From assembly GCA_017432445.1 (NCBI GenBank), contig JAFRJC010000120.1:1-64000 (forward strand): a stretch of DNA of 64,000 nucleotides. Reading direction: 5' to 3'. The translations under genes and the position numbers were made by a program. The first letter of the stretch is position 1. Each line of letters opens with the position of its first letter. Under the pieces are notes generated by a model that was given only the letters and a program-made list of their open reading frames with translations, had not been told where the DNA came from and searched no databases. The stretch comes from Eggerthellaceae bacterium. GTDB taxonomy: Bacteria > Actinomycetota > Coriobacteriia > Coriobacteriales > Eggerthellaceae. This document shows, piece after piece, positions 1 to 64,000 of this stretch.

Positions 1-198
1 ATGTGCCGGAAAGCGGCGCCTCCACGCCGAACACTCCCGCCCTGTCGAGCGGGGTTATCGCCTCGACTATTTCAAGCAGCGATATGCTTCGCGCATCGCG
101 GGCCAGCTCCAAGCTGCGCCTGCCCGGCCCGGTGTCGAGCAGGCCCGCCCGCTTCAGCTTCCCGTATATCCTTCGCACGATGACCGGATTGCAGCCAG
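1..198 (-). pseudogene. Partial inverted copy of an Rrf2 regulator gene
   Basis: These bases are the reverse complement of 4180-4377, inside the intact Rrf2-family gene at 4074-4604. I see one mismatch, changing one residue. The copy would be read on the minus strand, lacks the first ~36 codons of the gene, and runs off the window start, so its far end is unknown. At 199 it joins out of frame to an unrelated coding remnant, so no Rrf2 product can be made from what is visible. It is a recent segmental duplication or recombination scar. Confidence 0.85.
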
Positions 199-590
199 AC
201 CTCGTCGCCGATCTCGAGCTCGCCCGCAGACACCTCGACCGAGTCCAGCAGCTCCCCTAGGCGCTCGCCCTCGGGCATGCAGCGGTCGAAGTCGCGGATG
301 ATCTCGTCGAAGTCCCACTCGTGCTGCTCGACGAAGCCGTCGTAGAGGCCGACGCGGTCGACGATCTCCCAGCCGTCGATGACGTAGATGCCGTTGTCGC
401 CCAGGTCCATGCGCTCGTCAGTGGAGTACGGGCCGATGCCGACCGACAGGGTGCCGCCGAGGAAGTTGCCCATCACCTGGCACATCCTCGCCCAGCCGTA
501 CTCGTCGGAGCTGGGCGGCCGGTAGCCCTTTAGCTCGCAGTACTTCAGAAGCGGCTCGACGGTGTCGCGCCCGCCGTTCCAGTGGACGTT
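199..590 (-). pseudogene. Truncated accessory-element hypothetical protein
   Basis: The minus strand reads openly for about 130 codons, with NVHWNGG near its start and then KYCELKGYRPP, YGWARMCQVMGNFLGG and DNGIYVIDGWEIVDR. I associate this motif set with small proteins of unknown function from plasmids, phages and conjugative elements, from memory and without a search. The 5' end is lost at a 22-bp palindrome (588-609), with no start codon before it. The 3' end runs out of frame into the Rrf2 duplicate at 198. It is broken at both ends, and no function can be assigned. Confidence 0.6.
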
Positions 591-609
591 AAGCCGATAT
601 CGGCTTAAC
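588..609. repeat. 22-bp perfect palindrome at a gene breakpoint
   Basis: GTTAAGCCGAT is followed directly by its reverse complement ATCGGCTTAAC. It sits exactly where the coding remnant on the left ends, so it may mark a recombination junction. It could equally be an operator left behind. Confidence 0.7.
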
Positions 610-1100
610 CTGCATTAACCCGAGGAAATAACTAAGCCGAGGAAAACGCGGCAGCGCCTCTTCCGATCCTTTCCCCTGACACGATATCAGGAAATCGACA
701 TGTCAACGAACACGGGGCAAATTCAAATTCATGGCGCGCGGCGAACACCGACGACGCGGCGTTCGCGGGCGTCCGCCTGCGGATGAGGGGGATGTAGGGC
801 ACAAGGGTTCTCGCGGGGCCGGGAGCAGATTGCGAGGGCTCGGCGTGCACGTGGCCCGACGCCCCCTGCCGCTTTCTCGACAGGATGGCCCACTCGATCG
901 AGGGCTACGGCCTCTCGGTGCCGCAGCTCGCTGAGGCCGCGGGCATGCGCTACTCCAACGGCCCGAACACGGTCACGTTCTTCGGGGCCATCCTCTACCG
1001 CGAGCAGGGCGTCCCAGGAACAGTCCGAGCACTTCGGGTTTATGGTTGCGATTATGTCGTCGAGGTTGCGGGAACCCGAGCGCCGCGAGCGGTCACCCCG
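610..1100. other. Gene-poor degraded stretch
   Basis: No complete gene is visible. A plus-strand stretch at about 885-1010 (MAHSIEGYGLSVPQLAEAAG and onward) and a minus-strand stretch at about 1010-1095 (SRNLDDIIATINPKCSDC) look codon-biased, as if they were short gene fragments, but I recognise neither. They are probably decayed accessory genes. Confidence 0.4.
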
Positions 1101-1319
1101 TCACAGACGGATAGGGGCGAAGGTGAAGTCGCTCATCCCAGCGTCCGTAAGCTCACCCAGGCAGAAAGCCAGGTAGATGGGCGCGTAGAGCACGCTTCCC
1201 TCGCGGGAGATGTTGTTGCGCGAGAGCAGCATGCCCGTATCGGATTGGTAGAGCTTGAAGCGCTCGCGCACCTCGGTACGCTTGAGCGGGGGCTTCGCCT
1301 CGGCGGTTGCGCAAATCGG
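1101..1319 (-). pseudogene. Remnant of a DUF4143-type AAA ATPase
   Basis: The minus strand encodes TEVRERFKLYQSDTGMLLSR and then VLYAPIYLAFCLGELTDAG, ending with a stop at 1101-1103. The FKLY-x-SDTGML pattern resembles the start of the C-terminal domain of the AAA_14/DUF4143 ATPases that are abundant in Coriobacteriia. The ATPase core with its Walker motifs is absent and the sequence after SRNNIS does not look native, so I call it a fused remnant. Assignment rests on a short motif only. Confidence 0.45.
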
Positions 1320-1378
1320 AAAATAGATACTTTCTTATTATACGCAAATCGAGAAGTAGCATCTTTTTTATACGCAAA
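1308..1378 (-). repeat. Three spaced TTTGCG boxes
   Basis: On the minus strand the hexamer TTTGCG occurs three times, at 1373-1378, 1343-1348 and 1310-1315. The first two are within TTTGCGTATAA. The spacings of 30 and 33 bp are about three helical turns. This resembles a set of operator boxes upstream of the ATPase remnant, but no regulator is identified. Confidence 0.45.
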
Positions 1379-1523
1379 CTACCCCTTGTTTTGCCGAGAT
1401 GGGCATATCGCCGACGAGCCGTGTAGCAATCAAGCTTTCGAAATTCTGCCGTTCAAGCGCGATACCGTCGGAAGGGGACCCATTGTGCAGGCGCGACCGT
1501 CGCCCGCCAAGCCGGAAACCTCG

Positions 1524-2393
1524 CTAGCTGCGCCGCATGAAGGGGGCGATGGCGGCGCCGTCGGCGTAGCCTTTTGCGTACAGGGCGACGATCTTGTTGC
1601 GGTCGCGCGTGAGCGTCCCCATGCCCTCTATGTCGTCGGGGGCGACCACGAGCGCGACGCCGGACCGCTCGAGCACGAGCGCGTAATCGAGCTGTGCGTT
1701 GTACGTCGACGCGCGCAACTCCAGGAGCTCTGCCATGCGCGGATGCTCGCGTGCGGCCAGGCGCGCCGCTGCCTTATCCCGAAGCGCCTTTCTGCGAAAC
1801 GCCTTCGGCCGCGTCAGCACGACTACAACGCGCTCGCAGCCGGCGCCCAGCGCACGCCTCAGCGGTATCGGGTCGCTGAGCCCTCCGTCGCAAAACTCGC
1901 GTCCGCGCCAGCGGTACGGCTTGCACGCGACGGGCACCGACGACGACGCCTTGATCGCCCCCAGGTCGCCGGCGGAAAGCTCTGCCACGTCGAAGTAGCA
2001 CGCCGCACCGGTTCGGGCATCGGTCGCCACTAGCTCGCAGGGGACTCCTGCTTCGCGTACGGCCGCCACGTCCAGGGGATCTTCGCCGTCTTCCTGGGAG
2101 AGGGTGCCGTACACGTACTCCACGTCCAGAAACGAGCCCGATGCCCGAAGCGCCCCGAGGCCCATGAACGCGGGGCGGGCGCTGTAGTCGGCGTAGAAGC
2201 GCAGGTTGCGGCCTTTCTGGCCGGCGAGGAAGGCGGCGACGTTCGCGCTGCCGGCAGATACGCCTATGCAGTAGTCGAAACGGATGCCGTCGTCGATGCA
2301 CCGGTCGAGCACGCCGGCACCGTAGGCGCCGCGGAGACCGCCGCCGACGTCGATGAGGCCGACTTTCCGAGGCCCTTGCGCAACTGTGCCCAC
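1524..2393 (-). CDS. Patatin-like phospholipase
   Basis: The 289-residue protein has the full patatin catalytic set. GGGLRGAYGAGVLD (residues 17-30) forms the oxyanion loop, GVSAG carries the nucleophile Ser46, and DGG at 169-171 supplies the catalytic-dyad Asp169. It should be a serine acyl hydrolase acting on membrane lipids or acyl esters. There is no signal peptide, so it is probably cytosolic. The start is GTG; a GAGGAG Shine-Dalgarno lies just upstream, overlapping the end of the preceding radical SAM gene. That gene stops only 4 bases away, so the two are translationally coupled. The natural substrate cannot be told from sequence. Confidence 0.88.
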   Translation of the reverse strand: MGTVAQGPRKVGLIDVGGGLRGAYGAGVLDRCIDDGIRFDYCIGVSAGSANVAAFLAGQKGRNLRFYADYSARPAFMGLGALRASGSFLDVEYVYGTLSQEDGEDPLDVAAVREAGVPCELVATDARTGAACYFDVAELSAGDLGAIKASSSVPVACKPYRWRGREFCDGGLSDPIPLRRALGAGCERVVVVLTRPKAFRRKALRDKAAARLAAREHPRMAELLELRASTYNAQLDYALVLERSGVALVVAPDDIEGMGTLTRDRNKIVALYAKGYADGAAIAPFMRRS

Positions 2394-2397
2394 GAGG

Positions 2398-3822
2398 CTA
2401 CTCCTCGCCGAGCCTGCCGAGCTCGGCGAACTTGTGCAGGTCCGATTGGGCCATGCCGCCGTCGATGCGGTGCCTCAGCTCGAAGCGGGGGTCAGCCGGG
2501 TCCTCCCAGAGGCGGTTCGCGACCGGCTCCCATGCGCGCGCCACGTCGGCGCATTTCGCGCAGAGCTCGGCTGCCTCCTCGCCGTCCACGGGGTTGGTGG
2601 ACGCGGCGCCCGAGCGCTCCACCATCTGCGCGAGCTCTCCGGGATTGTCCAGTATGGGGCAGGGGCGCAACAGGTTCTCGTTGAACGGCTGACAGTCGTG
2701 GTATTCCATGAACAGGGGGCTCTTGAGCGCTTCGAGCAGCGTCGACTCGCGGATGTTCGCGTTCGAGTAATGGGCGAAGACGCACGGTTCCACATCGCCG
2801 GAAGCGGCTATGTGCAGGTAGCGCCTGCCGCCCGCGATGCATCCCCCCACGAACTCGCCGTCGTTCCAGAAATCCATGGTGAACAGGGGTTTTTCGTCGC
2901 GCATCTTCCGCACGAAATGATAGACGTACTCGCGCTGGTCTGCCGAGGCCATAAGGTCGGTAGGGGCGGATTTCCCGATGGGCATGTACGTGAACAGCCA
3001 TGCGAACAGCGCGCCCTGCTCGATCAGCCAATCGAAGAACTGCTCGCTTGCGACATCGTCCACGTTCGCCGACGTGTAGCAGCACGACACGCCGAAGGGG
3101 AGGCCCCGTTTGCGCATGAGCCGCATCGCCTCGGTCACCTTCGCGAACGTGCCCTCGCCGCGCCGCGAGTCGGTCGCCTCCCGGAACCCTTCGACGCTGA
3201 TGGCGGGCACGAAGTTGGCTACCCGCGCCATGTCCTCGACGAACGCGTCGTCTATGAGCGTCGCGTTGGTGAACGAGAGGAACAGGCAGTCGGGATGCTC
3301 CTCGCACAGTCGGATGAGGTCGCGCTTCCGCACGAGGGGCTCGCCTCCTGTGTAGATGTACACATGGGTGCCGAGCGCCTTGCCCTGGCGTATTATCGAG
3401 TCGATCTCGTCATAGCTCAGGTTCATCGTGCCTGCAAAATCGTTTGCCCAGCAGCCCCGGCAATGCAGGTTGCAGGCGCTCGTGGGGTCGAGCAGGATGG
3501 CCCAGGGTATGTTGCAGCCGTAATCATCCCGGTTCTTCTCCTGCATGGGCCAACAGGCCAGGTTCGCGCTGACGGCGAACGTCGTCCCCATGCGCTTGGC
3601 CACGTATCGATCGAGGTCGGCGATGCGCAGGATGAGCTCGTACCAATTGTTGCGCTCCTCGATGGCACGCCTGATCGACCTTCTTTGCGAGGGATACAGC
3701 TCTGCCGGCACCGCGCGGTCGACGAGGTCCATGATCTTGGGAATGTTGCGTTCGGGATCATCGAACAGGTAGCCAATCGCCTTTTCGACGGCTGCTGCCT
3801 CAAGTTTCGTCTTGATGCCCAT
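2398..3822 (-). CDS. Radical SAM/SPASM-like protein
   Basis: The 474-residue protein contains the radical SAM cluster motif CNLHCRGC (CxxxCxxC), followed by the SAM-binding GGEPL motif. A cysteine-rich C-terminal part (GGCIAGGRRYLHI, GDVEPCVF, LRPCPI and CAKC) resembles a SPASM or twitch domain holding extra Fe-S clusters. The ATG at 3822 is chosen because GAGGAGG lies just upstream; an upstream in-frame ATG would add 26 AT-rich, unlikely residues that cover the promoter. It forms an operon with the patatin gene and is divergent from an Rrf2 regulator, which suggests redox or Fe-S-dependent control. The substrate is unknown. SPASM proteins commonly modify peptides, but no precursor peptide gene is evident here. 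Confidence 0.85.
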   Translation of the reverse strand: MGIKTKLEAAAVEKAIGYLFDDPERNIPKIMDLVDRAVPAELYPSQRRSIRRAIEERNNWYELILRIADLDRYVAKRMGTTFAVSANLACWPMQEKNRDDYGCNIPWAILLDPTSACNLHCRGCWANDFAGTMNLSYDEIDSIIRQGKALGTHVYIYTGGEPLVRKRDLIRLCEEHPDCLFLSFTNATLIDDAFVEDMARVANFVPAISVEGFREATDSRRGEGTFAKVTEAMRLMRKRGLPFGVSCCYTSANVDDVASEQFFDWLIEQGALFAWLFTYMPIGKSAPTDLMASADQREYVYHFVRKMRDEKPLFTMDFWNDGEFVGGCIAGGRRYLHIAASGDVEPCVFAHYSNANIRESTLLEALKSPLFMEYHDCQPFNENLLRPCPILDNPGELAQMVERSGAASTNPVDGEEAAELCAKCADVARAWEPVANRLWEDPADPRFELRHRIDGGMAQSDLHKFAELGRLGEE

Positions 3823-3845
3823 CTCCGCCTCCTCGATTTCGATAA

Positions 3846-3912
3846 ACGTAACAATATAAGTTACAATATAAATCATATACTGGATAAATGCAACTATCAA
3901 AGTTACAATACC
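3846..3912. promoter_or_regulatory. AT-rich divergent promoter and candidate Rrf2 operator
   Basis: GTAAC-N7-GTTAC forms an inverted repeat at 3848-3864. The undecamer AAGTTACAATA occurs at 3858-3868 and again at 3900-3910, 42 bp apart (about four helical turns). The region lies between the radical SAM gene and the divergent Rrf2 gene and is far more AT-rich than its surroundings. It is a good candidate binding region for the Rrf2 protein. Confidence 0.5.
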
Positions 3913-4073
3913 TCAAGGGAACGCGTCTTTGCCCGGTTGCCCAGTAGGGGCGGGCGCTGCCCGCCTGTCCGAGCTGCGGCAACGGGCATGCGTCAGGCCG
4001 CCCCCGCTGGGAGATTGGCAATTGAGGCGCGTTTCCCCAGTGCGCACAATAGCTACAGGAGGGAAGGACGGCC

Positions 4074-4604
4074 ATGTCGAGGCGCGGAGAATCGCAAGTG
4101 GAGATAGCCCTGCTGGCACTGTTGCTGGCCGAGTTCTTCCCAGAGGTCGATGCCACAAGCGAGCTCATCGGCGAATGGGCTGGCTGCAATCCGGTCATCG
4201 TGCGAAGGATATACGGGAAGCTGAAGCGGGCGGGCCTGCTCGAAACCGGGCCGGGCAGGCGCAGCTTGGAGCTGGCCCGCGATGCGCGAAGCATATCGCT
4301 GCTTGAAATAGTCGAGGCGATAACCCCGCTCGACAGGGCGGGAGTGTTCGGCGTGGAGGCGCCGCTTTCCGGCACATGCTCCATCAAATCAGAGCTGTTC
4401 GGTACGTTGACGACGGAGCTCGACCAAGCCGTCGCGGCAATGCGGCAACGCTTGGCATCGACGACGCTTCACGACTATGCCATGCGCTTGCTCGATCGCT
4501 GTAACGTCCCCGCAGCTCAGAAGCTCAACGAGATTTTCAGCAACGTGGAGGAGGCCCAGAGGCGCCATCCAGCCGCCAGGCTGTCGAAGAAACTGCGCCG
4601 ATGA
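4074..4604 (+). CDS. Rrf2-family transcriptional regulator
   Basis: This 176-residue protein has the Rrf2 layout: an N-terminal winged helix with ELIGEWAGCNPVIVRRIYGK as recognition region (about residues 30-50), then SLLEIVEAI and a long dimerisation helix. The AGGAGGG ribosome site precedes the ATG. Its cysteines (one at residue 38, one near the middle, one in the C-terminal part) are not in the tight three-cysteine arrangement of IscR or NsrR, so Fe-S binding is uncertain. It is divergent from the radical SAM/patatin operon and probably controls it and itself. Its stop overlaps the ATG of an EamA remnant. A 198-bp inverted copy of this gene lies at the window start. Confidence 0.85.
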   Translation: MSRRGESQVEIALLALLLAEFFPEVDATSELIGEWAGCNPVIVRRIYGKLKRAGLLETGPGRRSLELARDARSISLLEIVEAITPLDRAGVFGVEAPLSGTCSIKSELFGTLTTELDQAVAAMRQRLASTTLHDYAMRLLDRCNVPAAQKLNEIFSNVEEAQRRHPAARLSKKLRR

Positions 4605-4774
4605 TAGCGCAAGGTCCCGCGGGGAATTGCGACACGCTGGGGTGCGTCGAGCCGGTGAGCGCGTCGCTGTTCCCGTTCCTCTGGCTGGGGACGCCCTATA
4701 TCCGAGCCGATGGGGTGGGCATGGCCCTCATGCTGGGCACGATAGCGCTCATCACCCTGGGCGGTCGCGATTGA
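4601..4774 (+). pseudogene. C-terminal remnant of an EamA/DMT transporter
   Basis: The 57-codon frame begins with an ATG that overlaps the Rrf2 stop. It encodes LGCVEPVSASLFPFLWLGTP followed by a hydrophobic helix rich in G, M, A and L. This matches the last two helices of drug/metabolite transporters, where EPVSA is typical. About 230 residues of a normal protein are missing. Confidence 0.6.
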
Positions 4775-4911
4775 GGCGGTGCTGCCTGGCGATGGCAAAC
4801 CGGAGCCAGTTCTTACTTTGACACTGCGATCAAGTATTGTTCTGGATTGCCATACCCGATTTATATCACTATTATCAGCCATAAGTAATATTGAAATATA
4901 GTTATGGCTGA

Positions 4912-5097
4912 TCTGGGCCTTTCGAAGTGGACAAGGCTTATGCTGCATCCTTGCAACACAAGGTGGCCAGTTTTGCCGGCGAGACAGGAACGCGGAAGGC
5001 TCTCCATCTCACGATGGTGAGCCCCCATGGCGTGAAGTGCAATACGTATTGGGGCGTCATCCAGTCGGAAATCACGGCAAACGATTTGTTCGTATGA
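4912..5097 (+). pseudogene. C-terminal remnant of an AAA-family ATPase
   Basis: An open frame beginning after a stop encodes PFEVDKAYAASLQHKVASF, then ETGTRKALHLTMVSPHGVK and YWGVIQSEITANDLF before the stop at 5095. This tail is typical of ATP-binding proteins of the AAA_14/DUF234-like kind (a memory-based judgement). No start codon, Walker motif or upstream frame remains. Confidence 0.5.
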
Positions 5098-5138
5098 ATG
5101 GCCACACGCTGAATAAATTTTTGCTCTGTTAGACCACT

Positions 5139-5474
5139 GTGGATACGAACCCCGAAAGCCCGCCGATGGCACACTTTTCCCGGGAAAGTGTGCTCATGTT
5201 GCTGTTCGTCGTCCCGCAGATCCTGCTCTCGGGGCTCTTCGACCTCTCGTCGGCGCCCGGTTGGCTCCAGGCGGTCAGCGCCTGCCTGCCGCTCACGTAC
5301 GGCGTGGACGCTCTGCGCGCGGTCATGCTCCGCGGCGCCGGGCTGCTCCAGATAGGATTCGACCTGGCGGTGATATGGGCCTTCGTGGCCGCGTTCTTCG
5401 CGCTGGCGCAGGTCGGCTTTCGCAAGAAGAGGGCAAAGGTGCGGCAAGCAGGCAGCCTGGCGCATGCGGATTAG
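5139..5474 (+). pseudogene. C-terminal remnant of an ABC-2 type permease
   Basis: About 95 residues match the last part of ABC-2 permeases: FVVPQILLSGLFDL, a helix break, LPLTYGVDALRAVML, then a final helix and a basic tail (FRKKRAKV). A full protein has around 250-380 residues and an ATPase partner, both missing. A 25-bp palindrome (5168-5192; arms GCACACTTT and AAAGTGTGC) lies where the native sequence starts. Confidence 0.65.
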
Positions 5475-5561
5475 GTCGAGGCCTGTCGCGAGCCCGCCGG
5501 GCCGGGCGTGCGGCGTGTTTGCAGGACCAGCCATCGGGCTGCCCGTCTCCGACGGCTCGAT

Positions 5562-5752
5562 ACAAACACTGCGAGGGGGGAACCGAAAACGCCGATTTTG
5601 ACGAATCGGGAGGAAATCGGGGGGAAAGACAGAGAGCACGTCCCGAAAGAGTCGAGGGAACGAGATAGCAAATTCGGCGTCTATCTGGGATTACGGTTTC
5701 AGAAACGGGAGAAACGAGGCGTCCCGATACGAAAGACACGTGCTCATAACCC
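5562..5752 (+). repeat. ~190-bp integration-arm repeat, copy 1
   Basis: The sequence is clearly related to 10603-10793 through shared blocks such as ACGCCGATTT, ATCGGGGGGAAAG, AGAGAGCACGTCCCGA and TATCTGGGAT. It ends with the tRNA-derived core GTGCTCATAACCC and then diverges. It probably represents an attachment arm of an integrative element. Unlike copy 2, the tRNA 3' part that should follow is lost after the first bases. Confidence 0.75.
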
Positions 5753-5792
5753 ACGTCGCAGCATTGAAAACCGAATACGGAATTCCTCACAT

Positions 5793-5869
<77 letters not shown>

Positions 5870-5878
5870 AAATCAAGT

Positions 5879-5910
5879 CCCTGACCTGCGAAAACGGTCA
5901 GGGATTTTTT
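5879..5910 (+). terminator. Terminator of the tRNA-Met gene
   Basis: CCCTGACC and GGTCAGGG form an 8-bp stem with a 9-nt loop, followed by A and six T. A diverged copy with the same flanks lies at 18721-18751. Confidence 0.9.
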
Positions 5911-6205
5911 ATTGCGGGGGAATTTTTCGCCCGGAAAAGCTTACCCCGCGACCCGATTTCGGGCCTTTCGAGAGGGGTCCGGGAGCCGTCCGAATCGCGG
6001 TTCCCGGGCCCCTTTTATCTTTCTCGCAGATAAACGCGCGGGGGAATTCGGGGGGAATGTTCTCGGGATGTCGCGCGGTTTCAGGGGCATCGCGGCACCA
6101 GCGGGGGGAATCGGAATCCCAACCCGCGTCGCTGCATTTCGCCTATCGACAGCAGCGAAAGGGGCCCATTCCCCCCCCTGCACGAGCACCTTCCCGAGCG
6201 CAGTT

Positions 6206-6540
6206 TTGAGAGCTGCCGATGACGCCGTAGCGCATATGGACGTTGTGCCGCGCTGCGAGGTGCGCCACGAAGGTTCCGCCCAGCGAGCAGCAGTAAGCCG
6301 CGCGGATCGCTCCGTCGTAGTGCTCTTGGATGTACGTTTCGATGCGCTTGACCTCGTCCATAACCGACACGTAGCTCTCGTCATCCGCCTCATCGAAACC
6401 GGTATAGGCAACGACCGCCACCAGGAAATCCTGGGCAAGCTCGTCGATTACGCTGCCGAAATTGCCCCTCCAGTAGCACATCGTTCCAGGTAGCAGCAGA
6501 ATACAGGGTTCCCTGCCTTTCCGAGCTCATGAATCCTCAT
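6206..6540 (-). pseudogene. Frameshifted, truncated alpha/beta hydrolase
   Basis: The ATG at 6540 overlaps the stop of the AraC-type gene and starts MRIHELGKAGNPV. A one-base deletion near 6500 then shifts the frame. In the next frame the protein continues LLLPGTMCYWRGNFGSVID and includes the nucleophile elbow CSLGGTF. It breaks off after RYGVIGSSQ, about 125 residues in, so the catalytic Asp and His are lost. It was probably cotranscribed with the AraC-type regulator before the element boundary cut it. Confidence 0.75.
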
Positions 6541-6989
6541 GCGTGCCTCACGCTCGATTCGCCCTTCCGGCGCCGGAATTCGTTTGGGGTGCAGCCGAGG
6601 CGTCTGCGAAATGCGTCGTTGAAAGCGCTCGGCTTGCTGTATCCGACAGCAGCGCCAACTTGCGCAACGGTGTAGCTGGTCGATTCGAGTAAATCCAGCG
6701 CGCGGTCGATGCGCTTGCCGGCTACGTAATCGCCAGGACTCGTACCGTACACGGCGTGGAAGCATTGTTTGAACTTGGTCAGCCCCATGCACGACTTGTG
6801 GGCAAGCGCGGCGGTTGGCAACTTCTCCGACAAGTGCTGCTCGATGTAGGCTGGAAGCATCTCGATGACGCGGCGGTCTTCTGCGCTGATATGTGCCACA
6901 TTCGATTCGCTACCCAGAATCTCGATTATCGTCAGGCTTCCCGTCGTCTTTGGCCCTCGCAAATCCACCGTTCGCGGCTCTTTCCTCAT
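6537..6989 (-). CDS. AraC-family transcriptional regulator (short form)
   Basis: The 150-residue product carries an AraC/XylS double helix-turn-helix in its C-terminal ~100 residues: KLPTAALAHKSCMGLTKFKQ, then GTSPGDYV, the second HTH YTVAQVGAAVGYSKPSAFN and the closing GCTPNEFRRR. The usual ~200-residue ligand-binding N-terminus is missing, so it is either a minimal or a 5'-truncated PchR-like regulator. The start is uncertain: ATG 6989 lies two bases from a palindromic operator and has no clear ribosome site, so transcription may be leaderless. It is divergent from the hybrid-cluster gene and precedes a hydrolase pseudogene. Confidence 0.75.
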   Translation of the reverse strand: MRKEPRTVDLRGPKTTGSLTIIEILGSESNVAHISAEDRRVIEMLPAYIEQHLSEKLPTAALAHKSCMGLTKFKQCFHAVYGTSPGDYVAGKRIDRALDLLESTSYTVAQVGAAVGYSKPSAFNDAFRRRLGCTPNEFRRRKGESSVRHA

Positions 6990-6990
6990 T

Positions 6991-7006
6991 TGTTGTAAAT
7001 ACAACA
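6991..7006. promoter_or_regulatory. Palindromic Crp/Fnr-type operator, hcp side
   Basis: TGTTGTAAATACAACA is a perfect 7-2-7 palindrome between the AraC-type gene and hcp. A one-mismatch version (TGTTGTAGTTGCAACA) lies at 9411-9426 between the Crp/Fnr gene and the ferredoxin gene, indicating a shared regulator. Confidence 0.7.
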
Positions 7007-7087
7007 TACAACGCCGCGCGGTCATCTTAATCTCGTCTCATCGATCCGGCGGGGTGCCGGCAGGCAGACGAGAGACAAGGAACCAAG

Positions 7088-8668
7088 ATGACCGATCAGA
7101 TGTTTTGCTTCCAGTGCGAGCAGACGGCGAAGTGCGAGGCGTGCACGGGCCGTGCGGGTGCGTGTGGGAAGACCGAGGACGTCGCGGCGGCTCAGGACGA
7201 GCTAACCGGGGCGTTGATCGGCTTGGCGCGCACGTGCCAAGCTGCCGGTAAGGTTGGCGAGCGCACGTACGAGCTCGTGGTGAACGGCCTGTTCACCTGC
7301 GTGACTAACGTGAACTTCAACGAGTTCTCGGTTCGTGCGCTGACTGTGGAAGTGCATGCGGAAGCCGCCGCCGTCGCCGCTGCCGCCGGATGTGATGTCC
7401 AGCCCGACTACGACATGGCACAGATGTGGGGCGCCGACGAGGACATCCGCTCGCTCAAGTCGCTCGTGCTGTTCGGCATCCGTGGCACCGCTGCGTACTC
7501 CTACCATGCGCGCGTGCTCGGCAAGCATGACGAGGCAGTCGACGCGTTCTTCGTCGAGGCCTTGGCGGCGCTCGCCGAGCCCGGCTCGGTCGATTCGCTG
7601 CTCCCGCTCGTGCTGAAGGTGGGCGAGGTGAACCTCTCCTGCATGGCCACGCTCGACGCCGCCAACACCGGCGCGTTCGGCACGCCCGAGCCCACGACCG
7701 TCACCCTCGAGGTCGAGCCCGGGCCGTTCATCGTCGTGACCGGCCACGACCTGTACGATCTGAAGTTGCTGCTCGAGCAAACGCAGGGCAAGGGCATCAA
7801 CGTCTACACCCACAGCGAGATGCTCCCGGCGCACGCGTACCCCGAGCTGAAGAAGTTCAGCCACCTCAAGGGCAACTTCGGCACCGCCTGGCAGAACCAG
7901 AAGAAGGAGTTCGACAACATCCCCGGCGCGTTGCTCTACACCACGAACTGCCTCATGCCGCCGAAGGACAGCTACTCCGACCGCGTGTTCACGACCGAGA
8001 TGGTGTCGTTCCCGGACTGCACCCACATCGGCGCTGACAAGGACTTCACGCCCGTCATCGAGCGCGCGCTCGAGCTGGGCGGCTACTCCGAGACGCAGCA
8101 TTTCACCGGCATCAACGGCGGCACGACGGTGACGACCGGCTTCGCGAGGGATGCGGTGCTCTCGGTCGCCGGCACGGTCGTCGACGCCGTGAAGGCGGGC
8201 GCCATCAAGCACTTCTTCCTGGTGGCCGGCTGCGACGGCGCGCGCCCGGGCCGCAACTACTACACCGACTTCGTCAAGGCCACGCCCGACGACACGGTCG
8301 TGCTGACGCTCGCGTGCGGCAAGTACCGCTTCAACGACCTCGACCTGGGCATGATCGGCGGCCTGCCGCGTCTGATGGACATGGGCCAGTGCAACGACGC
8401 CTACAGCGCCATCCAGGTGGCAGTGGCGCTCGCCGATGCGTTCGAGTGCGGCGTGAACGACCTGCCGCTTTCCATGGTGCTGTCGTGGTACGAGCAGAAG
8501 GCCGTGTGCATCCTGCTGACGCTTCTGCACCTGGGTATCAAGAACATCAAGCTCGGGCCCACGTTGCCTGCGTTCATCAGCCCCAACGTGCTGGGCGTTC
8601 TCGTCGAGAACTACAACATCGCGCCCATCTCGACGCCCGAGGCTGACCTCGCGGAGCTGCTGGGCTAG
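7088..8668 (+). CDS. hcp: Hydroxylamine reductase (hybrid-cluster protein)
   Basis: The 526-residue protein is a full-length hybrid-cluster protein. The N-terminal cluster cysteines are C7, C10, C19 and C26 (x2, x8, x6), followed by hybrid-cluster ligand regions including TNCLMPP, GCDGARPGRNYYTDF and LACGKYRFND. HCPs reduce hydroxylamine in vitro and act as nitric oxide reductases or protein nitrosylation agents in anaerobes. The AAGGAA site precedes the ATG. The gene is followed by a strong bidirectional terminator and a convergent Crp/Fnr regulator. The shared operator, neighbouring ferredoxin and YgbA-like gene make this a nitrosative-stress unit. Confidence 0.96.
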   Translation: MTDQMFCFQCEQTAKCEACTGRAGACGKTEDVAAAQDELTGALIGLARTCQAAGKVGERTYELVVNGLFTCVTNVNFNEFSVRALTVEVHAEAAAVAAAAGCDVQPDYDMAQMWGADEDIRSLKSLVLFGIRGTAAYSYHARVLGKHDEAVDAFFVEALAALAEPGSVDSLLPLVLKVGEVNLSCMATLDAANTGAFGTPEPTTVTLEVEPGPFIVVTGHDLYDLKLLLEQTQGKGINVYTHSEMLPAHAYPELKKFSHLKGNFGTAWQNQKKEFDNIPGALLYTTNCLMPPKDSYSDRVFTTEMVSFPDCTHIGADKDFTPVIERALELGGYSETQHFTGINGGTTVTTGFARDAVLSVAGTVVDAVKAGAIKHFFLVAGCDGARPGRNYYTDFVKATPDDTVVLTLACGKYRFNDLDLGMIGGLPRLMDMGQCNDAYSAIQVAVALADAFECGVNDLPLSMVLSWYEQKAVCILLTLLHLGIKNIKLGPTLPAFISPNVLGVLVENYNIAPISTPEADLAELLG

Positions 8669-8683
8669 CAGGTGCTTCAGTGT

Positions 8684-8713
8684 GGCGTTTTGGGGAGTCC
8701 CCCCAAAAACGCC
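8684..8713. terminator. Bidirectional terminator between hcp and the Crp/Fnr gene
   Basis: GGCGTTTTGGGG and its near complement CCCCAAAAACGCC form a strong hairpin with T or A tracts on both strands, between convergent genes. Confidence 0.8.
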
Positions 8714-8731
8714 AGTCCCCCCAAAACGTCT

Positions 8732-9388
8732 CTACTTCAAGATGAAATGGCTCCGGCGGGTCTCGATGAGGCCCGCCTTCTGCATGCGCGAGAGCTCGGC
8801 GGAAAGGGCGCTGCGGTCGACGCCCAGGTAGTCGGCCAGCTGCTGGCGGTCGAAGGGGATGTCGAACTCCCGCTTGCCCGCCCGCTCGGCAACGTCGGAC
8901 AGGTAGGCGAGCACCTTGCCGCGGATGGTCTTCGGGGCGACGTGGAGTATGCGGCGCGAGAGCGCAAGGCTCTGCCGCGCGATGATCGCAGTCATGTTCG
9001 TGCTGGTCCGGCTGTGGTGCGGGCATGCGTGGGAGCACGTGGCGAGCACCTTGGAAAGGTTCAGGAACAGGACGGTCGTGTCCTCCGCTGCAACCACGTC
9101 GACCATGAGGGGCTCGTCGGGCACGGCCGCGTACGCCTCGCCGAACATCCCGCCCACCCCCTTGACGCCGAGTACGCTCACGTTGCCCCAGACGTCGACG
9201 CTCTCGATGCGCACGCTGCCCTCGAGGACAAGCCCCACCGTCGTGATGACGTCGCCCATTCGGTGGATGCGCGCGCCTTTCCCGTAGCGCCGCTCGCGCG
9301 CGGCGAGGCAGCCGAGCATGGCGTCGATTTCTTCTGGTTTCGATCCCCTGAACAGCGGCGTCGTTGCTAAGAGCTCGCTACGTTTCAT
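8732..9388 (-). CDS. Crp/Fnr-family regulator (HcpR-like)
   Basis: The 218-residue protein has an N-terminal cyclic-nucleotide-binding-like beta roll (MGDVITTVGLVLEGSVRIES) and a C-terminal Crp-type HTH (FDRQQLADYLGVDRSALSAE). Crp/Fnr proteins beside hcp are known as HcpR and respond to nitrosative stress. A cysteine/histidine patch, CSHACPHHS, near residue 120 might sense metal or haem. The ATG at 9388 follows GGAGAAG; a 23-codon upstream extension would run over the operator at 9411-9426 and is rejected. That operator and the one at 6991 are the likely binding sites, giving autoregulation and control of hcp and ferredoxin. Confidence 0.85.
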   Translation of the reverse strand: MKRSELLATTPLFRGSKPEEIDAMLGCLAARERRYGKGARIHRMGDVITTVGLVLEGSVRIESVDVWGNVSVLGVKGVGGMFGEAYAAVPDEPLMVDVVAAEDTTVLFLNLSKVLATCSHACPHHSRTSTNMTAIIARQSLALSRRILHVAPKTIRGKVLAYLSDVAERAGKREFDIPFDRQQLADYLGVDRSALSAELSRMQKAGLIETRRSHFILK

Positions 9389-9410
9389 GGCTTCTCCGCT
9401 CGCGAGTACA

Positions 9411-9426
9411 TGTTGTAGTTGCAACA
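9411..9426. promoter_or_regulatory. Crp/Fnr-type operator, ferredoxin side
   Basis: TGTTGTAGTTGCAACA differs by one base pair from the perfect palindrome at 6991-7006. It lies 23 bp before the Crp/Fnr start and 57 bp before the divergent ferredoxin start. Confidence 0.7.
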
Positions 9427-9483
9427 TACATGATAGCGCCTTTTCCGTATCATGCATCCAATTGGGACGACGGGAGGAGCAGC

Positions 9484-10230
9484 ATGATTCGCAAAGTTAT
9501 ACAAATCGATGAAGAGAAATGCAACGGCTGTGGCATCTGCGCTGGTGCATGCCATGAAGGAGCCATCGAGGTTATCGGCGGGAAAGCCAAGCTCGTGCGC
9601 GACGATTTTTGCGACGGGCTCGGCGACTGCTTGCCGAGCTGTCCGCAGGGTGCCATCTCGTTCGTCGAGCGCGAGGCTGCGGCTTACGACGAAGCGGCCG
9701 TTGAGCGCAATAGGCAGCAGAAAGAAGCGTTCGCTGGCGGTCGTCGCGCGGCAGGGCAGTGTCCGGGGTCGACGGTAAGGACCTTCGAACGTCCGACGAC
9801 GTCAGCCGAAAACGCAGTCGACACGATAGCACCTGCGCACGCATCGACGGTCGCAATCCCGGTTCCCTCGCGGCTTAGCAATTGGCCCGTGCAGATCAAG
9901 CTCGCTCCGACACAAGCGCCGTACTTTGAAGGCGCCGACCTGCTCATCGCCGCCGACTGCTGCGCGTTCTCGTACGGCAACTTTCATGCCGACTTCATTC
10001 GGGATAGAATCTGCCTCATCGGCTGTCCGAAGCTCGATGGCACCGACTACTCCGAGAAGCTGACCGAGATCATTACGGGCAATGGCGTCAAGAGCGTTAC
10101 TATCACACGCATGAAGGTCCCGTGTTGTGGCGGCTTGGAGCGCATGGCCATCGAGGCCCTGCGCGCATCGGGGAAGCTCATCCCCTGGCAGGTTGTCACG
10201 TTTTCGCTCGATGGCCGCATTTTGGATTAA
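9484..10230 (+). CDS. 4Fe-4S ferredoxin, Hcp-associated
   Basis: The 248-residue protein begins with a two-cluster ferredoxin domain: CNGCGICAGACHEG and CDGLGDCLPSCPQG. A proline/threonine-rich linker (about residues 80-130) leads to a C-terminal domain with DCCAF, GCPKLDG and VPCCGG. Proteins of this layout occur beside hcp in anaerobes and probably deliver electrons to the hybrid-cluster protein (inference from context). The start follows GGGAGGAGC. The YgbA-like gene begins 12 bases downstream, suggesting one operon under the operator at 9411. Confidence 0.9.
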   Translation: MIRKVIQIDEEKCNGCGICAGACHEGAIEVIGGKAKLVRDDFCDGLGDCLPSCPQGAISFVEREAAAYDEAAVERNRQQKEAFAGGRRAAGQCPGSTVRTFERPTTSAENAVDTIAPAHASTVAIPVPSRLSNWPVQIKLAPTQAPYFEGADLLIAADCCAFSYGNFHADFIRDRICLIGCPKLDGTDYSEKLTEIITGNGVKSVTITRMKVPCCGGLERMAIEALRASGKLIPWQVVTFSLDGRILD

Positions 10231-10242
10231 CAGTCGAACGGG

Positions 10243-10578
10243 GTGTCGGTGGGCAACAGTCGCGCAGCCACGGATCGCAGGGTCCTCGAGGCAATGGGCC
10301 TCATATTCTGCAAGGCTCACCATTCTGGCGAGAAGGATGCCTGTGGGCTTTGCCCGTCGTGTCGCGCAACCGTAGAGGAGACGCTGGCACGCACGGCAGT
10401 ATGCCCTTTCAATCATGAGGGCAACTGCCAGGATTGCGCCATCCATTGTCAACGCGGCGAGGCGCGGGAGCGAATCCGCGAAATCATGCGATATGCGGCT
10501 CCGCGCATGGTGCTCCGTCATCCCCTCATGACAGCGGAGTACCTTCGTAGGAAGGCTGTGGGGCGGAAGGGGCTTTGA
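10243..10578 (+). CDS. YgbA-like protein (nitrous-oxide-stimulated promoter family)
   Basis: The 111-residue cysteine-rich protein carries CGLCPSC, CPFNHEGNCQDCAIHC and a conserved tail, REIMRYAAPRMVLRHPLMT. This matches the YgbA_NO family, whose genes are induced by nitric oxide in several bacteria through NsrR or NorR. Function is not settled; the Cys pattern suggests a metal or Fe-S site. The GTG start follows the ferredoxin stop by 12 bases. A second in-frame GTG two codons later is also possible. Confidence 0.8.
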   Translation: MSVGNSRAATDRRVLEAMGLIFCKAHHSGEKDACGLCPSCRATVEETLARTAVCPFNHEGNCQDCAIHCQRGEARERIREIMRYAAPRMVLRHPLMTAEYLRRKAVGRKGL

Positions 10579-10602
10579 AACAGTTGCTTTCTGAAGTTGT
10601 AC

Positions 10603-10793
10603 ACAAACCCTTCGAGGGGGGAATCGAAAACGCCGATTTCGAGCAATCGGGGGGAAATCGGGGGGAAAGGCAGAGAGCACGTCCCGAGCGACCCGATGGA
10701 ACGAGATAGGAAAATCGGCCCCTATCTGGGATAACGGATTGACAGACGGGAATGCCGAGACGTCCCGATACTGGAAACGCGTGCTCATAACCC
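10603..10793 (+). repeat. ~190-bp integration-arm repeat, copy 2
   Basis: This is a diverged direct copy of 5562-5752 and leads without a break into the tRNA-Met 3' duplicate. It contains three GGGGGGAA-type boxes that could be integrase arm sites. Confidence 0.75.
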
Positions 10794-10828
10794 GAAGGTC
10801 GTCGGTTCGAATCCGGCCCCCGCGACCA
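10783..10828 (+). repeat. Attachment site: duplicate of the tRNA-Met 3' end
   Basis: The 46 bases are identical to positions 5824-5869 of the initiator tRNA gene, from the anticodon loop through CCA. There is no 5' half, so it cannot make a tRNA. An integrase remnant starts 15 bp away, the usual arrangement for a tRNA-integrating element. Confidence 0.9.
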
Positions 10829-10842
10829 AACGTAACAGCAGG

Positions 10843-11235
10843 TCAGCTAGCTTTTTTGAGTCGGTTGGCCTGCTTCTTTTTTGCCTCGGATTGCCCCTGC
10901 TGGAGACAAAGTGGAGACATTTTTTCAAGACCCGTCTCCTCGCCGTTTTCGGGCGTTTCAACTGGGTTTTCATCGGCTGTGGCAACGTTCTTCCCGCCTT
11001 CTTCCACATTGCCTGCGAGCAGGCTTCCGAGCAGGTCGGCGGCCTCGTGGTCCTTCTCCGGTATCGCGTGCGCGTACCAGCCGAGCGTGATGCTGGCGCT
11101 GGCATGCCCGAGGCGCGTCTGGACCGTCTTCACGTCCACGCCGTTGGCGAGCAGCTGGGTCGCCTGGGTGTGCCTCAGCTCGTGGAATTTCAATCCGTCG
11201 AAACCGTTGGCCTTGCGCGGGGCCGTCACGCCCGT
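10843..11235 (-). pseudogene. C-terminal remnant of a tyrosine integrase
   Basis: About 130 residues of the catalytic domain remain: GLKFHELRHTQATQLLANG (HxLRH box), VQTRLGHASASIT and the nucleophile segment LGWYAHAIPEKD. The arm-binding N-terminus and first catalytic Arg region are gone; upstream of about 11235 the frame reads into non-homologous sequence. The lysine-rich tail ends next to the attachment repeat. It cannot be an active recombinase on its own. Confidence 0.8.
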
Positions 11236-11296
11236 GCTGTGCCAAGCGGGGCTAGGCCCCGGTTGGGCCGCCCCTTCCCCTCGCGCAGAAACCCGG

Positions 11297-12154
11297 TCAG
11301 AGCCTCCTCCCAAGGTACGCCTGCAGGACGCGCGCGAACTCCTGCGGGCGCTCCTTCTGGGGCCAGTGCTTGCATCCCTCCATCAGGTACACTTCGCAGT
11401 CTGGGATCTTCTCGCCGGCAAGGATGGCGCCTTCCACGGGAACCGCCCGGTCGAGCGCGCCGTGCACGAGGAGCGTGGGCGCAGCGATTTCCTGGAGCCT
11501 CCCGAACAGGTCGGTGGCGAGGCCCGTGGGCGTGATCTCGCTTCGCTGGAAGGACGCGAAAGGCCTGCCCGCGCCGGGCTCCCGGATTGTCTCCAGTATC
11601 TCGTCGACCAGGCCGTCGCCCACCCTGGACTTGTCGCCGAACAGGCTGTATTCCAGGGAGAACCTGATGACGGACGGATGCTTGCCCGCCCATGCGTACA
11701 GGTTGTCGTTTATCCTGGAGTGGACGAACCAATGGGTCAGCCGGTGCCAGGGCAGCCTGTCGAACAGACCCCACGCGTCGACCGGCACGAGGGCCCTGAC
11801 GAGCTCCGGGTAGGCCAGCGCCATGTTCAGGCATATGCCGCCGCCCAAGGACAGCCCGACCAGGACGACCGGCTCGCCGCCGAACGCCTCGACCACGCCC
11901 TTCACCGCCTCGGTGTAGAACGCCAGCGTATACTCGCCGTCTATTCGGTCGCTCGTCCCGTATCCCGGCAGGTCGGGCGCGATGACCCGGTACCGCCCGG
12001 ACAGCAGCGGGATCACCTCCCCCCAAGAGAGCATCGCCGAGTCCACGCCGGCGCCGTGCAGCAGCACGATGGCGTCGTCGCCGCCCCCGGCGCAGTGGCA
12101 CGTCACGCCCACCCCGTTCGCGCGGATGCGCATTTTCTCGATCCGGCCGCCCAT
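11297..12154 (-). CDS. Alpha/beta-fold hydrolase
   Basis: The 285-residue protein has the canonical fold motifs: HGAG oxyanion region (33-36), APDLPGYGTSD, nucleophile elbow GLSLGG with Ser102, acid segment LVHGALDRAVP and the histidine in GCKHWPQKE. It resembles MhpC/BphD-type C-C hydrolases and esterases; the substrate is unknown. A strong GGAGGAGAAGGAGGG site precedes the ATG. It sits inside the integrated element directly next to the integrase remnant, so it is probably cargo. Confidence 0.88.
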   Translation of the reverse strand: MGGRIEKMRIRANGVGVTCHCAGGGDDAIVLLHGAGVDSAMLSWGEVIPLLSGRYRVIAPDLPGYGTSDRIDGEYTLAFYTEAVKGVVEAFGGEPVVLVGLSLGGGICLNMALAYPELVRALVPVDAWGLFDRLPWHRLTHWFVHSRINDNLYAWAGKHPSVIRFSLEYSLFGDKSRVGDGLVDEILETIREPGAGRPFASFQRSEITPTGLATDLFGRLQEIAAPTLLVHGALDRAVPVEGAILAGEKIPDCEVYLMEGCKHWPQKERPQEFARVLQAYLGRRL

Positions 12155-12534
12155 CCAGGCTACCCTCCTTCTCCTCCGGCAATCACGGCTTCACATGGCG
12201 CGATAAACGATCTCGATTCTTTGACAGTACCATCCCCAGCCCACGAACGCAAGCCGGCGCCCGGCGCCTCGACCGAGCCGGTCCGCGCGTGCGGGCGGGT
12301 TAACGCATGCGCTCCCCCAAGCCGGGTCAGCAACCCCTAGATGGCGCGTCCCCCGCCACGAATTCGTGAATGAGCGCAGCGCCAGCGAAAACGCCGTCAC
12401 GAACCCCAGAGAGGGGCTGCGCGCACGTAAACCTCGGCATCGGGTCCACCTCTTCGAAGAGGGTAAAATACGGTATTCGTGCAACCGATGCGTTCAACGA
12501 TGCGGGAACGTTGCATATCGTATGCATTAAGGCA
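12155..12534. other. Intergenic stretch without a supported gene
   Basis: Short open frames exist on both strands but none has a ribosome site with recognisable motifs. The next real signal is the transposase remnant at 12535. Confidence 0.4.
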
Positions 12535-12729
12535 CTGTTTATCTTACATCGCTACAACCGCAACCGCCCTCACTCGACGATCGACTACAAGGTCCCTGCG
12601 CAGGCGATGGACGAGTTCTTCGAGAGGACAAAGCCGGTTCAAAACACCCCCGAGAGGCAGGAAGGCGAGATGAAGATGGCAGCTTAGTGAAGTAGCGGCA
12701 TTTTGTGTCCGAAATCTTGACACAGCTCA
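12535..12729 (+). mobile_element. IS3-family right-end remnant
   Basis: The plus strand encodes the last ~50 residues of an IS3-type transposase (LHRYNRNRPHSTIDYKVPAQ, ending at 12687). The end sequence TGTCCGAAATCTTGACACAG lies at 12706-12725, typical of the terminal repeat of such elements (TGTGTCAAGATTTCGGACA on the other strand). The left end and most of the transposase are absent. Confidence 0.7.
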
Positions 12730-12786
12730 GATTGCCCATCCTGTGACGCGGGCGTAGCCTTTCCTGGAAAGACAAGGAGGCATGCT

Positions 12787-14514
12787 GTGCTCGACGGATA
12801 CGGACTTCACCATCTGACCTGGGACACCTGCGACGAGCGGTTCGGCGACGTGCTCGTGGCATCGCCTGCCGACGCGCAGGGTCGTGGCATATCGCTTGCC
12901 GTTCGCCAAAACGGGGCTGCTGCCAACCTAGCCGGCGCTACGTTGTACCTCGTGTGGCGGCACAAGGTCACCGGCGAACGCGGGACTGAGCCCTTCACGG
13001 CAATCGACGCTTCTGCTGGTACGTTCTCCGTCTTCTATCCTGCTGCTATGCAGGAGGCCGAGGGCGCGGTCCAGGCGCAGGTCATGGTCTCGCGGGGCGA
13101 CGATACCTACATCAGCTCTCGCGTGTTCACCATCCGCGTGGAGCCGGTCATCGTCGGCGGCGAGGAGCACCAGGACGGGTTCACGCTGTTCTTGGAAGCC
13201 ATCAACGCCTACGAGCACGCCACGGAGATCACGACCGACGCGGCAGACGCTGCCAACGCTGCCGCCTCTGCTGCTAACAGCGCGGCGAGTAACGCGACGA
13301 CCGTTGCCGAGGGTATCCAGGCAGCGGCGCAGCGCGGCGACTACGACGGCGAGGACGGGTTCAGCCCCACGGCAATCGTCACGCAAACTGTCGACGGCGC
13401 GACCATCACCATCACCGACAAGAACGGCACGACTACGACGGACATCGCAAAGGGCGCGAAGGGCGACAAAGGCGATACTGGAGCCACTGGACCGAAAGGC
13501 GACAAGGGCGACACAGGCGAGCAGGGACCGCAAGGCATCCAGGGCGAGACCGATCCAAAGGGAGACAAGGGCGACACCGGTGCGACCGGCGCACAAGGTC
13601 CGAAGGGCGATACCGGCGACACTGGGGTCGCTGGTGCCCAAGGGCCGAAGGGTGACAAGGGAGACACTGGCGAGGCTGGCGCGGCTGGCCCGCAAGGACC
13701 CAAGGGCGACACGGGCGATACCGGGCCGAAGGGCGAAACGGGCGCTGCCGGTGCAGATGGTAGCGACGGAATTTCCTGCACGCACAGCTGGAACGGCACC
13801 GTGCTCTCGGTGACGAGCGCATCCGGCACTTCCTCCGCCGATCTCGTGGGGCCGCAGGGGCCGACCGGCGCGACGGGCGCTACCGGTCCTGCAGGAGCTG
13901 ACGGGACGACCTTCGCACCGCAGTCGCCGCTCGCGCTGTCGAGCGGGGTGCTCTCGGTCGACCTCTCCGGCTACGCCGAGACATCCGACCTGCCGCCCAA
14001 GCTCTGGTACGGCATGTTCGTTCCCGACCCCGAGGAAGGGGCGCTTGCCACCCACACCTACATGATGGTCCCCTACGAGGGGCTGAAAGTAGGCGACTAC
14101 TTCCTGAGCACGATGAGCGACCGCATGGGAGTGGTCGAGTCCATGGGCGGAGAAGCGGGCGCCTGGACCGTGGGCGTGCGCGGCGTGTTGGACATGGCGA
14201 AGATCCGCGGAATCCTCCCGACGACCGACCTCGATTTAGCTGCAGGCGTGAGCGGGTCCGCGCAGGTGGACGTGCGGGACCATGCGCTGTCGGCGGGGGC
14301 GCTTCTGCTCAACACCACGAGCGGGAACCTGATGCAGGTGACGTCAGACGTGGACGCGGCGACGACGCTGGGCGTGAAGGTGACCGTGGCGGCCGTGGGG
14401 TTGGGCAACGTGTTCGGGCCGGACCTGACCGGGTACGCGACGCAGAGCTGGGTGACGCAGCAGATCAACGCGGCCATCGCCGCCTTGGACGACCTTTCAG
14501 AGGAGAGCTTCTAA
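12787..14514 (+). CDS. Phage-tail-like protein with BppU-type N-domain and collagen repeats
   Basis: The 575-residue protein starts with an Ig-like baseplate domain (about 1-120; ISLAVRQNG, GATLYLVWRHK, GTFSVFYPAAM) of the BppU_N/DUF2479 type. A coiled-coil-like Ala/Asn stretch (150-190) follows, then collagen GXY repeats (about 225-330, with units such as GDKGDTG and GPQGPKG). A second short GXY run at about 355-375 leads to a C-terminal domain without close resemblance. It should trimerise as a tail fibre or receptor-binding protein. The start is GTG after AAGGAGG; the nearby ATG at 12782 is out of frame and stops after 11 codons. No capsid or terminase genes are nearby. Confidence 0.85.
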   Translation: MLDGYGLHHLTWDTCDERFGDVLVASPADAQGRGISLAVRQNGAAANLAGATLYLVWRHKVTGERGTEPFTAIDASAGTFSVFYPAAMQEAEGAVQAQVMVSRGDDTYISSRVFTIRVEPVIVGGEEHQDGFTLFLEAINAYEHATEITTDAADAANAAASAANSAASNATTVAEGIQAAAQRGDYDGEDGFSPTAIVTQTVDGATITITDKNGTTTTDIAKGAKGDKGDTGATGPKGDKGDTGEQGPQGIQGETDPKGDKGDTGATGAQGPKGDTGDTGVAGAQGPKGDKGDTGEAGAAGPQGPKGDTGDTGPKGETGAAGADGSDGISCTHSWNGTVLSVTSASGTSSADLVGPQGPTGATGATGPAGADGTTFAPQSPLALSSGVLSVDLSGYAETSDLPPKLWYGMFVPDPEEGALATHTYMMVPYEGLKVGDYFLSTMSDRMGVVESMGGEAGAWTVGVRGVLDMAKIRGILPTTDLDLAAGVSGSAQVDVRDHALSAGALLLNTTSGNLMQVTSDVDAATTLGVKVTVAAVGLGNVFGPDLTGYATQSWVTQQINAAIAALDDLSEESF

Positions 14515-14516
14515 CC

Positions 14517-15902
14517 ATGACCGTGGGCACCGTACAGACGTCGATTCTGACCGACATCGCCAACGCGATCCGCTACCAGGCGGGCGTGGCAACGACCTAC
14601 AAGCCGAGGGAGATGGCCGCAGCTGTGTCGGCCCTGGACGGCACGGACGCGGGGGGCTATCAGGCGCAGCCCTACAAGCAGCTGCAGTCGGGCGTGCTGA
14701 GCGACTCGGTGTTCTCCGACATAGCCGATGCCATACGCGGGCAGAACGGGCTCTCCACGCAGTACCAGCCGGGAGACATGGCGCAGGCGATACTAGACCT
14801 GACATGGGACGTGGGGCTGAAGCCGAGGGCGCTGCTGCTCTTGGACGGCACGATGGAGTTCAACTACCTGAACCGCAGGCGCTCGACTGTCGGCGGCACG
14901 ATTGTGCAGACTTTCGAGGCGTACGGCGGCTACGCTTCTGCATCGGCGAGGCCATGGGACTCGGTAAAGCTGCAGGTGAAGCACGTGGTGATCGACTCGT
15001 CCTGGGCCAACGCCGGCATCACGAACGCGAGCTACTTCTTCAACGCCTTCGAGGAGATGACCGAGGTCGTCGGCTTCCAGCACATGAGCGGGATAACCTC
15101 CGCGGGCCAGATGTTCGGCAGCTGCCCGAAGCTCGAGACGATCTACGCGACGAGCTTCAGCAACTCGGGGATGTCGGGCTCGCTCATGTTCAACGGGTGC
15201 AACCGCCTTGTGGGCGGTACGGACGGGTTCGTCCCCTCCACGACGAGCGGGGCTTCGGTGTGCAAACTTGGCACGGGCGGCGTGCTGACCGACCCCAACA
15301 ACGATGCCCGTACCTGGTTCTACGCGCACTTCTACGCGGACGGCGAGGGCGTGCTCACCGCGACGTCGACCCCAGAGGCGAACCGGCAGCTGCTGGCGAG
15401 CGGGCGGATCTGCGCCATCGGGAAGTACGTGGGGCTCGGCTTCACGCCATGGGACGGCAGCCCTGGAACGCATCGGTCCAACCTCACGAGCGTAACCTTC
15501 GCGTCTGACATGGCGGCGTACTCGGCACTGCGGCTCGACTACCTTCTGTACTCTTGCACTGCAGTCACTTCCGTGGCTGGGCTTGGCAACCTGTCGGGCG
15601 TGACCTCGATGCGCTTCACGTTTTCATTCATAGGTGCTACGACGCTTGATTTCAGGGGTTTCGACCCGTCCGCGCTCACCGACCTCTACTATTGCTTCGG
15701 CGGGGCGTCCACGCTTGCGACGATCTATGCCGACTCCACTTGGGCGCTGCCTTCCAGCGGCATTAGCGGCTCGCAGTGCTTCTACAACTGCCGGAACCTC
15801 ATTGGCGGAAATGGAACTACGTGGTCAAGCTCAAACGTTAGCTACACGTACTTTCGCATCGATACGGCGAGCACGCCAGGGTACTTGACGGCAGCAACAT
15901 AG
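14517..15902 (+). CDS. BspA-like leucine-rich-repeat tail/adhesin protein
   Basis: The 461-residue protein begins with two related ~35-residue units (LTDIANAIRYQAG and FSDIADAIRGQNG, each followed by Y-x-P-x-x-M) seen in phage tail-tip proteins. The rest is BspA-like repeat sequence: MSGITSAGQMFGSCPKLETI, NLSGVTSMRFTFSFIGATTL and ALTDLYYCFGGASTLATI. Such repeats mediate host or surface binding. It starts 2 bases after the stop of the collagen-like gene, with GAGGAG upstream, so both are coexpressed and probably form one fibre complex. Confidence 0.85.
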   Translation: MTVGTVQTSILTDIANAIRYQAGVATTYKPREMAAAVSALDGTDAGGYQAQPYKQLQSGVLSDSVFSDIADAIRGQNGLSTQYQPGDMAQAILDLTWDVGLKPRALLLLDGTMEFNYLNRRRSTVGGTIVQTFEAYGGYASASARPWDSVKLQVKHVVIDSSWANAGITNASYFFNAFEEMTEVVGFQHMSGITSAGQMFGSCPKLETIYATSFSNSGMSGSLMFNGCNRLVGGTDGFVPSTTSGASVCKLGTGGVLTDPNNDARTWFYAHFYADGEGVLTATSTPEANRQLLASGRICAIGKYVGLGFTPWDGSPGTHRSNLTSVTFASDMAAYSALRLDYLLYSCTAVTSVAGLGNLSGVTSMRFTFSFIGATTLDFRGFDPSALTDLYYCFGGASTLATIYADSTWALPSSGISGSQCFYNCRNLIGGNGTTWSSSNVSYTYFRIDTASTPGYLTAAT

Positions 15903-15940
15903 CCATGATTATCACTCGGCCGCTTAAGATGCGGTTCGTT

Positions 15941-15969
15941 GTCCCATTGTATTGGACGATGTCCCATTG
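15941..15969 (+). repeat. GTCCCATTG direct repeat downstream of the AlbA_2 gene
   Basis: GTCCCATTG occurs at 15941-15949 and 15961-15969. Its reverse complement occurs upstream of the same gene at 17714-17722, with a variant (GTCTCATTG) at 17748-17756, so the gene is bracketed by inverted copies. Confidence 0.65.
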
Positions 15970-15985
15970 AATCGTCCAATTGGAC

Positions 15986-17671
15986 CTATTCAACGATTGC
16001 GTAATAGCAGTAAGCTCCGCTACCCCTAAGCTCCAGCTCTCCGGCATCCACAAGCTTTCTCAGCTGGCGATACGCCTGCTTGCGCTCCAGGTGCAAAAGG
16101 CTCATCACATCTCTGTTCGCAATCCTTCCGCCTTGCTGTCTTGCAAGCTTCATGATGAGCTCGGGATAGCGCACCTTGTCGATGTCTGACTGGCGGACGA
16201 AGTCAACGTTTTTGCCTGCGGCGTTGTAGACCTTCGCGCTCAGCATATACGTCCTCGCGGTCGAGCTTCCGTGTGCTTCCACGAGCCCGGCCTCGACAAG
16301 AGACTCCACGGTGGCCCGGATGGTTGCGTCGGTGTAGTGCAACTGAGACGAGAGATCGGAAACGGAAAGCCTACGCTGTTTCTTCAGCGCATCGAGTACT
16401 AGCAGCGACCGAAGCGAGAGCACTTTGCCCGTCCTAGACTGTTCCTCGTTGAGCATTCGCATAAAGACCTCATCTGGCGCGCTCCGGGCTACGAACAAGC
16501 TTACATTTGAGGATGTGGAGCCTGAATAGTCGGGAAGTGGACGACCGTAGGCGAGAGACCCTTCGAAGATGCGGTCAACGCCGCGTCCGGTCTTTTCGGC
16601 GAGCCCCACGCGCTTGAGGGCGTTCATCAAGCATTCGTTACGCCCATGAGGCTCGACGGTGAGCAGGTTCTCCAGCGTCACGCCCTCAACGAATCCGCCG
16701 GGGTTGGCTATGGTCAGGCCTTCATCATCCACGAGTACGCGCACCCTCCCCAGAGCTGCGTAATCTCTATGCCCGAAGGCATTCACGATCGCCTCGCGGA
16801 ATGCCCTACGATCGAACTCGGGCACCGACTGCCTGAATAGCCCGTCTTCGAACTCGCGTTCCGGATTCCAAGGCTCAAGCATCTCGCGCATCTTTTCGAT
16901 TGTGCGCAGCAGCGGACCGCCGAGGTCTTGATTCACGCGCACTTCCGTGCCCTCGAGCACCTGGAAAGTGGCCTGGGATGTTGGCATGATGCGTTCTATG
17001 ACACTCTGCTTACCTACAAGGAGGATGCCGGTGACCGTGGGTGTGACCTTGCCATCGACGTCCTTGGTCATACGCAGAGCCGCGAGCATCTCCTTGTCAT
17101 CGAGCTCGAGCAGGGCTTGGTCGCTGTTGCGGTTGCGCTCAAGGATGGAGCGGAGGCGCACCAGCTCTTCTTGGCTGAAGTCGTCCATGCTCGTGTCCGG
17201 CACGGGGAATTCAGAGTAGTCGAGCTGGCCGATAGTGGACAGCCGCGTGATGATTTCATAGGGGTAGAAGGGCGTACTCTCTGGGGTGCCGTCTGCTTTG
17301 AGCCTTCGGCGCATTATCTTGCCGTCGGCAGAGGCGACTATAGCCTTCGATTTCGGGACCTCCACCACTACGACGGTCTTGCCCTTTCTGTCCTCTGCTC
17401 CCTTTTCGTCGAGCTTGAGCGTTGTGACCCTGGCTGGCACGGGAGGGATGGTCTTATTGGCTACAAACGCCGAAAGCTGTGTTGCGTCTGCATGCGCTTT
17501 GTGGACTCCGGTGGGCGTCCCATCGTCCTCGACGCCAACGTAGAGCTCGCCGCCGTTGGTGTTGCTGAGCGCCACCACGGTGTCTATGAGTTCAGCGTCT
17601 GGAAGCCGCTTGAGATCGCTCTTGAACTCGACTTCGAGAGTTTCCTTTTCGGGTATTCTGCGTTGGCCCAT
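15986..17671 (-). CDS. AlbA_2 (Schlafen-type) DNA-binding/ATPase-like regulator
   Basis: The 561-residue protein has an N-terminal AlbA_2 domain (VEFKSDLKRLPDAELIDTVV, NTNGGELYVGVEDDG; about 10-120). A middle region (FREAIVNAFGHRDYA through GLAEKTGRGVDRIF; about 280-370) resembles HATPase_c_4, and a C-terminal part contains two winged-helix-like stretches (SVSDLSSQLHYTDATIRATV; LLHLERKQAYRQLRKLVDAG). Such proteins are annotated as ATP-binding or transcriptional regulators and often travel on mobile elements; some relatives work in phage defence. Flanking repeats on both sides suggest autoregulation or mobility. Confidence 0.8.
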   Translation of the reverse strand: MGQRRIPEKETLEVEFKSDLKRLPDAELIDTVVALSNTNGGELYVGVEDDGTPTGVHKAHADATQLSAFVANKTIPPVPARVTTLKLDEKGAEDRKGKTVVVVEVPKSKAIVASADGKIMRRRLKADGTPESTPFYPYEIITRLSTIGQLDYSEFPVPDTSMDDFSQEELVRLRSILERNRNSDQALLELDDKEMLAALRMTKDVDGKVTPTVTGILLVGKQSVIERIMPTSQATFQVLEGTEVRVNQDLGGPLLRTIEKMREMLEPWNPEREFEDGLFRQSVPEFDRRAFREAIVNAFGHRDYAALGRVRVLVDDEGLTIANPGGFVEGVTLENLLTVEPHGRNECLMNALKRVGLAEKTGRGVDRIFEGSLAYGRPLPDYSGSTSSNVSLFVARSAPDEVFMRMLNEEQSRTGKVLSLRSLLVLDALKKQRRLSVSDLSSQLHYTDATIRATVESLVEAGLVEAHGSSTARTYMLSAKVYNAAGKNVDFVRQSDIDKVRYPELIMKLARQQGGRIANRDVMSLLHLERKQAYRQLRKLVDAGELELRGSGAYCYYAIVE

Positions 17672-17710
17672 GTAGCTCCTAACCTCAAATTCGTCTTGGA
17701 CGATTATAGC

Positions 17711-17760
17711 AACTCAATGGGACATTGTCCTATTGGAAACGGGACATGTCTCATTGAGTC
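17711..17760. promoter_or_regulatory. Inverted repeats upstream of the AlbA_2 gene
   Basis: ACTCAATGGGACAT (17712-17725) and ATGTCTCATTGAGT (17746-17759) form a long imperfect inverted repeat with the half-site GTCCTATTGG between. The half-sites match the GTCCCATTG boxes downstream of the gene. This is a good operator candidate for the gene's own product. Confidence 0.6.
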
Positions 17761-17841
17761 CTATTAAACGCTACCTATGGCATGGTTGTGGCGGATGCTG
17801 GAGAACGGATGTCTTCACTCCTGTTCTTCAACGTACTTGAG

Positions 17842-18048
17842 CTATGCAATCTTGGTGATTCTGACGCGCGTGCCCACGTGGAAGCATTCCAGTTTCCCAC
17901 GCTGGATCTCGCGGTGTATCGTTTTCAAGGTGACTCCGAGAAGATCCGCGACCTGCTGCTTAGTCGAGATATCGGGCTCGTTCTCGAACAGCTTGACCTC
18001 GTTGGATTGCGGTACCTCGGTTATGTACACGACTCTTCCTTCTGCCAT
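17842..18048 (-). CDS. Excisionase-like helix-turn-helix protein
   Basis: The 68-residue protein carries an HTH_17/Xis motif, STKQQVADLLGVTLKTIHRE, followed by IQRGKLECFHVGTRVRI. The ATG at 18048 follows AAAGGAGG; an upstream frame extension is rejected. Excisionases of this type direct tyrosine integrases, and this gene lies within the tRNA-Met integration zone near the distal attachment repeat. Its integrase partner is not intact in the window. Confidence 0.8.
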   Translation of the reverse strand: MAEGRVVYITEVPQSNEVKLFENEPDISTKQQVADLLGVTLKTIHREIQRGKLECFHVGTRVRITKIA

Positions 18049-18142
18049 TTTGATGCGGCCTCCTTTTGTCCTCCGGCAGTGAGGATGGGGCCGAGCGGAT
18101 ACCCGACCCCATCGGCCTGTGCCCAATTTGGGCTAGCCAAAC

Positions 18143-18457
18143 CTACAATACGTCAGATACGCAATCAGGCGTTTTGCCCACGAGAATCTCGAGCCACCAT
18201 GCGAAGTCGCTCGGGTCTGCCTGCTTCAACAGGTCGAGCAACTTGTCTTGGGCAAACGGGGGAAGGCTTTCAAAACCTGCCCTCAATGCTTCTTCAATTG
18301 CTCTGCTACTCAAATCCATCTGCTCGCATATCTCACGCTTCTCATCCAGGCTGTAACTCTCGGGTGAGTAAAGGCAGAGATCCGCACGGAAGTAGGCCAT
18401 GTCTTCGGCTTGCTGGAGTTCGGTCCAGTTGGTGTTGTTGGCGGTAATATCAGTCAT
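18143..18457 (-). CDS. Hypothetical acidic element protein
   Basis: The 104-residue, acidic and probably helical protein contains ELQQAEDMAYFRADLCLYSP and the tail FAWWLEILVGKTPDC. A good AAAGGAA site precedes the ATG. I recognise no family. It lies 94 bp upstream of the excisionase gene on the same strand, between it and the distal attachment repeat. Confidence 0.6.
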   Translation of the reverse strand: MTDITANNTNWTELQQAEDMAYFRADLCLYSPESYSLDEKREICEQMDLSSRAIEEALRAGFESLPPFAQDKLLDLLKQADPSDFAWWLEILVGKTPDCVSDVL

Positions 18458-18526
18458 CTTGCGTTCCTTTCTCGGTGATGCTGCTTTCCCCGATTTCGCA
18501 GGTCATAGCAGCCGTGTCTCCTTCCG

Positions 18527-18650
18527 CTGGTGGAGACAAATTGGAGACATTCGGCGAAAAACCAGTGTCATCCAACGTCATCCAGCGGAACCAGTGTCAT
18601 CAAGAAACGCCTGTTCAAAGCACTAATGGCTACTAGTGTCTAACAGTGTC
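18527..18650 (+). repeat. Direct repeats beside the distal attachment site
   Basis: GGAGACAAATTGGAGACATT (18532-18551) resembles GGAGACAAAGTGGAGACATT in the integrase remnant's tail near 10904. ACCAGTGTCATC occurs at 18561-18572 and 18590-18601, and AGTGTC again at 18635 and 18645. These could be integrase arm sites or the decayed 3' end of another integrase. Confidence 0.5.
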
Positions 18651-18666
18651 GGGTCGAAAGGACGCC

Positions 18667-18711
18667 CTCATAACCCGAAGGTCGTAGGTACGAATCCTGC
18701 CCCCGCGACCA
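18667..18711 (+). repeat. Distal attachment site: diverged tRNA-Met 3' end
   Basis: CTCATAACCCGAAGGTCG followed by a mutated T-arm and CCCCCGCGACCA repeats the tRNA-Met 3' end with three substitutions. It is not a functional tRNA. It is followed, like the real tRNA gene, by a CCCTG-type terminator and ATTGCGGG, and marks the right limit of the integrated region. Confidence 0.85.
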
Positions 18712-18720
18712 CAAATATAT

Positions 18721-18751
18721 CCCTGGCCTGCAAAAACGGCCAGGGTTTTTT
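18721..18751 (+). terminator. Terminator copy after the distal attachment site
   Basis: CCCTGGCC and GGCCAGGG form an 8-bp stem followed by six T. It is the paralogue of the terminator at 5879-5910. Confidence 0.85.
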
Positions 18752-18784
18752 ATTGCGGGAGAATCAGAGCTCCTCTTACTCCGT

Positions 18785-18979
18785 CTAGTATAGGCTGCTG
18801 CCAGAGGCAATCATGGAGTTCTCGTAGTTGATGTTGGCCTGCTGGGCAGAAACCGCGCCGCCTGCTGTTTCGGCGCTTGAGGTCGCAAATGCGGCCGCAT
18901 TTGCGCTGGAAGCTGCGCTTGAGCTTGTGTGCGCGTTCCCGCATCCAGCGAATGCGATGGCGCACACCACCAGAGGCAT
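18785..18979 (-). CDS. Small lipoprotein-like ORF
   Basis: The 64-residue frame has a short hydrophobic start and the lipobox AFAGC, then a Ser/Ala-rich region. A stop codon lies directly before the ATG and there is no clear ribosome site, so this may be a decayed fragment of a larger lipoprotein. Function unknown. Confidence 0.35.
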   Translation of the reverse strand: MPLVVCAIAFAGCGNAHTSSSAASSANAAAFATSSAETAGGAVSAQQANINYENSMIASGSSLY

Positions 18980-19194
18980 CTATGCGAGCAAGTGGCTTTT
19001 GTGATGGCTATTGTTTCGTCCTTCCTACCACGAATGGCGGACGCCGCTGTCTATGGCTGTAATACATATCGCCTTTGAACAGCTCCATGCCGGTTCCTAC
19101 TCAATTGGCTTTTCCGAACTTTTCAATCAACAATTGCTGACCAAGACAGGAGGTTGGACGATTCCCCACATGAACAGCTGTTTTTGGGACTGAA

Positions 19195-19203
19195 TGCTAT
19201 AAT
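19195..19203 (+). promoter_or_regulatory. Extended -10 promoter of the lipoprotein/TIR operon
   Basis: TGCTATAAT is a perfect extended -10 element 40 bp before the lipoprotein start. No good -35 is seen, which extended -10 promoters tolerate. Confidence 0.55.
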
Positions 19204-19242
19204 GAATTCATAGTGCCAGTACGGCAAAGAAAGGGGCTTGCC

Positions 19243-19827
19243 GTGAGGAACGTCTTGACAATTGCTATGGCTGCTTGCCTAGTCTTGTGCCTTGGTGCTT
19301 GCTCTTCGAAAGCCGATAGTCAAGGCAGTTCGGCTGCTGAAAAGAGCGGTGCATCTGTCAGTTCTTCTTTAGGGACAGATCAAACCGACAGCGACGGCAA
19401 GCTCGACTCTAGGGAGATAATGCACGCCGCTTTCGATGCTTCCCCCGTCTCCTCACGCCAAGCGCGTAACATTTTGGTGAAGCTTGAACACGATGGTGTT
19501 CGCGATGTGACGTTTGACACAGATCTCGGCGAGTTCCGCTACACCGTTGATGTTTATACGGGGGAGGTCGTCGATCGGGATGAGCCCGAATTCACCGAAG
19601 AAGATCTTGCAAGCATCAGGATAATATCGAGCAAGGAGGCGAGGGATGCCGTTTTTGCCGTATGCCCCATATCCTCCAGAGAAGCGAAACGTATGACTAT
19701 CTCGCAGAAACATTCGACGTGGGTAGTTACGTTCAACTCTGATTATGGCTACTTCTCCTATACCGTCGATGGAAAAACGGGTGAAATACTCGATAAGGAC
19801 GAGCCGGAAGTGTTCAATAATAACTAG
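19243..19827 (+). CDS. Lipoprotein with two PepSY-like repeats
   Basis: The 194-residue protein has a signal peptide ending in the lipobox CLGAC and a Ser-rich linker. Two similar modules of ~60 residues follow: ISSKEARDAV-type helix, then FDTDLGEFRYTVDVYTGEVV and FNSDYGYFSYTVDGKTGEIL strand pairs. This is the pattern of PepSY/YpeB domains, which bind or inhibit peptidases at the cell surface. The GTG start at 19243 follows AAAGAAAGGGG. The TIR gene begins 44 bases downstream after its own GGAGG, so the two are probably cotranscribed from the extended -10 promoter. Confidence 0.75.
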   Translation: MRNVLTIAMAACLVLCLGACSSKADSQGSSAAEKSGASVSSSLGTDQTDSDGKLDSREIMHAAFDASPVSSRQARNILVKLEHDGVRDVTFDTDLGEFRYTVDVYTGEVVDRDEPEFTEEDLASIRIISSKEARDAVFAVCPISSREAKRMTISQKHSTWVVTFNSDYGYFSYTVDGKTGEILDKDEPEVFNNN

Positions 19828-19871
19828 GTCACTAAAGGAGTTGCGAAGAAGCTGCTAAGAAGGAGGTGCTC

Positions 19872-20972
19872 ATGGGACGCAAGGATGAAGCTACATATGA
19901 CGTTTTCATCAGCTATCGTCGAGATGGCGGGTCGGAGACGGCTAAACACCTAAGGGATGTTTTAACTGAGCGGGGCTATCGCGTCTTTTTCGACACCGAC
20001 AGCATGAGGAGCGGCAACTTCAATCGCAAGCTCTTTGACGTTATAGAACACTGTAAGGACTTTATCATCATCTTATCCCCGGGAGCGTTGGATCGCTGCG
20101 TCCAAGAGGGCGACTGGGTGCGTCTCGAGCTTTCCTATGCGCTTGAACATGGCAAGAACGTAGTTCCTGTCCTAAGTGGCGGTTTCAAGTTTCCCGAGAC
20201 CCTTCCCGACGATATAAACGACATACGTTGGCAAAACGGCGTTGCCGTGAACATCGAATTCTTCGATGCTATGATCGACAAGCTCGTCTCGTTCATGCAT
20301 AGCAAGCCCGTCAATCGTAAGCGCAAGATTGTCATTGCCGTTGTAGCTGTATGTGCGGTCTTGCTGGCGGGAGCGCTTTGCTTCTTTATCTTTGGAAATG
20401 GGGGCAGCGGTGCAGGTTCGTCAGAATCAAGTCAGCAGGCTTCATCCAATGTAACAACCTCTCGCTCGTCGGATGGCGCTGGCGAATCGAACGCAAAGCA
20501 ACAGAAGACCATCGAGCCTTATACGCTTGCTGACAGTGTCGAGGTTTACGGTGTCGATTCGCACCGTCATGAATATGACTTCTCGGTCGATGGCGTTCAT
20601 ATACTTCCCGAAGAGATGAAGTACGAAATGTGGGAGGAGTACGACGATGAGACGACCGCCCTCCTCGGCGTCCAATGCTCTCTTGACAATTTCGGTTATG
20701 GTCGTGGAAGCGAGGGGAAGGCTCAGCCATACCAAATTGCGCAGGATAACACCGTTGTCGTTAAGGATGAAGATGGGTACATGCTCAGGGTCGTAACCGA
20801 GATGTATCACGGAACGGACGGTGCATACTCTTGCGAGTCAACTACGTCGATACCATCGGGCTCCAAAGGGAGATTCTGCCTCATCTTCTTTGTCAGCAAG
20901 GATGCATCAGAGGTGACCTTGTCCATAGACTCCCACAACGGCACAGTTTATGAGACTCCCATAGTGCTTTAG
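19872..20972 (+). CDS. Membrane-anchored TIR-domain protein
   Basis: The 366-residue protein starts with a TIR domain (about 5-140): YDVFISYRRDGG, RVFFDTDSM, DWVRLELSYALEHGKNVVPV. Glu86 in the RLEL segment aligns with the catalytic glutamate of TIR NADases such as SARM1. One transmembrane helix follows (about 152-174), then a Ser-rich spacer and a ~150-residue outer domain with paired cysteines and beta character. So a cytosolic TIR is joined to an extracytoplasmic sensor. It is paired with a PepSY-like lipoprotein upstream. Whether it signals, consumes NAD or scaffolds is unknown. Confidence 0.85.
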   Translation: MGRKDEATYDVFISYRRDGGSETAKHLRDVLTERGYRVFFDTDSMRSGNFNRKLFDVIEHCKDFIIILSPGALDRCVQEGDWVRLELSYALEHGKNVVPVLSGGFKFPETLPDDINDIRWQNGVAVNIEFFDAMIDKLVSFMHSKPVNRKRKIVIAVVAVCAVLLAGALCFFIFGNGGSGAGSSESSQQASSNVTTSRSSDGAGESNAKQQKTIEPYTLADSVEVYGVDSHRHEYDFSVDGVHILPEEMKYEMWEEYDDETTALLGVQCSLDNFGYGRGSEGKAQPYQIAQDNTVVVKDEDGYMLRVVTEMYHGTDGAYSCESTTSIPSGSKGRFCLIFFVSKDASEVTLSIDSHNGTVYETPIVL

Positions 20973-21124
20973 GAAGGCAGCAAAGCCGAACTGTAAGGAA
21001 GACTCTCACTTTCGTCGCCGCCCTCGAGGCATGAAACGGACAGGGGCTGTTTTAGAATATCGCCTATGCACGAACAGCCTGTCCGATGCTGACGTGTTGA
21101 ACGAATGGGAGCACGGAGCGTTTC

Positions 21125-22204
21125 ATGGAACACATCGCTTATATCTTCTGCCATGGCCTCAACGGTTCTGGCCAGTACGACGAAGATTATGCCAAGAAGC
21201 CCTATTGGGGAGGAGCCTCGGGCGACGTGGTCGCGAAGCTTCGCGAGCGGGGCTATGACGCCTACGCGGCGAGCGTGGCACCACAAGGTAGCGCCTGGGA
21301 TCGCGCTTGCGAACTCTATGCGCAGATTGCCGGCACCACGACCGATTATGGCTTGGTGCATAGCCAGGAATACCGGCACGACCGATTCGGAGTGGACTTC
21401 ACGGGACGATCGCTCATCCCCTCATGGGATGAAAACACGCGGCTGGTCCTCGTCGGGCACTCATTCGGTGGAGTCACGATCCGCTTGCTTGGAGAGCTGC
21501 TCGCCAACGGAAGCGAGGAGGAACGCGCGGCCACCCCGGAGGAGGAGCTGTCGCCGCTCTTCCGTGGCGGCATGGCCGACCGCATTCGCGCGATTGTCAC
21601 CATCGCCGCGCCAACCAACGGAACGACTGCTTACGACATGGCGCACGATTCGAGCTTCGACGTCAAACGCGTGAAGATACCCTTCAAATACACGATGTTC
21701 GATCGGCTCATGAAGTCCAGGACGAAAATCGAAGGCGACGGACGCGATGCGCGTGACTGGGCGAACTACGACATGCTGCTGGATAACGCCCAAGCACTCA
21801 ACGCAAGAATCTCGCTGCTGCCCCATGTCTACTACCTTTCCGTGGCATGCAATGCGACGATTCCCGGCAAAAACGGTACGCGCGTGCCCGACCCTGCCTA
21901 CATGGAGCCGCTGTTCGTGAAGACCTCGACGCTTATGGGGTGCTACACCGGCAAGACGAAGGCTGGGCAGGTGGTGGACGACGAGTGGTATGCGAACGAC
22001 GGGCTCGTGAACACCATCTCCGCGCGGGCGCCCTTCGGCGATCCCCGGAAACCGTTGGATCGGGACAACATCGAGAAGGGCGTCTGGAACATCATGCCCG
22101 ACAAATACGTCAACCACAGCTATTTCCAAGGCGGGTACTTCCTGAAGCAGGACCCGTTTCCGTTCTTCCGGGATCTCATGGAACTGCTCTCGAGCCTGGA
22201 TTAA
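21125..22204 (+). CDS. Triacylglycerol lipase-like alpha/beta hydrolase
   Basis: The 359-residue protein resembles bacterial I.5/I.6 lipases. FCHGLNGSGQ forms the oxyanion region, GHSFGG carries nucleophile Ser113, NDGLVN supplies the acid, and DKYVNHSYFQGG probably supplies His. There is no signal peptide, unlike secreted relatives of this group, so it may be intracellular or leave by another route. A GGAG site lies before the ATG. It stands alone between the TIR gene and a small membrane-protein gene. Confidence 0.82.
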   Translation: MEHIAYIFCHGLNGSGQYDEDYAKKPYWGGASGDVVAKLRERGYDAYAASVAPQGSAWDRACELYAQIAGTTTDYGLVHSQEYRHDRFGVDFTGRSLIPSWDENTRLVLVGHSFGGVTIRLLGELLANGSEEERAATPEEELSPLFRGGMADRIRAIVTIAAPTNGTTAYDMAHDSSFDVKRVKIPFKYTMFDRLMKSRTKIEGDGRDARDWANYDMLLDNAQALNARISLLPHVYYLSVACNATIPGKNGTRVPDPAYMEPLFVKTSTLMGCYTGKTKAGQVVDDEWYANDGLVNTISARAPFGDPRKPLDRDNIEKGVWNIMPDKYVNHSYFQGGYFLKQDPFPFFRDLMELLSSLD

Positions 22205-22226
22205 AACGCGCGTTAGAAAAGAACGT

Positions 22227-22248
22227 GAACAGGGACGTGTTTTTCGTT
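22227..22248 (+). repeat. GAACAGGGACGTG dispersed repeat, copy 1
   Basis: GAACAGGGACGTGTTTTTCG is closely similar to GAACAGGGGACGTGTCTTTC at 25457. Both are intergenic. This type of sequence is seen as a short dispersed repeat in some genomes. Confidence 0.5.
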
Positions 22249-22317
22249 AAGGAATTTCATCAGATTAACGCTATGCTGCTAGGGTATGCTGCAAAAGACA
22301 GATTGAGGAGGAATCGA

Positions 22318-22632
22318 ATGGTTAGTTCCCTTATTGAGCGCCAAGTGGAAAATGCTATGGAGGACCTGCTCGACGATAAGGCCGTGCGTGTCGTGAAGGG
22401 CATCAACAAAGTGGCCTCCAAACAGGGTGGGGACTCGATCCTCGAGAACTACCAGCTGCTCGGAAAGCGAACGGTCATCGCCTTGGGCGTCGCCATTGTC
22501 GCAGTGCAGGTAGCGGCGTCCATCGTCGGTTTCGTCGCAGCGCGCAAGAGCGAGGAGCAGCGCATAGAGCGGGTGGTTCGTCGCGTGCTCGAGGAGGAGC
22601 AGCAGAAAGCCGAGGCTGAGGTCGAGGCATAG
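22318..22632 (+). CDS. Small single-pass membrane protein
   Basis: The 104-residue protein has an amphipathic N-terminal half, one transmembrane helix (TVIALGVAIVAVQVAASIVG, about residues 50-70) and a highly charged coiled-coil-like tail (RVVRRVLEEEQQKAEAE). GAGGAGG precedes the ATG. No family is recognised. Confidence 0.6.
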   Translation: MVSSLIERQVENAMEDLLDDKAVRVVKGINKVASKQGGDSILENYQLLGKRTVIALGVAIVAVQVAASIVGFVAARKSEEQRIERVVRRVLEEEQQKAEAEVEA

Positions 22633-22703
22633 CTGGGCTTTCCCAACCTTGGGAAACGCTCCGCTACGCGGGCAACCCAGGCATTCTGATATTAGGAGGC
22701 GAT

Positions 22704-23600
22704 ATGCACTACTCCGGCATGACCTTCCGTCCACCGTACGAGGCCAATTCGCTGCTGCTCCAAGTGACGAAGGGCTGCAGCCACAACAAATGCGCCTTCT
22801 GCAGCATGTATCGCAACGTGCATTTCGAAGTGTCGCCCTTACACGAGATCGAAGCCGATGTGGCCGAGGCGGCGTCAGTGCGTCCAGGTGCGACGCGCGT
22901 CTTTCTGGAAAACGGCGATGCGTTCTGCCTTCCCGCCGAACGCCTGCTCGAAATCGCGCGCATCATTCGGACGGGGCTCCCGAGGGTAAGGGAAATCACC
23001 GGTTACGCTCGCGTGCAGAATGTCGCCACGAAGACCGATGAAGAGCTGAGGGCTCTTGCCCAAGCTGGCTTCACGGAATGGAATATCGGGCTCGAGTCAG
23101 GCCTAGACGACGTGCTCTCCTTCATGAACAAGGGCTACGATGCCGTAACGGCGCGCACGCAGCTTCTGCGCCTGCGCGAGGCCGGACTGCGTTTTAGCGT
23201 GAACATCATCAATGCTGCTGCAGGACCCGCTCGTATGGAGGAACATGCCGCGGCAAACGCCCGCATCGTCAACGAAGTCAAGCCGTATCTTATCTTCGTC
23301 TCGCCCCTTCATGTGGACCCGGGCACGCCTCTCGAGGGCATGCTCGAGCGTGGCGAGTTTGTCGAGTCGACCATGGGTCAGTACATCGAGGAGGAAATCG
23401 CGTTCCTTGAGGTGCTTGACCTAGACGACTGCGTTTTCTACGGTGCGCACATCAGCAACCCGGTGTCCGTGTTGGGCCGTCTGCCTCAGGACAAGCAAGC
23501 CCTGCTCGACGAGCTTGTAGAAGGAAAGGCCGAGTATACGCAGGAAATGCTCGACGCACACCCCAGGAAGGGTGCCGAGGGCATGATCATCGGTTGGTAG
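22704..23600 (+). CDS. Radical SAM protein
   Basis: The 298-residue protein has the radical SAM motif CSHNKCAFC near residue 25 followed by SMYRNVHFE. Conserved barrel elements include FLENGDAFCLP, NIGLESGLDDVLSFMNKGY and FVSPLHVDPGTPL. It lacks a SPASM extension or a B12 domain. The layout resembles the Elp3/oxygen-independent-coproporphyrinogen-oxidase-like group of uncharacterised enzymes. A TAGGAGG site precedes the ATG. The reaction is unknown. Confidence 0.82.
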   Translation: MHYSGMTFRPPYEANSLLLQVTKGCSHNKCAFCSMYRNVHFEVSPLHEIEADVAEAASVRPGATRVFLENGDAFCLPAERLLEIARIIRTGLPRVREITGYARVQNVATKTDEELRALAQAGFTEWNIGLESGLDDVLSFMNKGYDAVTARTQLLRLREAGLRFSVNIINAAAGPARMEEHAAANARIVNEVKPYLIFVSPLHVDPGTPLEGMLERGEFVESTMGQYIEEEIAFLEVLDLDDCVFYGAHISNPVSVLGRLPQDKQALLDELVEGKAEYTQEMLDAHPRKGAEGMIIGW

Positions 23601-23823
23601 CGGCTTGCGTGTGCCGTCAGTTTTCAATCTTGCGGTGAAGTTGAGCCGATAGAACACGCCCCCGACCCATCCTTTCCATAGCAAATTCTGAGTCACTGCC
23701 ATTGAGCTTTTGACAGACACCGAAATGAAGCGACGTGCGTTCTTTCGTTTCTCTTTCATGGCGTAAAATGCAGGAAACCAAAACCTTCGTTTCGACGTTC
23801 ACGTTCAAAAAGGGGGAGAAGGA

Positions 23824-25407
23824 ATGGCAGACTGGAAAAACCTCGATCAACTGGATGCATACAAGGCGCTCGTGGATGATTCTACGCGGGTTGACCTGCG
23901 CACGGTTCTGGCAGGGGAACAGGGTGCGCAGCGCGTAAGGCGCTATGCCCTGCCCATGGCGTGCGGGCTTTCGTATAACTATGGCGCCAAGCAGGTTGAC
24001 GACGCCCTCTTGGCGAAGCTGGCGAACTTGGCGAAGGAAGCGCAGCTGAGCGAAAAATTTGCCGAGCTGTATAACGGAGCCATGATCAACACCGGGGAGA
24101 AACGCCTGGTCCTGCACCATCTGACTCGAGGACAGCTGGGCGATCCCGTTGTGGCGGACGGGGTCGACAAGCGAGAGTTCTATGTAGAACAGCAAAAGCG
24201 TATCGCCGACTTCGCAGGCAAGGTGCACGGCGGCGAGATAACCAACGCAGCTGGCGAGGATTTCACGACCGTCGTGCAGATTGGCATTGGCGGCAGCGAT
24301 TTGGGTCCTCGGGCCATATACCTGGCACTGGAGAACTGGGCTCGCGCAGAAGGCGCCCTTAAGATGGAGGCCCGCTTCATCAGCAACGTTGACCCTGACG
24401 ATGCGGTGAACGTGCTGAGCACCATCGACGTGGCCCACTCCCTTTTCATCCTCGTCTCGAAATCCGGCACCACGCTCGAGACGCTGACGAACGAGGCGTT
24501 CGTGAAAGACGCCCTTTCCAAGGCGGGCCTCGATCCGGCTGACCACATGGTTGCCGTCACCAGCCAGACCTCCCCTCTAGCTCAAGATAGCGGCTATCTG
24601 GAAGCGTTCTTCATGGACGACCATATCGGAGGCCGCTATTCCTCAACCTCGGCGGTGGGTGGTGCGGTATTGTCTCTGGCCTTCGGCCCCGAGGTCTTCG
24701 CGCAGCTCCTCGCTGGCGCTGCCGCAACGGACCGGATTTCCGCTGATGCGGATCCGCTCGAGAACCCGGCAATGCTGGATGCCCTCATCGGCGTGTATGA
24801 GCGCAACATTCTGGGATACGAGAGCACGGCGGTCCTGCCGTACTCCCAGGCGCTTTCCCGTTTCCCGGCCCATCTGCAGCAGGCGGACATGGAATCCAAC
24901 GGCAAGTCCGTCAACCGCTTCGGCGAACCGGTGGACTATCCAACTGGGCCAGTGCTGTTCGGAGAGCCCGGAACCAATGGCCAGCATTCCTTCTATCAGC
25001 TGCTTCACCAGGGCAAGGACATCGTTCCTTTGCAGTTTGTCGGCTTCCGGGAGAACCAGGGTAAAACGGATGTCCTGATTCAGGGCAGCTACAGCCAGCA
25101 GAAACTGGGTGCCAACGTGGCCGCGCAGATCGTCGCCTTTGCATGTGGCAAGGACGACGAGGACCTGAACAAGAAATTCGATGGCGGGCGGCCGTCGAGC
25201 ATTATCATCGGAGAGAGGCTCACGCCGGAATCCATGGGCGCGCTCCTCGCGCATTTCGAGAACAAGATCATGTTCCAGGGCTTCCTCTGGAACCTGAACA
25301 GCTTCGACCAGGAAGGCGTGCAACTGGGCAAGGTCCTGGCCAAGCGCGTGCTCGCCCACGAAACCGATGGTGCGCTGGCCGTGTACAGCGAGATGCTGGG
25401 AATCTAG
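23824..25407 (+). CDS. pgi: Glucose-6-phosphate isomerase
   Basis: The 527-residue protein is a full-length phosphoglucose isomerase. It contains the sugar-phosphate-binding VQIGIGGSDLGPRAIY and VSKSGTTLETLTN segments, the GEPGTNGQHSFYQLLHQG motif with the catalytic Glu/His region, and the C-terminal FLWNLNSFDQEGVQLGK signature. It interconverts glucose-6-phosphate and fructose-6-phosphate in glycolysis. AAAAAGGGGGAGAAGGA precedes the ATG. It is a single gene, not in an operon with sugar genes. Confidence 0.97.
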   Translation: MADWKNLDQLDAYKALVDDSTRVDLRTVLAGEQGAQRVRRYALPMACGLSYNYGAKQVDDALLAKLANLAKEAQLSEKFAELYNGAMINTGEKRLVLHHLTRGQLGDPVVADGVDKREFYVEQQKRIADFAGKVHGGEITNAAGEDFTTVVQIGIGGSDLGPRAIYLALENWARAEGALKMEARFISNVDPDDAVNVLSTIDVAHSLFILVSKSGTTLETLTNEAFVKDALSKAGLDPADHMVAVTSQTSPLAQDSGYLEAFFMDDHIGGRYSSTSAVGGAVLSLAFGPEVFAQLLAGAAATDRISADADPLENPAMLDALIGVYERNILGYESTAVLPYSQALSRFPAHLQQADMESNGKSVNRFGEPVDYPTGPVLFGEPGTNGQHSFYQLLHQGKDIVPLQFVGFRENQGKTDVLIQGSYSQQKLGANVAAQIVAFACGKDDEDLNKKFDGGRPSSIIIGERLTPESMGALLAHFENKIMFQGFLWNLNSFDQEGVQLGKVLAKRVLAHETDGALAVYSEMLGI

Positions 25408-25456
25408 TCCGATTCCGCAACCGTTATGCCGTCGAATGGCAACGAGGGGAAGGGAC

Positions 25457-25480
25457 GAACAGGGGACGTGTCTTTCGTTC
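25457..25480 (+). repeat. GAACAGGGGACGTG dispersed repeat, copy 2
   Basis: GAACAGGGGACGTGTCTTTC with a closing GTTC gives a short inverted repeat (GAAC...GTTC). It matches 22227-22248 and lies in the leader of the M13 peptidase gene. Confidence 0.5.
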
Positions 25481-25515
25481 ACGGTTCCTGTTTCTCTGGG
25501 GAGGAAGGGAGCCGT

Positions 25516-27747
25516 ATGAAACACGTAAGCAAGTTGGCTGCATTTGCCCTCGCATTGGCGATGGCCCTGGCGCTTGTCGCCTGCAACAACAACGTGGAGA
25601 GCCCTTCCGCTTCATCGGCGGGCAGCCCCGAGGCGTCTGCAAGCTCGTCGGAGGCCAGCGCCTCGGCATCTGAAAGCAGCGCCGATGCGAGCGTCACAGC
25701 ATCCGATTCCAGTGCAGATGCGAGCGCTGCAGCATCTGGTGCTAGCGCGTCGTCTGAGGCGACGGGAGAGCTTGCCGGCAAGCCCTGGGTCACGTCAGTA
25801 CTCTTGGGCAACTTGCCGGCAGAGCGGCCCGAGGCCAAGGACGACTTGTACACGCACTACAACTACGAGTTCCTCGCAGCTCACCAGGACCAGAATAACG
25901 GGATGACAACGGAGCAATCCGACGAGATGAAGGCTGCGGTCACGGCAATCATCAAGGACGAGTCCAAGACTGGCCATGATTTGGACCAGCTGCGCATTCT
26001 CTACAACCAGGCAGCCGACACCGAGAAGGTGCGGGCGATCGGGCTCTCCGAAGTGCAGCCCTATCTCGACCGTATCGAAGCGGTCAGCTCGCTCGACGAG
26101 ATGAACGCGTTGCTCGTGGCGGACGACTTCCCGTTCAGCCCATTCATACTGGCTTGCTTGAGCAACAACGACACGCGCGCCAAGAACATCGTGGGAATCT
26201 CCCCCAATTTCGTGCTCTGCGACTCGTTGCTCGTGGGCGGCGCGTACTATCAGGAGTCCGACGACCCTCAGGTCGAGCAGAACATGACGGCTGTGTTGCG
26301 GAGCCTGGGATCGACTCCGATGATCGAACTCATGGCCACGGGTGTGGACCAAAGAGATGCGCGAAATGCCGTATTGCAGATCATCGAGTTCGAAAAGGCG
26401 CATGGTCAGCACCTTACCGCCCCTGGTACATACTTGAATGCCGATTACGGCTTTGCGGCGGAAACCGCGCGCGAAAGCTATTTCACGCTTGATGAGTTGT
26501 GCGCTATGGCTCCCAACTTCCCGCTGAAGGAGACGCTCGACAAGATGGGGAAGGCCGGCTCCGAGACGTACGCTATCGAAAAGAAGTGGTTCGAGGCTTT
26601 CGGCAACCTGTGGACCGAGGATAACCTGGATGTAATAAAGCTTGTAGCCAAGGTCCAGGTGCTTTGCGAGACGCGTCCGTATTGCGATCCGTCGTTCATG
26701 AACTCCGTGTACGAAGCGGCTGGCCAACATGTACCCGATGCAGATAGTTTCGCCTACACCGCATGCACGAGCCTCGACACGCTTAGCCACGTCGTTGCAA
26801 AGATTTATGCCGATGACGTGTTGGGAGCGAATGCCAAAGCTCGCCTTGAGGCCCTTTCCAAGCATCTCATTGCTTCGTATAAAGACCTTGTCGACAACAC
26901 CCCGTGGATGGGCGAGGAATCCCAGCAGCGTATCATCGAGAAGCTCGACCACATGACGCTCAACATATTTGAGCCTGTGGGTGGGTACTTCGACTATAGC
27001 GGTCTCGAGCTGACGCCAACCGAGGAGGGTGGTACGCTCCTGTCCAACTACCTTAAGCTCAAGCAATATCGTTACGACTGCGAGAGCAAGCTGATCAACC
27101 AGCCCGCCATTGCCGCAGCGCCGTGGTTCTCCATCAGCCCGACCATATTGAACGCCTTCTACGACCCTACGTCCAACTCCATCAACATTTATCCTGGATA
27201 CGTGACGAGCGCCGTCTATACCGAGGACATGACCGACGTCGATCTGCTTGCAGGTGCCGGTTGGACAATCGGCCACGAGATCAGCCACGGCTTCGACTAC
27301 GTGGGATCGCAGCTCGATGCGTACGGCACGCCCAATCCCGTGTTCACCGATGCCGATGTGGACTCCTTCGTCTTGAAGTGCTCCACCCTCGCCTCGTACT
27401 ACAACACGATCGAAGTCACCCCGGGGCAGAAGGTTGACGGACGGCTCGTCATCGGCGAGGCCGCTGCGGACCTCTGCGGTTTGCAGGTCTGCTTCGAGCT
27501 GGCGTCAAAGACGGACGGTTTCGACTACAACGACTATTTTGAGGGAATAGCGAATGAGTGGGCGCAGGTAATGGCCGTGTATGAACTGCCGGAAAGGCTT
27601 CTGGACCCTCATCCAATGAGCAACCTGCGCGTCAACGTGAGCACGCAGATGCTCGACCCGATTTACGAAGTGCTCGGCGTGGCTGAAGGTGACGGCATGT
27701 TCCTCGCGCCCGAACAGCGCATCGTCATCTGGGGCCCGAACGCATAA
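25516..27747 (+). CDS. M13-family metallopeptidase lipoprotein (PepO-like)
   Basis: The 743-residue protein has a signal peptide with lipobox ALVAC, a Ser/Ala-rich low-complexity linker (about 27-85), and a full M13 domain. Zinc motif HEISH lies at 587-591, the third ligand Glu648 in GEAAADLCG, and the substrate region around FDPTSNSINIYPGY matches the family. Neprilysin-like M13 enzymes cut oligopeptides outside the membrane. The ATG is chosen for the signal peptide and the GAGGAAGGGAG site. It may supply peptides to this peptide- and amino-acid-using anaerobe (inference). Confidence 0.93.
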   Translation: MKHVSKLAAFALALAMALALVACNNNVESPSASSAGSPEASASSSEASASASESSADASVTASDSSADASAAASGASASSEATGELAGKPWVTSVLLGNLPAERPEAKDDLYTHYNYEFLAAHQDQNNGMTTEQSDEMKAAVTAIIKDESKTGHDLDQLRILYNQAADTEKVRAIGLSEVQPYLDRIEAVSSLDEMNALLVADDFPFSPFILACLSNNDTRAKNIVGISPNFVLCDSLLVGGAYYQESDDPQVEQNMTAVLRSLGSTPMIELMATGVDQRDARNAVLQIIEFEKAHGQHLTAPGTYLNADYGFAAETARESYFTLDELCAMAPNFPLKETLDKMGKAGSETYAIEKKWFEAFGNLWTEDNLDVIKLVAKVQVLCETRPYCDPSFMNSVYEAAGQHVPDADSFAYTACTSLDTLSHVVAKIYADDVLGANAKARLEALSKHLIASYKDLVDNTPWMGEESQQRIIEKLDHMTLNIFEPVGGYFDYSGLELTPTEEGGTLLSNYLKLKQYRYDCESKLINQPAIAAAPWFSISPTILNAFYDPTSNSINIYPGYVTSAVYTEDMTDVDLLAGAGWTIGHEISHGFDYVGSQLDAYGTPNPVFTDADVDSFVLKCSTLASYYNTIEVTPGQKVDGRLVIGEAAADLCGLQVCFELASKTDGFDYNDYFEGIANEWAQVMAVYELPERLLDPHPMSNLRVNVSTQMLDPIYEVLGVAEGDGMFLAPEQRIVIWGPNA

Positions 27748-27763
27748 GCATGTGAACAGCGCT

Positions 27764-29251
27764 ATGCAGCTCAACCTTTCTAATATCGAGTATGCCTATC
27801 CCTCGGCGGCAGAGCCCGCACTTCGCGGTGTTACTGTCACCTTCCCGCAGGGGTGGACGGGCATCGTCGGCGACAATGGCGGGGGCAAGACGACGCTTGC
27901 CCTCATGGCATGCGGACTCTTACAGCCCGATGCAGGGACTGTCGCACCTCAACTCCTGTCCATTTACTGTGCCCAAGATGCAACCGAGCCACCGATTAAT
28001 CTGGAAGGCTTTGCGCTTGCCTATGACGCTGCCGCCATGCGGCTTAGGCGCGATCTCGCCATCGAGGAAGAGTGGCTCTGGCGTTACGGAACGCTTTCGG
28101 GAGGTCAGCAGAAGCGCCTGCAAGTCGCGTGCGCCCTCTGGGCTTCCCCTGACGTTCTTGCTGTGGACGAGCCGACCAACCATGTTGACGCCGCAACGAG
28201 GCACGCCATCTCGGCGGCCCTTTCCCAGTTCGGCGGCATCGGGCTGCTTGTCTCGCATGACCGCGCGCTTCTCGACAGGCTCTGCTCGCAATGCCTGTTC
28301 GTGTCACATGGCGTTGCCACCATACGACCCGGCGGTTATTCACAAGCCTCTTCGCAGGCTTCTCTGGAACGCTCGAGCCTCGTTCATGCTCGGGCTTCGG
28401 CCCGCAAGGAGAAAGCGCGCATTGAGCGCGAAGCCCAACGTCGCCGTGAGGAGGCGTCTCGTACAGCTGGCAAGAGAAGCCTCAGGGGAATCGACAAGCA
28501 CGACAACGATGCGAGGCACCGGAATCGCGTTTTCATAGTTTCCGGCAAAGACGGCCAGGCAGGAAGGCTTTCATCCCGCATGGAGGGCAGGCTGGAGAGC
28601 GTCGGGGCAAGGCTTGCGACCCTACGGGTGGAGAAGCGCTATGACGCCGATGTCTGGGTCGACGCTGCGCCCAGCAGGCGCAAGGTGCTTTACAGAATGG
28701 AGCCGGAGCGCCTTTCCCTCGGTAATGTCGCGTTGCACGTGCCTGCGCTTTATATCGGTAATGCAGACCATATCGGACTCGTTGGCGACAACGGCGCTGG
28801 CAAAACGACGCTGATCAAGAGGATTGTAGGGGGAATCACCGAGGTCACGAGGGTGCTCTACATACCGCAGGAACCCGACGAGCTGCAAAAGCACACCGCG
28901 CTCGACGCTGTCCGAAGCCTCCCCAGCGCGCAGCGCGGGAGAGCCCTTTCCGTAATCGCCCAACTCAATTCAGATCCGGAGCGCATCCTCGAAGGAGATA
29001 CCATCAGCCCTGGCGAAATGCGCAAGCTCATGCTTGCGCTGGGAATCCTCGAATCGCCCGAGATCATCATCATGGACGAGCCCACCAACCACCTCGATCT
29101 CGGGTCGATCGAGGCTCTCGAGCGCTTGTTGTCGGCATATCCCGGGGCGCTTTTGCTGGTGTCACACGACGCATCCTTGGTGGAGGCGGCCACGAGCATC
29201 ACCTGGAGCATACGAGAGACGGAAAGCGGCTATGCACTCACGGTGAGCTAG
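27764..29251 (+). CDS. ABC-F family ATPase
   Basis: The 495-residue protein has two ABC domains in one chain and no transmembrane segments. The first has Walker A GDNGGGKTT, signature LSGGQQKRLQ and VDEPTNHVD; the second has GDNGAGKTT, a weaker signature SPGEMRKLML and MDEPTNHLD. A basic linker with KEKARIEREAQRRREE joins them. ABC-F proteins act on ribosomes, either in translation or in antibiotic protection; the short length and divergent signature resemble resistance-type ABC-Fs, but that cannot be decided here. The start could also be GTG 27752. Confidence 0.87.
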   Translation: MQLNLSNIEYAYPSAAEPALRGVTVTFPQGWTGIVGDNGGGKTTLALMACGLLQPDAGTVAPQLLSIYCAQDATEPPINLEGFALAYDAAAMRLRRDLAIEEEWLWRYGTLSGGQQKRLQVACALWASPDVLAVDEPTNHVDAATRHAISAALSQFGGIGLLVSHDRALLDRLCSQCLFVSHGVATIRPGGYSQASSQASLERSSLVHARASARKEKARIEREAQRRREEASRTAGKRSLRGIDKHDNDARHRNRVFIVSGKDGQAGRLSSRMEGRLESVGARLATLRVEKRYDADVWVDAAPSRRKVLYRMEPERLSLGNVALHVPALYIGNADHIGLVGDNGAGKTTLIKRIVGGITEVTRVLYIPQEPDELQKHTALDAVRSLPSAQRGRALSVIAQLNSDPERILEGDTISPGEMRKLMLALGILESPEIIIMDEPTNHLDLGSIEALERLLSAYPGALLLVSHDASLVEAATSITWSIRETESGYALTVS

Positions 29252-29374
29252 AGAAAGCCCGAGATCCAACCGGCGGGGACACTCGCTGACCAACCCTTGA
29301 CCCGTGGAAACTGGCTACCAGTTTTTACATTGTGGAGGGATGAGGGGAGCCAGTTCCGTGCTTATTGCCTATAA

Positions 29375-29403
29375 TTGACAATTAACCTCGGCGTGCATTA
29401 TCT
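29375..29403 (+). promoter_or_regulatory. Promoter of the Hpt/c-di-GMP/kinase cluster
   Basis: TTGACA (29375-29380), a 17-bp spacer and TTATCT (29398-29403) form a good sigma-70-type promoter 152 bp before the Hpt start. The rest of 29252-29555 shows no gene. Confidence 0.6.
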
Positions 29404-29555
29404 GGCATGGTTTTGCCGACTTGTTTTCGAAAAAGCGGGCCGCTTGTCGAGGTGTTTTGGGAAAATGCCGAGCCTTGGGAATTAAGGTGTTTCCGAGGCG
29501 ACTGCGCTACGGCGAAGTAAACGAAGGCGCTGTAAAACAAAGTGGAGGTGGAATC

Positions 29556-29891
29556 ATGCTCACGGTGGAGGCATTGAAGGCGGCTGGAGCGGAAGTTGAC
29601 AGCGGTCTGAGCAGATGCATGAATAACGAAACTTTCTACATTCGTCTGGTGAACATGGCTCTCGAGGATGACAGCTACGGTGCCTTGCGCGAAGCCGTGG
29701 AAGCTCATGACTTGGAGAAGGGCTTCGAATACGCCCATGCGCTCAAGGGAATGCTCAGCAACGTTGCGCTGACAAACATCCTCGAGCCAGTCCTGGAAAT
29801 GACGGAGGCGCTACGTGCTCGGGAGGATCGAGATTACAGCGAGCTTCTGGACAAAATGGACGAAGAGCTCGAAAAGCTGCGAGCATTGTAA
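29556..29891 (+). CDS. Stand-alone Hpt phosphotransfer protein
   Basis: The 111-residue helical protein has the Hpt motif AHALKGMLSNVAL with phospho-acceptor His61, and the expected four-helix length. Hpt proteins shuttle phosphate between the receiver of a hybrid kinase and a final receiver. The three hybrid kinases downstream end in receivers but contain no Hpt domain, and the next gene begins with a receiver, so this protein is the likely hub. GTGGAGGTGGA precedes the ATG; longer upstream starts are not supported. Confidence 0.9.
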   Translation: MLTVEALKAAGAEVDSGLSRCMNNETFYIRLVNMALEDDSYGALREAVEAHDLEKGFEYAHALKGMLSNVALTNILEPVLEMTEALRAREDRDYSELLDKMDEELEKLRAL

Positions 29892-29969
29892 GGGCTTGAT
29901 CCAGAATCAACTTTAATGGCGGCCTTGAGACGGCCAGCTGAATAGGTGACAAAGGGAAGAGTGGGTTTG

Positions 29970-32900
29970 ATGCTCAAAAGTCACGAGAAATTCCATTCCG
30001 CCAACGGGAGGCGGCTAATCCTTATAGCAGATGACGAGGTCATCAACCGCGAACTGCTGGGTATGATGCTCGAGGACGAATACGAGATCCTCTACGCGGA
30101 AGACGGCTTGGAGGCCTTGCAGGCCATTCGGGACAACGCCGATACGCTCTCCCTCGTGCTCTTGGATTTGATGATGCCCAAGATGAAAGGGCAAGAGGTA
30201 CTTCGGCAAAAACAATCCGACGAAGCCATCCGACAGATTCCCGTAATCGTCCTGACGGCGGACCAAGAAGCCGAGATAGAATGCCTCGAGCTCGGCGCAA
30301 TAGACTTCATTCCCAAGCCGTACCCTACGGTGGGAGTTATCAAGGCGCGTTTGCGGCGTACCATCGAGCTTTCCGAGGACCGGGACATAATCCAATCTAC
30401 GGAAAGGGATGTGCTGACTGGGCTGTACAACAAGGATTTCTTCTTCCGCTACGCAGAGCAGTACGATCAGTTCCATAAGGGCGTTTCGACGGACGCCATC
30501 GTGCTCGACGTAAACCATTTCCGAATGATCAACGAGCGGTACGGAAGGCCGTACGGTGACAGCGTGCTCCGCCGCGTCGGGGATGCGCTTCGTAACATAG
30601 TCGGGCCCATCGACGGCATTGCGTGTCGCAAAGAGGCGGACGCTTTCTTGGTCTACTGCCCGCACAGGGAAGATTACGAGGAGATGCTGGAGGAAATCTC
30701 CGCCAGCATCACCGACGAGACCGCGCCCAGCAGCTGGATCAGGTTGCGCATGGGCGTTTATGCAAACGTCGACAAGGGGCTTGAAGTCGAGAGGCGTTTC
30801 GACAGGGCCAAGATGGCGTCGGATACGGTCAAGGACACGCTCACGAAGAGCGTGGGCTTCTACGATGAAGGCCTGCACGAGCAGCAGCTCTACCTAGAGC
30901 AGCTCGTCGAGGAGTTTCCCTACTCCATATTGCAGAACCACTTCAAGGTTTACTATCAGCCGAAGTTCGACGTTCGCCCCGACACTCCGATCCTGACGAG
31001 CGCCGAGGCCCTTATCCGTTGGGAGCACCCCACGCTTGGAATGATCAGCCCTGGCGTGTTCATCCCGCTGTTCGAGGAGAACGGGCTGATCCAGAGGCTC
31101 GACCGCTTCGTTTGGCAGGAGACGGCTCGTCAAATACGGGAATGGAAGGACCAGTTGGGCTATTCGGTCCCGGTATCCGTCAACGTATCGCGCGTCGACC
31201 TGTTCGATTCCAACCTCCCCGAAATCTTGGAAGAGACCGTGCAGGCTCATGGGCTCCAGAGCAGCGATATATATCTGGAGATCACGGAATCAGCTTACAC
31301 GCAGGAGCACGGGCAAATAGTCGAGGCCGCAAAGAAGCTCAGGAGAATGGGTTTCCAGATCGAGATGGACGATTTCGGCACTGGTTACTCATCTTTGAAC
31401 ATGCTTTCGAACCTGCCAATAGACGCCTTGAAATTGGATATGCAGTTCATCCGCAGCGCGTTCAAGGATGACGGCAATACGCACATGCTCGAGGTCGTCA
31501 TAGGAATCGCCGACTTCATGTCCATCCCGGTCATCGCCGAGGGAGTGGAGACCGAAGAGCAGCTGCACGTGCTGAAAGCGCTGGGTTGCGATATCGTGCA
31601 GGGATACTTCTTCTCCAGGCCCGTACCTGCTGCGGAATTCGAGCCGTTCATCCTCCAGAAAAAGGAAGCCGACCTGATAAGGGAGCAGGAACCCGTCACG
31701 AGTGCTCGCAAGGAGGCTGCCGACGAAGCTGCACGCAAGGAGAGCCTAAACCGATTGACCGAGGAGCCGGGCAAGGGCCAGGTTTCTTCCGAGGTGGCTA
31801 CGGCCTATATCCCGAGCAACGACCGCGGCGGCATACATTTGCGAACCGCGTCAATCTGCTTCGTCGTCCTGGCGTTTATCGCGGCGCTTGCGCTCCTCAT
31901 CTCGGATATGTCTGTATCTCGGGGCTACGAGCGCATGGAGGCTGCAAGCGATCGTTATATTGCCGCACAGCTTGCTGCATCGAATTTGGAATCCGGTTCT
32001 GACTACCTGACGGATCGGGTCCGCTGCTTCGTGGTAACTGGTTCGGTTGCATATCTCGAAGACTTTGTCGAAGAAGTGACAGAGACCAAGAGGAGGGACA
32101 AGGCTGTCGAGAGCTTGGAAGAGCTGCTGGGTGACAGCAACAGCAGCGCCGTCGATAGCCTGAACACGGCGCTGAGCCTCTCCAACGAGCTGGTCGATTA
32201 CGAGAACAAAGCGATGCGCCTGATATTGGAGACCGGCGACTACGACATGTCGACGATACCGGAAGATATTGCCTCCATCGAGTTGACAGACGAGGAGCGG
32301 TCGCTTTCGGACGAGGAGCTGAAAGAGCGCGCCCAGACGCTGGTGTTCAGTAACGATTATATGCACTACAAGGACCGCATCAGGGAAAACGTGGCCCTTT
32401 GCACGCAAGCGCTGATAAGAACCTCCAGCCAGGAACTCGAGCAGGCTTCGGCTCAGCTTGCGCTGCTCGTAAGGATTCAGACCGGGCTGACGGTCGTTTT
32501 CCTGGCAATCGTGGTGGCTATCGTCATCATGATTACCAGGCTCGTTCGCAAGCCGTTGACGGACATGGTCAGGAAGATGCAGGAGCAGCAGGAAATCACC
32601 CCGACCGGCGTGGAAGAGCTGCGTTTTGTCATCCGCACGTACAACAAGCTTCTGGAAGAGAACAAGGCGTCCCAGGAGAAGCTCAGCCACGAGGCATCCC
32701 ACGATGCGCTTACGGGATTGTTCAACCGTGGTGCATACGACCTGCTCATGGAGAGCACGGACAGGGAGCATATGGCGCTCATCCTCATCGACGTCGATTA
32801 CTTCAAGGGGATTAACGACACCTACGGTCACGCGGTTGGCGACAAGGTGCTGAAACGGGTTGCGGAGCTCATGAAGCACAGCTTCCGCTCCGTGGACATC

Positions 32901-33170
32901 CTGTGTCGCATAGGCGGGGACGAGTTCGTCGTCGTCATGACGCGTGTCAACAGCACCATGAGCAAGCTCGTCCAAAGCAAGATCGAGCGCATCAACGACC
33001 TGCTGCAACATCCCAAAGACGGCCTTCCTCCCGTGTCCCTGAGCGTCGGTGTGGCGTTTTCCGATCGGGAGAATCCAAAGGGGGATATATTCCGGGATGC
33101 AGACACCGCTCTTTACCAGGTGAAGGAAGCGGGGAGGAACGGCTGCAAGATATTCGATGGAAGTGAGTAG
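29970..33170 (+). CDS. REC-GGDEF(degenerate)-EAL-membrane sensor-GGDEF protein
   Basis: The ~1066-residue protein has a receiver (Asp66 in LLDLMMP), then a GGDEF fold whose signature is RKEADAF, so it is not expected to make c-di-GMP. An intact EAL phosphodiesterase follows (EAL at 346-348; DDFGTGYSSL). Then come a transmembrane helix (about 626-648), a ~180-residue helical outer domain, a second helix (about 831-855), a short linker and a canonical GGDEF cyclase (GGDEF at 982-986). One chain can thus both degrade and make c-di-GMP, under control of the receiver and an external input. A GTG at 29946 is an alternative start. Confidence 0.92.
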   Translation: MLKSHEKFHSANGRRLILIADDEVINRELLGMMLEDEYEILYAEDGLEALQAIRDNADTLSLVLLDLMMPKMKGQEVLRQKQSDEAIRQIPVIVLTADQEAEIECLELGAIDFIPKPYPTVGVIKARLRRTIELSEDRDIIQSTERDVLTGLYNKDFFFRYAEQYDQFHKGVSTDAIVLDVNHFRMINERYGRPYGDSVLRRVGDALRNIVGPIDGIACRKEADAFLVYCPHREDYEEMLEEISASITDETAPSSWIRLRMGVYANVDKGLEVERRFDRAKMASDTVKDTLTKSVGFYDEGLHEQQLYLEQLVEEFPYSILQNHFKVYYQPKFDVRPDTPILTSAEALIRWEHPTLGMISPGVFIPLFEENGLIQRLDRFVWQETARQIREWKDQLGYSVPVSVNVSRVDLFDSNLPEILEETVQAHGLQSSDIYLEITESAYTQEHGQIVEAAKKLRRMGFQIEMDDFGTGYSSLNMLSNLPIDALKLDMQFIRSAFKDDGNTHMLEVVIGIADFMSIPVIAEGVETEEQLHVLKALGCDIVQGYFFSRPVPAAEFEPFILQKKEADLIREQEPVTSARKEAADEAARKESLNRLTEEPGKGQVSSEVATAYIPSNDRGGIHLRTASICFVVLAFIAALALLISDMSVSRGYERMEAASDRYIAAQLAASNLESGSDYLTDRVRCFVVTGSVAYLEDFVEEVTETKRRDKAVESLEELLGDSNSSAVDSLNTALSLSNELVDYENKAMRLILETGDYDMSTIPEDIASIELTDEERSLSDEELKERAQTLVFSNDYMHYKDRIRENVALCTQALIRTSSQELEQASAQLALLVRIQTGLTVVFLAIVVAIVIMITRLVRKPLTDMVRKMQEQQEITPTGVEELRFVIRTYNKLLEENKASQEKLSHEASHDALTGLFNRGAYDLLMESTDREHMALILIDVDYFKGINDTYGHAVGDKVLKRVAELMKHSFRSVDILCRIGGDEFVVVMTRVNSTMSKLVQSKIERINDLLQHPKDGLPPVSLSVGVAFSDRENPKGDIFRDADTALYQVKEAGRNGCKIFDGSE

Positions 33171-33171
33171 G

Positions 33172-33318
33172 ATGGTGCTGGACCGCTTCGGGATAAAGGG
33201 CAGCGGTCGGCCATCCACGTTGGCGTTCGCGTTCGATGCATGCGGTTTCGAGCGGACTGATACGCTCATGCACGAGAAGGAGAAGCTGTTCGAGAAAACG
33301 GGCGCAGAAATGCGGTGA
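33172..33318 (+). CDS. Possible 48-residue ORF
   Basis: A short frame begins two bases after the preceding stop, with GGAAG upstream, and encodes MVLDRFGIKGSGRPSTLAFA and then FERTDTLMHEKEKLFEKTG. No family is recognised. It may be a small adaptor, a remnant, or chance. Confidence 0.3.
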   Translation: MVLDRFGIKGSGRPSTLAFAFDACGFERTDTLMHEKEKLFEKTGAEMR

Positions 33319-33348
33319 GACTGCGCTCGGCATCTTGCAGGAAGCCGG

Positions 33349-36243
33349 GTGAGCGCAATGGTAAAAGAGAGCTTCGAACTGACCGAGGAAACTTTTTGGG
33401 TCATACGGGAAATCGGTGGGCACATGCCCGGTGGCTTCTTCATCTACAAGGCAGAAGAGCCCGAAGAGCTGGTCTATGCGAATAAAGCGGTCTTCGAAAT
33501 ATACGGTTGCGCCGACGAAGACGAATTTAGGGAGCTCACCGGGTACACGTTCAGGGGCATGGTTCACCCCGAAGACTACGACAGCATCTCTGAGTCCATC
33601 ACCCATCAGGTCAACGGCGTGTTTGGCAAGATGGACCATGCAGAATACCGCATCATCCGCAAAGACGGCGCGGTTCGATGGGTTGACGATTACGGCCACT
33701 ACACGCGCGCCGAGGCTTACGGCGGGATATATGTTGTCTTCATTTCGGATATCACCGAAAAGCTTCGCGAGCGCGAAGAAGACACGGCCGTTCGCGATGC
33801 CGTCATTGCCACGCTTACCAACGCTTACAACACGGTGTGGTTGATAAACGATCTTGTCACCGAGAAGTGTTCGCTGTACCACACCGATATGGACGATGCC
33901 CATGCCGAGGCCATCAGAAACGCGTTAAGCCACGCGTGTTATACGGATACCAAAACCCAGTACGTCGCAACCATGGTCGCCGAGAAGGACCAGGGGCGAA
34001 TGCAGGAGCAGATCGGATTGCCGTACATCCTTGAGCAGTTCGAGACGAAAGACCAGTTTTCGGTGAGCTTCGTTCGCGATCTCGAAACGGGGCCGCGCCA
34101 TTATCGGATCGACTTTGGGAAAGTGTACATGCCGGGAGGCAGAATCGGCGCGATGATGGGTTTCAAGGACGTCGATGACGAGGTTAGAAAAGAATTGGCC
34201 GTTCAAGAGCAGCTGCACGAACAAGAGCTTCGGCAGAAGGAGCTCAACAGCATGATCACGGCCATGGCGTCGGATTACCGCAGCGTCTACCACGTAGACA
34301 TCGACGCCGACGACGCCGTCTGCTACCGCGCCGATCCAGATGATCCTAGGCAGACGCCCGAAGGAATCCACTTCCCCTATCATGCGCGTTTCTTGGAATA
34401 CTGCGATTTGTACGTAGACGACGAGTTCAAAGAGGGTTTCCGCAGCTTCATCGATCCCGACAACGTGCGCGATGCGTTGGCCGACGAAAATATCATCGTG
34501 TACCGCTATCTGGCTAGGCGCGACGGCGTCGAGTACTACGAGATGCTGCGCATGGCCGGCGTGCGCCATCCAAGCGACAGGGATGACCATATCGTCCATG
34601 CCGTGGGGATGGGGTTCACCGTGATTGACGCGGAGATGCGAGAGGCGCTGGCGAAAAGCCACGCGGTGGTCGAAGCTCTCAAAGCGGCTGAGGACGCGAA
34701 CAGGGCGAAGACGGCGTTTCTGTCCAGCATGAGCCACGAGATCAGAACACCCATGAACGCAATAATCGGCCTGGGCAATATCGCGTTGTCCGATGAGACA
34801 GTATCAGGCAGCACGAGGGAGTATCTCGAGAAGATCGACTCCTCGGCGCACCACCTGCTCGGAATCATCAACGATATCCTGGATATGAGCCGCATCGAAT
34901 CGGGGCGAATGGTCATCAGGAGCGAAGAATTCTCGTTCGCCAAGATACTTGAACAGGTCAATACCATTATCGGTGGACAGTGCAGGGACAAGTCGCTCTC
35001 GTACGAGTGCCACACCGACGGAATCGTCAAGGACTTCTACGTGGGCGACGAAATGAAGATCCGACAGATGATGATCAACATCCTCGGCAATTCCGTCAAG
35101 TTCACGCCCGAAGGCGGGAAGGTGGCGCTCAACGTAGGAGAAGTTGCCAACTACGACGGCAAATCGACCCTGCGCTTCGTGTTCAGCGACACGGGCATAG
35201 GGATGAGTGAGGATTTCCTGCCCAGACTATTCGACCCGTTTGCTCAGGAAGACTCCTCTTCGACCAGCAAATATGGCAGCACTGGTCTCGGCATGCCCAT
35301 CACGAAGAGCATCGTGGAGATGATGAACGGCGATATCGAGGTGAAAAGCGAGAAGGGGAAGGGTACGACGTTCATCGTCACCTTGACCCTTGTCGATTCC
35401 AATCGCAAGGGCGAGGCGGTCGAGGATGGGATGTTAAAACCGCACGAGCTGTGCGTGCTTGTCATCGATGACGACCCGATTGCATGCAAGCATGCGCAAG
35501 TCGTTCTCGGAAAGGTAGGCATCTCGTGCGAAGCGGCCGAATCGGGTTCCGAGGGTGTCAAGATGGTGAAGCTGCGCCATGCGCGCATGGCGCCGTATGA
35601 CCTCATCCTGGTCGATTGGAAGATGCCGGAAATGGACGGCCTCGAGACGACCCGCCAAATCCGGGCAGCCGTTGGAGACGAGACCCCTGTCATCATTTTG
35701 ACTTCCTATAACTGGGAGGATATCGCCGACGAGGCTAAAAAAGCCGGAGTGGACACGTTCGTATCGAAGCCGCTGTTTGCAGGCAGCGTCATGGACGAGT
35801 TCCGAGAAGCGTTCAAGAGGAAGAACGTCGAGCTGGAACGCGGCACCGCCGACCTGAAGGGCCGAAGGATCCTCCTTGCGGAGGACGTACCCGTCAACGC
35901 AGAGATAATAATGATGGTGCTCGCCATGCGCGAAATGGAGGTGGACCATGCTGAGGACGGCAAGGTCGCCGTCGATATGTTCATGGCAAGCGAGCTCGGT
36001 TACTATGACGCCATCCTCATGGATATGCGCATGCCGGTTATGGGCGGATTGGAGGCGTCTCGCATCATCCGTGCTGCGGAGCGGTCTGACGCAACCAAGA
36101 TCCCTATCATTGCCCTGACGGCGAACGCATTCGACGAGGATGTGCAGCGTAGCATGCAGGCGGGGTTGAATGCCCATCTGAGCAAGCCTGTAGAGCCCGA
36201 AGCTCTTTTCGAGACCCTCGAGCGCCTGATTGATGAAGTTTAG
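33349..36243 (+). CDS. Hybrid histidine kinase (PAS - HisKA - HATPase - REC - REC)
   Basis: The 964-residue cytosolic protein has an N-terminal PAS domain (about 20-145; FRGMVHPEDY, EYRIIRKDGAVRWVDDYG). Two further PAS-like regions follow (about 150-290 and 300-430), then HisKA with His463 in SMSHEIRTPMNAIIG, and HATPase with MINILGNSVKFTPEGG, SDTGIGM and STGLGMPITK. Two receivers carry Asp756 (LVDWKMPEMDG) and Asp892 (LMDMRMPVMGG). No transmembrane helices or Hpt domain are seen. It should pass phosphate to the separate Hpt protein. The GTG start follows AGGAAG; ATG 33358 is also possible. Confidence 0.92.
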   Translation: MSAMVKESFELTEETFWVIREIGGHMPGGFFIYKAEEPEELVYANKAVFEIYGCADEDEFRELTGYTFRGMVHPEDYDSISESITHQVNGVFGKMDHAEYRIIRKDGAVRWVDDYGHYTRAEAYGGIYVVFISDITEKLREREEDTAVRDAVIATLTNAYNTVWLINDLVTEKCSLYHTDMDDAHAEAIRNALSHACYTDTKTQYVATMVAEKDQGRMQEQIGLPYILEQFETKDQFSVSFVRDLETGPRHYRIDFGKVYMPGGRIGAMMGFKDVDDEVRKELAVQEQLHEQELRQKELNSMITAMASDYRSVYHVDIDADDAVCYRADPDDPRQTPEGIHFPYHARFLEYCDLYVDDEFKEGFRSFIDPDNVRDALADENIIVYRYLARRDGVEYYEMLRMAGVRHPSDRDDHIVHAVGMGFTVIDAEMREALAKSHAVVEALKAAEDANRAKTAFLSSMSHEIRTPMNAIIGLGNIALSDETVSGSTREYLEKIDSSAHHLLGIINDILDMSRIESGRMVIRSEEFSFAKILEQVNTIIGGQCRDKSLSYECHTDGIVKDFYVGDEMKIRQMMINILGNSVKFTPEGGKVALNVGEVANYDGKSTLRFVFSDTGIGMSEDFLPRLFDPFAQEDSSSTSKYGSTGLGMPITKSIVEMMNGDIEVKSEKGKGTTFIVTLTLVDSNRKGEAVEDGMLKPHELCVLVIDDDPIACKHAQVVLGKVGISCEAAESGSEGVKMVKLRHARMAPYDLILVDWKMPEMDGLETTRQIRAAVGDETPVIILTSYNWEDIADEAKKAGVDTFVSKPLFAGSVMDEFREAFKRKNVELERGTADLKGRRILLAEDVPVNAEIIMMVLAMREMEVDHAEDGKVAVDMFMASELGYYDAILMDMRMPVMGGLEASRIIRAAERSDATKIPIIALTANAFDEDVQRSMQAGLNAHLSKPVEPEALFETLERLIDEV

Positions 36244-36263
36244 AAAGAGAGCGTTGGACTACA

Positions 36264-39104
36264 GTGAACGAACGCAAAGGACAGATTAAACCGCTCGACC
36301 GTTACCTTTCGCCGCTTGACGTATGGGGCATGGCGTTCGGGTGCATGGTCGGCTGGGGCGTCTTTGCGATGCCCGGCTCGGTGTTCTTGCCCGTAGCGGG
36401 GCCGGCAGGAACCCTAATTGCAATGCTGATCGGCATGGCAGTCATGCTAATCATCGCAAGGAGCGTCACCTACTTCATGGGCCGCACGTCCATTACCGGT
36501 GGTATGTATTCCTACATCAAAGAAGCTTTCGGACGAGATTTCGCGTTTCTGGGCTCGTGGTTCCTCTGCCTTTCGTATTTGACGATCGTGTTTCTCAACG
36601 GCACGGCGGTGTTCTTTGTCATCCGCGCGCTTTTCGATGATGTCCTGATCGGTAGTCCCCAGTACACCATTGCTGGATCGACGGTATACCTGTGGGAAAC
36701 GATTGTCTCGCTGCTCGTGCTCGCCTGTATCGGCATTCTGTTCATCGTCGCCAAGGCCGTTTTGCAGAAGGTGCTGACGTTTCTGGCGGTAGTGCTTTTC
36801 GCGGGAGTTGTCGCCATTACCGTCATATGCCTCCCCTCTGCAGTTTCAAGTGGCGCTCTGACATCTTTTGGATCGAGCGGAATCAGCCCCGGCTATGCCA
36901 TATTCAGCCTTGTGGTCCTCGCGCCGTGGGCTTTCGTAGGATTTGAGGTAACGGCGTTCGACACAGCCCATTTCAAGTTCGACATCAAGAAGTCGAGGGC
37001 CGTGCTTGTCGTGGCGATTGTGGCGGCGACGTTCGCCTATATTTCGATGAACACCATGAGCGTGGTTATTATTCCAGATGGGTTCTCGTCGTGGCAGGAA
37101 TACATCGGAAACCTGGGTTCTCTTCCGGGCCCTGCATCCGTCCCCACTTTCTATGCAGCAGAGTCCGCCGTGGGCGTAGCAGGCCTCGCCATCATGGCGA
37201 TTACCGCCATGGCCGCGATTCTGACCGGAATCATCGGCGGTTACCGTGCGACGACGCGAGTGCTGTCGACCATGGCGGAAGAGCGCATCCTGTCCGAAAA
37301 GTTCAACAAGACCACGTACAGCATCCTGTTCGTCATGGGCCTGTCATTCGTGTTCGCCTTCTTTGGTAGGAGCACGCTGAACTGGTTCGTTGATTTGACG
37401 GCTTTCGGTGCCATCGTCGGTTTCGGGTTCGTGTCCGCCGCCGCATACAAGATCGGCAAAACGGAAGGGAGCATTGCAGCAAAGACGTTGGGGGCTATCG
37501 GCGCGATTATCTCCTGCGTGTTTGTGGTCGTGCAGCTCGTACCGGGAATCGCCGCGATGGAGACCATGAGCAGCGCTGCTTTTCTCACGTTGGCATTATG
37601 GTGTCTGCTCGGTTTCGTCTTCTATTGGCAGACGGTTATTCGCAGCACACTGACGGAGTACTCCGGTATGTCCGCGTCGGGAATCGTGTTGTTTGCCCTT
37701 CTCGTCTATTGTTCCCTCATGTGGCTGGGAACGCTGGTCATGGACTGCGGGACGATGCAAGAGGTGAAGGAGCTTCTCTCATGGGGCGGATTCGTCCTCG
37801 TTGTCCTCATCTTCGTCGGGCTCGCCGTCATGATGCATGTCCAGAAAATCATGCGAAGCAAGCATGAGGCCGCCGAGCGCGAGAAGATCCACGCTGTCGA
37901 GAGCAGCCTCGCCAAAAGCCAGTTCCTGTTCAACATGTCCCACGACATTCGCACACCCATGAACGCGATCATAGGCTATACGAATCTCGCCATGGAAGAG
38001 CCTGACCACGAGGTCGTCAAAGGGTACCTGGAAAAGATCAAGGGTTCGAGCGAGCACCTCCTGGCCCTCATCAATGACATTCTCGAGATGAGCCGTATCG
38101 AAAGCGGAAAAATCGAGCTGGAGTTCGTGCCCACCGATCTGCGCAACGTGTTCGACAGCATGCATGACCTCTTCGCCGAGCAGATGTGCCAGAAGAACAT
38201 CGATTTCCAAGTCCATACTGGCCATGTGCAGAACCGATACGTGTGGTGCGATAGGAAAAACCTCAACCGCGTTTTGCTGAACATCCTGAGCAACGCCTTC
38301 AAGTTCACGCCGGAAGGCGGGGAGATCACCGCTTCCCTCATGGAGTCGGGCAGCACCGAATACGGTTACGGTTCCTACGAGATACGCGTGCAAGATACCG
38401 GCATCGGCATGTCACGCGAATTTGTCGAGAAGATGTTCCACGCGTTCGAGAGGGAGCGCACCTCCACTGTCAGCGGCATCGAGGGAACTGGTCTGGGGCT
38501 TTCCATCACGAAGAGCATCATCGACATGATGGGCGGTACGATTGAAGTGTTGACAGCTCCCGGCGCTGGCACCGAGATAATCATTCGCCTGAAGTTCCAA
38601 ATTGCGAAGGAAGAGGACATCCCAGACGAAGAGAAGCTGGCTGCAGAGACGGACGGGGGGTCGGACGTTTCCGAGCTCGAGATTGATTTTTCCGAAGTCC
38701 GCATTCTGCTCGTCGAGGACAATGCCATCAATGCGGAGATTGCCATCATGATTCTGACGCAGGCAGGCTTCATGGTGGAGTCAGCGGAAAACGGCCAGAT
38801 TGCCGTGGACATGGTTTCGTCATCGGATCCCGGGTATTACGATGCCGTGCTCATGGATATACAGATGCCCGTCATGGACGGTTACGAGGCGACGAGGCAG
38901 ATACGCTCGCTCGACAACGAAGAGCTTGCAGACATTCCCATATTGGCCATGACGGCTAACGCTTTCAACGAGGACAAGCAAGCTGCCATGGAAGCGGGAA
39001 TGCAGGCCCATATCGCCAAGCCGGTTGATGTCGGCGTGATGATGAAGACCCTGACAGAGGTTCTCAAGGAAGCCCGCCTGCGTAAAAACGCGGCGGACGA
39101 TTAG
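36264..39104 (+). CDS. APC transporter fused to a hybrid histidine kinase
   Basis: The 946-residue protein begins with a complete APC-superfamily transporter (about 1-530, roughly 12-14 helices). It contains the first-helix motif FGCMVGWGVFAMPGS, GGMYSYIKEAFG, WAFVGFEVTAFD and the cytosolic loop RATTRVLSTMAEERILSEKF. It runs directly into HisKA (His560 in NMSHDIRTPMNAIIG), HATPase (LLNILSNAFKFTPEGGE, DTGIGM, GTGLGLSITK) and one receiver (Asp865 in LMDIQMPVMDG). The frame is uninterrupted. The design implies a transporter that senses an amino acid or related substrate, or its flux, and signals by phosphorylation. The GTG start has only a weak site. Confidence 0.94.
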   Translation: MNERKGQIKPLDRYLSPLDVWGMAFGCMVGWGVFAMPGSVFLPVAGPAGTLIAMLIGMAVMLIIARSVTYFMGRTSITGGMYSYIKEAFGRDFAFLGSWFLCLSYLTIVFLNGTAVFFVIRALFDDVLIGSPQYTIAGSTVYLWETIVSLLVLACIGILFIVAKAVLQKVLTFLAVVLFAGVVAITVICLPSAVSSGALTSFGSSGISPGYAIFSLVVLAPWAFVGFEVTAFDTAHFKFDIKKSRAVLVVAIVAATFAYISMNTMSVVIIPDGFSSWQEYIGNLGSLPGPASVPTFYAAESAVGVAGLAIMAITAMAAILTGIIGGYRATTRVLSTMAEERILSEKFNKTTYSILFVMGLSFVFAFFGRSTLNWFVDLTAFGAIVGFGFVSAAAYKIGKTEGSIAAKTLGAIGAIISCVFVVVQLVPGIAAMETMSSAAFLTLALWCLLGFVFYWQTVIRSTLTEYSGMSASGIVLFALLVYCSLMWLGTLVMDCGTMQEVKELLSWGGFVLVVLIFVGLAVMMHVQKIMRSKHEAAEREKIHAVESSLAKSQFLFNMSHDIRTPMNAIIGYTNLAMEEPDHEVVKGYLEKIKGSSEHLLALINDILEMSRIESGKIELEFVPTDLRNVFDSMHDLFAEQMCQKNIDFQVHTGHVQNRYVWCDRKNLNRVLLNILSNAFKFTPEGGEITASLMESGSTEYGYGSYEIRVQDTGIGMSREFVEKMFHAFERERTSTVSGIEGTGLGLSITKSIIDMMGGTIEVLTAPGAGTEIIIRLKFQIAKEEDIPDEEKLAAETDGGSDVSELEIDFSEVRILLVEDNAINAEIAIMILTQAGFMVESAENGQIAVDMVSSSDPGYYDAVLMDIQMPVMDGYEATRQIRSLDNEELADIPILAMTANAFNEDKQAAMEAGMQAHIAKPVDVGVMMKTLTEVLKEARLRKNAADD

Positions 39105-39161
39105 TGGGCGGCACGGTAAACTCGCCTGAATGGAGTAGGCGGGGACACGAGGGACCGAGAT

Positions 39162-41477
39162 ATGACCTATTCGATAATCGGGATACTGGCAACACTGTGC
39201 CTGTTCATTACAAACAGGGACATTCTGTGGCACCAGGCAAGAGGAGAGCTAACGCCGGTGCAGCAGAAGTATCGGCTCTTCCTTTTGGGGGTGCTGGTCT
39301 ACTACGTTACCGACATGCTCTGGGGGATACTGGATTCCCTCGGCCTGACGGCGTTCCTCTACGTCGACACGATGGTGTATTTCATTGCGATGGCGGCTGC
39401 CGTGATGCTTTGGACGCGTTATGTTGTCGCTTATCTGAAGGAGAAGACCCTCTTCGGGACCGTGCTCTACTACGCCGGTGGAGTGTTCCTCGTATTCGAG
39501 GTCATCGTCATAGCCGTGAACCTGTTCTATCCGATCGCATTTTGGTTCGATGAGACGGGGGCATATTATGCGGGCTGGGCACGGTATGTGACCCTTGCTG
39601 TCCAGATCGTGTTGTTCATGCTCTCGTCGATTTACACCCTGAGCATCACCGTCAAGACGCAAGGTGCGGTGAGGTTCAGGCACAGGACCGTGGGAGCTTT
39701 CGGCATTGCCATGACGGTGCTGATCATCGCGCAAGTGTTCTATCCTCTGATGCCGTTCTACGCTATGGGTTACATGCTTGGCACCTGCCTCTTGCATAGT
39801 TTCGTGGTCGAGGACGAGAAGGAAGAGCACAGCAGGATGCTGGAAGAGGCCATTGCCCGCGAGCGTAAGCAAAGCAAGGAGCTCGAGGAGAGCCGAGAGG
39901 CCTTGCAGGACGCGCTTGCCGCAGCCGACCAGGCAAACAGGGCGAAGACGGCGTTCCTGTCCAACATGAGCCACGAGATTCGTACGCCCATGAACGCAAT
40001 CATCGGCCTGAACAACATCGCAATGAACGACCCTACGGCAAGCGATGAGGTTAAGGAGTACCTGACGAAGATTGGCGCCTCGGCTCAGCATCTGCTCGGG
40101 ATAATCAACGACATCCTTGACATGAGTCGGATCGAGTCGGGTCGCATGGCGATAAAGAGCGAGGAGTTTTCTTTCGCGCAACTCCTGGAACAGGTTAACA
40201 CCATCGTTATAGGCCAGTGCCGGGAGAAGGGGCTGGATTACGATTGCCACATCGAGGGGCATATCGACGACTACTACATCGGCGATGCCATGAAGCTCAA
40301 GCAGGTGCTGATCAACATCTTGGGGAACGCTGTGAAATTCACCCCCGAAGGTGGCTCCGTGAACTTGAAGGTCGAGAGCGTCTCCCAGTTCGACAACAAG
40401 GAAACGCTGAGGTTCACCATTGCAGATACCGGCATTGGCATGAGCGAGGAGTTCCTGCCGCATCTCTTCGAGGCTTTCAGCCAAGAAGACTCCTCTTCGA
40501 CGAGCAGGTATGGCAGCACTGGTCTTGGCATGCCCATCACCAAGAGCATCGTAGAGCTGATGAACGGGACGATAGACGTTCAGAGCCAGAAGGGCGTCGG
40601 TACGACTTTCACGGTGGCGGTCACGTTGGACAAGTCGGAGAACAGCGATGCGGCAGTGGAGCGGGGCGATTTCAATCCGCATGGCCTGAACGTGCTCGTC
40701 ATAGATGACGATCCCATTGCGCTCGATCATGCCCAGATCCTGTTCAAGCAAGTCGGCATAAGCTGCGATGTGGCCGCATCGGGCGCCAAGGGACTCGAGA
40801 TGGCCATGGTGCGCCACGGTCGCATGGACGATTACGACCTGATTCTCGTGGATTGGAAGATGCCCGAGATGGACGGCGTCGAGGTTACGCGCCAGATGCG
40901 CTCGATTGTGGGCGAGGATACGCCGGTGATCATGTTGACCGCATACAGCTGGGATGAGGTTGCCGACATCGCGGAGCAGGCCGGCGTGGACGCATTTATC
41001 TCGAAGCCGCTTTTCGCCGGGACCATTCTGGACGAGTTCCGCGGGGCGTTCGAGAAGAGGGGAGCGGGAACGGCAAGCGAGCGCACGGACTTGAGGGGCC
41101 GCCGAATCTTGCTTGCCGAGGACGTGCCTGTGAATGCCGAGATCATCATGATGATGCTCGGTATGCGCGAAATCGAGGTCGACTTGGCGGAAAACGGCCG
41201 GATAGCTGTCGAGAAATTCGCAAGCAGTCCAGTTGGGTATTACGACGCCATCCTCATGGACCTGAGGATGCCCGAGATGGATGGACTGGAAGCCACGAGC
41301 ACCATTCGCGTAATGGAAAGGGAAGACGCAACCCGGGTGCCCATCATTGCATTGACCGCCAACGCCTTTGACGAAGATGTCCAGAGCAGCATGCAGGCAG
41401 GGCTGAATGCGCATTTGAGCAAGCCCGTAGAATCCGAAGTGCTGTTCGAGACTTTGGAAAGCCTCATCAAAGACTAG
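39162..41477 (+). CDS. Membrane hybrid histidine kinase (6-7 TM - HisKA - HATPase - REC - REC)
   Basis: The 771-residue protein starts with about six or seven transmembrane helices (1-215) of a 7TM-like sensor, then a coiled coil (225-260). HisKA has His271 in NMSHEIRTPMNAIIG, and HATPase shows LINILGNAVKFTPEGG, ADTGIGM and STGLGMPITK. Two receivers carry Asp564 (LVDWKMPEMDG) and Asp700 (LMDLRMPEMDG). From HisKA onward it is close to the kinase at 33349, suggesting duplication with exchange of the sensor. It too lacks an Hpt domain. The ATG follows a modest CGAGGG site. Confidence 0.92.
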   Translation: MTYSIIGILATLCLFITNRDILWHQARGELTPVQQKYRLFLLGVLVYYVTDMLWGILDSLGLTAFLYVDTMVYFIAMAAAVMLWTRYVVAYLKEKTLFGTVLYYAGGVFLVFEVIVIAVNLFYPIAFWFDETGAYYAGWARYVTLAVQIVLFMLSSIYTLSITVKTQGAVRFRHRTVGAFGIAMTVLIIAQVFYPLMPFYAMGYMLGTCLLHSFVVEDEKEEHSRMLEEAIARERKQSKELEESREALQDALAAADQANRAKTAFLSNMSHEIRTPMNAIIGLNNIAMNDPTASDEVKEYLTKIGASAQHLLGIINDILDMSRIESGRMAIKSEEFSFAQLLEQVNTIVIGQCREKGLDYDCHIEGHIDDYYIGDAMKLKQVLINILGNAVKFTPEGGSVNLKVESVSQFDNKETLRFTIADTGIGMSEEFLPHLFEAFSQEDSSSTSRYGSTGLGMPITKSIVELMNGTIDVQSQKGVGTTFTVAVTLDKSENSDAAVERGDFNPHGLNVLVIDDDPIALDHAQILFKQVGISCDVAASGAKGLEMAMVRHGRMDDYDLILVDWKMPEMDGVEVTRQMRSIVGEDTPVIMLTAYSWDEVADIAEQAGVDAFISKPLFAGTILDEFRGAFEKRGAGTASERTDLRGRRILLAEDVPVNAEIIMMMLGMREIEVDLAENGRIAVEKFASSPVGYYDAILMDLRMPEMDGLEATSTIRVMEREDATRVPIIALTANAFDEDVQSSMQAGLNAHLSKPVESEVLFETLESLIKD

Positions 41478-42045
41478 GCGACGTTTACTCGAAGCAGGAT
41501 TGCAGGCCAAGGATCGGTGCGTTTCGGCAACGTCGTCGCACGGCCATCAAGCCAGAATACATAACTGTATATTGTCGAACTCTAGCTGACCTTGTCATAG
41601 GCCTCTTGAACGATCTATGCCGTCGTGAATCTGAGCGTATTGAAATTGTAGTTCGCGTTGTTTTGGAACAGGCTTGTATAGCCCGAAAGCAATCATTACG
41701 CTTAGCCCTCTCGTTGAAAACCGTATCATGCTCCGGGCGGTTCTCGTCGAGCGTGTTGGCAACGAAAATGCCGACGGGGAGGAGAGAGAGGGGGGTGGGC
41801 CTCCCCATCGGCTTTGTTTTGTGGCGATTGGCCAGACGAGAAGGGCCTTCGCCACCGTGTCAGCGTAATGGTGGGAAACGGTTCACTTTAAAAGTAAGTC
41901 TAGGATAACTTATTGGATCAATCAACTAGTTCTCGGAAGAAATCAGTGGAGTCCATAAGTTTTCCATATCTAACAAAATGTGCAGCAATATGGATCAAGC
42001 ACCGAAAACGGCGGGTTGGACATCAGCTGGTTGATTTGTGTCTCT
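41478..42045. other. Intergenic stretch without a supported gene
   Basis: About 570 bp between convergent gene ends. Short frames on both strands have no recognisable motif or ribosome site. A run GGGTGGGCCTCCCC near 41796 could form a small hairpin. Composition is more AT-rich than the neighbours from about 41880. Confidence 0.4.
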
Positions 42046-42708
42046 CTAGCGTTTGTCGATTGATCGGGCGAGCCAGTCTCCGAGGCTTTGGAATACCTGA
42101 ACGAGCACGACGCACAGGATGACGGCGGCAAGCATGACATCGCCTTGGAAGCGCTGATAACCATAGCGGATGGCGATGTCGCCCAAGCCTCCGGCTCCGA
42201 CCGTGCCTGCCATCGCGGAGTAGCCGAACAGGTTCACGAACGTAATCGCGGCACCGCGCACGAGCGAGGGGAGGGATTCCTTGAGCAGGACCTTCACAAC
42301 AATCTGGGCGTTGCTCGAGCCGAAGCTGTGAGCTGCCTCGATGAGGTCCTTGTCGACTTCTGCCAGGCTTTGCTCGACGATGCGCGCCACGAACGGCGCT
42401 GCCGCCACGGTCAAGGGCACAACCGCTCCCGGCACGCCGAGCGAGGTGCCGACGACCAGGCGCGTGAACGGGATGATGGCGACGAGCAGGATGATGAACG
42501 GGATGGAGCGGCCGATGTTGATAATCCAGCCCAGCACCGTGTTGACGGCCGTGTTGGGTTTCAGGCCACCTGGTGCGGTGACGGCGAACCAGATCCCGAG
42601 AGGCAGGCCTATTACGTAGGCGAAGATACATGACGCGATGGTCATGACCAGGGTGTCGATGGTTCCTTGCGCAAGTAGGGCGCCGTAATTGTCGAAGAAC
42701 TCGGCCAT
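42046..42708 (-). CDS. metI: Methionine ABC transporter permease
   Basis: The 220-residue protein has five to six membrane helices and the ABC coupling loop SLAEVDKDLIEAAHSFGSSN, with the MetI hallmarks GRSIPFIILL and GTSLGVPGAVVPL. It forms the membrane channel of a D/L-methionine importer. Its ATG overlaps the stop of metN in TAATG, so the two are translationally coupled. Confidence 0.95.
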   Translation of the reverse strand: MAEFFDNYGALLAQGTIDTLVMTIASCIFAYVIGLPLGIWFAVTAPGGLKPNTAVNTVLGWIINIGRSIPFIILLVAIIPFTRLVVGTSLGVPGAVVPLTVAAAPFVARIVEQSLAEVDKDLIEAAHSFGSSNAQIVVKVLLKESLPSLVRGAAITFVNLFGYSAMAGTVGAGGLGDIAIRYGYQRFQGDVMLAAVILCVVLVQVFQSLGDWLARSIDKR

Positions 42709-43496
42709 TAGCGCTCGCCCCCTTCCGAATCCCCTCCGTCTGCGCGATCAGATGCGGAATCCGATCCCCAGCCGAGCAGTTCGCGCGTGACCTCGCTTTG
42801 CGGGTTGGTGAAGACTTCGTCCGTCGTGCCCTCTTCGACGATGTGTCCCGAATCGATGACGGCGATGCGGTTGCAGACGCGTCTTGCGACTGCGAGCGAG
42901 TGCGTGATGAGGACCATGGTCACGCCGAGGTTTGCGTTGATGTCGGCGAGTAGGTCGAGGACCTGCATGGTCGTGCGCGAATCGAGTGCACTCGTGGCCT
43001 CGTCGCAGAGCATGTACCGGGGATTGTTTGCCAGCGCTCTCGCGCTGGCGACGCGCTGCTTCTGGCCGCCGGACAGCTCGCTGGGGTAGCGTTTAGCCTT
43101 GTCGTCGAGGTTCACCAGGCGCAGCAGCTCGTGCGCGCGCTCGGCGTTTTGCGCCTTCGGCTCGCGTCTGATCTCGAGTGGGAACATGACGTTTTGCAGT
43201 ACGGTCCGCTGTTGGAACAAGCTGAAGTTCTGGAATATCATGCCAATGCTCGCCCGAAGCTCGCGCAGCTCCTTGCCCTGGAAGTCCGTGATATCGACGC
43301 CATCGATGATGACCCGCCCTTCCGTCGGGCGCTCGAGGAGGTTGAGATGGCGCACGAGCGTTGACTTGCCCGCACCCGATTCGCCGATGATGCCGAACAT
43401 ATCGCCGTCGGCTATCGTCAGGTTTATGTGGTCAAGGGCTCGGTGGTCGCCATCGCTGGCGTTGTACACCTTTCCCACGTCTTTCAGCTCAATCAT
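42708..43496 (-). CDS. metN: Methionine ABC transporter ATPase
   Basis: The 262-residue ATPase has Walker A GESGAGKST, a Q-loop in FQNFSLFQQRTVL, signature LSGGQKQRVASARAL and Walker B LCDEATSALD. It lacks the ~80-residue C-terminal NIL/ACT-like regulatory domain of E. coli MetN, so trans-inhibition by methionine of that type is not expected. The ATG at 43496 gives the standard MIELKDVGKVY start; an upstream extension is rejected. It lies in the operon metQ-metN-metI. Confidence 0.93.
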   Translation of the reverse strand: MIELKDVGKVYNASDGDHRALDHINLTIADGDMFGIIGESGAGKSTLVRHLNLLERPTEGRVIIDGVDITDFQGKELRELRASIGMIFQNFSLFQQRTVLQNVMFPLEIRREPKAQNAERAHELLRLVNLDDKAKRYPSELSGGQKQRVASARALANNPRYMLCDEATSALDSRTTMQVLDLLADINANLGVTMVLITHSLAVARRVCNRIAVIDSGHIVEEGTTDEVFTNPQSEVTRELLGWGSDSASDRADGGDSEGGER

Positions 43497-43574
43497 GTTC
43501 CGTATCCGTTCTTCGTTTTGACGAAACGCGCCCGTGCTCGGGATGGCGGCGAGGCGCGTTTCCCATGTTGCAAA

Positions 43575-43606
43575 CCGCAACAAACGGGGCCGAATGATCG
43601 GCCCCG
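43575..43606 (-). terminator. Intercistronic hairpin between metQ and metN
   Basis: On the minus strand CGGGGCCG and CGGCCCCG form a very stable stem with a short loop, followed by TTTGTTG. It lies between metQ and metN. Such partial terminators or RNA-stabilising hairpins usually raise binding-protein mRNA over transporter mRNA. Confidence 0.6.
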
Positions 43607-43659
43607 CATGAGACGTCCCGTTCTGTTAGCGCCTTATTGTAAAGGATACGCGCTCCAAA

Positions 43660-44532
43660 TTACACAGGGATAACCTCGCCGTTGTAGTTCTTCGTGATGA
43701 AGTCCTTCACATCCTGGGATGAGAGGGCGTCGATGAGCACCTTGGTCTTCTCGGAGTCTTCGTTGCCTTCCTTCACCACCAGGACATTCACGTAAGGCGA
43801 ATCGCCAGCTTCGGTCTGCAGAACGAGGTCGGAGGACAGGTCTGCACCGATTGCGTAGTTCGTGTTGATAACAGCGATGTCGACGTCGGGCAGAATGGTC
43901 GGAACGGTGGCGGCTTCAACTTCCTTGAACTGCAGGTTCTTCGGGTTGCTCTTGATGTCCTTCGGCGTGGCGGCAAGGTCGGACGGATCGTTCAGCTCGA
44001 TGAGTCCGGCGGTCTGCAGCAGCAGGAGCGAGCGGGCTTCGTTGGTGGTGTCGTTGGGCACGGCAACCGTGGCGCCATCGGCCAGCGCGTCAAGGGAGGC
44101 CGTCTTGCCAGCGTAGATGCTCATCGGCTCGATGTGCACGCCCAAGACGCTCACGAGGTGCGTTTTCTGCTCGGCGTTGAAGTCGTCAAGATAGGGGACA
44201 TGCTGGAAGTAGTTCGCATCGATTTCACCGTCTTCGGTTGCCGTGTTGGGCAGCACGTAATCGGTGAATTCTACAACCTCGAGCTTGTAGCCGGCCTTCT
44301 CGACGAGCGGTGCCACTGCGTTGTTGAGGATCTCGGCGTGCGGCGTCGGGCTTGCGCCAATCTTGATGACGTTGTCTTCGGCTGCTGCAGAAGCGCTTGC
44401 GGATGCATCCGAGCTCGCAGCGCTCGAGCTAGCCGAGCTTCCTCCGCAAGATGCCAGGCCAAAGGCCAGAACAACGCCGAGCGCGGCAATGAGTATCGCC
44501 GCAAGTTTCCTATTCTTCTTGATTGCTGACAT
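43660..44532 (-). CDS. metQ: Methionine ABC transporter substrate-binding lipoprotein
   Basis: The 290-residue lipoprotein has lipobox GLASC, a Ser/Ala-rich linker and an NlpA/MetQ domain (IKIGASPTPHAEILNNAV, EVVEFTDYVLPNTA, ANYFQHVPYLDDF, VAVPNDTTNEARSLLLLQ). It delivers methionine to MetNI. GGAAGGAGA precedes the ATG. It is the first gene of the operon; no SAM riboswitch is seen in the 170 bp upstream. Confidence 0.95.
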   Translation of the reverse strand: MSAIKKNRKLAAILIAALGVVLAFGLASCGGSSASSSAASSDASASASAAAEDNVIKIGASPTPHAEILNNAVAPLVEKAGYKLEVVEFTDYVLPNTATEDGEIDANYFQHVPYLDDFNAEQKTHLVSVLGVHIEPMSIYAGKTASLDALADGATVAVPNDTTNEARSLLLLQTAGLIELNDPSDLAATPKDIKSNPKNLQFKEVEAATVPTILPDVDIAVINTNYAIGADLSSDLVLQTEAGDSPYVNVLVVKEGNEDSEKTKVLIDALSSQDVKDFITKNYNGEVIPV

Positions 44533-44721
44533 ATTGTCTCCTTCCCCCTGGGCTGTCCCTCACAGCCCTCGATAGACTAATGGCTTAACAATACCTGCTT
44601 GCATTTGGTTGGCGCAAGGGTTGTTGTAATAAGCTTTATTGCAAAGCTGTTATCGATTGTGCCGATAGCCAATGTACGTACCGTATTTCAAACGTGTGTG
44701 AAAAGAGTCGCAAAAAACTTC

Positions 44722-44751
44722 TTGACAGATTTTGCTCCCCTGCGCTAAAGT
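44722..44751 (+). promoter_or_regulatory. Promoter of the T-box leader
   Basis: TTGACA (44722-44727), an 18-bp spacer and TAAAGT (44746-44751) lie just before the T-box leader and divergent from metQ. Confidence 0.65.
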
Positions 44752-44756
44752 GCCTT

Positions 44757-45060
44757 CAACAATCGAATAGCTCGAAACCGTTGAGGCGAAAGTCAAGCCA
44801 TCCGGGCACTTACAGAGAGCGGACGTTGCTGAGAGTTCCGTGGTACGCTAGGTGGTAAATGGATCGCCGAGGGAAAGGGGAAAGGCCGAGGCGCAAGCCA
44901 AAGCCGAGTATCTGGACCGTGAGCCCGCGTTAGAGGCAGAACGCGTGATGGCGCGTTCACGAGTGGGTCTCGTAAGAGGCCAAGCAAAGGTGGCACCGCA
45001 GGTTGAATGGCCTGTCCTTTGAAACCCCGCATGGGGTTGCAAGGGACAGGCCTTTTAATT
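44757..45060 (+). promoter_or_regulatory. T-box riboswitch, probably tryptophan-specific
   Basis: The leader has the stem I start AGAGAGCGGACGTTGCTGAG, a T-box sequence AAAGGTGGCACCGCAGG (44986-45002) that pairs with uncharged tRNA, and a terminator made by GGCCTGTCC (45009-45017) and GGGACAGGCC (45043-45052) before TTTTAATT. A candidate specifier TGG followed by A lies at 44913-44915, reading tryptophan; this fits the downstream TrpP-like gene but was assigned by eye. Uncharged tRNA-Trp should allow read-through into the ECF transporter genes. Confidence 0.88.
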
Positions 45061-45177
45061 TGCGAAACGACGACTTCGGGTGATTCGAGTGGATGGGACG
45101 GGTAGGATGCCCGCCTCATCGGACAGCCAACCGGCCAGGTTGCAAAGGGCAGCCGGCCACGACAGAAAGGAACGAAA

Positions 45178-45747
45178 ATGTCCGAGTCCACTACTGCGAA
45201 GCGCACCGTAACCGTCGAGTCCGAAGCCAATAAGGGGCTCACCACGCAAGACCTCATACTTATCGCCGTGCTGCTCGCCGCCGGCGCAGTGCTGAAACTT
45301 ACCGTCGCAAGCTTCCTGTCGTTTGCAGGTATGAAGCCGAATTTCGTCATCGCAATGTACTGCCTGGCCATCATCCTGACGCGTCCGAAACTGCCGCAAG
45401 CGATCATTATCGGCCTCATCGCCGGCATCATGTGCCAGATCCCGATGCTGAACGCAACGCCGCTCGTGAACATCCCCTCCGAGGTGCTCGGCGCCCTTGC
45501 ATGTGGCCTGCTCATTCACATCCCGCTCAACATCGGCGGTAAGCTGGACATCAACCCGATCGTGACGACGTTCCTCTCGACGGTCGTGTCGGGCTACACG
45601 TTCGCCATCATCGTCGGCACCGTGAACGGTCTGGCCCTGCCCGTCATCTTCGTGACGTACGCCGTCATGGTGTTCGGCACCGCAACGTTCAACGCAATTC
45701 TCGTGCAGATCCTCACGCCGCTCCTGCGCAAGGTCCTCAAGAAGTAG
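45178..45747 (+). CDS. TrpP-like tryptophan transporter S component
   Basis: The 189-residue membrane protein has about five to six helices. It shows the TrpP-family pattern: LTTQDLILIAVLLAAGAVLK, FAGMKPNFVIAMYCLAIIL and LPQAIIIGLIAGIMCQIP. TrpP is a small tryptophan uptake protein in Firmicutes. Here it is followed at once by two ECF ATPases and an EcfT, so it works as the substrate-binding S component of a dedicated ECF importer. AAAGGAA precedes the ATG. Upstream lies a T-box leader with a probable Trp specifier. Confidence 0.85.
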   Translation: MSESTTAKRTVTVESEANKGLTTQDLILIAVLLAAGAVLKLTVASFLSFAGMKPNFVIAMYCLAIILTRPKLPQAIIIGLIAGIMCQIPMLNATPLVNIPSEVLGALACGLLIHIPLNIGGKLDINPIVTTFLSTVVSGYTFAIIVGTVNGLALPVIFVTYAVMVFGTATFNAILVQILTPLLRKVLKK

Positions 45748-45874
45748 TTGCGTTGCGCCGTTTTTCAAACGGCGCAACGGCTGCCGCTGAAGCCTCCTGT
45801 GGCATGAACCGCAGGAGGCCTTGCTGACCTGCTTTTACTGCATCGTTTGACATGCTCTACAAGAAAGAAAGCCC

Positions 45875-46759
45875 ATGATTGAGATCAGAAACTTCACGTT
45901 CACGTACCGCGAAAGCGATGCGCCTGTGGTGCGCGACATCAACTTGAGCATCCCCGCAGGTTCGTTCGTCGGCATCACGGGGGCGGCGGGAAGCGGTAAA
46001 TCAACGCTCACGTATGCCATGAACGGCATCATCCCGCATTGCTATCCGGGCGATTTCTTCGGATCGGTCACGGTGGACGGACTCGATACCTGCGAGACGA
46101 GCCTCACCGACATCTCGCAGATCGTCGGCAGCGTGTGCCAGGACATCGACTCGCAGATCGTCACGTCCATCGTCGAGGACGAGATGCTTTACGGCCTGGA
46201 GAACTTCGGCGTCCCCCATAACGAAATAGAAAAGCGCGTCGAGGAAGCGCTCGAAGATATGGGAATTTCCGATTTGCGCGACCGCGTCATCGCCAGCCTG
46301 TCGGGCGGGCAGAAGCAGAAGGTGGCGATCGCCTCCATTCTGGCGCTGAAACCGAAGGTGCTCATGCTTGACGAGCCGACGGCCGAACTCGACCCGGCAA
46401 GCTCCCTGCAGGTGTTCCAGCTACTGGCTCGTTACGCACGCGAGCACGGCACGACCGTCGTGGTCGTCGAGCAGAAAATCGCACTGGTTTCTGAATTCGC
46501 GGACATGCTGGTCATTGTCGACAAGGGCACCATCCGCTTTGCCGATACGCCGGCCAACGTGCTCGCGCATTCGGAAGAGCTGTTGGAAATCGGCGTGAAC
46601 TGCCCCCGCGCCACGACGCTTATGAACCGCTTGGCAGCGGATGGCGTATACAACGGCCCCGTATGCCGCAACGTGGAGGAAGCCTGTTATGCGCTGATGG
46701 GTATCCTCGGCGGCAACCCCGTCGGGCGCGCTCTGGCCGAAAGCGAGGCGATCGCATGA
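45875..46759 (+). CDS. ECF transporter ATPase, first subunit
   Basis: The 294-residue ABC ATPase has Walker A TGAAGSGKST, Q-loop VCQDIDSQIV, signature LSGGQKQKVAIASIL and Walker B LMLDEPTAELDP. It is the canonical one of the two ATPases (EcfA-type). It lies 127 bp after the TrpP-like gene and its stop overlaps the start of the next ATPase (ATGA). Confidence 0.92.
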   Translation: MIEIRNFTFTYRESDAPVVRDINLSIPAGSFVGITGAAGSGKSTLTYAMNGIIPHCYPGDFFGSVTVDGLDTCETSLTDISQIVGSVCQDIDSQIVTSIVEDEMLYGLENFGVPHNEIEKRVEEALEDMGISDLRDRVIASLSGGQKQKVAIASILALKPKVLMLDEPTAELDPASSLQVFQLLARYAREHGTTVVVVEQKIALVSEFADMLVIVDKGTIRFADTPANVLAHSEELLEIGVNCPRATTLMNRLAADGVYNGPVCRNVEEACYALMGILGGNPVGRALAESEAIA

Positions 46760-47610
46760 CGATAGAATTCCGAGACGTCCACGCTTCGTACGATGCGAAC
46801 ACGCCCATTTTGCGCGGCGTCAGCTTCACCGTGAACGACGGCGAGTTCGTCGCGTTCGTCGGCACGAACGGTGCTGGCAAGTCCACGACGATGCGCCTGG
46901 TGAACGGCTTGATGAAACCCGAAAGCGGCGAAGTGCTCATCGACGGCGTGCCCACGACGCAGTTGAAGACGAGCGAGTTGGCCCGCCGTGTCGGGTTCCT
47001 GTTCCAAAACCCCGACAGCCAGATCTGCTGCAATACGGTGCGCGAGGAGCTGCTGTTCGGCTTTCGCGCGCTGAAGATGGACATGGACGATGCGGCCCGT
47101 CGCGTCGACGGCATCATTGCCGAGTTCGGCTTCAATCCCGATGACGACCCGTTCCTGTTGAACCGCGGTACGCGGCAGCTGCTCGCCCTTGCGTCAATCG
47201 TCGTGCTCGAAACACCCGTCGTCGTGCTCGACGAGCCAACGACCGGCCTTGACTTCAGGGAGTGCGTGAAGGTCATGGATATCATCCGCCGGCTGCACGA
47301 GCGCGGAACGACCGTCGTGATGGTCTGCCACGACATGGAGGTCGTCGCCGACTTTGCCGAGCGCGTCATCGTCATGAGCGATGGATTGGTTGTCGACCAG
47401 GGGCCGACGTTCGAGGTGCTGCGCAACCGCCGCACGCTCGAGGCCGCCAGCCTCGTACCGCCCCAGATCGTCGACATTTCCCTGGCTTTGCAGCTCATGG
47501 ACCCTGCGCTTGTTGAATCTCCCATCGCACGCGCCAATACGCTCGCCGAACTTTATGCCGCGATCGCACCTGATGCACAAGCGGTCTCGTTTGAAGGAGT
47601 CGCTCGATGA
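46756..47610 (+). CDS. ECF transporter ATPase, second subunit with degenerate signature
   Basis: The 284-residue ABC ATPase has Walker A GTNGAGKST, Q-loop FQNPDSQICCN and Walker B VVLDEPTTGLD. The signature position reads LNRGTRQLLALA in place of LSGGQ. In ABC dimers each signature completes the partner's ATP site, so one of the two sites here is probably catalytically weak. It overlaps both neighbouring genes by 4 bp. Confidence 0.9.
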   Translation: MTIEFRDVHASYDANTPILRGVSFTVNDGEFVAFVGTNGAGKSTTMRLVNGLMKPESGEVLIDGVPTTQLKTSELARRVGFLFQNPDSQICCNTVREELLFGFRALKMDMDDAARRVDGIIAEFGFNPDDDPFLLNRGTRQLLALASIVVLETPVVVLDEPTTGLDFRECVKVMDIIRRLHERGTTVVMVCHDMEVVADFAERVIVMSDGLVVDQGPTFEVLRNRRTLEAASLVPPQIVDISLALQLMDPALVESPIARANTLAELYAAIAPDAQAVSFEGVAR

Positions 47611-48368
47611 ACGGTTTTCTCGAATATGTACCGGGCACTTCGCTGCTCCATCGCATGAATCCGGTTGCCAAGTTGCTGTTCGCAGTGATTTTTGCCATCA
47701 TGTGCTTCTGCACCAGCAATCTCGTCTTCCTTGGAGCCATGCTCGTGCTCGGTCTCGTGATGGCTGCAAGCTGCGGCATGATGCGCCAAACGTTCGGCCT
47801 CATGAAGGCCGTGTTCGTGTTCTCGCTCATCTTGGCGTTGCTGCTCATCCTGACCTCGTCGTCGGGAGAGCCCCTCGTCGATCTGCCGTGGGGCTATATC
47901 GGCACCGGATCGATCCTGGCCGCCGTCACCACCAGCGTGCGCTTGGAGGCTGCCGCTATTCCGCTGTTCCTCACGTTCTACGTCACGAAAATGTCCGATC
48001 TGTCGAATTCCGTCGTGAAGGTGCTGCACGTGCCGTATAAATATGCGTTCACGTTCACGTCGACCGTGCATTTTATACCGGTGTTCATGAACGACATGAA
48101 GGGCATCATGGAGGCGCAGACCGCGCGCGGCGTCGAATTCGACCAGGGCGGTTTCGTGAACAAGGTGCGCCTGATGGTGCCGCTTTGCGTGCCTTTGCTG
48201 GTCAGCTCGGTGCGCAAGACGAACAGCGCCGCCATCGCCGCCGAAGTGCGGGGTTTCAACCTGCGTACGCGCGAATCGGGATACAAGCAGTACCCGTTCG
48301 CGGCATACGACATCGCCGCCCTCGTGCTCGTGATCGCCCTCGTCGTCGTGGCGGTCATCCTGCACTAG
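47607..48368 (+). CDS. ECF transporter T component
   Basis: The 253-residue protein has the EcfT layout: about four to five helices and two coupling motifs, AQTARGVEFD and AAEVRGFNLR, matching the Ala-Arg-Gly pairs that contact the ATPases. It couples the ATPase pair to the TrpP-like S component. It is the last gene of the T-box operon; a P-type ATPase gene converges 8 bp away. Confidence 0.92.
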   Translation: MNGFLEYVPGTSLLHRMNPVAKLLFAVIFAIMCFCTSNLVFLGAMLVLGLVMAASCGMMRQTFGLMKAVFVFSLILALLLILTSSSGEPLVDLPWGYIGTGSILAAVTTSVRLEAAAIPLFLTFYVTKMSDLSNSVVKVLHVPYKYAFTFTSTVHFIPVFMNDMKGIMEAQTARGVEFDQGGFVNKVRLMVPLCVPLLVSSVRKTNSAAIAAEVRGFNLRTRESGYKQYPFAAYDIAALVLVIALVVVAVILH

Positions 48369-48376
48369 CGATAAAC

Positions 48377-50278
48377 CTATTTGTTGAAAGTCAGGCAGCG
48401 CATGGCGTTCAAGATGGCGAGTATCGAAACTCCCACGTCGCCGAATACAGCGATCCACATGTTGGAGATGCCGAATACCGGCAGGGCTAAAATCATGATG
48501 ACGATTTTCACGGCCAAGGCGAAAACGATGTTCTGTCTCACGATGTGCAACGTCTTGCGGGCGATGGCGATGGCCTTTGCGATGTTGGAGGGCTTGTCAT
48601 CCATTAGTACGACGTCGGCGGCTTCGATGGCGGCGTCCGAACCCATGCCGCCCATGGCGATGCCGATGTCGGCGCGCATGAGCACGGGTGCGTCGTTGAT
48701 ACCGTCGCCCACGAATGCAACCTTGCCCCTGTTGTTTTGAGCCTCGAGCAAGTCTTCAATGGCTGAGACCTTGTCATGCGGCATGAGCTGCGAGAAAACC
48801 TCGTCGACACCGAGTTCGGCAGCCACGGCATCGGCGACCTCCTTGCGGTCGCCGGTGAGCATGACGGTCTTCTTGATGCCGGCTTTGTGCAGGTCTTCAA
48901 TCGCCTTCTTTGCGTCATCTTTCATCATATCGGCGATGATGATGTGGCCGAGATACTCGCCGTCAACCGCAACATGGAGGATTGTGCCGATGAGGTGACA
49001 GTTATGGAAGTCGATATCCTCGGCATTCATGAGTTTGTCGTTGCCGACGAACACGCGATGCTCGTTGACGGTGGCGGCAACGCCCTCGCCAGAAATCTCC
49101 TCCACGTTTTCGATCTTGCTGCGGTCAATCTCGCCGGAGAAGCTATCGACGACGGAAAGCGCGATGGGATGGTCGGAGTAAACTTCTGCATGGGCGGCAT
49201 AAGAGAGCAATAAATCCTTATCGACGTCCTCGCGTGCATGAACAGCCACGACGCCGAAGGTTCCGTTGGTGAGCGTGCCCGTCTTGTCGAAGGCGATGGT
49301 TTCGACTTGGGAAAGTGTTTCCAGATAGCTGGAACCCTTCACCAGGATGCCCATGCGGCTGGCGGCCCCGATGCCGCCGAAGAAGGACAGCGGTACGCTG
49401 ATGACGAGCGCACAGGGGCAGCTGACCACGAGGAACACGAGCGCGGATTCGACGGACTTGCTGATTGAGTGCCCCAGGAAGGGGCTCGCGATGGCGATGA
49501 GAAGCGCCAGGCCAACGACGATGGGCGTGTACACCCGTGCGAAGCGGCTGATGAAGTTCTCGGCGCGGGCCTTCTTCTCCGAGGCGTTCTCGACGAGCTC
49601 GAGGATGCGCGAGACGGTGGACTGCTCGAAGGCCGAGGTCGTCTTGACGGTGAGCATGCCGGTCATGTTGACGCAGCCGCTGATAACCTGCCCGCCCTCT
49701 TCCACGACGCGGGGTATCGACTCGCCGGTGAGCGCCGAGGTGTCGATCTGCGACTTGCCTGCGATGACGATACCGTCAAGCGGCACGCGCTCGCCGGCCT
49801 TGACGACGATTTCGGAGCCTATGGCAACTTCGTAGGGGTCGACTTGGACAAGCTCGCCGTCGCGCATGACATTCGCGTAGTCAGGGGCAATATCCATCAT
49901 GTCCGAGATCGATTTGCGCGTCTTGCCTACGGCGTAGCTTTCGAACAACGAGCCAACCTGGTAAAAAAGCATGACAGCTGCGCCTTCGGCCATGTGGGCT
50001 TCGGATTCGGGGAAGAAGATGAGGGAGAATGCGCCGATGGTGGCAATGGCCATGAGCAGATTCTCGTCGAAAGGTTGTTTGTGCGTGATACCATGCCAGG
50101 CTTTTGCCAGCACGTCGTAGCCTGCGATTAGGTAGGGGATGAGGAACGCGATGAATTCGATCCACTGGCCGTAGGGCAGTGATTCAAACACCCCGGTTAT
50201 CTTCAGGGCTTCTACCGCGAGGAAAACACCAAGCGCAACGAGTATGCGGTTACGCAGCTTTTTCTGCTTCTTGTTCAC
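48377..50278 (-). CDS. Zn/Cd/Pb-type heavy-metal P-type ATPase
   Basis: The protein of ~633 residues is a P1B-type ATPase. It has metal motif SCPCALVISV, phosphorylation site DKTGT, the SDHPIA motif, TGES phosphatase loop and GDGINDAP. Near its end, MWIAVFGDVGVSILAILNAM has the Asp typical of Zn/Cd exporters. It has no N-terminal metal-binding domain; a separate CxxC protein at 51116 may replace it. I place the start at GTG 50278 (MNKKQKK-like, as in relatives). ATG 50317 would lengthen it by 13 residues but has no ribosome site and abuts the operator. Confidence 0.92.
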   Translation of the reverse strand: MNKKQKKLRNRILVALGVFLAVEALKITGVFESLPYGQWIEFIAFLIPYLIAGYDVLAKAWHGITHKQPFDENLLMAIATIGAFSLIFFPESEAHMAEGAAVMLFYQVGSLFESYAVGKTRKSISDMMDIAPDYANVMRDGELVQVDPYEVAIGSEIVVKAGERVPLDGIVIAGKSQIDTSALTGESIPRVVEEGGQVISGCVNMTGMLTVKTTSAFEQSTVSRILELVENASEKKARAENFISRFARVYTPIVVGLALLIAIASPFLGHSISKSVESALVFLVVSCPCALVISVPLSFFGGIGAASRMGILVKGSSYLETLSQVETIAFDKTGTLTNGTFGVVAVHAREDVDKDLLLSYAAHAEVYSDHPIALSVVDSFSGEIDRSKIENVEEISGEGVAATVNEHRVFVGNDKLMNAEDIDFHNCHLIGTILHVAVDGEYLGHIIIADMMKDDAKKAIEDLHKAGIKKTVMLTGDRKEVADAVAAELGVDEVFSQLMPHDKVSAIEDLLEAQNNRGKVAFVGDGINDAPVLMRADIGIAMGGMGSDAAIEAADVVLMDDKPSNIAKAIAIARKTLHIVRQNIVFALAVKIVIMILALPVFGISNMWIAVFGDVGVSILAILNAMRCLTFNK

Positions 50279-50321
50279 AGCGACCTGCTTCCATCTAGGC
50301 GAGAAGTGAGTAATCATTATG

Positions 50322-50335
50322 TGAACGATTGTTCA
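50322..50335. promoter_or_regulatory. ArsR/SmtB-like operator of the P-type ATPase
   Basis: TGAACGATTGTTCA is an inverted repeat (TGAAC-N4-GTTCA) within an AT-rich promoter. Similar TGAACA half-sites lie at 51364-51377 before the small metal-binding protein gene. The regulator gene is not in the window. Confidence 0.6.
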
Positions 50336-50535
50336 TATATTCAGTTAAAAATAGAGACACTTCCATTTCATGTCAAGACCTTTTCGAAAGATTTTCGATG
50401 ACTTTTTCACGCAACATTGTCAGCTCCTCCGCTTTTCGCGTGGAGCGCGTGAATGCCTAAAGCCATTGGCTGAAACAAGACGATTGCCGCTCGTATAGTA
50501 GAAACTTGACATTAACGGATATGACAAAGCTCCAA

Positions 50536-50565
50536 TTGTCTATGAGATGGCGTTTTTGCTACAAT
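50536..50565 (+). promoter_or_regulatory. Promoter of the cobalamin riboswitch
   Basis: TTGTCT (50536-50541), an 18-bp spacer and TACAAT (50560-50565) precede the riboswitch. Confidence 0.5.
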
Positions 50566-50579
50566 CTTCCTCAGGCCTA

Positions 50580-50725
50580 AGGGTCATTTCTTGAAAAGAA
50601 CGCATCTGGAGCTTGCAGCTTTGCTGCTTGCACAACGGGGAACCACGTGAGAATCGTGGACGGTGCCGCCACTGTGTAGACGCTCGTATTGAGTCGTCAA
50701 GTCAGATTACCGGCTGGATGTAAGG
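50580..50725 (+). promoter_or_regulatory. Cobalamin riboswitch
   Basis: The core fits the B12 aptamer: GGGGAACCACGTGAGAATCG, then a GACGGTGCCGCCACTGT segment (consensus ACnGnCCCGCnACUGU) and GTCAGATTACCGGC (consensus CAGnAnACC). It reads on the plus strand, away from the P-type ATPase. The only frame it could control directly is the 44-codon ORF at 50761; two strong hairpins follow that ORF. Confidence 0.88.
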
Positions 50726-50760
50726 CTAGTTGCGCGTTGCTACGCAGTTAGGAGTTGTGC

Positions 50761-50895
50761 ATGTCGGTGTATCTGACAGCTTTGCACTTGTCTCAAAACC
50801 ATTGCGACCACTACGAGCAAATGTGTGGACAGGAGCGTTCGCATATGGTCGAGGTTGATTCAAACCGTCAAGCTTTGCGCCATCTAGTTGCATAA
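50761..50895 (+). CDS. Small His/Cys-rich ORF downstream of the cobalamin riboswitch
   Basis: A 44-residue frame starts 35 bp after the aptamer with a good TAGGAG site at proper spacing. It encodes a segment LHLSQNHCDHYEQMCGQERS rich in His, Cys and Glu, possibly metal- or cobalt-binding. It resembles no family I know. It could be a B12-repressed metallopeptide, a leader peptide or the remnant of a cobalt transporter gene. A hairpin (CGTGGAAGG/CCTTCCACG) begins 4 bases after the stop. Confidence 0.45.
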   Translation: MSVYLTALHLSQNHCDHYEQMCGQERSHMVEVDSNRQALRHLVA

Positions 50896-50898
50896 AAC

Positions 50899-50923
50899 CG
50901 TGGAAGGCATACGCCCTTCCACG
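50899..50923 (+). terminator. Hairpin after the riboswitch-controlled ORF
   Basis: CGTGGAAGG and CCTTCCACG form a 9-bp stem with a 7-nt loop. There is no clear T tract, so termination here is uncertain. Confidence 0.45.
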
Positions 50924-50975
50924 ACTCGAATTTCTCGGGCGGATTGACTCCTTCCTTTCCGCCGTTCTGTATCAC

Positions 50976-51014
50976 GGCGCGCGACCCGCTCTCCCTTCCC
51001 GAGGGTCGCGCGCC
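50976..51014. terminator. Strong GC hairpin
   Basis: GGCGCGCGACCC and GGGTCGCGCGCC form a perfect 12-bp stem. It lies between the plus-strand riboswitch unit and the minus-strand metal-binding protein gene, and could serve both. Confidence 0.55.
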
Positions 51015-51115
51015 ATCTCTGTTGCCGCCAACCACAGATTAACTGTTGACGAGACGGCTAAGCAGGCACTCGAGAACCTGGCGATGCGTCATTGTGTCTC
51101 GATGGACGAGGGGTC

Positions 51116-51334
51116 CTAAAGAATGACCTCGCAATCTGGCTCGATGTCAGCGAAGAGCTTGACGGACTGCTTGAGCGCGGCGTCGAACTTGTCATCTTCT
51201 GCATCGAGCGTGAACTTGTAGGTCATCGCGTTGACCGAAGCGCTGTTGACCCCATCGAGCTTCTCTATTGCAACTTTGATCTTGCCTGCACAGTTGGCGC
51301 AGAGCTCACCTTCCAGTTTGTAAACCTTACGCAT
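51116..51334 (-). CDS. Small heavy-metal-associated (HMA) domain protein
   Basis: The 72-residue protein is a single HMA domain: KLEGELCANCAGKIKVAIEK with a CxxC metal site, and the ferredoxin-like fold continuing DGVNSASVNAMTYKFTL. The acidic residues around the site fit Zn/Cd rather than Cu. It is probably the detached N-terminal domain of the P-type ATPase at 48377, which lacks one and shares its operator type. AAAGGAGCC precedes the ATG at 51334. Confidence 0.88.
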   Translation of the reverse strand: MRKVYKLEGELCANCAGKIKVAIEKLDGVNSASVNAMTYKFTLDAEDDKFDAALKQSVKLFADIEPDCEVIL

Positions 51335-51350
51335 GAGGGCTCCTTTCATA

Positions 51351-51390
51351 AATATGATTATTTGTTCATATGTTCATGAAAATCATATTT
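51351..51390. promoter_or_regulatory. Operator of the HMA protein gene
   Basis: Outer arms AATATGATT and AATCATATT flank two TGTTCAT half-sites in an AT-rich region directly upstream of the gene. It matches the operator of the P-type ATPase in half-site sequence, suggesting one ArsR-family repressor for both. Confidence 0.55.
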
Positions 51391-51447
51391 ACGACAATGC
51401 CTTTTGTCAAGAGCGAGACTAGGTCAATCTCTTGGCTCGAAAGTCGA

Positions 51448-52554
51448 TTACTTCAACGAGAACGTGAGCAGCACGGGATTGTGGTCGCTGTACTGATAGC
51501 CGGTGTCGATGTTAACGGCACGTGCGTGAACGTTGTCGGACACGATGAAGCCATCGATCGTCACCGTGTATGTCACGCCTTTCTCGTAAGGTATGTCGGT
51601 TCCCCGGCACGTGGCTACGTCGGTCAGGTTGTCGGGCTCTACGACGGTGAAGCCATCTGGCAGGACGCTCTCGTCAAACGTGGCGAGCCAAGGCGGGATA
51701 AGCTGTTGCGAGGGGTAGAGGTTCTCGCTTCCACAGAGGGAATGGTTCCAGTCTCCGCCGGCGATGACGTAGTTGCCGGCTGCCGCCTCGCTGGCTATCA
51801 CGCCCATGATCAGCTCGAGTTGCTGTTCGCGGATGACCCCGCCCTCGTCATAGGCTGACATATGGCTGTTGATGAGCACGAGTTCCTTGCCGTTTTCGAC
51901 GGGTATCCGCTCGACGAGGAAGCAACGGTCGAGGTCGAAGAACTTGGTGGGGAACCCGAAATCGACTGGATAACTGCGCCTTACAGCCTCGTCGACGGTC
52001 GCATTCGAAAGCGATAGCAGCCCTCCGTTCACGATGCCGTGAGGCTCGCTGGGAGGGTACGCGAGAAACGCCGTGTGGAAGTTGATGGCAAATGCCGCGT
52101 TCATAGCCGGGAATGCCGCCTCGATGGCCTCCCTCTGGTTAACGCCATAGCTGCGCGTGGAGTCGGTATCCACTTCTTGGAACAGCGCGAAATCGGGGTC
52201 GAGGGCCCGCATGGCCTCGATCGCCCCTTCGGTGCAAGCCAGAACGCTCTCTTTGCTCACTGCAACGGAGTGCTCGCCGACCGTAAGGGTACCGTCTTCC
52301 ATGATTCCTTCGTCCATGAAGAACGTGTAATCGGGAGTGTAGGCGCCGAATCCGATGTTGTACGTTACCGCCGTATAGTCTGTTCCCGTAGAAAGGGCCG
52401 ATGCGGTTGTGTTGCCGGTGATTTCGATGGTCTCGTTGTCGGGAATGCGGTCGTAGGTGACCATGAGGTAGGCGACGTATCCTCCCATGATCAGGGCAAG
52501 TGCCGCTATTATTGCGCCGATAACAATCAAGATGCGTTTTACGAACGAGCCCAT
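51448..52554 (-). CDS. Membrane-anchored endonuclease/exonuclease/phosphatase-family protein
   Basis: The 368-residue protein has one N-terminal transmembrane helix (LIVIGAIIAALALIMGGYVA) and an outer EEP domain. Its catalytic motifs are TYNIGFG, FQEVD, NSHMSA, GGDWNH, TIDGFIV and SDHNPV. EEP enzymes cleave phosphodiester or phosphate-ester bonds with Mg; relatives include nucleases, sphingomyelinases and inositol phosphatases. Being outside the membrane, it may salvage phosphate from lipids or nucleic acids. The ATG at 52554 is chosen for GAGGAAG; a start 7 codons earlier has no site. Confidence 0.87.
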   Translation of the reverse strand: MGSFVKRILIVIGAIIAALALIMGGYVAYLMVTYDRIPDNETIEITGNTTASALSTGTDYTAVTYNIGFGAYTPDYTFFMDEGIMEDGTLTVGEHSVAVSKESVLACTEGAIEAMRALDPDFALFQEVDTDSTRSYGVNQREAIEAAFPAMNAAFAINFHTAFLAYPPSEPHGIVNGGLLSLSNATVDEAVRRSYPVDFGFPTKFFDLDRCFLVERIPVENGKELVLINSHMSAYDEGGVIREQQLELIMGVIASEAAAGNYVIAGGDWNHSLCGSENLYPSQQLIPPWLATFDESVLPDGFTVVEPDNLTDVATCRGTDIPYEKGVTYTVTIDGFIVSDNVHARAVNIDTGYQYSDHNPVLLTFSLK

Positions 52555-52820
52555 ATCCGTCTGCTTCCTCTGCATCGGTTTTCACAACGTTGATTATATG
52601 CCCTCAGAATGGCAGGTTTGCATAGCTGGCTCAATTGACTCTCTCTATGTTGAATGAGCCGGAGGAGCATCTCTCGACCCAATAAAAGCACGTCGATGGT
52701 TGCTTATTAAAGCCGCTTCCAATACGACGGCGGACCCGCTTTAGCGAGCCCGCCGTCGACGATGAGCCGAAGATGCATTCTCCAGCTCATCGCATGCTGT
52801 CAAGATGATGGATTGTCTTC

Positions 52821-52988
52821 CTAAGCGGAAATCGCCTCAACCGGGCATGCGTCGACGCAGGAACCGCAGTCGATGCAGGCATCTTCGTCGACAACGCAAA
52901 CGCCGTCGAGCGAAAGGGCGTTTTGCGGGCACTCGTCCACGCAAACGCCGCAGGCGATGCAATCGTCAGCATTGATGGTAACAGCCAT
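52821..52988 (-). CDS. Small 2x[4Fe-4S] ferredoxin
   Basis: The 55-residue protein is a clostridial-type ferredoxin with two cluster motifs, [12 protein letters not shown] and [12 protein letters not shown], and the usual internal symmetry. GGGGAAA precedes the ATG. It is a low-potential electron carrier and could serve the double-cubane activase and other reductive pathways nearby (inference). It stands alone. Confidence 0.95.
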
Positions 52989-53260
52989 GGTTTCCCCTAT
53001 CTCTCTTTTGACGCTTTAGTTGGGATGCTCAATTTCGGGAACCGCCCACATGGCTTGTTTGCCCGGAAAGGGTTCCAGATAGCGTCCTTACAGAAGCACC
53101 GTTATGTTATGCGGAAGGCATCGGGCCTGTTCCGCATGAGCATTGTAACGCGTCTCATCGGCAATTCGGCATGTAATTCTTAAGGGGAACCTGTAGAAAC
53201 AGCCACTTCTAAACCCCTTCTGCACAGGATTCGAAAGGATGCCTCTGGACCCGCCATTCC

Positions 53261-54214
53261 CTAGGTGGGATTCACGTGAACGGTGACGTGTTTGACCTGA
53301 GGACATTCGCTCTCGATGTGTTCGTGTACGGCTTCTGCGCGGCGATGGGCCTCGTGAAGCGGGAGCGATCCGTCCATGGCCACCTCGACGTCGGCGTAAT
53401 ACTGGCTGCCGAAGCGACGCGTCACCACCGAGTCCACGTGATCGATGCCTTCGCAGGAGTACACGTGCTCGGCTATGAGCTCGTTGAGCTCGTCGCCGCC
53501 CGACTCGTCCACGAGCTTTCCGATAGCCTCCCGTCCGACTTCCCAGGCAACCTTCAGAATGAACAGGCAGATCACTATGGAGGCGAGCGAATCGCCAAGG
53601 GGGAATCCGAGGCGCGTTGCCCCGACTCCGATGAGCGCGGCCACGGACGAGAGCGCATCGGTGCGATGATGCCAGGCGTCGGCCATGAAGACGTCGGAGC
53701 CGATCTTGCGCGCTCCATGGCGTGTATACCAGAACATGGCTTCCTTAACCACGATGGAGACGCCTGCCGCCACCAATGCCAGGATGCCGGGAACTTCCTC
53801 TTGCGAACCGCCGCCGATAGCCGCCTGCACGCCGGCGATGCCAATGCCGATACCGACACATGCGAGGATGATGGCCAACGCGGCAGCTGCGAGCTGCTCG
53901 AAGCGCTCGTGTCCGTAAGGATGGCTTTCATCAGCTTCGCGACGGGCGATTCTGTCTCCCACGTAGGCAACTGCAGTTGCAAGCACGTCGGATGCTGAGT
54001 GCACGGCGTCTGATACGAGCGCCATGGAGTTGCCCAAGATGCCGGCTACTAGTTTGAACACGGCGAGTAACACGTTGCCGCCCACGCCGACAGCGCTCAG
54101 CTGCGCGACGGTGCGGTTGCGTGCAGCAGCTTCCTCGCTTGTCTGCGAGCAGACGCTCGGGCTGACGACGTGCGCGATGTCGTGAGGCTGTTGATCTGTT
54201 GCCTTGTTTTCCAT
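53261..54214 (-). CDS. Cation diffusion facilitator family transporter
   Basis: The 317-residue protein has the CDF fold: six helices with metal-site motifs in ALVSDAVHSASDVLATAV and DAWHHRTDALSS, the HPYGHERFE loop, and a C-terminal ferredoxin-like cytoplasmic domain ending KHVTVHVNP. The HxxxD and HxxxD site layout fits Zn, Fe or Mn export. It lies among other metal genes (P-type ATPase, HMA protein). The start has only a weak ribosome site. Confidence 0.92.
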   Translation of the reverse strand: MENKATDQQPHDIAHVVSPSVCSQTSEEAAARNRTVAQLSAVGVGGNVLLAVFKLVAGILGNSMALVSDAVHSASDVLATAVAYVGDRIARREADESHPYGHERFEQLAAAALAIILACVGIGIGIAGVQAAIGGGSQEEVPGILALVAAGVSIVVKEAMFWYTRHGARKIGSDVFMADAWHHRTDALSSVAALIGVGATRLGFPLGDSLASIVICLFILKVAWEVGREAIGKLVDESGGDELNELIAEHVYSCEGIDHVDSVVTRRFGSQYYADVEVAMDGSLPLHEAHRRAEAVHEHIESECPQVKHVTVHVNPT

Positions 54215-54597
54215 GGCGTGTAAACTACCACGACGCTGAGCGGTTAGTCATTAGTAACATTATAAAGGCTTGAAATAACAAGCGCTGCTCTCTTGAGCAG
54301 GCAAAACAGATTGCATGCGCTCTCCAATCTGAAGGACTTGTGAAGCGTTGCCCTTCGGGTTCGCTGGACAGAGGCCTCCTGGTCGGTCTGCTCAAGTGAC
54401 ACACGGGAAGCGTGCGGCTATAATGACCTCTAACGGGCAAAATGCTATTGCCGCATTCTGCGGGCGGCGATAGAGCCGTTTCTGCGCATACGCCATGTTG
54501 CCATGGCGCAGTACTTCTTTTCTGCATTGACTTTTTCATTCTGCAAAGACTGTAGATCATTCACGCATGCCCGCATGCATTAGAGAGAGGAATTGCC
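54215..54597. other. Intergenic region with the double-cubane gene promoter
   Basis: No gene is seen. GTGACA (54396-54401), a 17-bp spacer and a perfect TATAAT (54419-54424) form a promoter, giving a leader of about 165 bases before the dehydratase-like gene. No known riboswitch motif was found in that leader. Confidence 0.6.
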
Positions 54598-55878
54598 ATG
54601 GCAATCGACCGCCATGAACTTTGGGGTAATCTCGGTATGGATTTGGAAACCCACGACGTGCTGTGCTCCGTGCTGCCGCAGGCGTTCGGCGATGTGTACC
54701 TTTCGCAGGAAAACCGTCCTGAAGGCATGGCCTTCTGGGACATGGTCGTCGCTGACGTTCACGGCATCCGCCCGCAAGAGCTCGTCGACGAGCAGGCCAA
54801 GGGCCGCAAAGTGTTCGGCACCTTCTGCACCTACGTACCCGACGAGGTTGTCATCGCCGCTGACGGTATCGTGACCGGCCTTTGTGGCGGCTCGCAGTTT
54901 TGGGTACCCGAAGGCGAGAAGTACCTACCCGCCGACATGTGCCCGCTGATCAAGGCATCCCTTGGCGCCCGCATGGGCAAGACGTGCCCCTTCTTCCGCA
55001 TCGTCGACCAGATCGTGGGCGAGACCACCTGTGACGGCAAGAAGAAGATGTACGAGATCATGGCCGAAGACGTGCCGATGTACATCATGAACCTCCCCAA
55101 CATGAAGCGCCCGCAGGACGTCGCCGCCTTCGCGGACGAAATCGCCCTGTTCAAGGCCAATGTCGAGGAAGTTACCGGCAATGAGATCACGGTCGAGAAG
55201 CTGGCAGAGGCCATCAAGGTCATCAACGAGCGTCGCAAGGCGCTGGCGCGCGTGTACGAGACCCGCAAGAATTCCGACGTCATTCCCATCTCCGGTACCG
55301 ACGCCCTGCTCATGATGCAGATTGCCTTCTTCGATGACCCGGTTCGCTGCGCCCAGATGGCCAACAAGCTGGCTGATGAGCTCGAGCAGCGCCTGGTCGA
55401 CGGCGTCTCGGTCTTCCCGGCTGGCACAAAGCGCATCCTGCTCACCGGCACCCCGCTGGCTATCCCCAACTGGAAGCTGCATCACATCATTGAGACCTCC
55501 GGTGCTGCCATCGTTTGCGAGGAGAACTGCACGGGCACCAAGTTCTTCACGAACCTGGTCGACGAGTCGCAGACCACGCTCGAGGGCATGTACCAAGCGC
55601 TGGCCGAGCGCTACATGAAGATCAACTGCGCTTGCTTCACGCCGAACAAGACCCGCATCGACGAGGTTCTCGCGCTCGCGAAGGAATACAAGGTCGACGG
55701 CGTCATCAACACGAACCTCAAGTTCTGCACGACGTTCAAGACCGAGGCGCCTGCGCTTGAGAAGGCTCTCGAGGAAGCCGGCATCCCCGTCCTCGACATC
55801 GAGACAGACTACACCGACAACGACGCAGAGCAGCTGCGCACCCGTATTGGCGCATTCGTCGAGATGCTGAGCGAATAA
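54598..55878 (+). CDS. Double-cubane cluster protein (2-hydroxyacyl-CoA dehydratase-like)
   Basis: The 426-residue protein belongs to the HgdB/FldC superfamily branch that includes YjiM and the Carboxydothermus double-cubane protein. Cys-containing segments are KVFGTFCTYVPDEVV, CPFFRIVDQIVGETTCDGKK, VCEENCTGTKF and NCACFTPNKTR. It has no CoA-dehydratase partner subunit, whereas an activase is encoded three genes downstream. Double-cubane proteins carry an [8Fe-9S] cluster and reduce small molecules (acetylene, azide, hydrazine in vitro); the natural substrate is unknown. GAGAGGAA precedes the ATG. Confidence 0.87.
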   Translation: MAIDRHELWGNLGMDLETHDVLCSVLPQAFGDVYLSQENRPEGMAFWDMVVADVHGIRPQELVDEQAKGRKVFGTFCTYVPDEVVIAADGIVTGLCGGSQFWVPEGEKYLPADMCPLIKASLGARMGKTCPFFRIVDQIVGETTCDGKKKMYEIMAEDVPMYIMNLPNMKRPQDVAAFADEIALFKANVEEVTGNEITVEKLAEAIKVINERRKALARVYETRKNSDVIPISGTDALLMMQIAFFDDPVRCAQMANKLADELEQRLVDGVSVFPAGTKRILLTGTPLAIPNWKLHHIIETSGAAIVCEENCTGTKFFTNLVDESQTTLEGMYQALAERYMKINCACFTPNKTRIDEVLALAKEYKVDGVINTNLKFCTTFKTEAPALEKALEEAGIPVLDIETDYTDNDAEQLRTRIGAFVEMLSE

Positions 55879-55934
55879 TCACTGACAAGCGCTGCGGGAG
55901 GGCGGTCCCTCTCGCAGCGTCTTTGGGAAATCGG

Positions 55935-56246
55935 ATGCGCATGGACTTGGGCGAGCGTATAGAGCAGGCACGGCAAGAGAACCCTGGGGTTCGCATCGAC
56001 TGCTACGTGCTGTTCGAGAGCCACACTGACGCGATGCAGCTTTACGAGCTTTCGCGAGCGGCGGGCTTGGGTGCACGCATTTCGACGACACCGCGACAAG
56101 CGAGGTCGAGCTGCGGTGTGGCGCTTCTCGTCAGCTGCGACGAAGCCAAAGCGGTGGAGACGATCGCGCTCGATTCCAACACCCCTTTCGAGAACATCGT
56201 GCCGCTCCCCAACCAGATAACCCCGCATCGTGATGTATATTGCTAA
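55935..56246 (+). CDS. DUF3343 (putative Se/S carrier-like) protein, first copy
   Basis: The 103-residue protein shows the DUF3343 pattern: YVLFESHTDAMQLYELSRAA, GARISTTPRQARSSCGVALLV. The conserved Cys lies in SSCG. DUF3343 proteins are small putative selenium or sulfur carriers often next to cysteine desulfurases and selenium genes. It is the second gene of the cluster, 56 bp after the double-cubane gene. ATG 55941 is an alternative start. A second DUF3343 gene follows the desulfurase. Confidence 0.78.
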   Translation: MRMDLGERIEQARQENPGVRIDCYVLFESHTDAMQLYELSRAAGLGARISTTPRQARSSCGVALLVSCDEAKAVETIALDSNTPFENIVPLPNQITPHRDVYC

Positions 56247-56249
56247 GGT

Positions 56250-56309
56250 GGGACGGGTATCCCGGATACAAATCCCATCCGTGGGATTTGTATCCTGGAT
56301 ACCCGTCCC
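56250..56309. repeat. 60-bp near-perfect palindrome in the desulfurase operon
   Basis: Two 28-base arms with one mismatch are separated by the loop TCCG; the arms begin GGGACGGGTATCC and end GGATACCCGTCCC. It fills the gap between the first DUF3343 gene (ends 56246) and the desulfurase (starts 56334). It has no T tract and so is not a standard terminator. It may stabilise mRNA, regulate the desulfurase, or be a small mobile palindrome. Confidence 0.9.
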
Positions 56310-56333
56310 GCATTATAGAAGGAGAGGAAACGC

Positions 56334-57476
56334 TTGATTTATTTCGACAACGCTGCAACCACCTGCATGAAACCGCCCGAGGTGGCGGTTGCCGTGGCGC
56401 GTGCAATCGACTCGTTCGGCGGCGTAGGTCGCGGGGTTCACGAGGCTTCCCTCGACGCGGGGATGACGGTGTTCTCAGCACGTCAGCGGATTGCGAACTT
56501 GTTCGGTTATCCGAATCCCAAGCAGCTTTCATTCGCGTACAACGCGACCGAAGCCTTGAACATCGCAATCTGCGGATTGCTCGAACCAGGGGACCATACC
56601 GTAACCACCGCGGCATCACACAATTCCGTGCTGCGCCCGCTGTTCCGCGCCCAAGACTCTGGACTTGCCGAGGTGACAATCGTTCCCATCGGTCCAGATG
56701 GGTCGATCGATTACGACGAGTTCGAAGCCGCATTCAGGCCGAATACGCGTCTGGCTGCGGTTACGCATGCCTCCAACCTGACGGGGGACGTGTACGACAT
56801 CGCGCGCATGGCCGAAATCGCGCATGCGCACGGCGCCTTCCTCGTCGTGGATGCAGCCCAGACGGCTGGCATTGTGGACATCGACATGACATCCGACAAC
56901 CTCGACGTAGTCTGCTTCACTGGGCACAAGAGCCTTTACGGCCCGCAGGGTACAGGCGGTCTATGCGTCAGGGAGGGCATCGACATCAAGCCTTTCAAGG
57001 TAGGCGGATCGGGTACGCACAGCTATGACCGCGAGCATCCCTCGTTCATGCCTGAGCGACTGGAGGCTGGCACCCTCAATGCTCACGGAGTTGCGGGCCT
57101 GCTGGCTGGCGTGACCTACATCACCGACAAGGGCGTTGACGTCATTCGCGCTGAAACGCAGGCTTTGGCCTCCCGTTTTGAGAATGGCGTGCGCGAGATT
57201 GGCAACGTGAAGCTCTATGGAGGCGGCGGAATGGACCGCACGGGCATTATCACGCTCAACATTGGTGATTTCGATTCGGCCCTGGTTGCAGATCTGCTCA
57301 ACGCCGAGTTCGGCATCTGCACCCGTGCGGGAGCTCACTGCGCCCCGCTCATGCACGAAGCGCTCGGGACAGACCAGCAGGGGGCAGTGCGTTTCAGCTT
57401 TTCGCACTTCAACACCGAAGAGCAGGTTGATGCTGGTATTGCCGCTATAACCGAAATAGCCAAGGAGCTTTCGTAA
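56334..57476 (+). CDS. Cysteine desulfurase-family PLP enzyme
   Basis: The 380-residue aminotransferase class V protein has the PLP-lysine motif TGHKSLYGPQGTGG, cofactor-contact residues in ASHNSV and VVDAAQTAG, and an active-site cysteine in TRAGAHCAPLMHEALGT. The short Cys loop is like SufS/CsdB rather than IscS. It should release S or Se from cysteine or selenocysteine. The start is TTG after AAGGAGAGG. Its stop overlaps the ATG of the second DUF3343 gene, so that carrier is its likely acceptor. Confidence 0.92.
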   Translation: MIYFDNAATTCMKPPEVAVAVARAIDSFGGVGRGVHEASLDAGMTVFSARQRIANLFGYPNPKQLSFAYNATEALNIAICGLLEPGDHTVTTAASHNSVLRPLFRAQDSGLAEVTIVPIGPDGSIDYDEFEAAFRPNTRLAAVTHASNLTGDVYDIARMAEIAHAHGAFLVVDAAQTAGIVDIDMTSDNLDVVCFTGHKSLYGPQGTGGLCVREGIDIKPFKVGGSGTHSYDREHPSFMPERLEAGTLNAHGVAGLLAGVTYITDKGVDVIRAETQALASRFENGVREIGNVKLYGGGGMDRTGIITLNIGDFDSALVADLLNAEFGICTRAGAHCAPLMHEALGTDQQGAVRFSFSHFNTEEQVDAGIAAITEIAKELS

Positions 57477-57715
57477 TGCGCGAGAAGACGTTGAAACAGG
57501 TTGTGACTTTCGCAACGACATCCGATGCCATGGCGATGGAGGCGGCGGCGCGCGAATTCGGCATCCCAGGGCGCGTGATTCCCGTACCTTCGGAAATCAG
57601 CGCTGGATGCGGGCTTTCGTGGTGTGCGGGCATAGATGAGAAGGAAGCCCTTCTGGCAGGGATCGAGAAGCATTCTCTTTCGTATGAGGGCTTTTTCGAA
57701 GTATTAATGTATTAA
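57476..57715 (+). CDS. DUF3343 (putative Se/S carrier-like) protein, second copy
   Basis: The 79-residue protein contains FATTSDAMAMEAAAREFGIP, then PSEISAGCGLSWCAG with two conserved Cys, the typical carrier motif of DUF3343. It is translationally coupled to the desulfurase gene (TAATG) and precedes the activase gene. It probably accepts S or Se as persulfide or selenopersulfide. Confidence 0.85.
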   Translation: MREKTLKQVVTFATTSDAMAMEAAAREFGIPGRVIPVPSEISAGCGLSWCAGIDEKEALLAGIEKHSLSYEGFFEVLMY

Positions 57716-57783
57716 ACGCGGAAATGAGCAAAAGAGGAGTCTCCTTCTCTGCTCATTTTAAAAACGGTTGGATGGGGGATGCT

Positions 57784-58530
57784 ATGCGCATCGGCATTGA
57801 TATCGGATCGACGGCGGCAAAGGCCGCGGCGCTCGAAGGCGACGAACTGGTCTGCACGCTTGTTGTGCCGACGGGCTTTAACGGCGTGGATGCAGCGATG
57901 CGTCTGGCCGACGGGTTGCGTGCGCAGGGCATCGACCCTACGGCATGCGACGCGAACGTCGTCGCTACGGGTTACGGTAGGATTTCGGTTCCTTACGCTG
58001 GCAAAACCGTTACCGAAATCACCTGTCACGGTCGTGGTGCAACGTACCTGTTCGGCGGAAACGGCACGATTATCGATGTTGGCGGGCAGGATACCAAGGT
58101 TATCCAACTTCAAGATGGCAAGGTGAAGAAGTTCGTGATGAACGACAAGTGCGCTGCGGGAACGGGCAAGTTCCTCGAGGTCATAGCCGACCGTATGGGG
58201 GTCACTCAAGAAGAGCTCGCGACACTGGCGGCCGCCGGAGAGCCCACCCAAATTTCCAGCATGTGCACCGTGTTCGCCGAATCGGAAGTTATTTCGCTCA
58301 TCGGCAAGGGCGAGCCACGCGAGAACATCGCCAACGGCGTCATCGAATCCGTTATCACCAAGGTCGCCTCGCTTGCCGGCAACCTCGTGCAAGGTGACGT
58401 CTTCCTCACCGGCGGGCTTTGCGACAACGACTACGTTCTGGAGCGATTGTCGAGCCATCTGGGCAAGCCCGTCTGCACTGACCCGAATGCACGCTATGCC
58501 GGAGCGATAGGCGCAGCACTTTCAATCTAG
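57784..58530 (+). CDS. Acyl-CoA dehydratase activase (double-cubane reductase)
   Basis: The 248-residue protein is an HgdC/FldI-type ATPase of the ASKHA fold. It has phosphate loop IGIDIGSTAAKAAAL, the cluster cysteine in NDKCAAGTGKFLE, IDVGGQDTKVI, and a second cysteine in SSMCTVFAESEV. The homodimer holds one [4Fe-4S] cluster and drives low-potential electrons into its partner by ATP hydrolysis. Here the partner is the double-cubane protein at 54598. ATG 57784 follows GGGGGAT; longer starts would add a non-conserved tail. Confidence 0.92.
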   Translation: MRIGIDIGSTAAKAAALEGDELVCTLVVPTGFNGVDAAMRLADGLRAQGIDPTACDANVVATGYGRISVPYAGKTVTEITCHGRGATYLFGGNGTIIDVGGQDTKVIQLQDGKVKKFVMNDKCAAGTGKFLEVIADRMGVTQEELATLAAAGEPTQISSMCTVFAESEVISLIGKGEPRENIANGVIESVITKVASLAGNLVQGDVFLTGGLCDNDYVLERLSSHLGKPVCTDPNARYAGAIGAALSI

Positions 58531-58552
58531 AGCATGCGGCAAAGCAACTAGA

Positions 58553-58583
58553 AGCAACTAGCACCAGGTGCTAGTTGCTTTTT
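58553..58583 (+). terminator. Terminator of the double-cubane cluster
   Basis: AGCAACTAGCACC and GGTGCTAGTTGCT form a perfect 13-bp stem followed by a T tract. Confidence 0.92.
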
Positions 58584-58701
58584 CTTGACTCAAAACGCGT
58601 TGGAAATCATGTCGGAGATAAGCCCTTCGACCCATCCAAGACCAGAGGGTCCTCTACGTGCTGAACGGCTGATGCAAGCAAATACTGCGCTGGAATCGCA
58701 G

Positions 58702-58727
58702 ACGGTTTCTTATGGAGAAGAAACCGT
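58702..58727. promoter_or_regulatory. Hairpin upstream of the betaine reductase promoter
   Basis: ACGGTTTCTT and AAGAAACCGT form a 10-bp stem with a 6-nt loop and TTT after it. It may be a second terminator or an upstream regulatory element. Confidence 0.45.
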
Positions 58728-58796
58728 TTCACTCAAGTGTTCGCCCTATTTCATCTCGGTAAAGCAACTAAGGTTACTTAATTATATAGGAGTTTC

Positions 58797-58903
58797 TTAA
58801 TAACACCGATTATTTAAAAAAATACTAAAAATAATGAATCATCAATTATTGTAAAGACCATTATGAAACACTATAATGGCTTTAATAATCGCGGTTATTA
58901 AAG
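58797..58903 (+). promoter_or_regulatory. Betaine reductase promoter with two AATAA-N6-TTATT operators
   Basis: TTGTAA (58849-58854), a 17-bp spacer and TATAAT (58872-58877) form the promoter. AATAA-N6-TTATT inverted repeats lie at 58799-58814 and 58884-58899. The second sits in the longer palindrome CTTTAATAA-N6-TTATTAAAG and overlaps the start site. The copies are 85 bp apart, about eight turns, as for looping repression. The remainder of 58585-58963 shows no gene. Confidence 0.6.
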
Positions 58904-58963
58904 ACTGGCATTAATAGCTGCGACAACCCATTAATCTGCGTAATAATTTGAAAGGAGTGGTGA

Positions 58964-60298
58964 GTGCACATGAAGCTAACCATTGGAAACCTGCATGTGC
59001 AGGATGTCTGCCTTGGGTCAGAGAATTCCTTCAAAGATGGAATCCTGACCATCGACAAGGAGGCAGCCATCGCGTACCTGAAGGAGGAGGACGACCACAT
59101 CACCGATTTGGATATCGTGATCGCTCATCCTGGTGATGACACGCGCATCGTGCCTGTCATCGAGACCATCGAGCCGCGCGTGCGCATGGACGGGCGTTGC
59201 CTGTTCCCGGGCGTCACTGGCGACCTCGTACCTGCTGGCGATGGCGACCTGAAGGCCTTCAAGGGCTGCTGCGTCACCGTGGTCGGCAAGGAGTGGGGCA
59301 GCTTCGGCGACGGCGTTATCGACATGGGCGGAGAAGGCGCCAAGCAGACGTACTTCTCGAAGCTCATCAACATCTGCCTCGTGGGCGACACCGACGAGGA
59401 GTTCGAGCGCCATGAGCAGCAGAAGATGAACCACGCACTGCGCTGGGCGGGTCACCGCTTCGCAGAGTGGATCGGCCAGATCGCCAAGGACATCGAGGCC
59501 GAGGACACCGAGGTCTATGAGTTCGATCCCATCACCAAGCGCGAAGCTGCCAAGAACGATCTGCCGAACGTGGTTGCCGTTCTGCAGCCTCAGTCCCAGA
59601 TGGAAGCCCTCGGCTACAACGACCTGTGGTACGGCTGGGATATGAACAAGTACCTGCCGAGCTTCGTCAGCCCCACCGAGGTGTTCGACGGCGCTATGAT
59701 CTCCGGTTCGTTCATGCCCGCATCCTCTAAGTGGTCCACCTACGAGATGCAGAACTTCCCCATCCTGAAGGAGCTCTTCGCTGAGGATGGCAAGGAGTTC
59801 AACTTCATCGGCGTCATCATGTCCAACCTCAACGTTGCCCTGGACCAGAAAGAGCGTTCCGCCATCATGGTCCGCAACATGGCCCTCTCGCTCGGTGCTG
59901 ACTACGCGCTGGTCACCGAGGAAGGCTACGGCAACCCCGACACCGATTACGTCCGCTGCCAGGTCATCCTCGAGGATGCTGGCATCCCCGTCGTCGGCGT
60001 TTCCGACGAGTCCGACGGCCGCGATGGCTTCGGCCAGCCGTTGGTCGTGCTCAACGAGAAGCTGACCGCGCTCGTGTCCACCGGCAACGTCGGCGCGCTT
60101 TCCGACCTGCCCGCCTGCGCTACGGTCATCGGCAACCTCGAAGCTATGAACCGCGACGGCATGTCCGGCTCTTGGGGCTATGACGAGATCCTGGGCAAGT
60201 CCGCCCGCGACGATGGCTCCATCATCATGGAAAACAACAACTGGTTCTGCGGTAACCACATTTCTGGTTTCGCCGTCAAGACCATGGTCGAAGTGTAA
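58964..60298 (+). CDS. grdI: Betaine reductase component B, alpha-type subunit (GrdI/GrdE family)
   Basis: The 444-residue protein matches the GrdE/GrdG/GrdI family over its length (KLTIGNLHVQDVCLGSENSF at the start; GKEWGSFGDGVIDMGGEGA; NFIGVIMSNLNVALDQKER). GrdE of glycine reductase is a proprotein cut at a mid-chain cysteine (residue 242 in the clostridial protein) to make a pyruvoyl group. The equivalent stretch here reads ISGSFMPASSKW (246-257), and no cysteine occurs between residue 138 and about 331. It therefore should stay uncut, as reported for betaine-specific component B. The BCCT gene downstream supports betaine. GTG 58964 fits AAAGGAG best; ATG 58970 is possible. Confidence 0.88.
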   Translation: MHMKLTIGNLHVQDVCLGSENSFKDGILTIDKEAAIAYLKEEDDHITDLDIVIAHPGDDTRIVPVIETIEPRVRMDGRCLFPGVTGDLVPAGDGDLKAFKGCCVTVVGKEWGSFGDGVIDMGGEGAKQTYFSKLINICLVGDTDEEFERHEQQKMNHALRWAGHRFAEWIGQIAKDIEAEDTEVYEFDPITKREAAKNDLPNVVAVLQPQSQMEALGYNDLWYGWDMNKYLPSFVSPTEVFDGAMISGSFMPASSKWSTYEMQNFPILKELFAEDGKEFNFIGVIMSNLNVALDQKERSAIMVRNMALSLGADYALVTEEGYGNPDTDYVRCQVILEDAGIPVVGVSDESDGRDGFGQPLVVLNEKLTALVSTGNVGALSDLPACATVIGNLEAMNRDGMSGSWGYDEILGKSARDDGSIIMENNNWFCGNHISGFAVKTMVEV

Positions 60299-60312
60299 GG
60301 GAGGAGGAAGCT

Positions 60313-61638
60313 ATGACCAAGAAGGTTATCTACTACGTCAACCAGTTCTTCGGCGGCATCGGCGGCGAAGACACGGCTGATTTCGAGCCGGAAATTCGCG
60401 AAGGCCAGGTAGGCCCCGCAACGGCTGCTGCCAGCCAGCTGGAAGACGCGGAGATCACGCACACCATCATCTGTGGTGACAACTTCATGGGCTCGAACAC
60501 CGAGGAAGCACTCGACCGCATCGCCAAGATGCTCGAGGACAAGGAGTTCGACCTGCTCATCGCCGGTCCCGCCTTCCAGGCAGGCCGTTACGGCGTGGCA
60601 TGCGGCAACGTGTGCAAGATGGTTCAGGATCGTTTCGGCAAGCCGACCGTCACGTCCATCAACGTCGAGAGCCCTGGCGTCGAGATGTTCAAGAAGGACA
60701 TCATCATCGTGGAGGGCGCTAACGCTGCCGCCAAGATGCGCAAGGACCTCAAGAACCTCATCAAGGTCGCCAACAAGATGCTGAAGGGCGAGCAGCTCCA
60801 GTGCGCAGTCGACGGCTACTTCCCGCGCGGCAAGCGTGCCGAGCTGTGGCTCGAGGATACGCGTGAGAACACCGCAGCTTATCGTGGCGTTCAGATGCTC
60901 ATCAAGAAGATCAAGGGCGAGGATTACCAGACCGAGCTCATCATCCCGAAGAAGGATGTTGTGCCCATCGCCGATCCTGTCAAGCTGGACGAGGCCGTTA
61001 TCGCTCTGGTCACCACTGGCGGTATCGTACCGGTCGACAATCCCGACCGCATCCAGTCCGCTTCCGCCACGCGTTGGGGCCGTTACGACATCTCCGGTGT
61101 CGACTCGCTGCCCAACCGTGCAGCCGAAGGCTACAAGACGATTCACGCAGGTTTCGACCCGGCTGCTGCCGACGCCGATCCGAACGTCATCATGCCTGTC
61201 GACGCGATGCGCGCTTACGAGAAGGAAGGCAAGTACGCCCGCCTGCACAACTACTTCTACTCGACGGTAGGCACGGGCACGACGGAATCCGAGGCCGCTC
61301 GCATGGCTTCCGAGATTATCCCGTACCTCGAGGAGGACGGCGTCAACGCCATCATCCTCACCAGCACTTGAGGCACCTGCACTCGTTGCGGGGCAACGAT
61401 GGTCAAAGTTTTCGAACGTGCTGGTTTCCCGATCGTTCATGTGTGCAATCTTATTCCGGTGTCCACGACCGTTGGCGCCAACAGGATGGTTCCCACCATC
61501 TCCATTCCGTATCCGCTCGGTGACCCGAACACGCCGAAGGAAGAGCAGTGGAAGCTGCGCTACCACCGCGTGGGCGTCGCTATTGATGCGCTCGCCACTC
61601 CGGTCGAGGAGCAGACGGTCTTCAAGGTAAAGATCTAA
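60313..61638 (+). CDS. grdH: Betaine reductase component B selenoprotein (GrdH/GrdB family)
   Basis: The 441-residue protein has an in-frame UGA at 61369-61371 (codon 353). The reading frame continues without another stop for 88 codons with family-like sequence, and the site reads TST-Sec-GTCTRCGA, the UxxCxxC-type motif of selenoprotein B. A hairpin suited to be a SECIS lies 11 nt after the UGA. The N-terminal part (YYVNQFFGGIGGEDTADFEP) and FQAGRYGVACG are typical of the family. It forms the substrate-activating component with the preceding subunit and passes a carboxymethyl group to GrdA. GrdA, GrdC, GrdD and the sel genes are not in the window. GGGAGGAGG precedes the ATG. Confidence 0.93.
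61383..61399 (+). promoter_or_regulatory. Candidate bacterial SECIS hairpin
   Basis: TCGTTGC-GGG-GCAACGA forms a perfect 7-bp stem with a G-rich apex, beginning 11 nt after the Sec UGA. This is the position expected for a SelB-bound SECIS. Confidence 0.7.
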
Positions 61639-61657
61639 ATCCGATCTTGTTTAATTG

Positions 61658-61687
61658 GGCGTGTCAGGGTTTCGGCCCTGGCACGCC
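61658..61687 (+). terminator. Hairpin after grdH
   Basis: GGCGTGTCAGGG and CCCTGGCACGCC pair with one mismatch around a 6-nt loop. There is no T tract, so it may only partly terminate before the BCCT gene. Confidence 0.55.
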
Positions 61688-61806
61688 GATTGCTCGTCAT
61701 CCTGCCAAGTTTTCGATGATTGTTCCAATCGGAAATCGCAGATAGATTTGTTTTTTCCTTTTGCATTTTTTACTGATGGCGGCTATTCACTAAATCAGGG
61801 GATGTT

Positions 61807-63378
61807 ATGAATAAAAACGAGTTTACGAATCCGGTATTTGTTATCGGATTGCTGTTAGCCGCTGGGCTATCCATCTGGGGCATAGTGGGCAACGAAAGCT
61901 TCTCTGCTGTCGCTGGCGCTATGTTCACGTTCTTGACGACTGATTTCGGGTGGTTGTATCTGCTCGTCATGCTTTCGTTCGTGTTCTTCGCTATTGGACT
62001 TGCAATATCGAAGTACGGAAAGATCAAGCTTGGGCCGGATGATTCCAAGCCTGAGTATTCCACCATGTCATGGTTCGCCATGCTTTTCGGCTGCGGCATG
62101 GGTGTTGGTCTGGTGTTCTGGGGCATTGCAGAGCCGATCTCCCATTACGTAGGGCCCATGGCTGGTATCGAGCCCAGCTCGCCGGCATCCGCCCAGTTCG
62201 CCATGTCCGCATCGTTCATGCACTGGGGTCTCCATCCCTGGGCTGGTTACGTCGTCGTCGGTCTGGCCTTGGCCTACCTGCAGTTCCGCAAGGGTAAGCC
62301 GGCGCTGATCTCCTCGGCGCTCGAGCCGCTCATCGGCGAGAAAAACGCCAAGGGTGCCCTGGGCAAGGTCGTGGACATCCTTTCCATCTTTGCAACGGTA
62401 GCCGGCGTGGTTACCTCGCTCGGTCTGGGTGTTCTGCAGATTAACGCAGGTGCTAACTACCTGTTCGGTGTTCCCATCAACTTGACAGTCCAGATTATCA
62501 TCATTGCTATTATCTCGGTCATATACATCGGTTCTTCTGTCGTCGGCATCGACAGGGGCATCAAGGTCATCGGCGACCTGAACCTGTGGATCGCCATTGG
62601 CGTGCTCCTCGTTTGCTTCATCGTGGGCCCGAAGGTCGACACGCTCAACAACCTGGTCGGCGGCCTCGGCGATTACTTCGGCACGTTCTTCCAGAGCTCG
62701 CTCGGCATCAGCGCCTACGGCGACAACGGCTGGATGCTCGGCTGGCGCGTCTTCTACTGGGCATGGTGGATTGCATGGGCACCCTTCGTGGGCGTCTTCA
62801 TTGCCCGCATTTCCAAGGGTCGCACCATTCGCGAGTTCGTGACGGGCGTTCTGCTGGTTCCTGCTGTGGCTTCCATCCTGTGGTTTGCCGTGATGGGCAC
62901 CATGGGCCTCACGCTGGCTCAGAATGGCGTTCTGACTCCCGATCAGGTGGCTGGCATTGCTGCCTCGCCTGAGACCGGTCTGTTCCTGGTGCTCAGCAAG
63001 TACCCGCTCGGCATGATCATTTCGGCCGTTGTGCTGCTGCTCATCTGCACGTTCTTCATCACGTCGGCGAACTCCGGCACGTTCGTTCTGGGCATGCTCT
63101 CCTCGAACGGCAACCTGAATCCGTCGAACGCCAAGAAGATCCTCTGGGGCGTTATCCAGTCCGTCCTCGCTGTGGCTCTGCTCATGGCCGGTGGTCTGAA
63201 GCCGCTGCAGACCATTTCGATTGCTGCGGCGTTCCTGTTCATCTTCATCATGATTGCCATGATGTTTGCGGTGATCAAGGCGCTTCAAGCTGACAAGGAT
63301 ACGCCCAATGTGGGTGATCCCGACTTCGTGCCCGATCCAGATGTGGCGGCTATGGAGGCTGCTGCAGATCAGTCGTAG
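61807..63378 (+). CDS. BCCT-family betaine transporter
   Basis: The 523-residue protein has about 12 membrane helices. It carries the Na-coupling motif GMGVGLVFWGIAEP (GMGxG as in BetP) and the BCCT signature WAWWIAWAPFVGVFIARISKGRTIREF-like region, of which the core is WAPFVGVFIARISKG. Substrate-cage tryptophans are present. BCCT proteins import glycine betaine, choline or carnitine. It has no long charged C-terminal osmosensing tail like BetP, so it probably feeds betaine to the reductase rather than serving osmoprotection. It lies 168 bp after grdH on the same strand; AGGGGA precedes the ATG. Confidence 0.93.
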   Translation: MNKNEFTNPVFVIGLLLAAGLSIWGIVGNESFSAVAGAMFTFLTTDFGWLYLLVMLSFVFFAIGLAISKYGKIKLGPDDSKPEYSTMSWFAMLFGCGMGVGLVFWGIAEPISHYVGPMAGIEPSSPASAQFAMSASFMHWGLHPWAGYVVVGLALAYLQFRKGKPALISSALEPLIGEKNAKGALGKVVDILSIFATVAGVVTSLGLGVLQINAGANYLFGVPINLTVQIIIIAIISVIYIGSSVVGIDRGIKVIGDLNLWIAIGVLLVCFIVGPKVDTLNNLVGGLGDYFGTFFQSSLGISAYGDNGWMLGWRVFYWAWWIAWAPFVGVFIARISKGRTIREFVTGVLLVPAVASILWFAVMGTMGLTLAQNGVLTPDQVAGIAASPETGLFLVLSKYPLGMIISAVVLLLICTFFITSANSGTFVLGMLSSNGNLNPSNAKKILWGVIQSVLAVALLMAGGLKPLQTISIAAAFLFIFIMIAMMFAVIKALQADKDTPNVGDPDFVPDPDVAAMEAAADQS

Positions 63379-63397
63379 CACGATTCCTTAGAAATCC

Positions 63398-63431
63398 GAA
63401 GAGCCGCCGCGATAATTCGCAGCGGCTCTTC
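63398..63431. terminator. Bidirectional terminator after the BCCT gene
   Basis: GAAGAGCCGC and GCGGCTCTTC form a 10-bp stem between convergent genes. Confidence 0.8.
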
Positions 63432-63481
63432 TCATTTGTGGTGGCAGCTCCGAAGGTAACCGGTTTCCGTCGGAGCTTCCA

Positions 63482-64000
63482 CTACAAGAGTATTGCGGCG
63501 AGCGCAACCCACGCAGCGCGCGACGTGTCGCATGTGGCCGCAGGCTTCATGAGCTCAGATTCGAGCGCGCTTGCAAGCCTTGCCTCGAAATCGGGCAGAT
63601 CCTCGTCGAGGGGCACGTCCACATCGTGTATGCGCGGTGGCTTCACGAACGTAACGGCATCGCCGTCCACGTTTGCCTCGATCCACGGACGGATGCCCGG
63701 CAAATCAGTGCATACGACCTTGCAGCCGCAGGCCAATGCCTCGAGAATGACGAGCGGCAGTCCTTCGAAGAACGAGGGAAGAACGAAGACGTCGGATTCG
63801 TTGTATCTGATCGCAAGCTCATCTTGTCCGAGTGCGCCAACGAACTGAGTGGGAAGGGCGTAGTCATGGGCAAATTGCACCAGTTCGGCATACTCCTGCT
63901 CATTGCTATAGCCGCCTACGAGCTTGAGTTGGACATTCGGAATGCGCATTCTCAACTGCTCAAGTGCCCTCAGAAGAGATCTGACGCCTTTCTTGTAGCA
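63482..64000 (-). CDS. Glycosyltransferase family 4 protein, partial
   Basis: The C-terminal ~172 residues of a GT4 enzyme are present; the gene continues past the window end. KKGVRSLLRALEQLR begins the nucleotide-sugar half, QFVGALGQDELAIRYNESDV and LPSFFEGLPLVILEALACG carry the conserved E-x7-E type motif (EGLPLVILE), and CTDLPGIRPWIE follows. It transfers sugars to cell-envelope glycans or lipids. The acceptor is unknown. Confidence 0.88.
   Translation of the reverse strand, partial: CYKKGVRSLLRALEQLRMRIPNVQLKLVGGYSNEQEYAELVQFAHDYALPTQFVGALGQDELAIRYNESDVFVLPSFFEGLPLVILEALACGCKVVCTDLPGIRPWIEANVDGDAVTFVKPPRIHDVDVPLDEDLPDFEARLASALESELMKPAATCDTSRAAWVALAAILL

Follow-up and report, generated by a model that had tools for sequence, protein, structure and literature searches.

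The window, the whole 64,000-nucleotide stretch of Eggerthellaceae DNA analyzed here, very probably encodes a GrdI subunit of betaine reductase that is uncut and lacks a pyruvoyl group derived from Cys. The related proproteins GrdE (glycine) and GrdG (sarcosine) resemble window GrdI in Pfam family (PF09338), length and partner family, but they keep N-C at the processing site, where window GrdI has S249-F250. A 2023 paper citing Bednarski 2001 (PMC10838667) had stated that GrdI has none of the conserved cysteines and is no proprotein. Our finding is thus a correct rediscovery of a missing Cys that is already in print, and window GrdI belongs, as an ordinary and well-supported case, to a known family.

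GrdE is cut at its N-C site, and the resulting Cys-derived pyruvoyl group has been characterized by mass spectrometry (PMC9908766). The exact role of this group is debated (PMC9908766, PMC10298544), so a Schiff base between it and glycine is a model rather than a settled fact. An earlier reading of the window made from sequence alone had reasoned that betaine, a quaternary amine, cannot form such a base; the argument is chemically sound, but the role of the pyruvoyl group with glycine is unsettled too (PMC9908766, PMC10298544).

The grdI gene and its genomic context

The main features of the locus are as follows (coordinates in the window).

58952..58957, + strand: likely ribosome-binding site of grdI, AAGGAG, read directly from the sequence, 12 bases before ATG 58970
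58970..60298, + strand: grdI, betaine reductase component B alpha subunit, 442 aa from ATG (PF09338, alignment of the start, clade)
59705..59713, + strand: GSF codons 248-250 (alignment with 164 full-length relatives; G-N-C in GrdE/GrdG; F250 in the pyruvoyl-Cys column)
60313..61638, + strand: grdH, betaine reductase selenoprotein B subunit, 441 aa (PF07355, 501 bits; best NCBIfam model NF040795 betaine_GrdH)
61369..61371, + strand: in-frame TGA as selenocysteine Sec353, in STUGTCTRCG (the frame runs 88 codons further with family homology)
61807..63378, + strand: BCCT-family transporter, likely for betaine uptake (PF02028, 607 bits; NF047988 glycine betaine BCCT, 631 bits)

The open frame at 58964-60298 (+) has 444 codons when counted from GTG 58964. 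The aligned relatives all begin MKL and place the start at ATG 58970, the second Met; the true residue numbers are probably 2 lower than the GTG-based ones. The protein matched PF09338 end to end (539 bits, profile positions 1-425 of 426), and its Cys residues lie at 16, 79, 102, 103, 138, 332, 385 and 429 (GTG numbering). The claim of the sequence-only reading that there is no Cys from residue 139 to about 330 is exact, with the neighboring Cys at 138 and 332. Window GrdI shared 54-99% identity (median 64) with the GrdI clade vs 32-42% with Cys-type proteins, and it scored below the cut-offs of the NCBIfam models for GrdG (300 bits, cut-off 780) and for FarE, the fluoroacetate reductase subunit (NF053623, 147.5 bits, cut-off 675).

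Among the NCBIfam models, window GrdH scored 765.3 bits on NF040795 betaine_GrdH, 532.6 on GrdF (sarcosine) and 476.4 on GrdB (glycine), the first being 10 bits under the strict cut-off (775). The transporter was likewise just under its cut-off on NF047988 (650). Most of the other GrdI loci have a grdH gene with the same STUGTCTR motif. RNA folding just 3' of the Sec codon was unremarkable relative to shuffled sequences (z of -0.64 and 0.58), and we therefore make no SECIS claim beyond the conserved Sec motif and the presence of selB. The latter lies on the window's own contig, 3.4 kb beyond the window end, and a genome search placed grdA on contig C62 and grdC and grdD together on C24. With grdI, grdH, grdA, grdC, grdD and selB found, the protein components for betaine reduction are all in the genome (3.17 Mb, 188 contigs, contamination estimate 4.8%). 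In its clade, its GSF site without the pyruvoyl Cys, its Sec-containing grdH partner and its BCCT neighbor, the window gene is the same as GrdI of betaine reductase, and it differs in nothing of substance, only in the Eggerthellaceae host and in being Cys-free over 139-331, which holds for a minority of GrdI. Its sequence and its grdI-grdH-BCCT operon thus bear out its initial identification as a betaine reductase alpha subunit.

Upstream of grdI and on the same strand, positions 54598-58530 hold a cluster encoding a double-cubane-cluster reductase (NF040772, 490 bits, cut-off 350), a member of the cysteine desulfurase family (405 bits on TIGR01977) and an activase of the CoA-dehydratase type (245 bits on TIGR00241). 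The small protein encoded at 57476-57715 resembles DUF3343 by eye. Two congeneric genomes that were searched have no PF09338 protein, so the system is distributed patchily in the genus.

The processing site across the family

The window genome encodes two further PF09338 proteins with the sites ISGNCVAACDK and VSGNCVSACDK, and window GrdI aligned to both with ISGSFMPASSK. Asn is thereby replaced by Ser249, the pyruvoyl Cys by Phe250 and the second conserved Cys by Ser254. The earlier placement of the pyruvoyl-site equivalent at GSF 248-250 (bases 59705-59713) was therefore right, as both paralogues have GNC there.

The survey for PF09338 took in 298 Coriobacteriia-class genomes, of which 11 were positive, together with 398 genomes from the phylum to which Peptostreptococcus canis belongs (119 with a match) and 11 from the small family of Proteocatella (8 with a match). 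A further 18 genomes reached from named loci were searched, and a pattern search of named genomes added 44 loci. The 164 full-length proteins analyzed are those of the fetched loci, a part of all matches in which non-GrdE matches were preferred, and by site they fell into G-S-[FY] (n = 62), G-N-C (n = 82) and something else (n = 20). In a tree built without the site columns, the 62 G-S-[FY] proteins formed a single clade (support 1.0) with no other class within, and its members span Actinomycetota, Bacillota and Fusobacteria. The Cys column of this clade holds 61 Phe and 1 Tyr (Cys in 0 of 62), and Ser249 is invariant (62/62), taking the place of an invariant Asn. The Cys-free stretch proved not to be a general feature: residues 140-330 lack Cys in only 15 of the 62 GrdI, and 30 of the 62 have a Cys at column 253 (MPCSSK). 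Among these sequences, the general feature of GrdI is the absence of the Cys from the pyruvoyl column alone, with G-S-[FY]-M as a positive signature.

The Cys was retained by all 82 GrdE/GrdG-type proteins and was missing from the site of 19 distant PF09338 members, including two FarE-type proteins. PrdA, the proprotein of D-proline reductase, is a distant homologue whose T-C-IGPASK aligns with S-F-MPASSK of window GrdI; unlike the latter, it keeps the Cys, is processed and is longer (open frames of 626-643 aa). The branching position of GrdI depends on the rooting, since the midpoint-rooted and PrdA-rooted trees disagree on whether it falls inside or beside the Cys-type proteins. On the PrdA-rooted tree, two losses and two gains of the Cys were equally parsimonious. 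Whichever rooting is used, the Cys-less proteins fall into two or more distinct regions of the PF09338 tree, one being GrdI and another holding FarE with several uncharacterised clades.

The missing Cys as a marker of betaine specificity

The sequence-only reading had proposed that the missing Cys could separate betaine reductases from glycine or sarcosine reductases, and that proteins of known specificity be aligned at this site. In Acetoanaerobium noterae the GrdE site is N-C and the GrdI site GSF; the plasmid-encoded GrdI of Enterococcus gilvus and E. raffinosus also have GSF, and the E. gilvus copy adjoins a gene annotated grdH. Peptoclostridium acidaminophilum DSM 3953, which is known to grow on or use glycine, sarcosine and betaine (PMC4056300), has two sarcosine GrdG proteins, and both have SGNCVAPCDK and thus keep the Cys. 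These named proteins agree with the proposed marker, and a betaine-specific GrdI that keeps the Cys, the case that would speak against the marker, was sought among the 62 clade members and the named references and none was found.

The partner genes were in line with this division. The GrdH partners of three G-S-F loci scored 798-834 on NF040795 (cut-off 775), whereas four Cys-type partners all scored 522-576 on the betaine model, one of them passing as GrdB (946) and one as GrdF (834). A BCCT gene was near 38 of the 45 GrdI loci with enough flank and near none of 20 GrdE-type loci (flanks of about 6 kb). We rejected BCCT adjacency as a proof of betaine, as a BCCT gene also lies beside one grdG-grdF pair of P. 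acidaminophilum.

Within the glycine, sarcosine and betaine reductases the missing Cys works as a marker, as judged by sequence (62 GrdI without it vs 82 GrdE/GrdG with it), but it fails across the whole family, in which FarE and other clades are Cys-less too. Because FarE and these other clades have other neighbors, absence of the Cys alone does not mean betaine. FarE is similar to GrdI in being Cys-less, in being described as no proprotein and in having a non-imine substrate, but it belongs to a separate clade, with the FarE site IWRYW.

Proposed mechanism and alternative explanations

By established chemistry, no imine can form at a quaternary nitrogen, which also leaves more readily, so that a carbonyl is not needed. 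In the mechanism that we propose, which follows the general reaction in the literature, GrdI and GrdH would together form a betaine-specific component B, in which the GrdH selenolate would attack the methylene carbon of betaine and trimethylamine would leave. The carboxymethyl group would then pass to GrdA and on to GrdC/GrdD, ending as acetyl phosphate. With its processing site replaced by Gly-Ser-Phe, GrdI would have no carbonyl group, and betaine would not require one, since its nitrogen is quaternary, permits no imine and leaves readily as it is.

At seven positions (W111, Y218, W225, F250, W257, Y329 and F428), 95% or more of GrdI but no more than 5% of Cys-type proteins have an aromatic residue, and two positions show the opposite change, the loss of an aromatic residue in GrdI. 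F250 occupies the old Cys site and W257 lies seven residues further. These gained aromatic residues, some of them at the former processing site, could hold the trimethylammonium group; the column statistics are compatible with such an aromatic cage, and the seven gains are a detail that is possibly new. The AlphaFold2 model of window GrdI had a mean pLDDT of 84 and a pTM of 0.88, and residues 251-255 (GTG numbering) just after the site formed a low-confidence loop (pLDDT <50). Searches of the PDB with window GrdI gave no relative by sequence (two chance matches, E of 0.25 and 0.78) and no match by fold at E <0.001, and there is thus no structural template for the site.

Aspartate decarboxylase and phosphatidylserine decarboxylase are cleaved at Gly-Ser to give a Ser-derived pyruvoyl group, and GrdI might likewise still be processed, with a cut between Gly248 and Ser249 producing a pyruvoyl group from the serine that directly precedes the old Cys position. 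Ser249, in place of an invariant Asn, is invariant in 62 of 62 GrdI, known Ser-pyruvoyl enzymes are cut at a G-S motif, and the AlphaFold2 model shows little order in the loop that follows the site. Against this, a Schiff base would be of no use to betaine, the register is one residue off from GrdE, and betaine component B, as the earlier reading noted, reportedly has uncut subunits of about 45 and 48 kDa. A. noterae, which is of the same order as P. acidaminophilum, has GSF in its GrdI. We rate serine processing as highly improbable because GrdI was reported as not a proprotein (PMC10838667, citing Bednarski 2001).

A slightly better, though still small, chance goes to a component B for some other non-imine substrate, e.g., another quaternary ammonium or sulfonium compound. 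Cys-less relatives do differ in this respect, with FarE acting on fluoroacetate and others lying near sugar or nucleoside genes, and BCCT carriers also accept carnitine, choline and other compounds; however, window GrdI is far closer to the GrdI clade than to Cys-type proteins by the identities given above, and the betaine model is the closest GrdH model for its partner. Loss of the Cys by gene decay or assembly error, which would leave the gene non-functional, is next to negligible. The assembly is indeed fragmented and has the contamination estimate noted above, but the frame is open and full-length, the motif type recurs in 62 relatives spread over Actinomycetota, Bacillota and Fusobacteria, and a 99% identical Eggerthellaceae homologue in another assembly has the same motif type and the same operon; with all 62 clade proteins sharing it, the motif is neither chance nor a sequencing error. 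We infer that the substrate of the window copy is betaine and that its chain is uncleaved; a search of the literature found no assay of a Coriobacteriia GrdI copy.

Other relatives with a missing or altered Cys

An uncharacterised Cys-less PF09338 clade (loci L191, L192, L193, L195, L196 and L199, with L189 and L190) comprises two groups with the sites VSGNYVWPAFK and VSGNYAYACFK. At L191 and L193 the Cys-less gene is preceded by a grdB-like gene with Sec (STUGTCTR). Genes that neighbor the clade in one or another of the loci examined encode an aldehyde dehydrogenase, an Fe alcohol dehydrogenase, a DeoC/LacD aldolase, a sorbose-type PTS and an aldehyde ferredoxin oxidoreductase, which suggests that the VSGNY-type clade may be a reductive selenoenzyme of sugar or aldehyde catabolism.

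Another PF09338/GrdB-like pair (L187:3700-6309) has altered sites in both subunits (alpha GNHSMQT, beta GTUGSGTR) and adjoins a Bmp/PnrA-type ABC transporter and, by eye, a molybdenum hydroxylase-like protein. Fluoroacetate reduction has been reported from Synergistota (PMC10838667); one of the two FarE-type proteins above, from a Coriobacteriia-class genome (G247, L029:1358-2623, - strand), passes the NCBIfam cut-off of 675 as a FarE equivalog with 789.6 bits, and its partner is a Sec-containing grdB-like gene (ETSTUGTSSRG). Within the G-N-C group, one protein (L205:5002-6309) carries Ser at the pyruvoyl position (VNGNSIIACDK) and lacks a grdB-like neighbor; serine-type processing and decay are both possible there.

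Implications for the family

Betaine reductase is a gut source of trimethylamine from betaine. Telling betaine-type from amine-type component B proteins at the residue level helps annotation, and is useful because the NCBIfam scan gave a named betaine model for GrdH and none for GrdI. More tentatively, and with the odds rather against it, the missing Cys may mark component B enzymes with non-imine substrates in general, the site having become part of an aromatic cage in GrdI, so that this column would predict substrate chemistry. If true, the pairing of a Cys-less alpha subunit with a non-imine substrate would offer a quick guide to uncharacterised members of the family.
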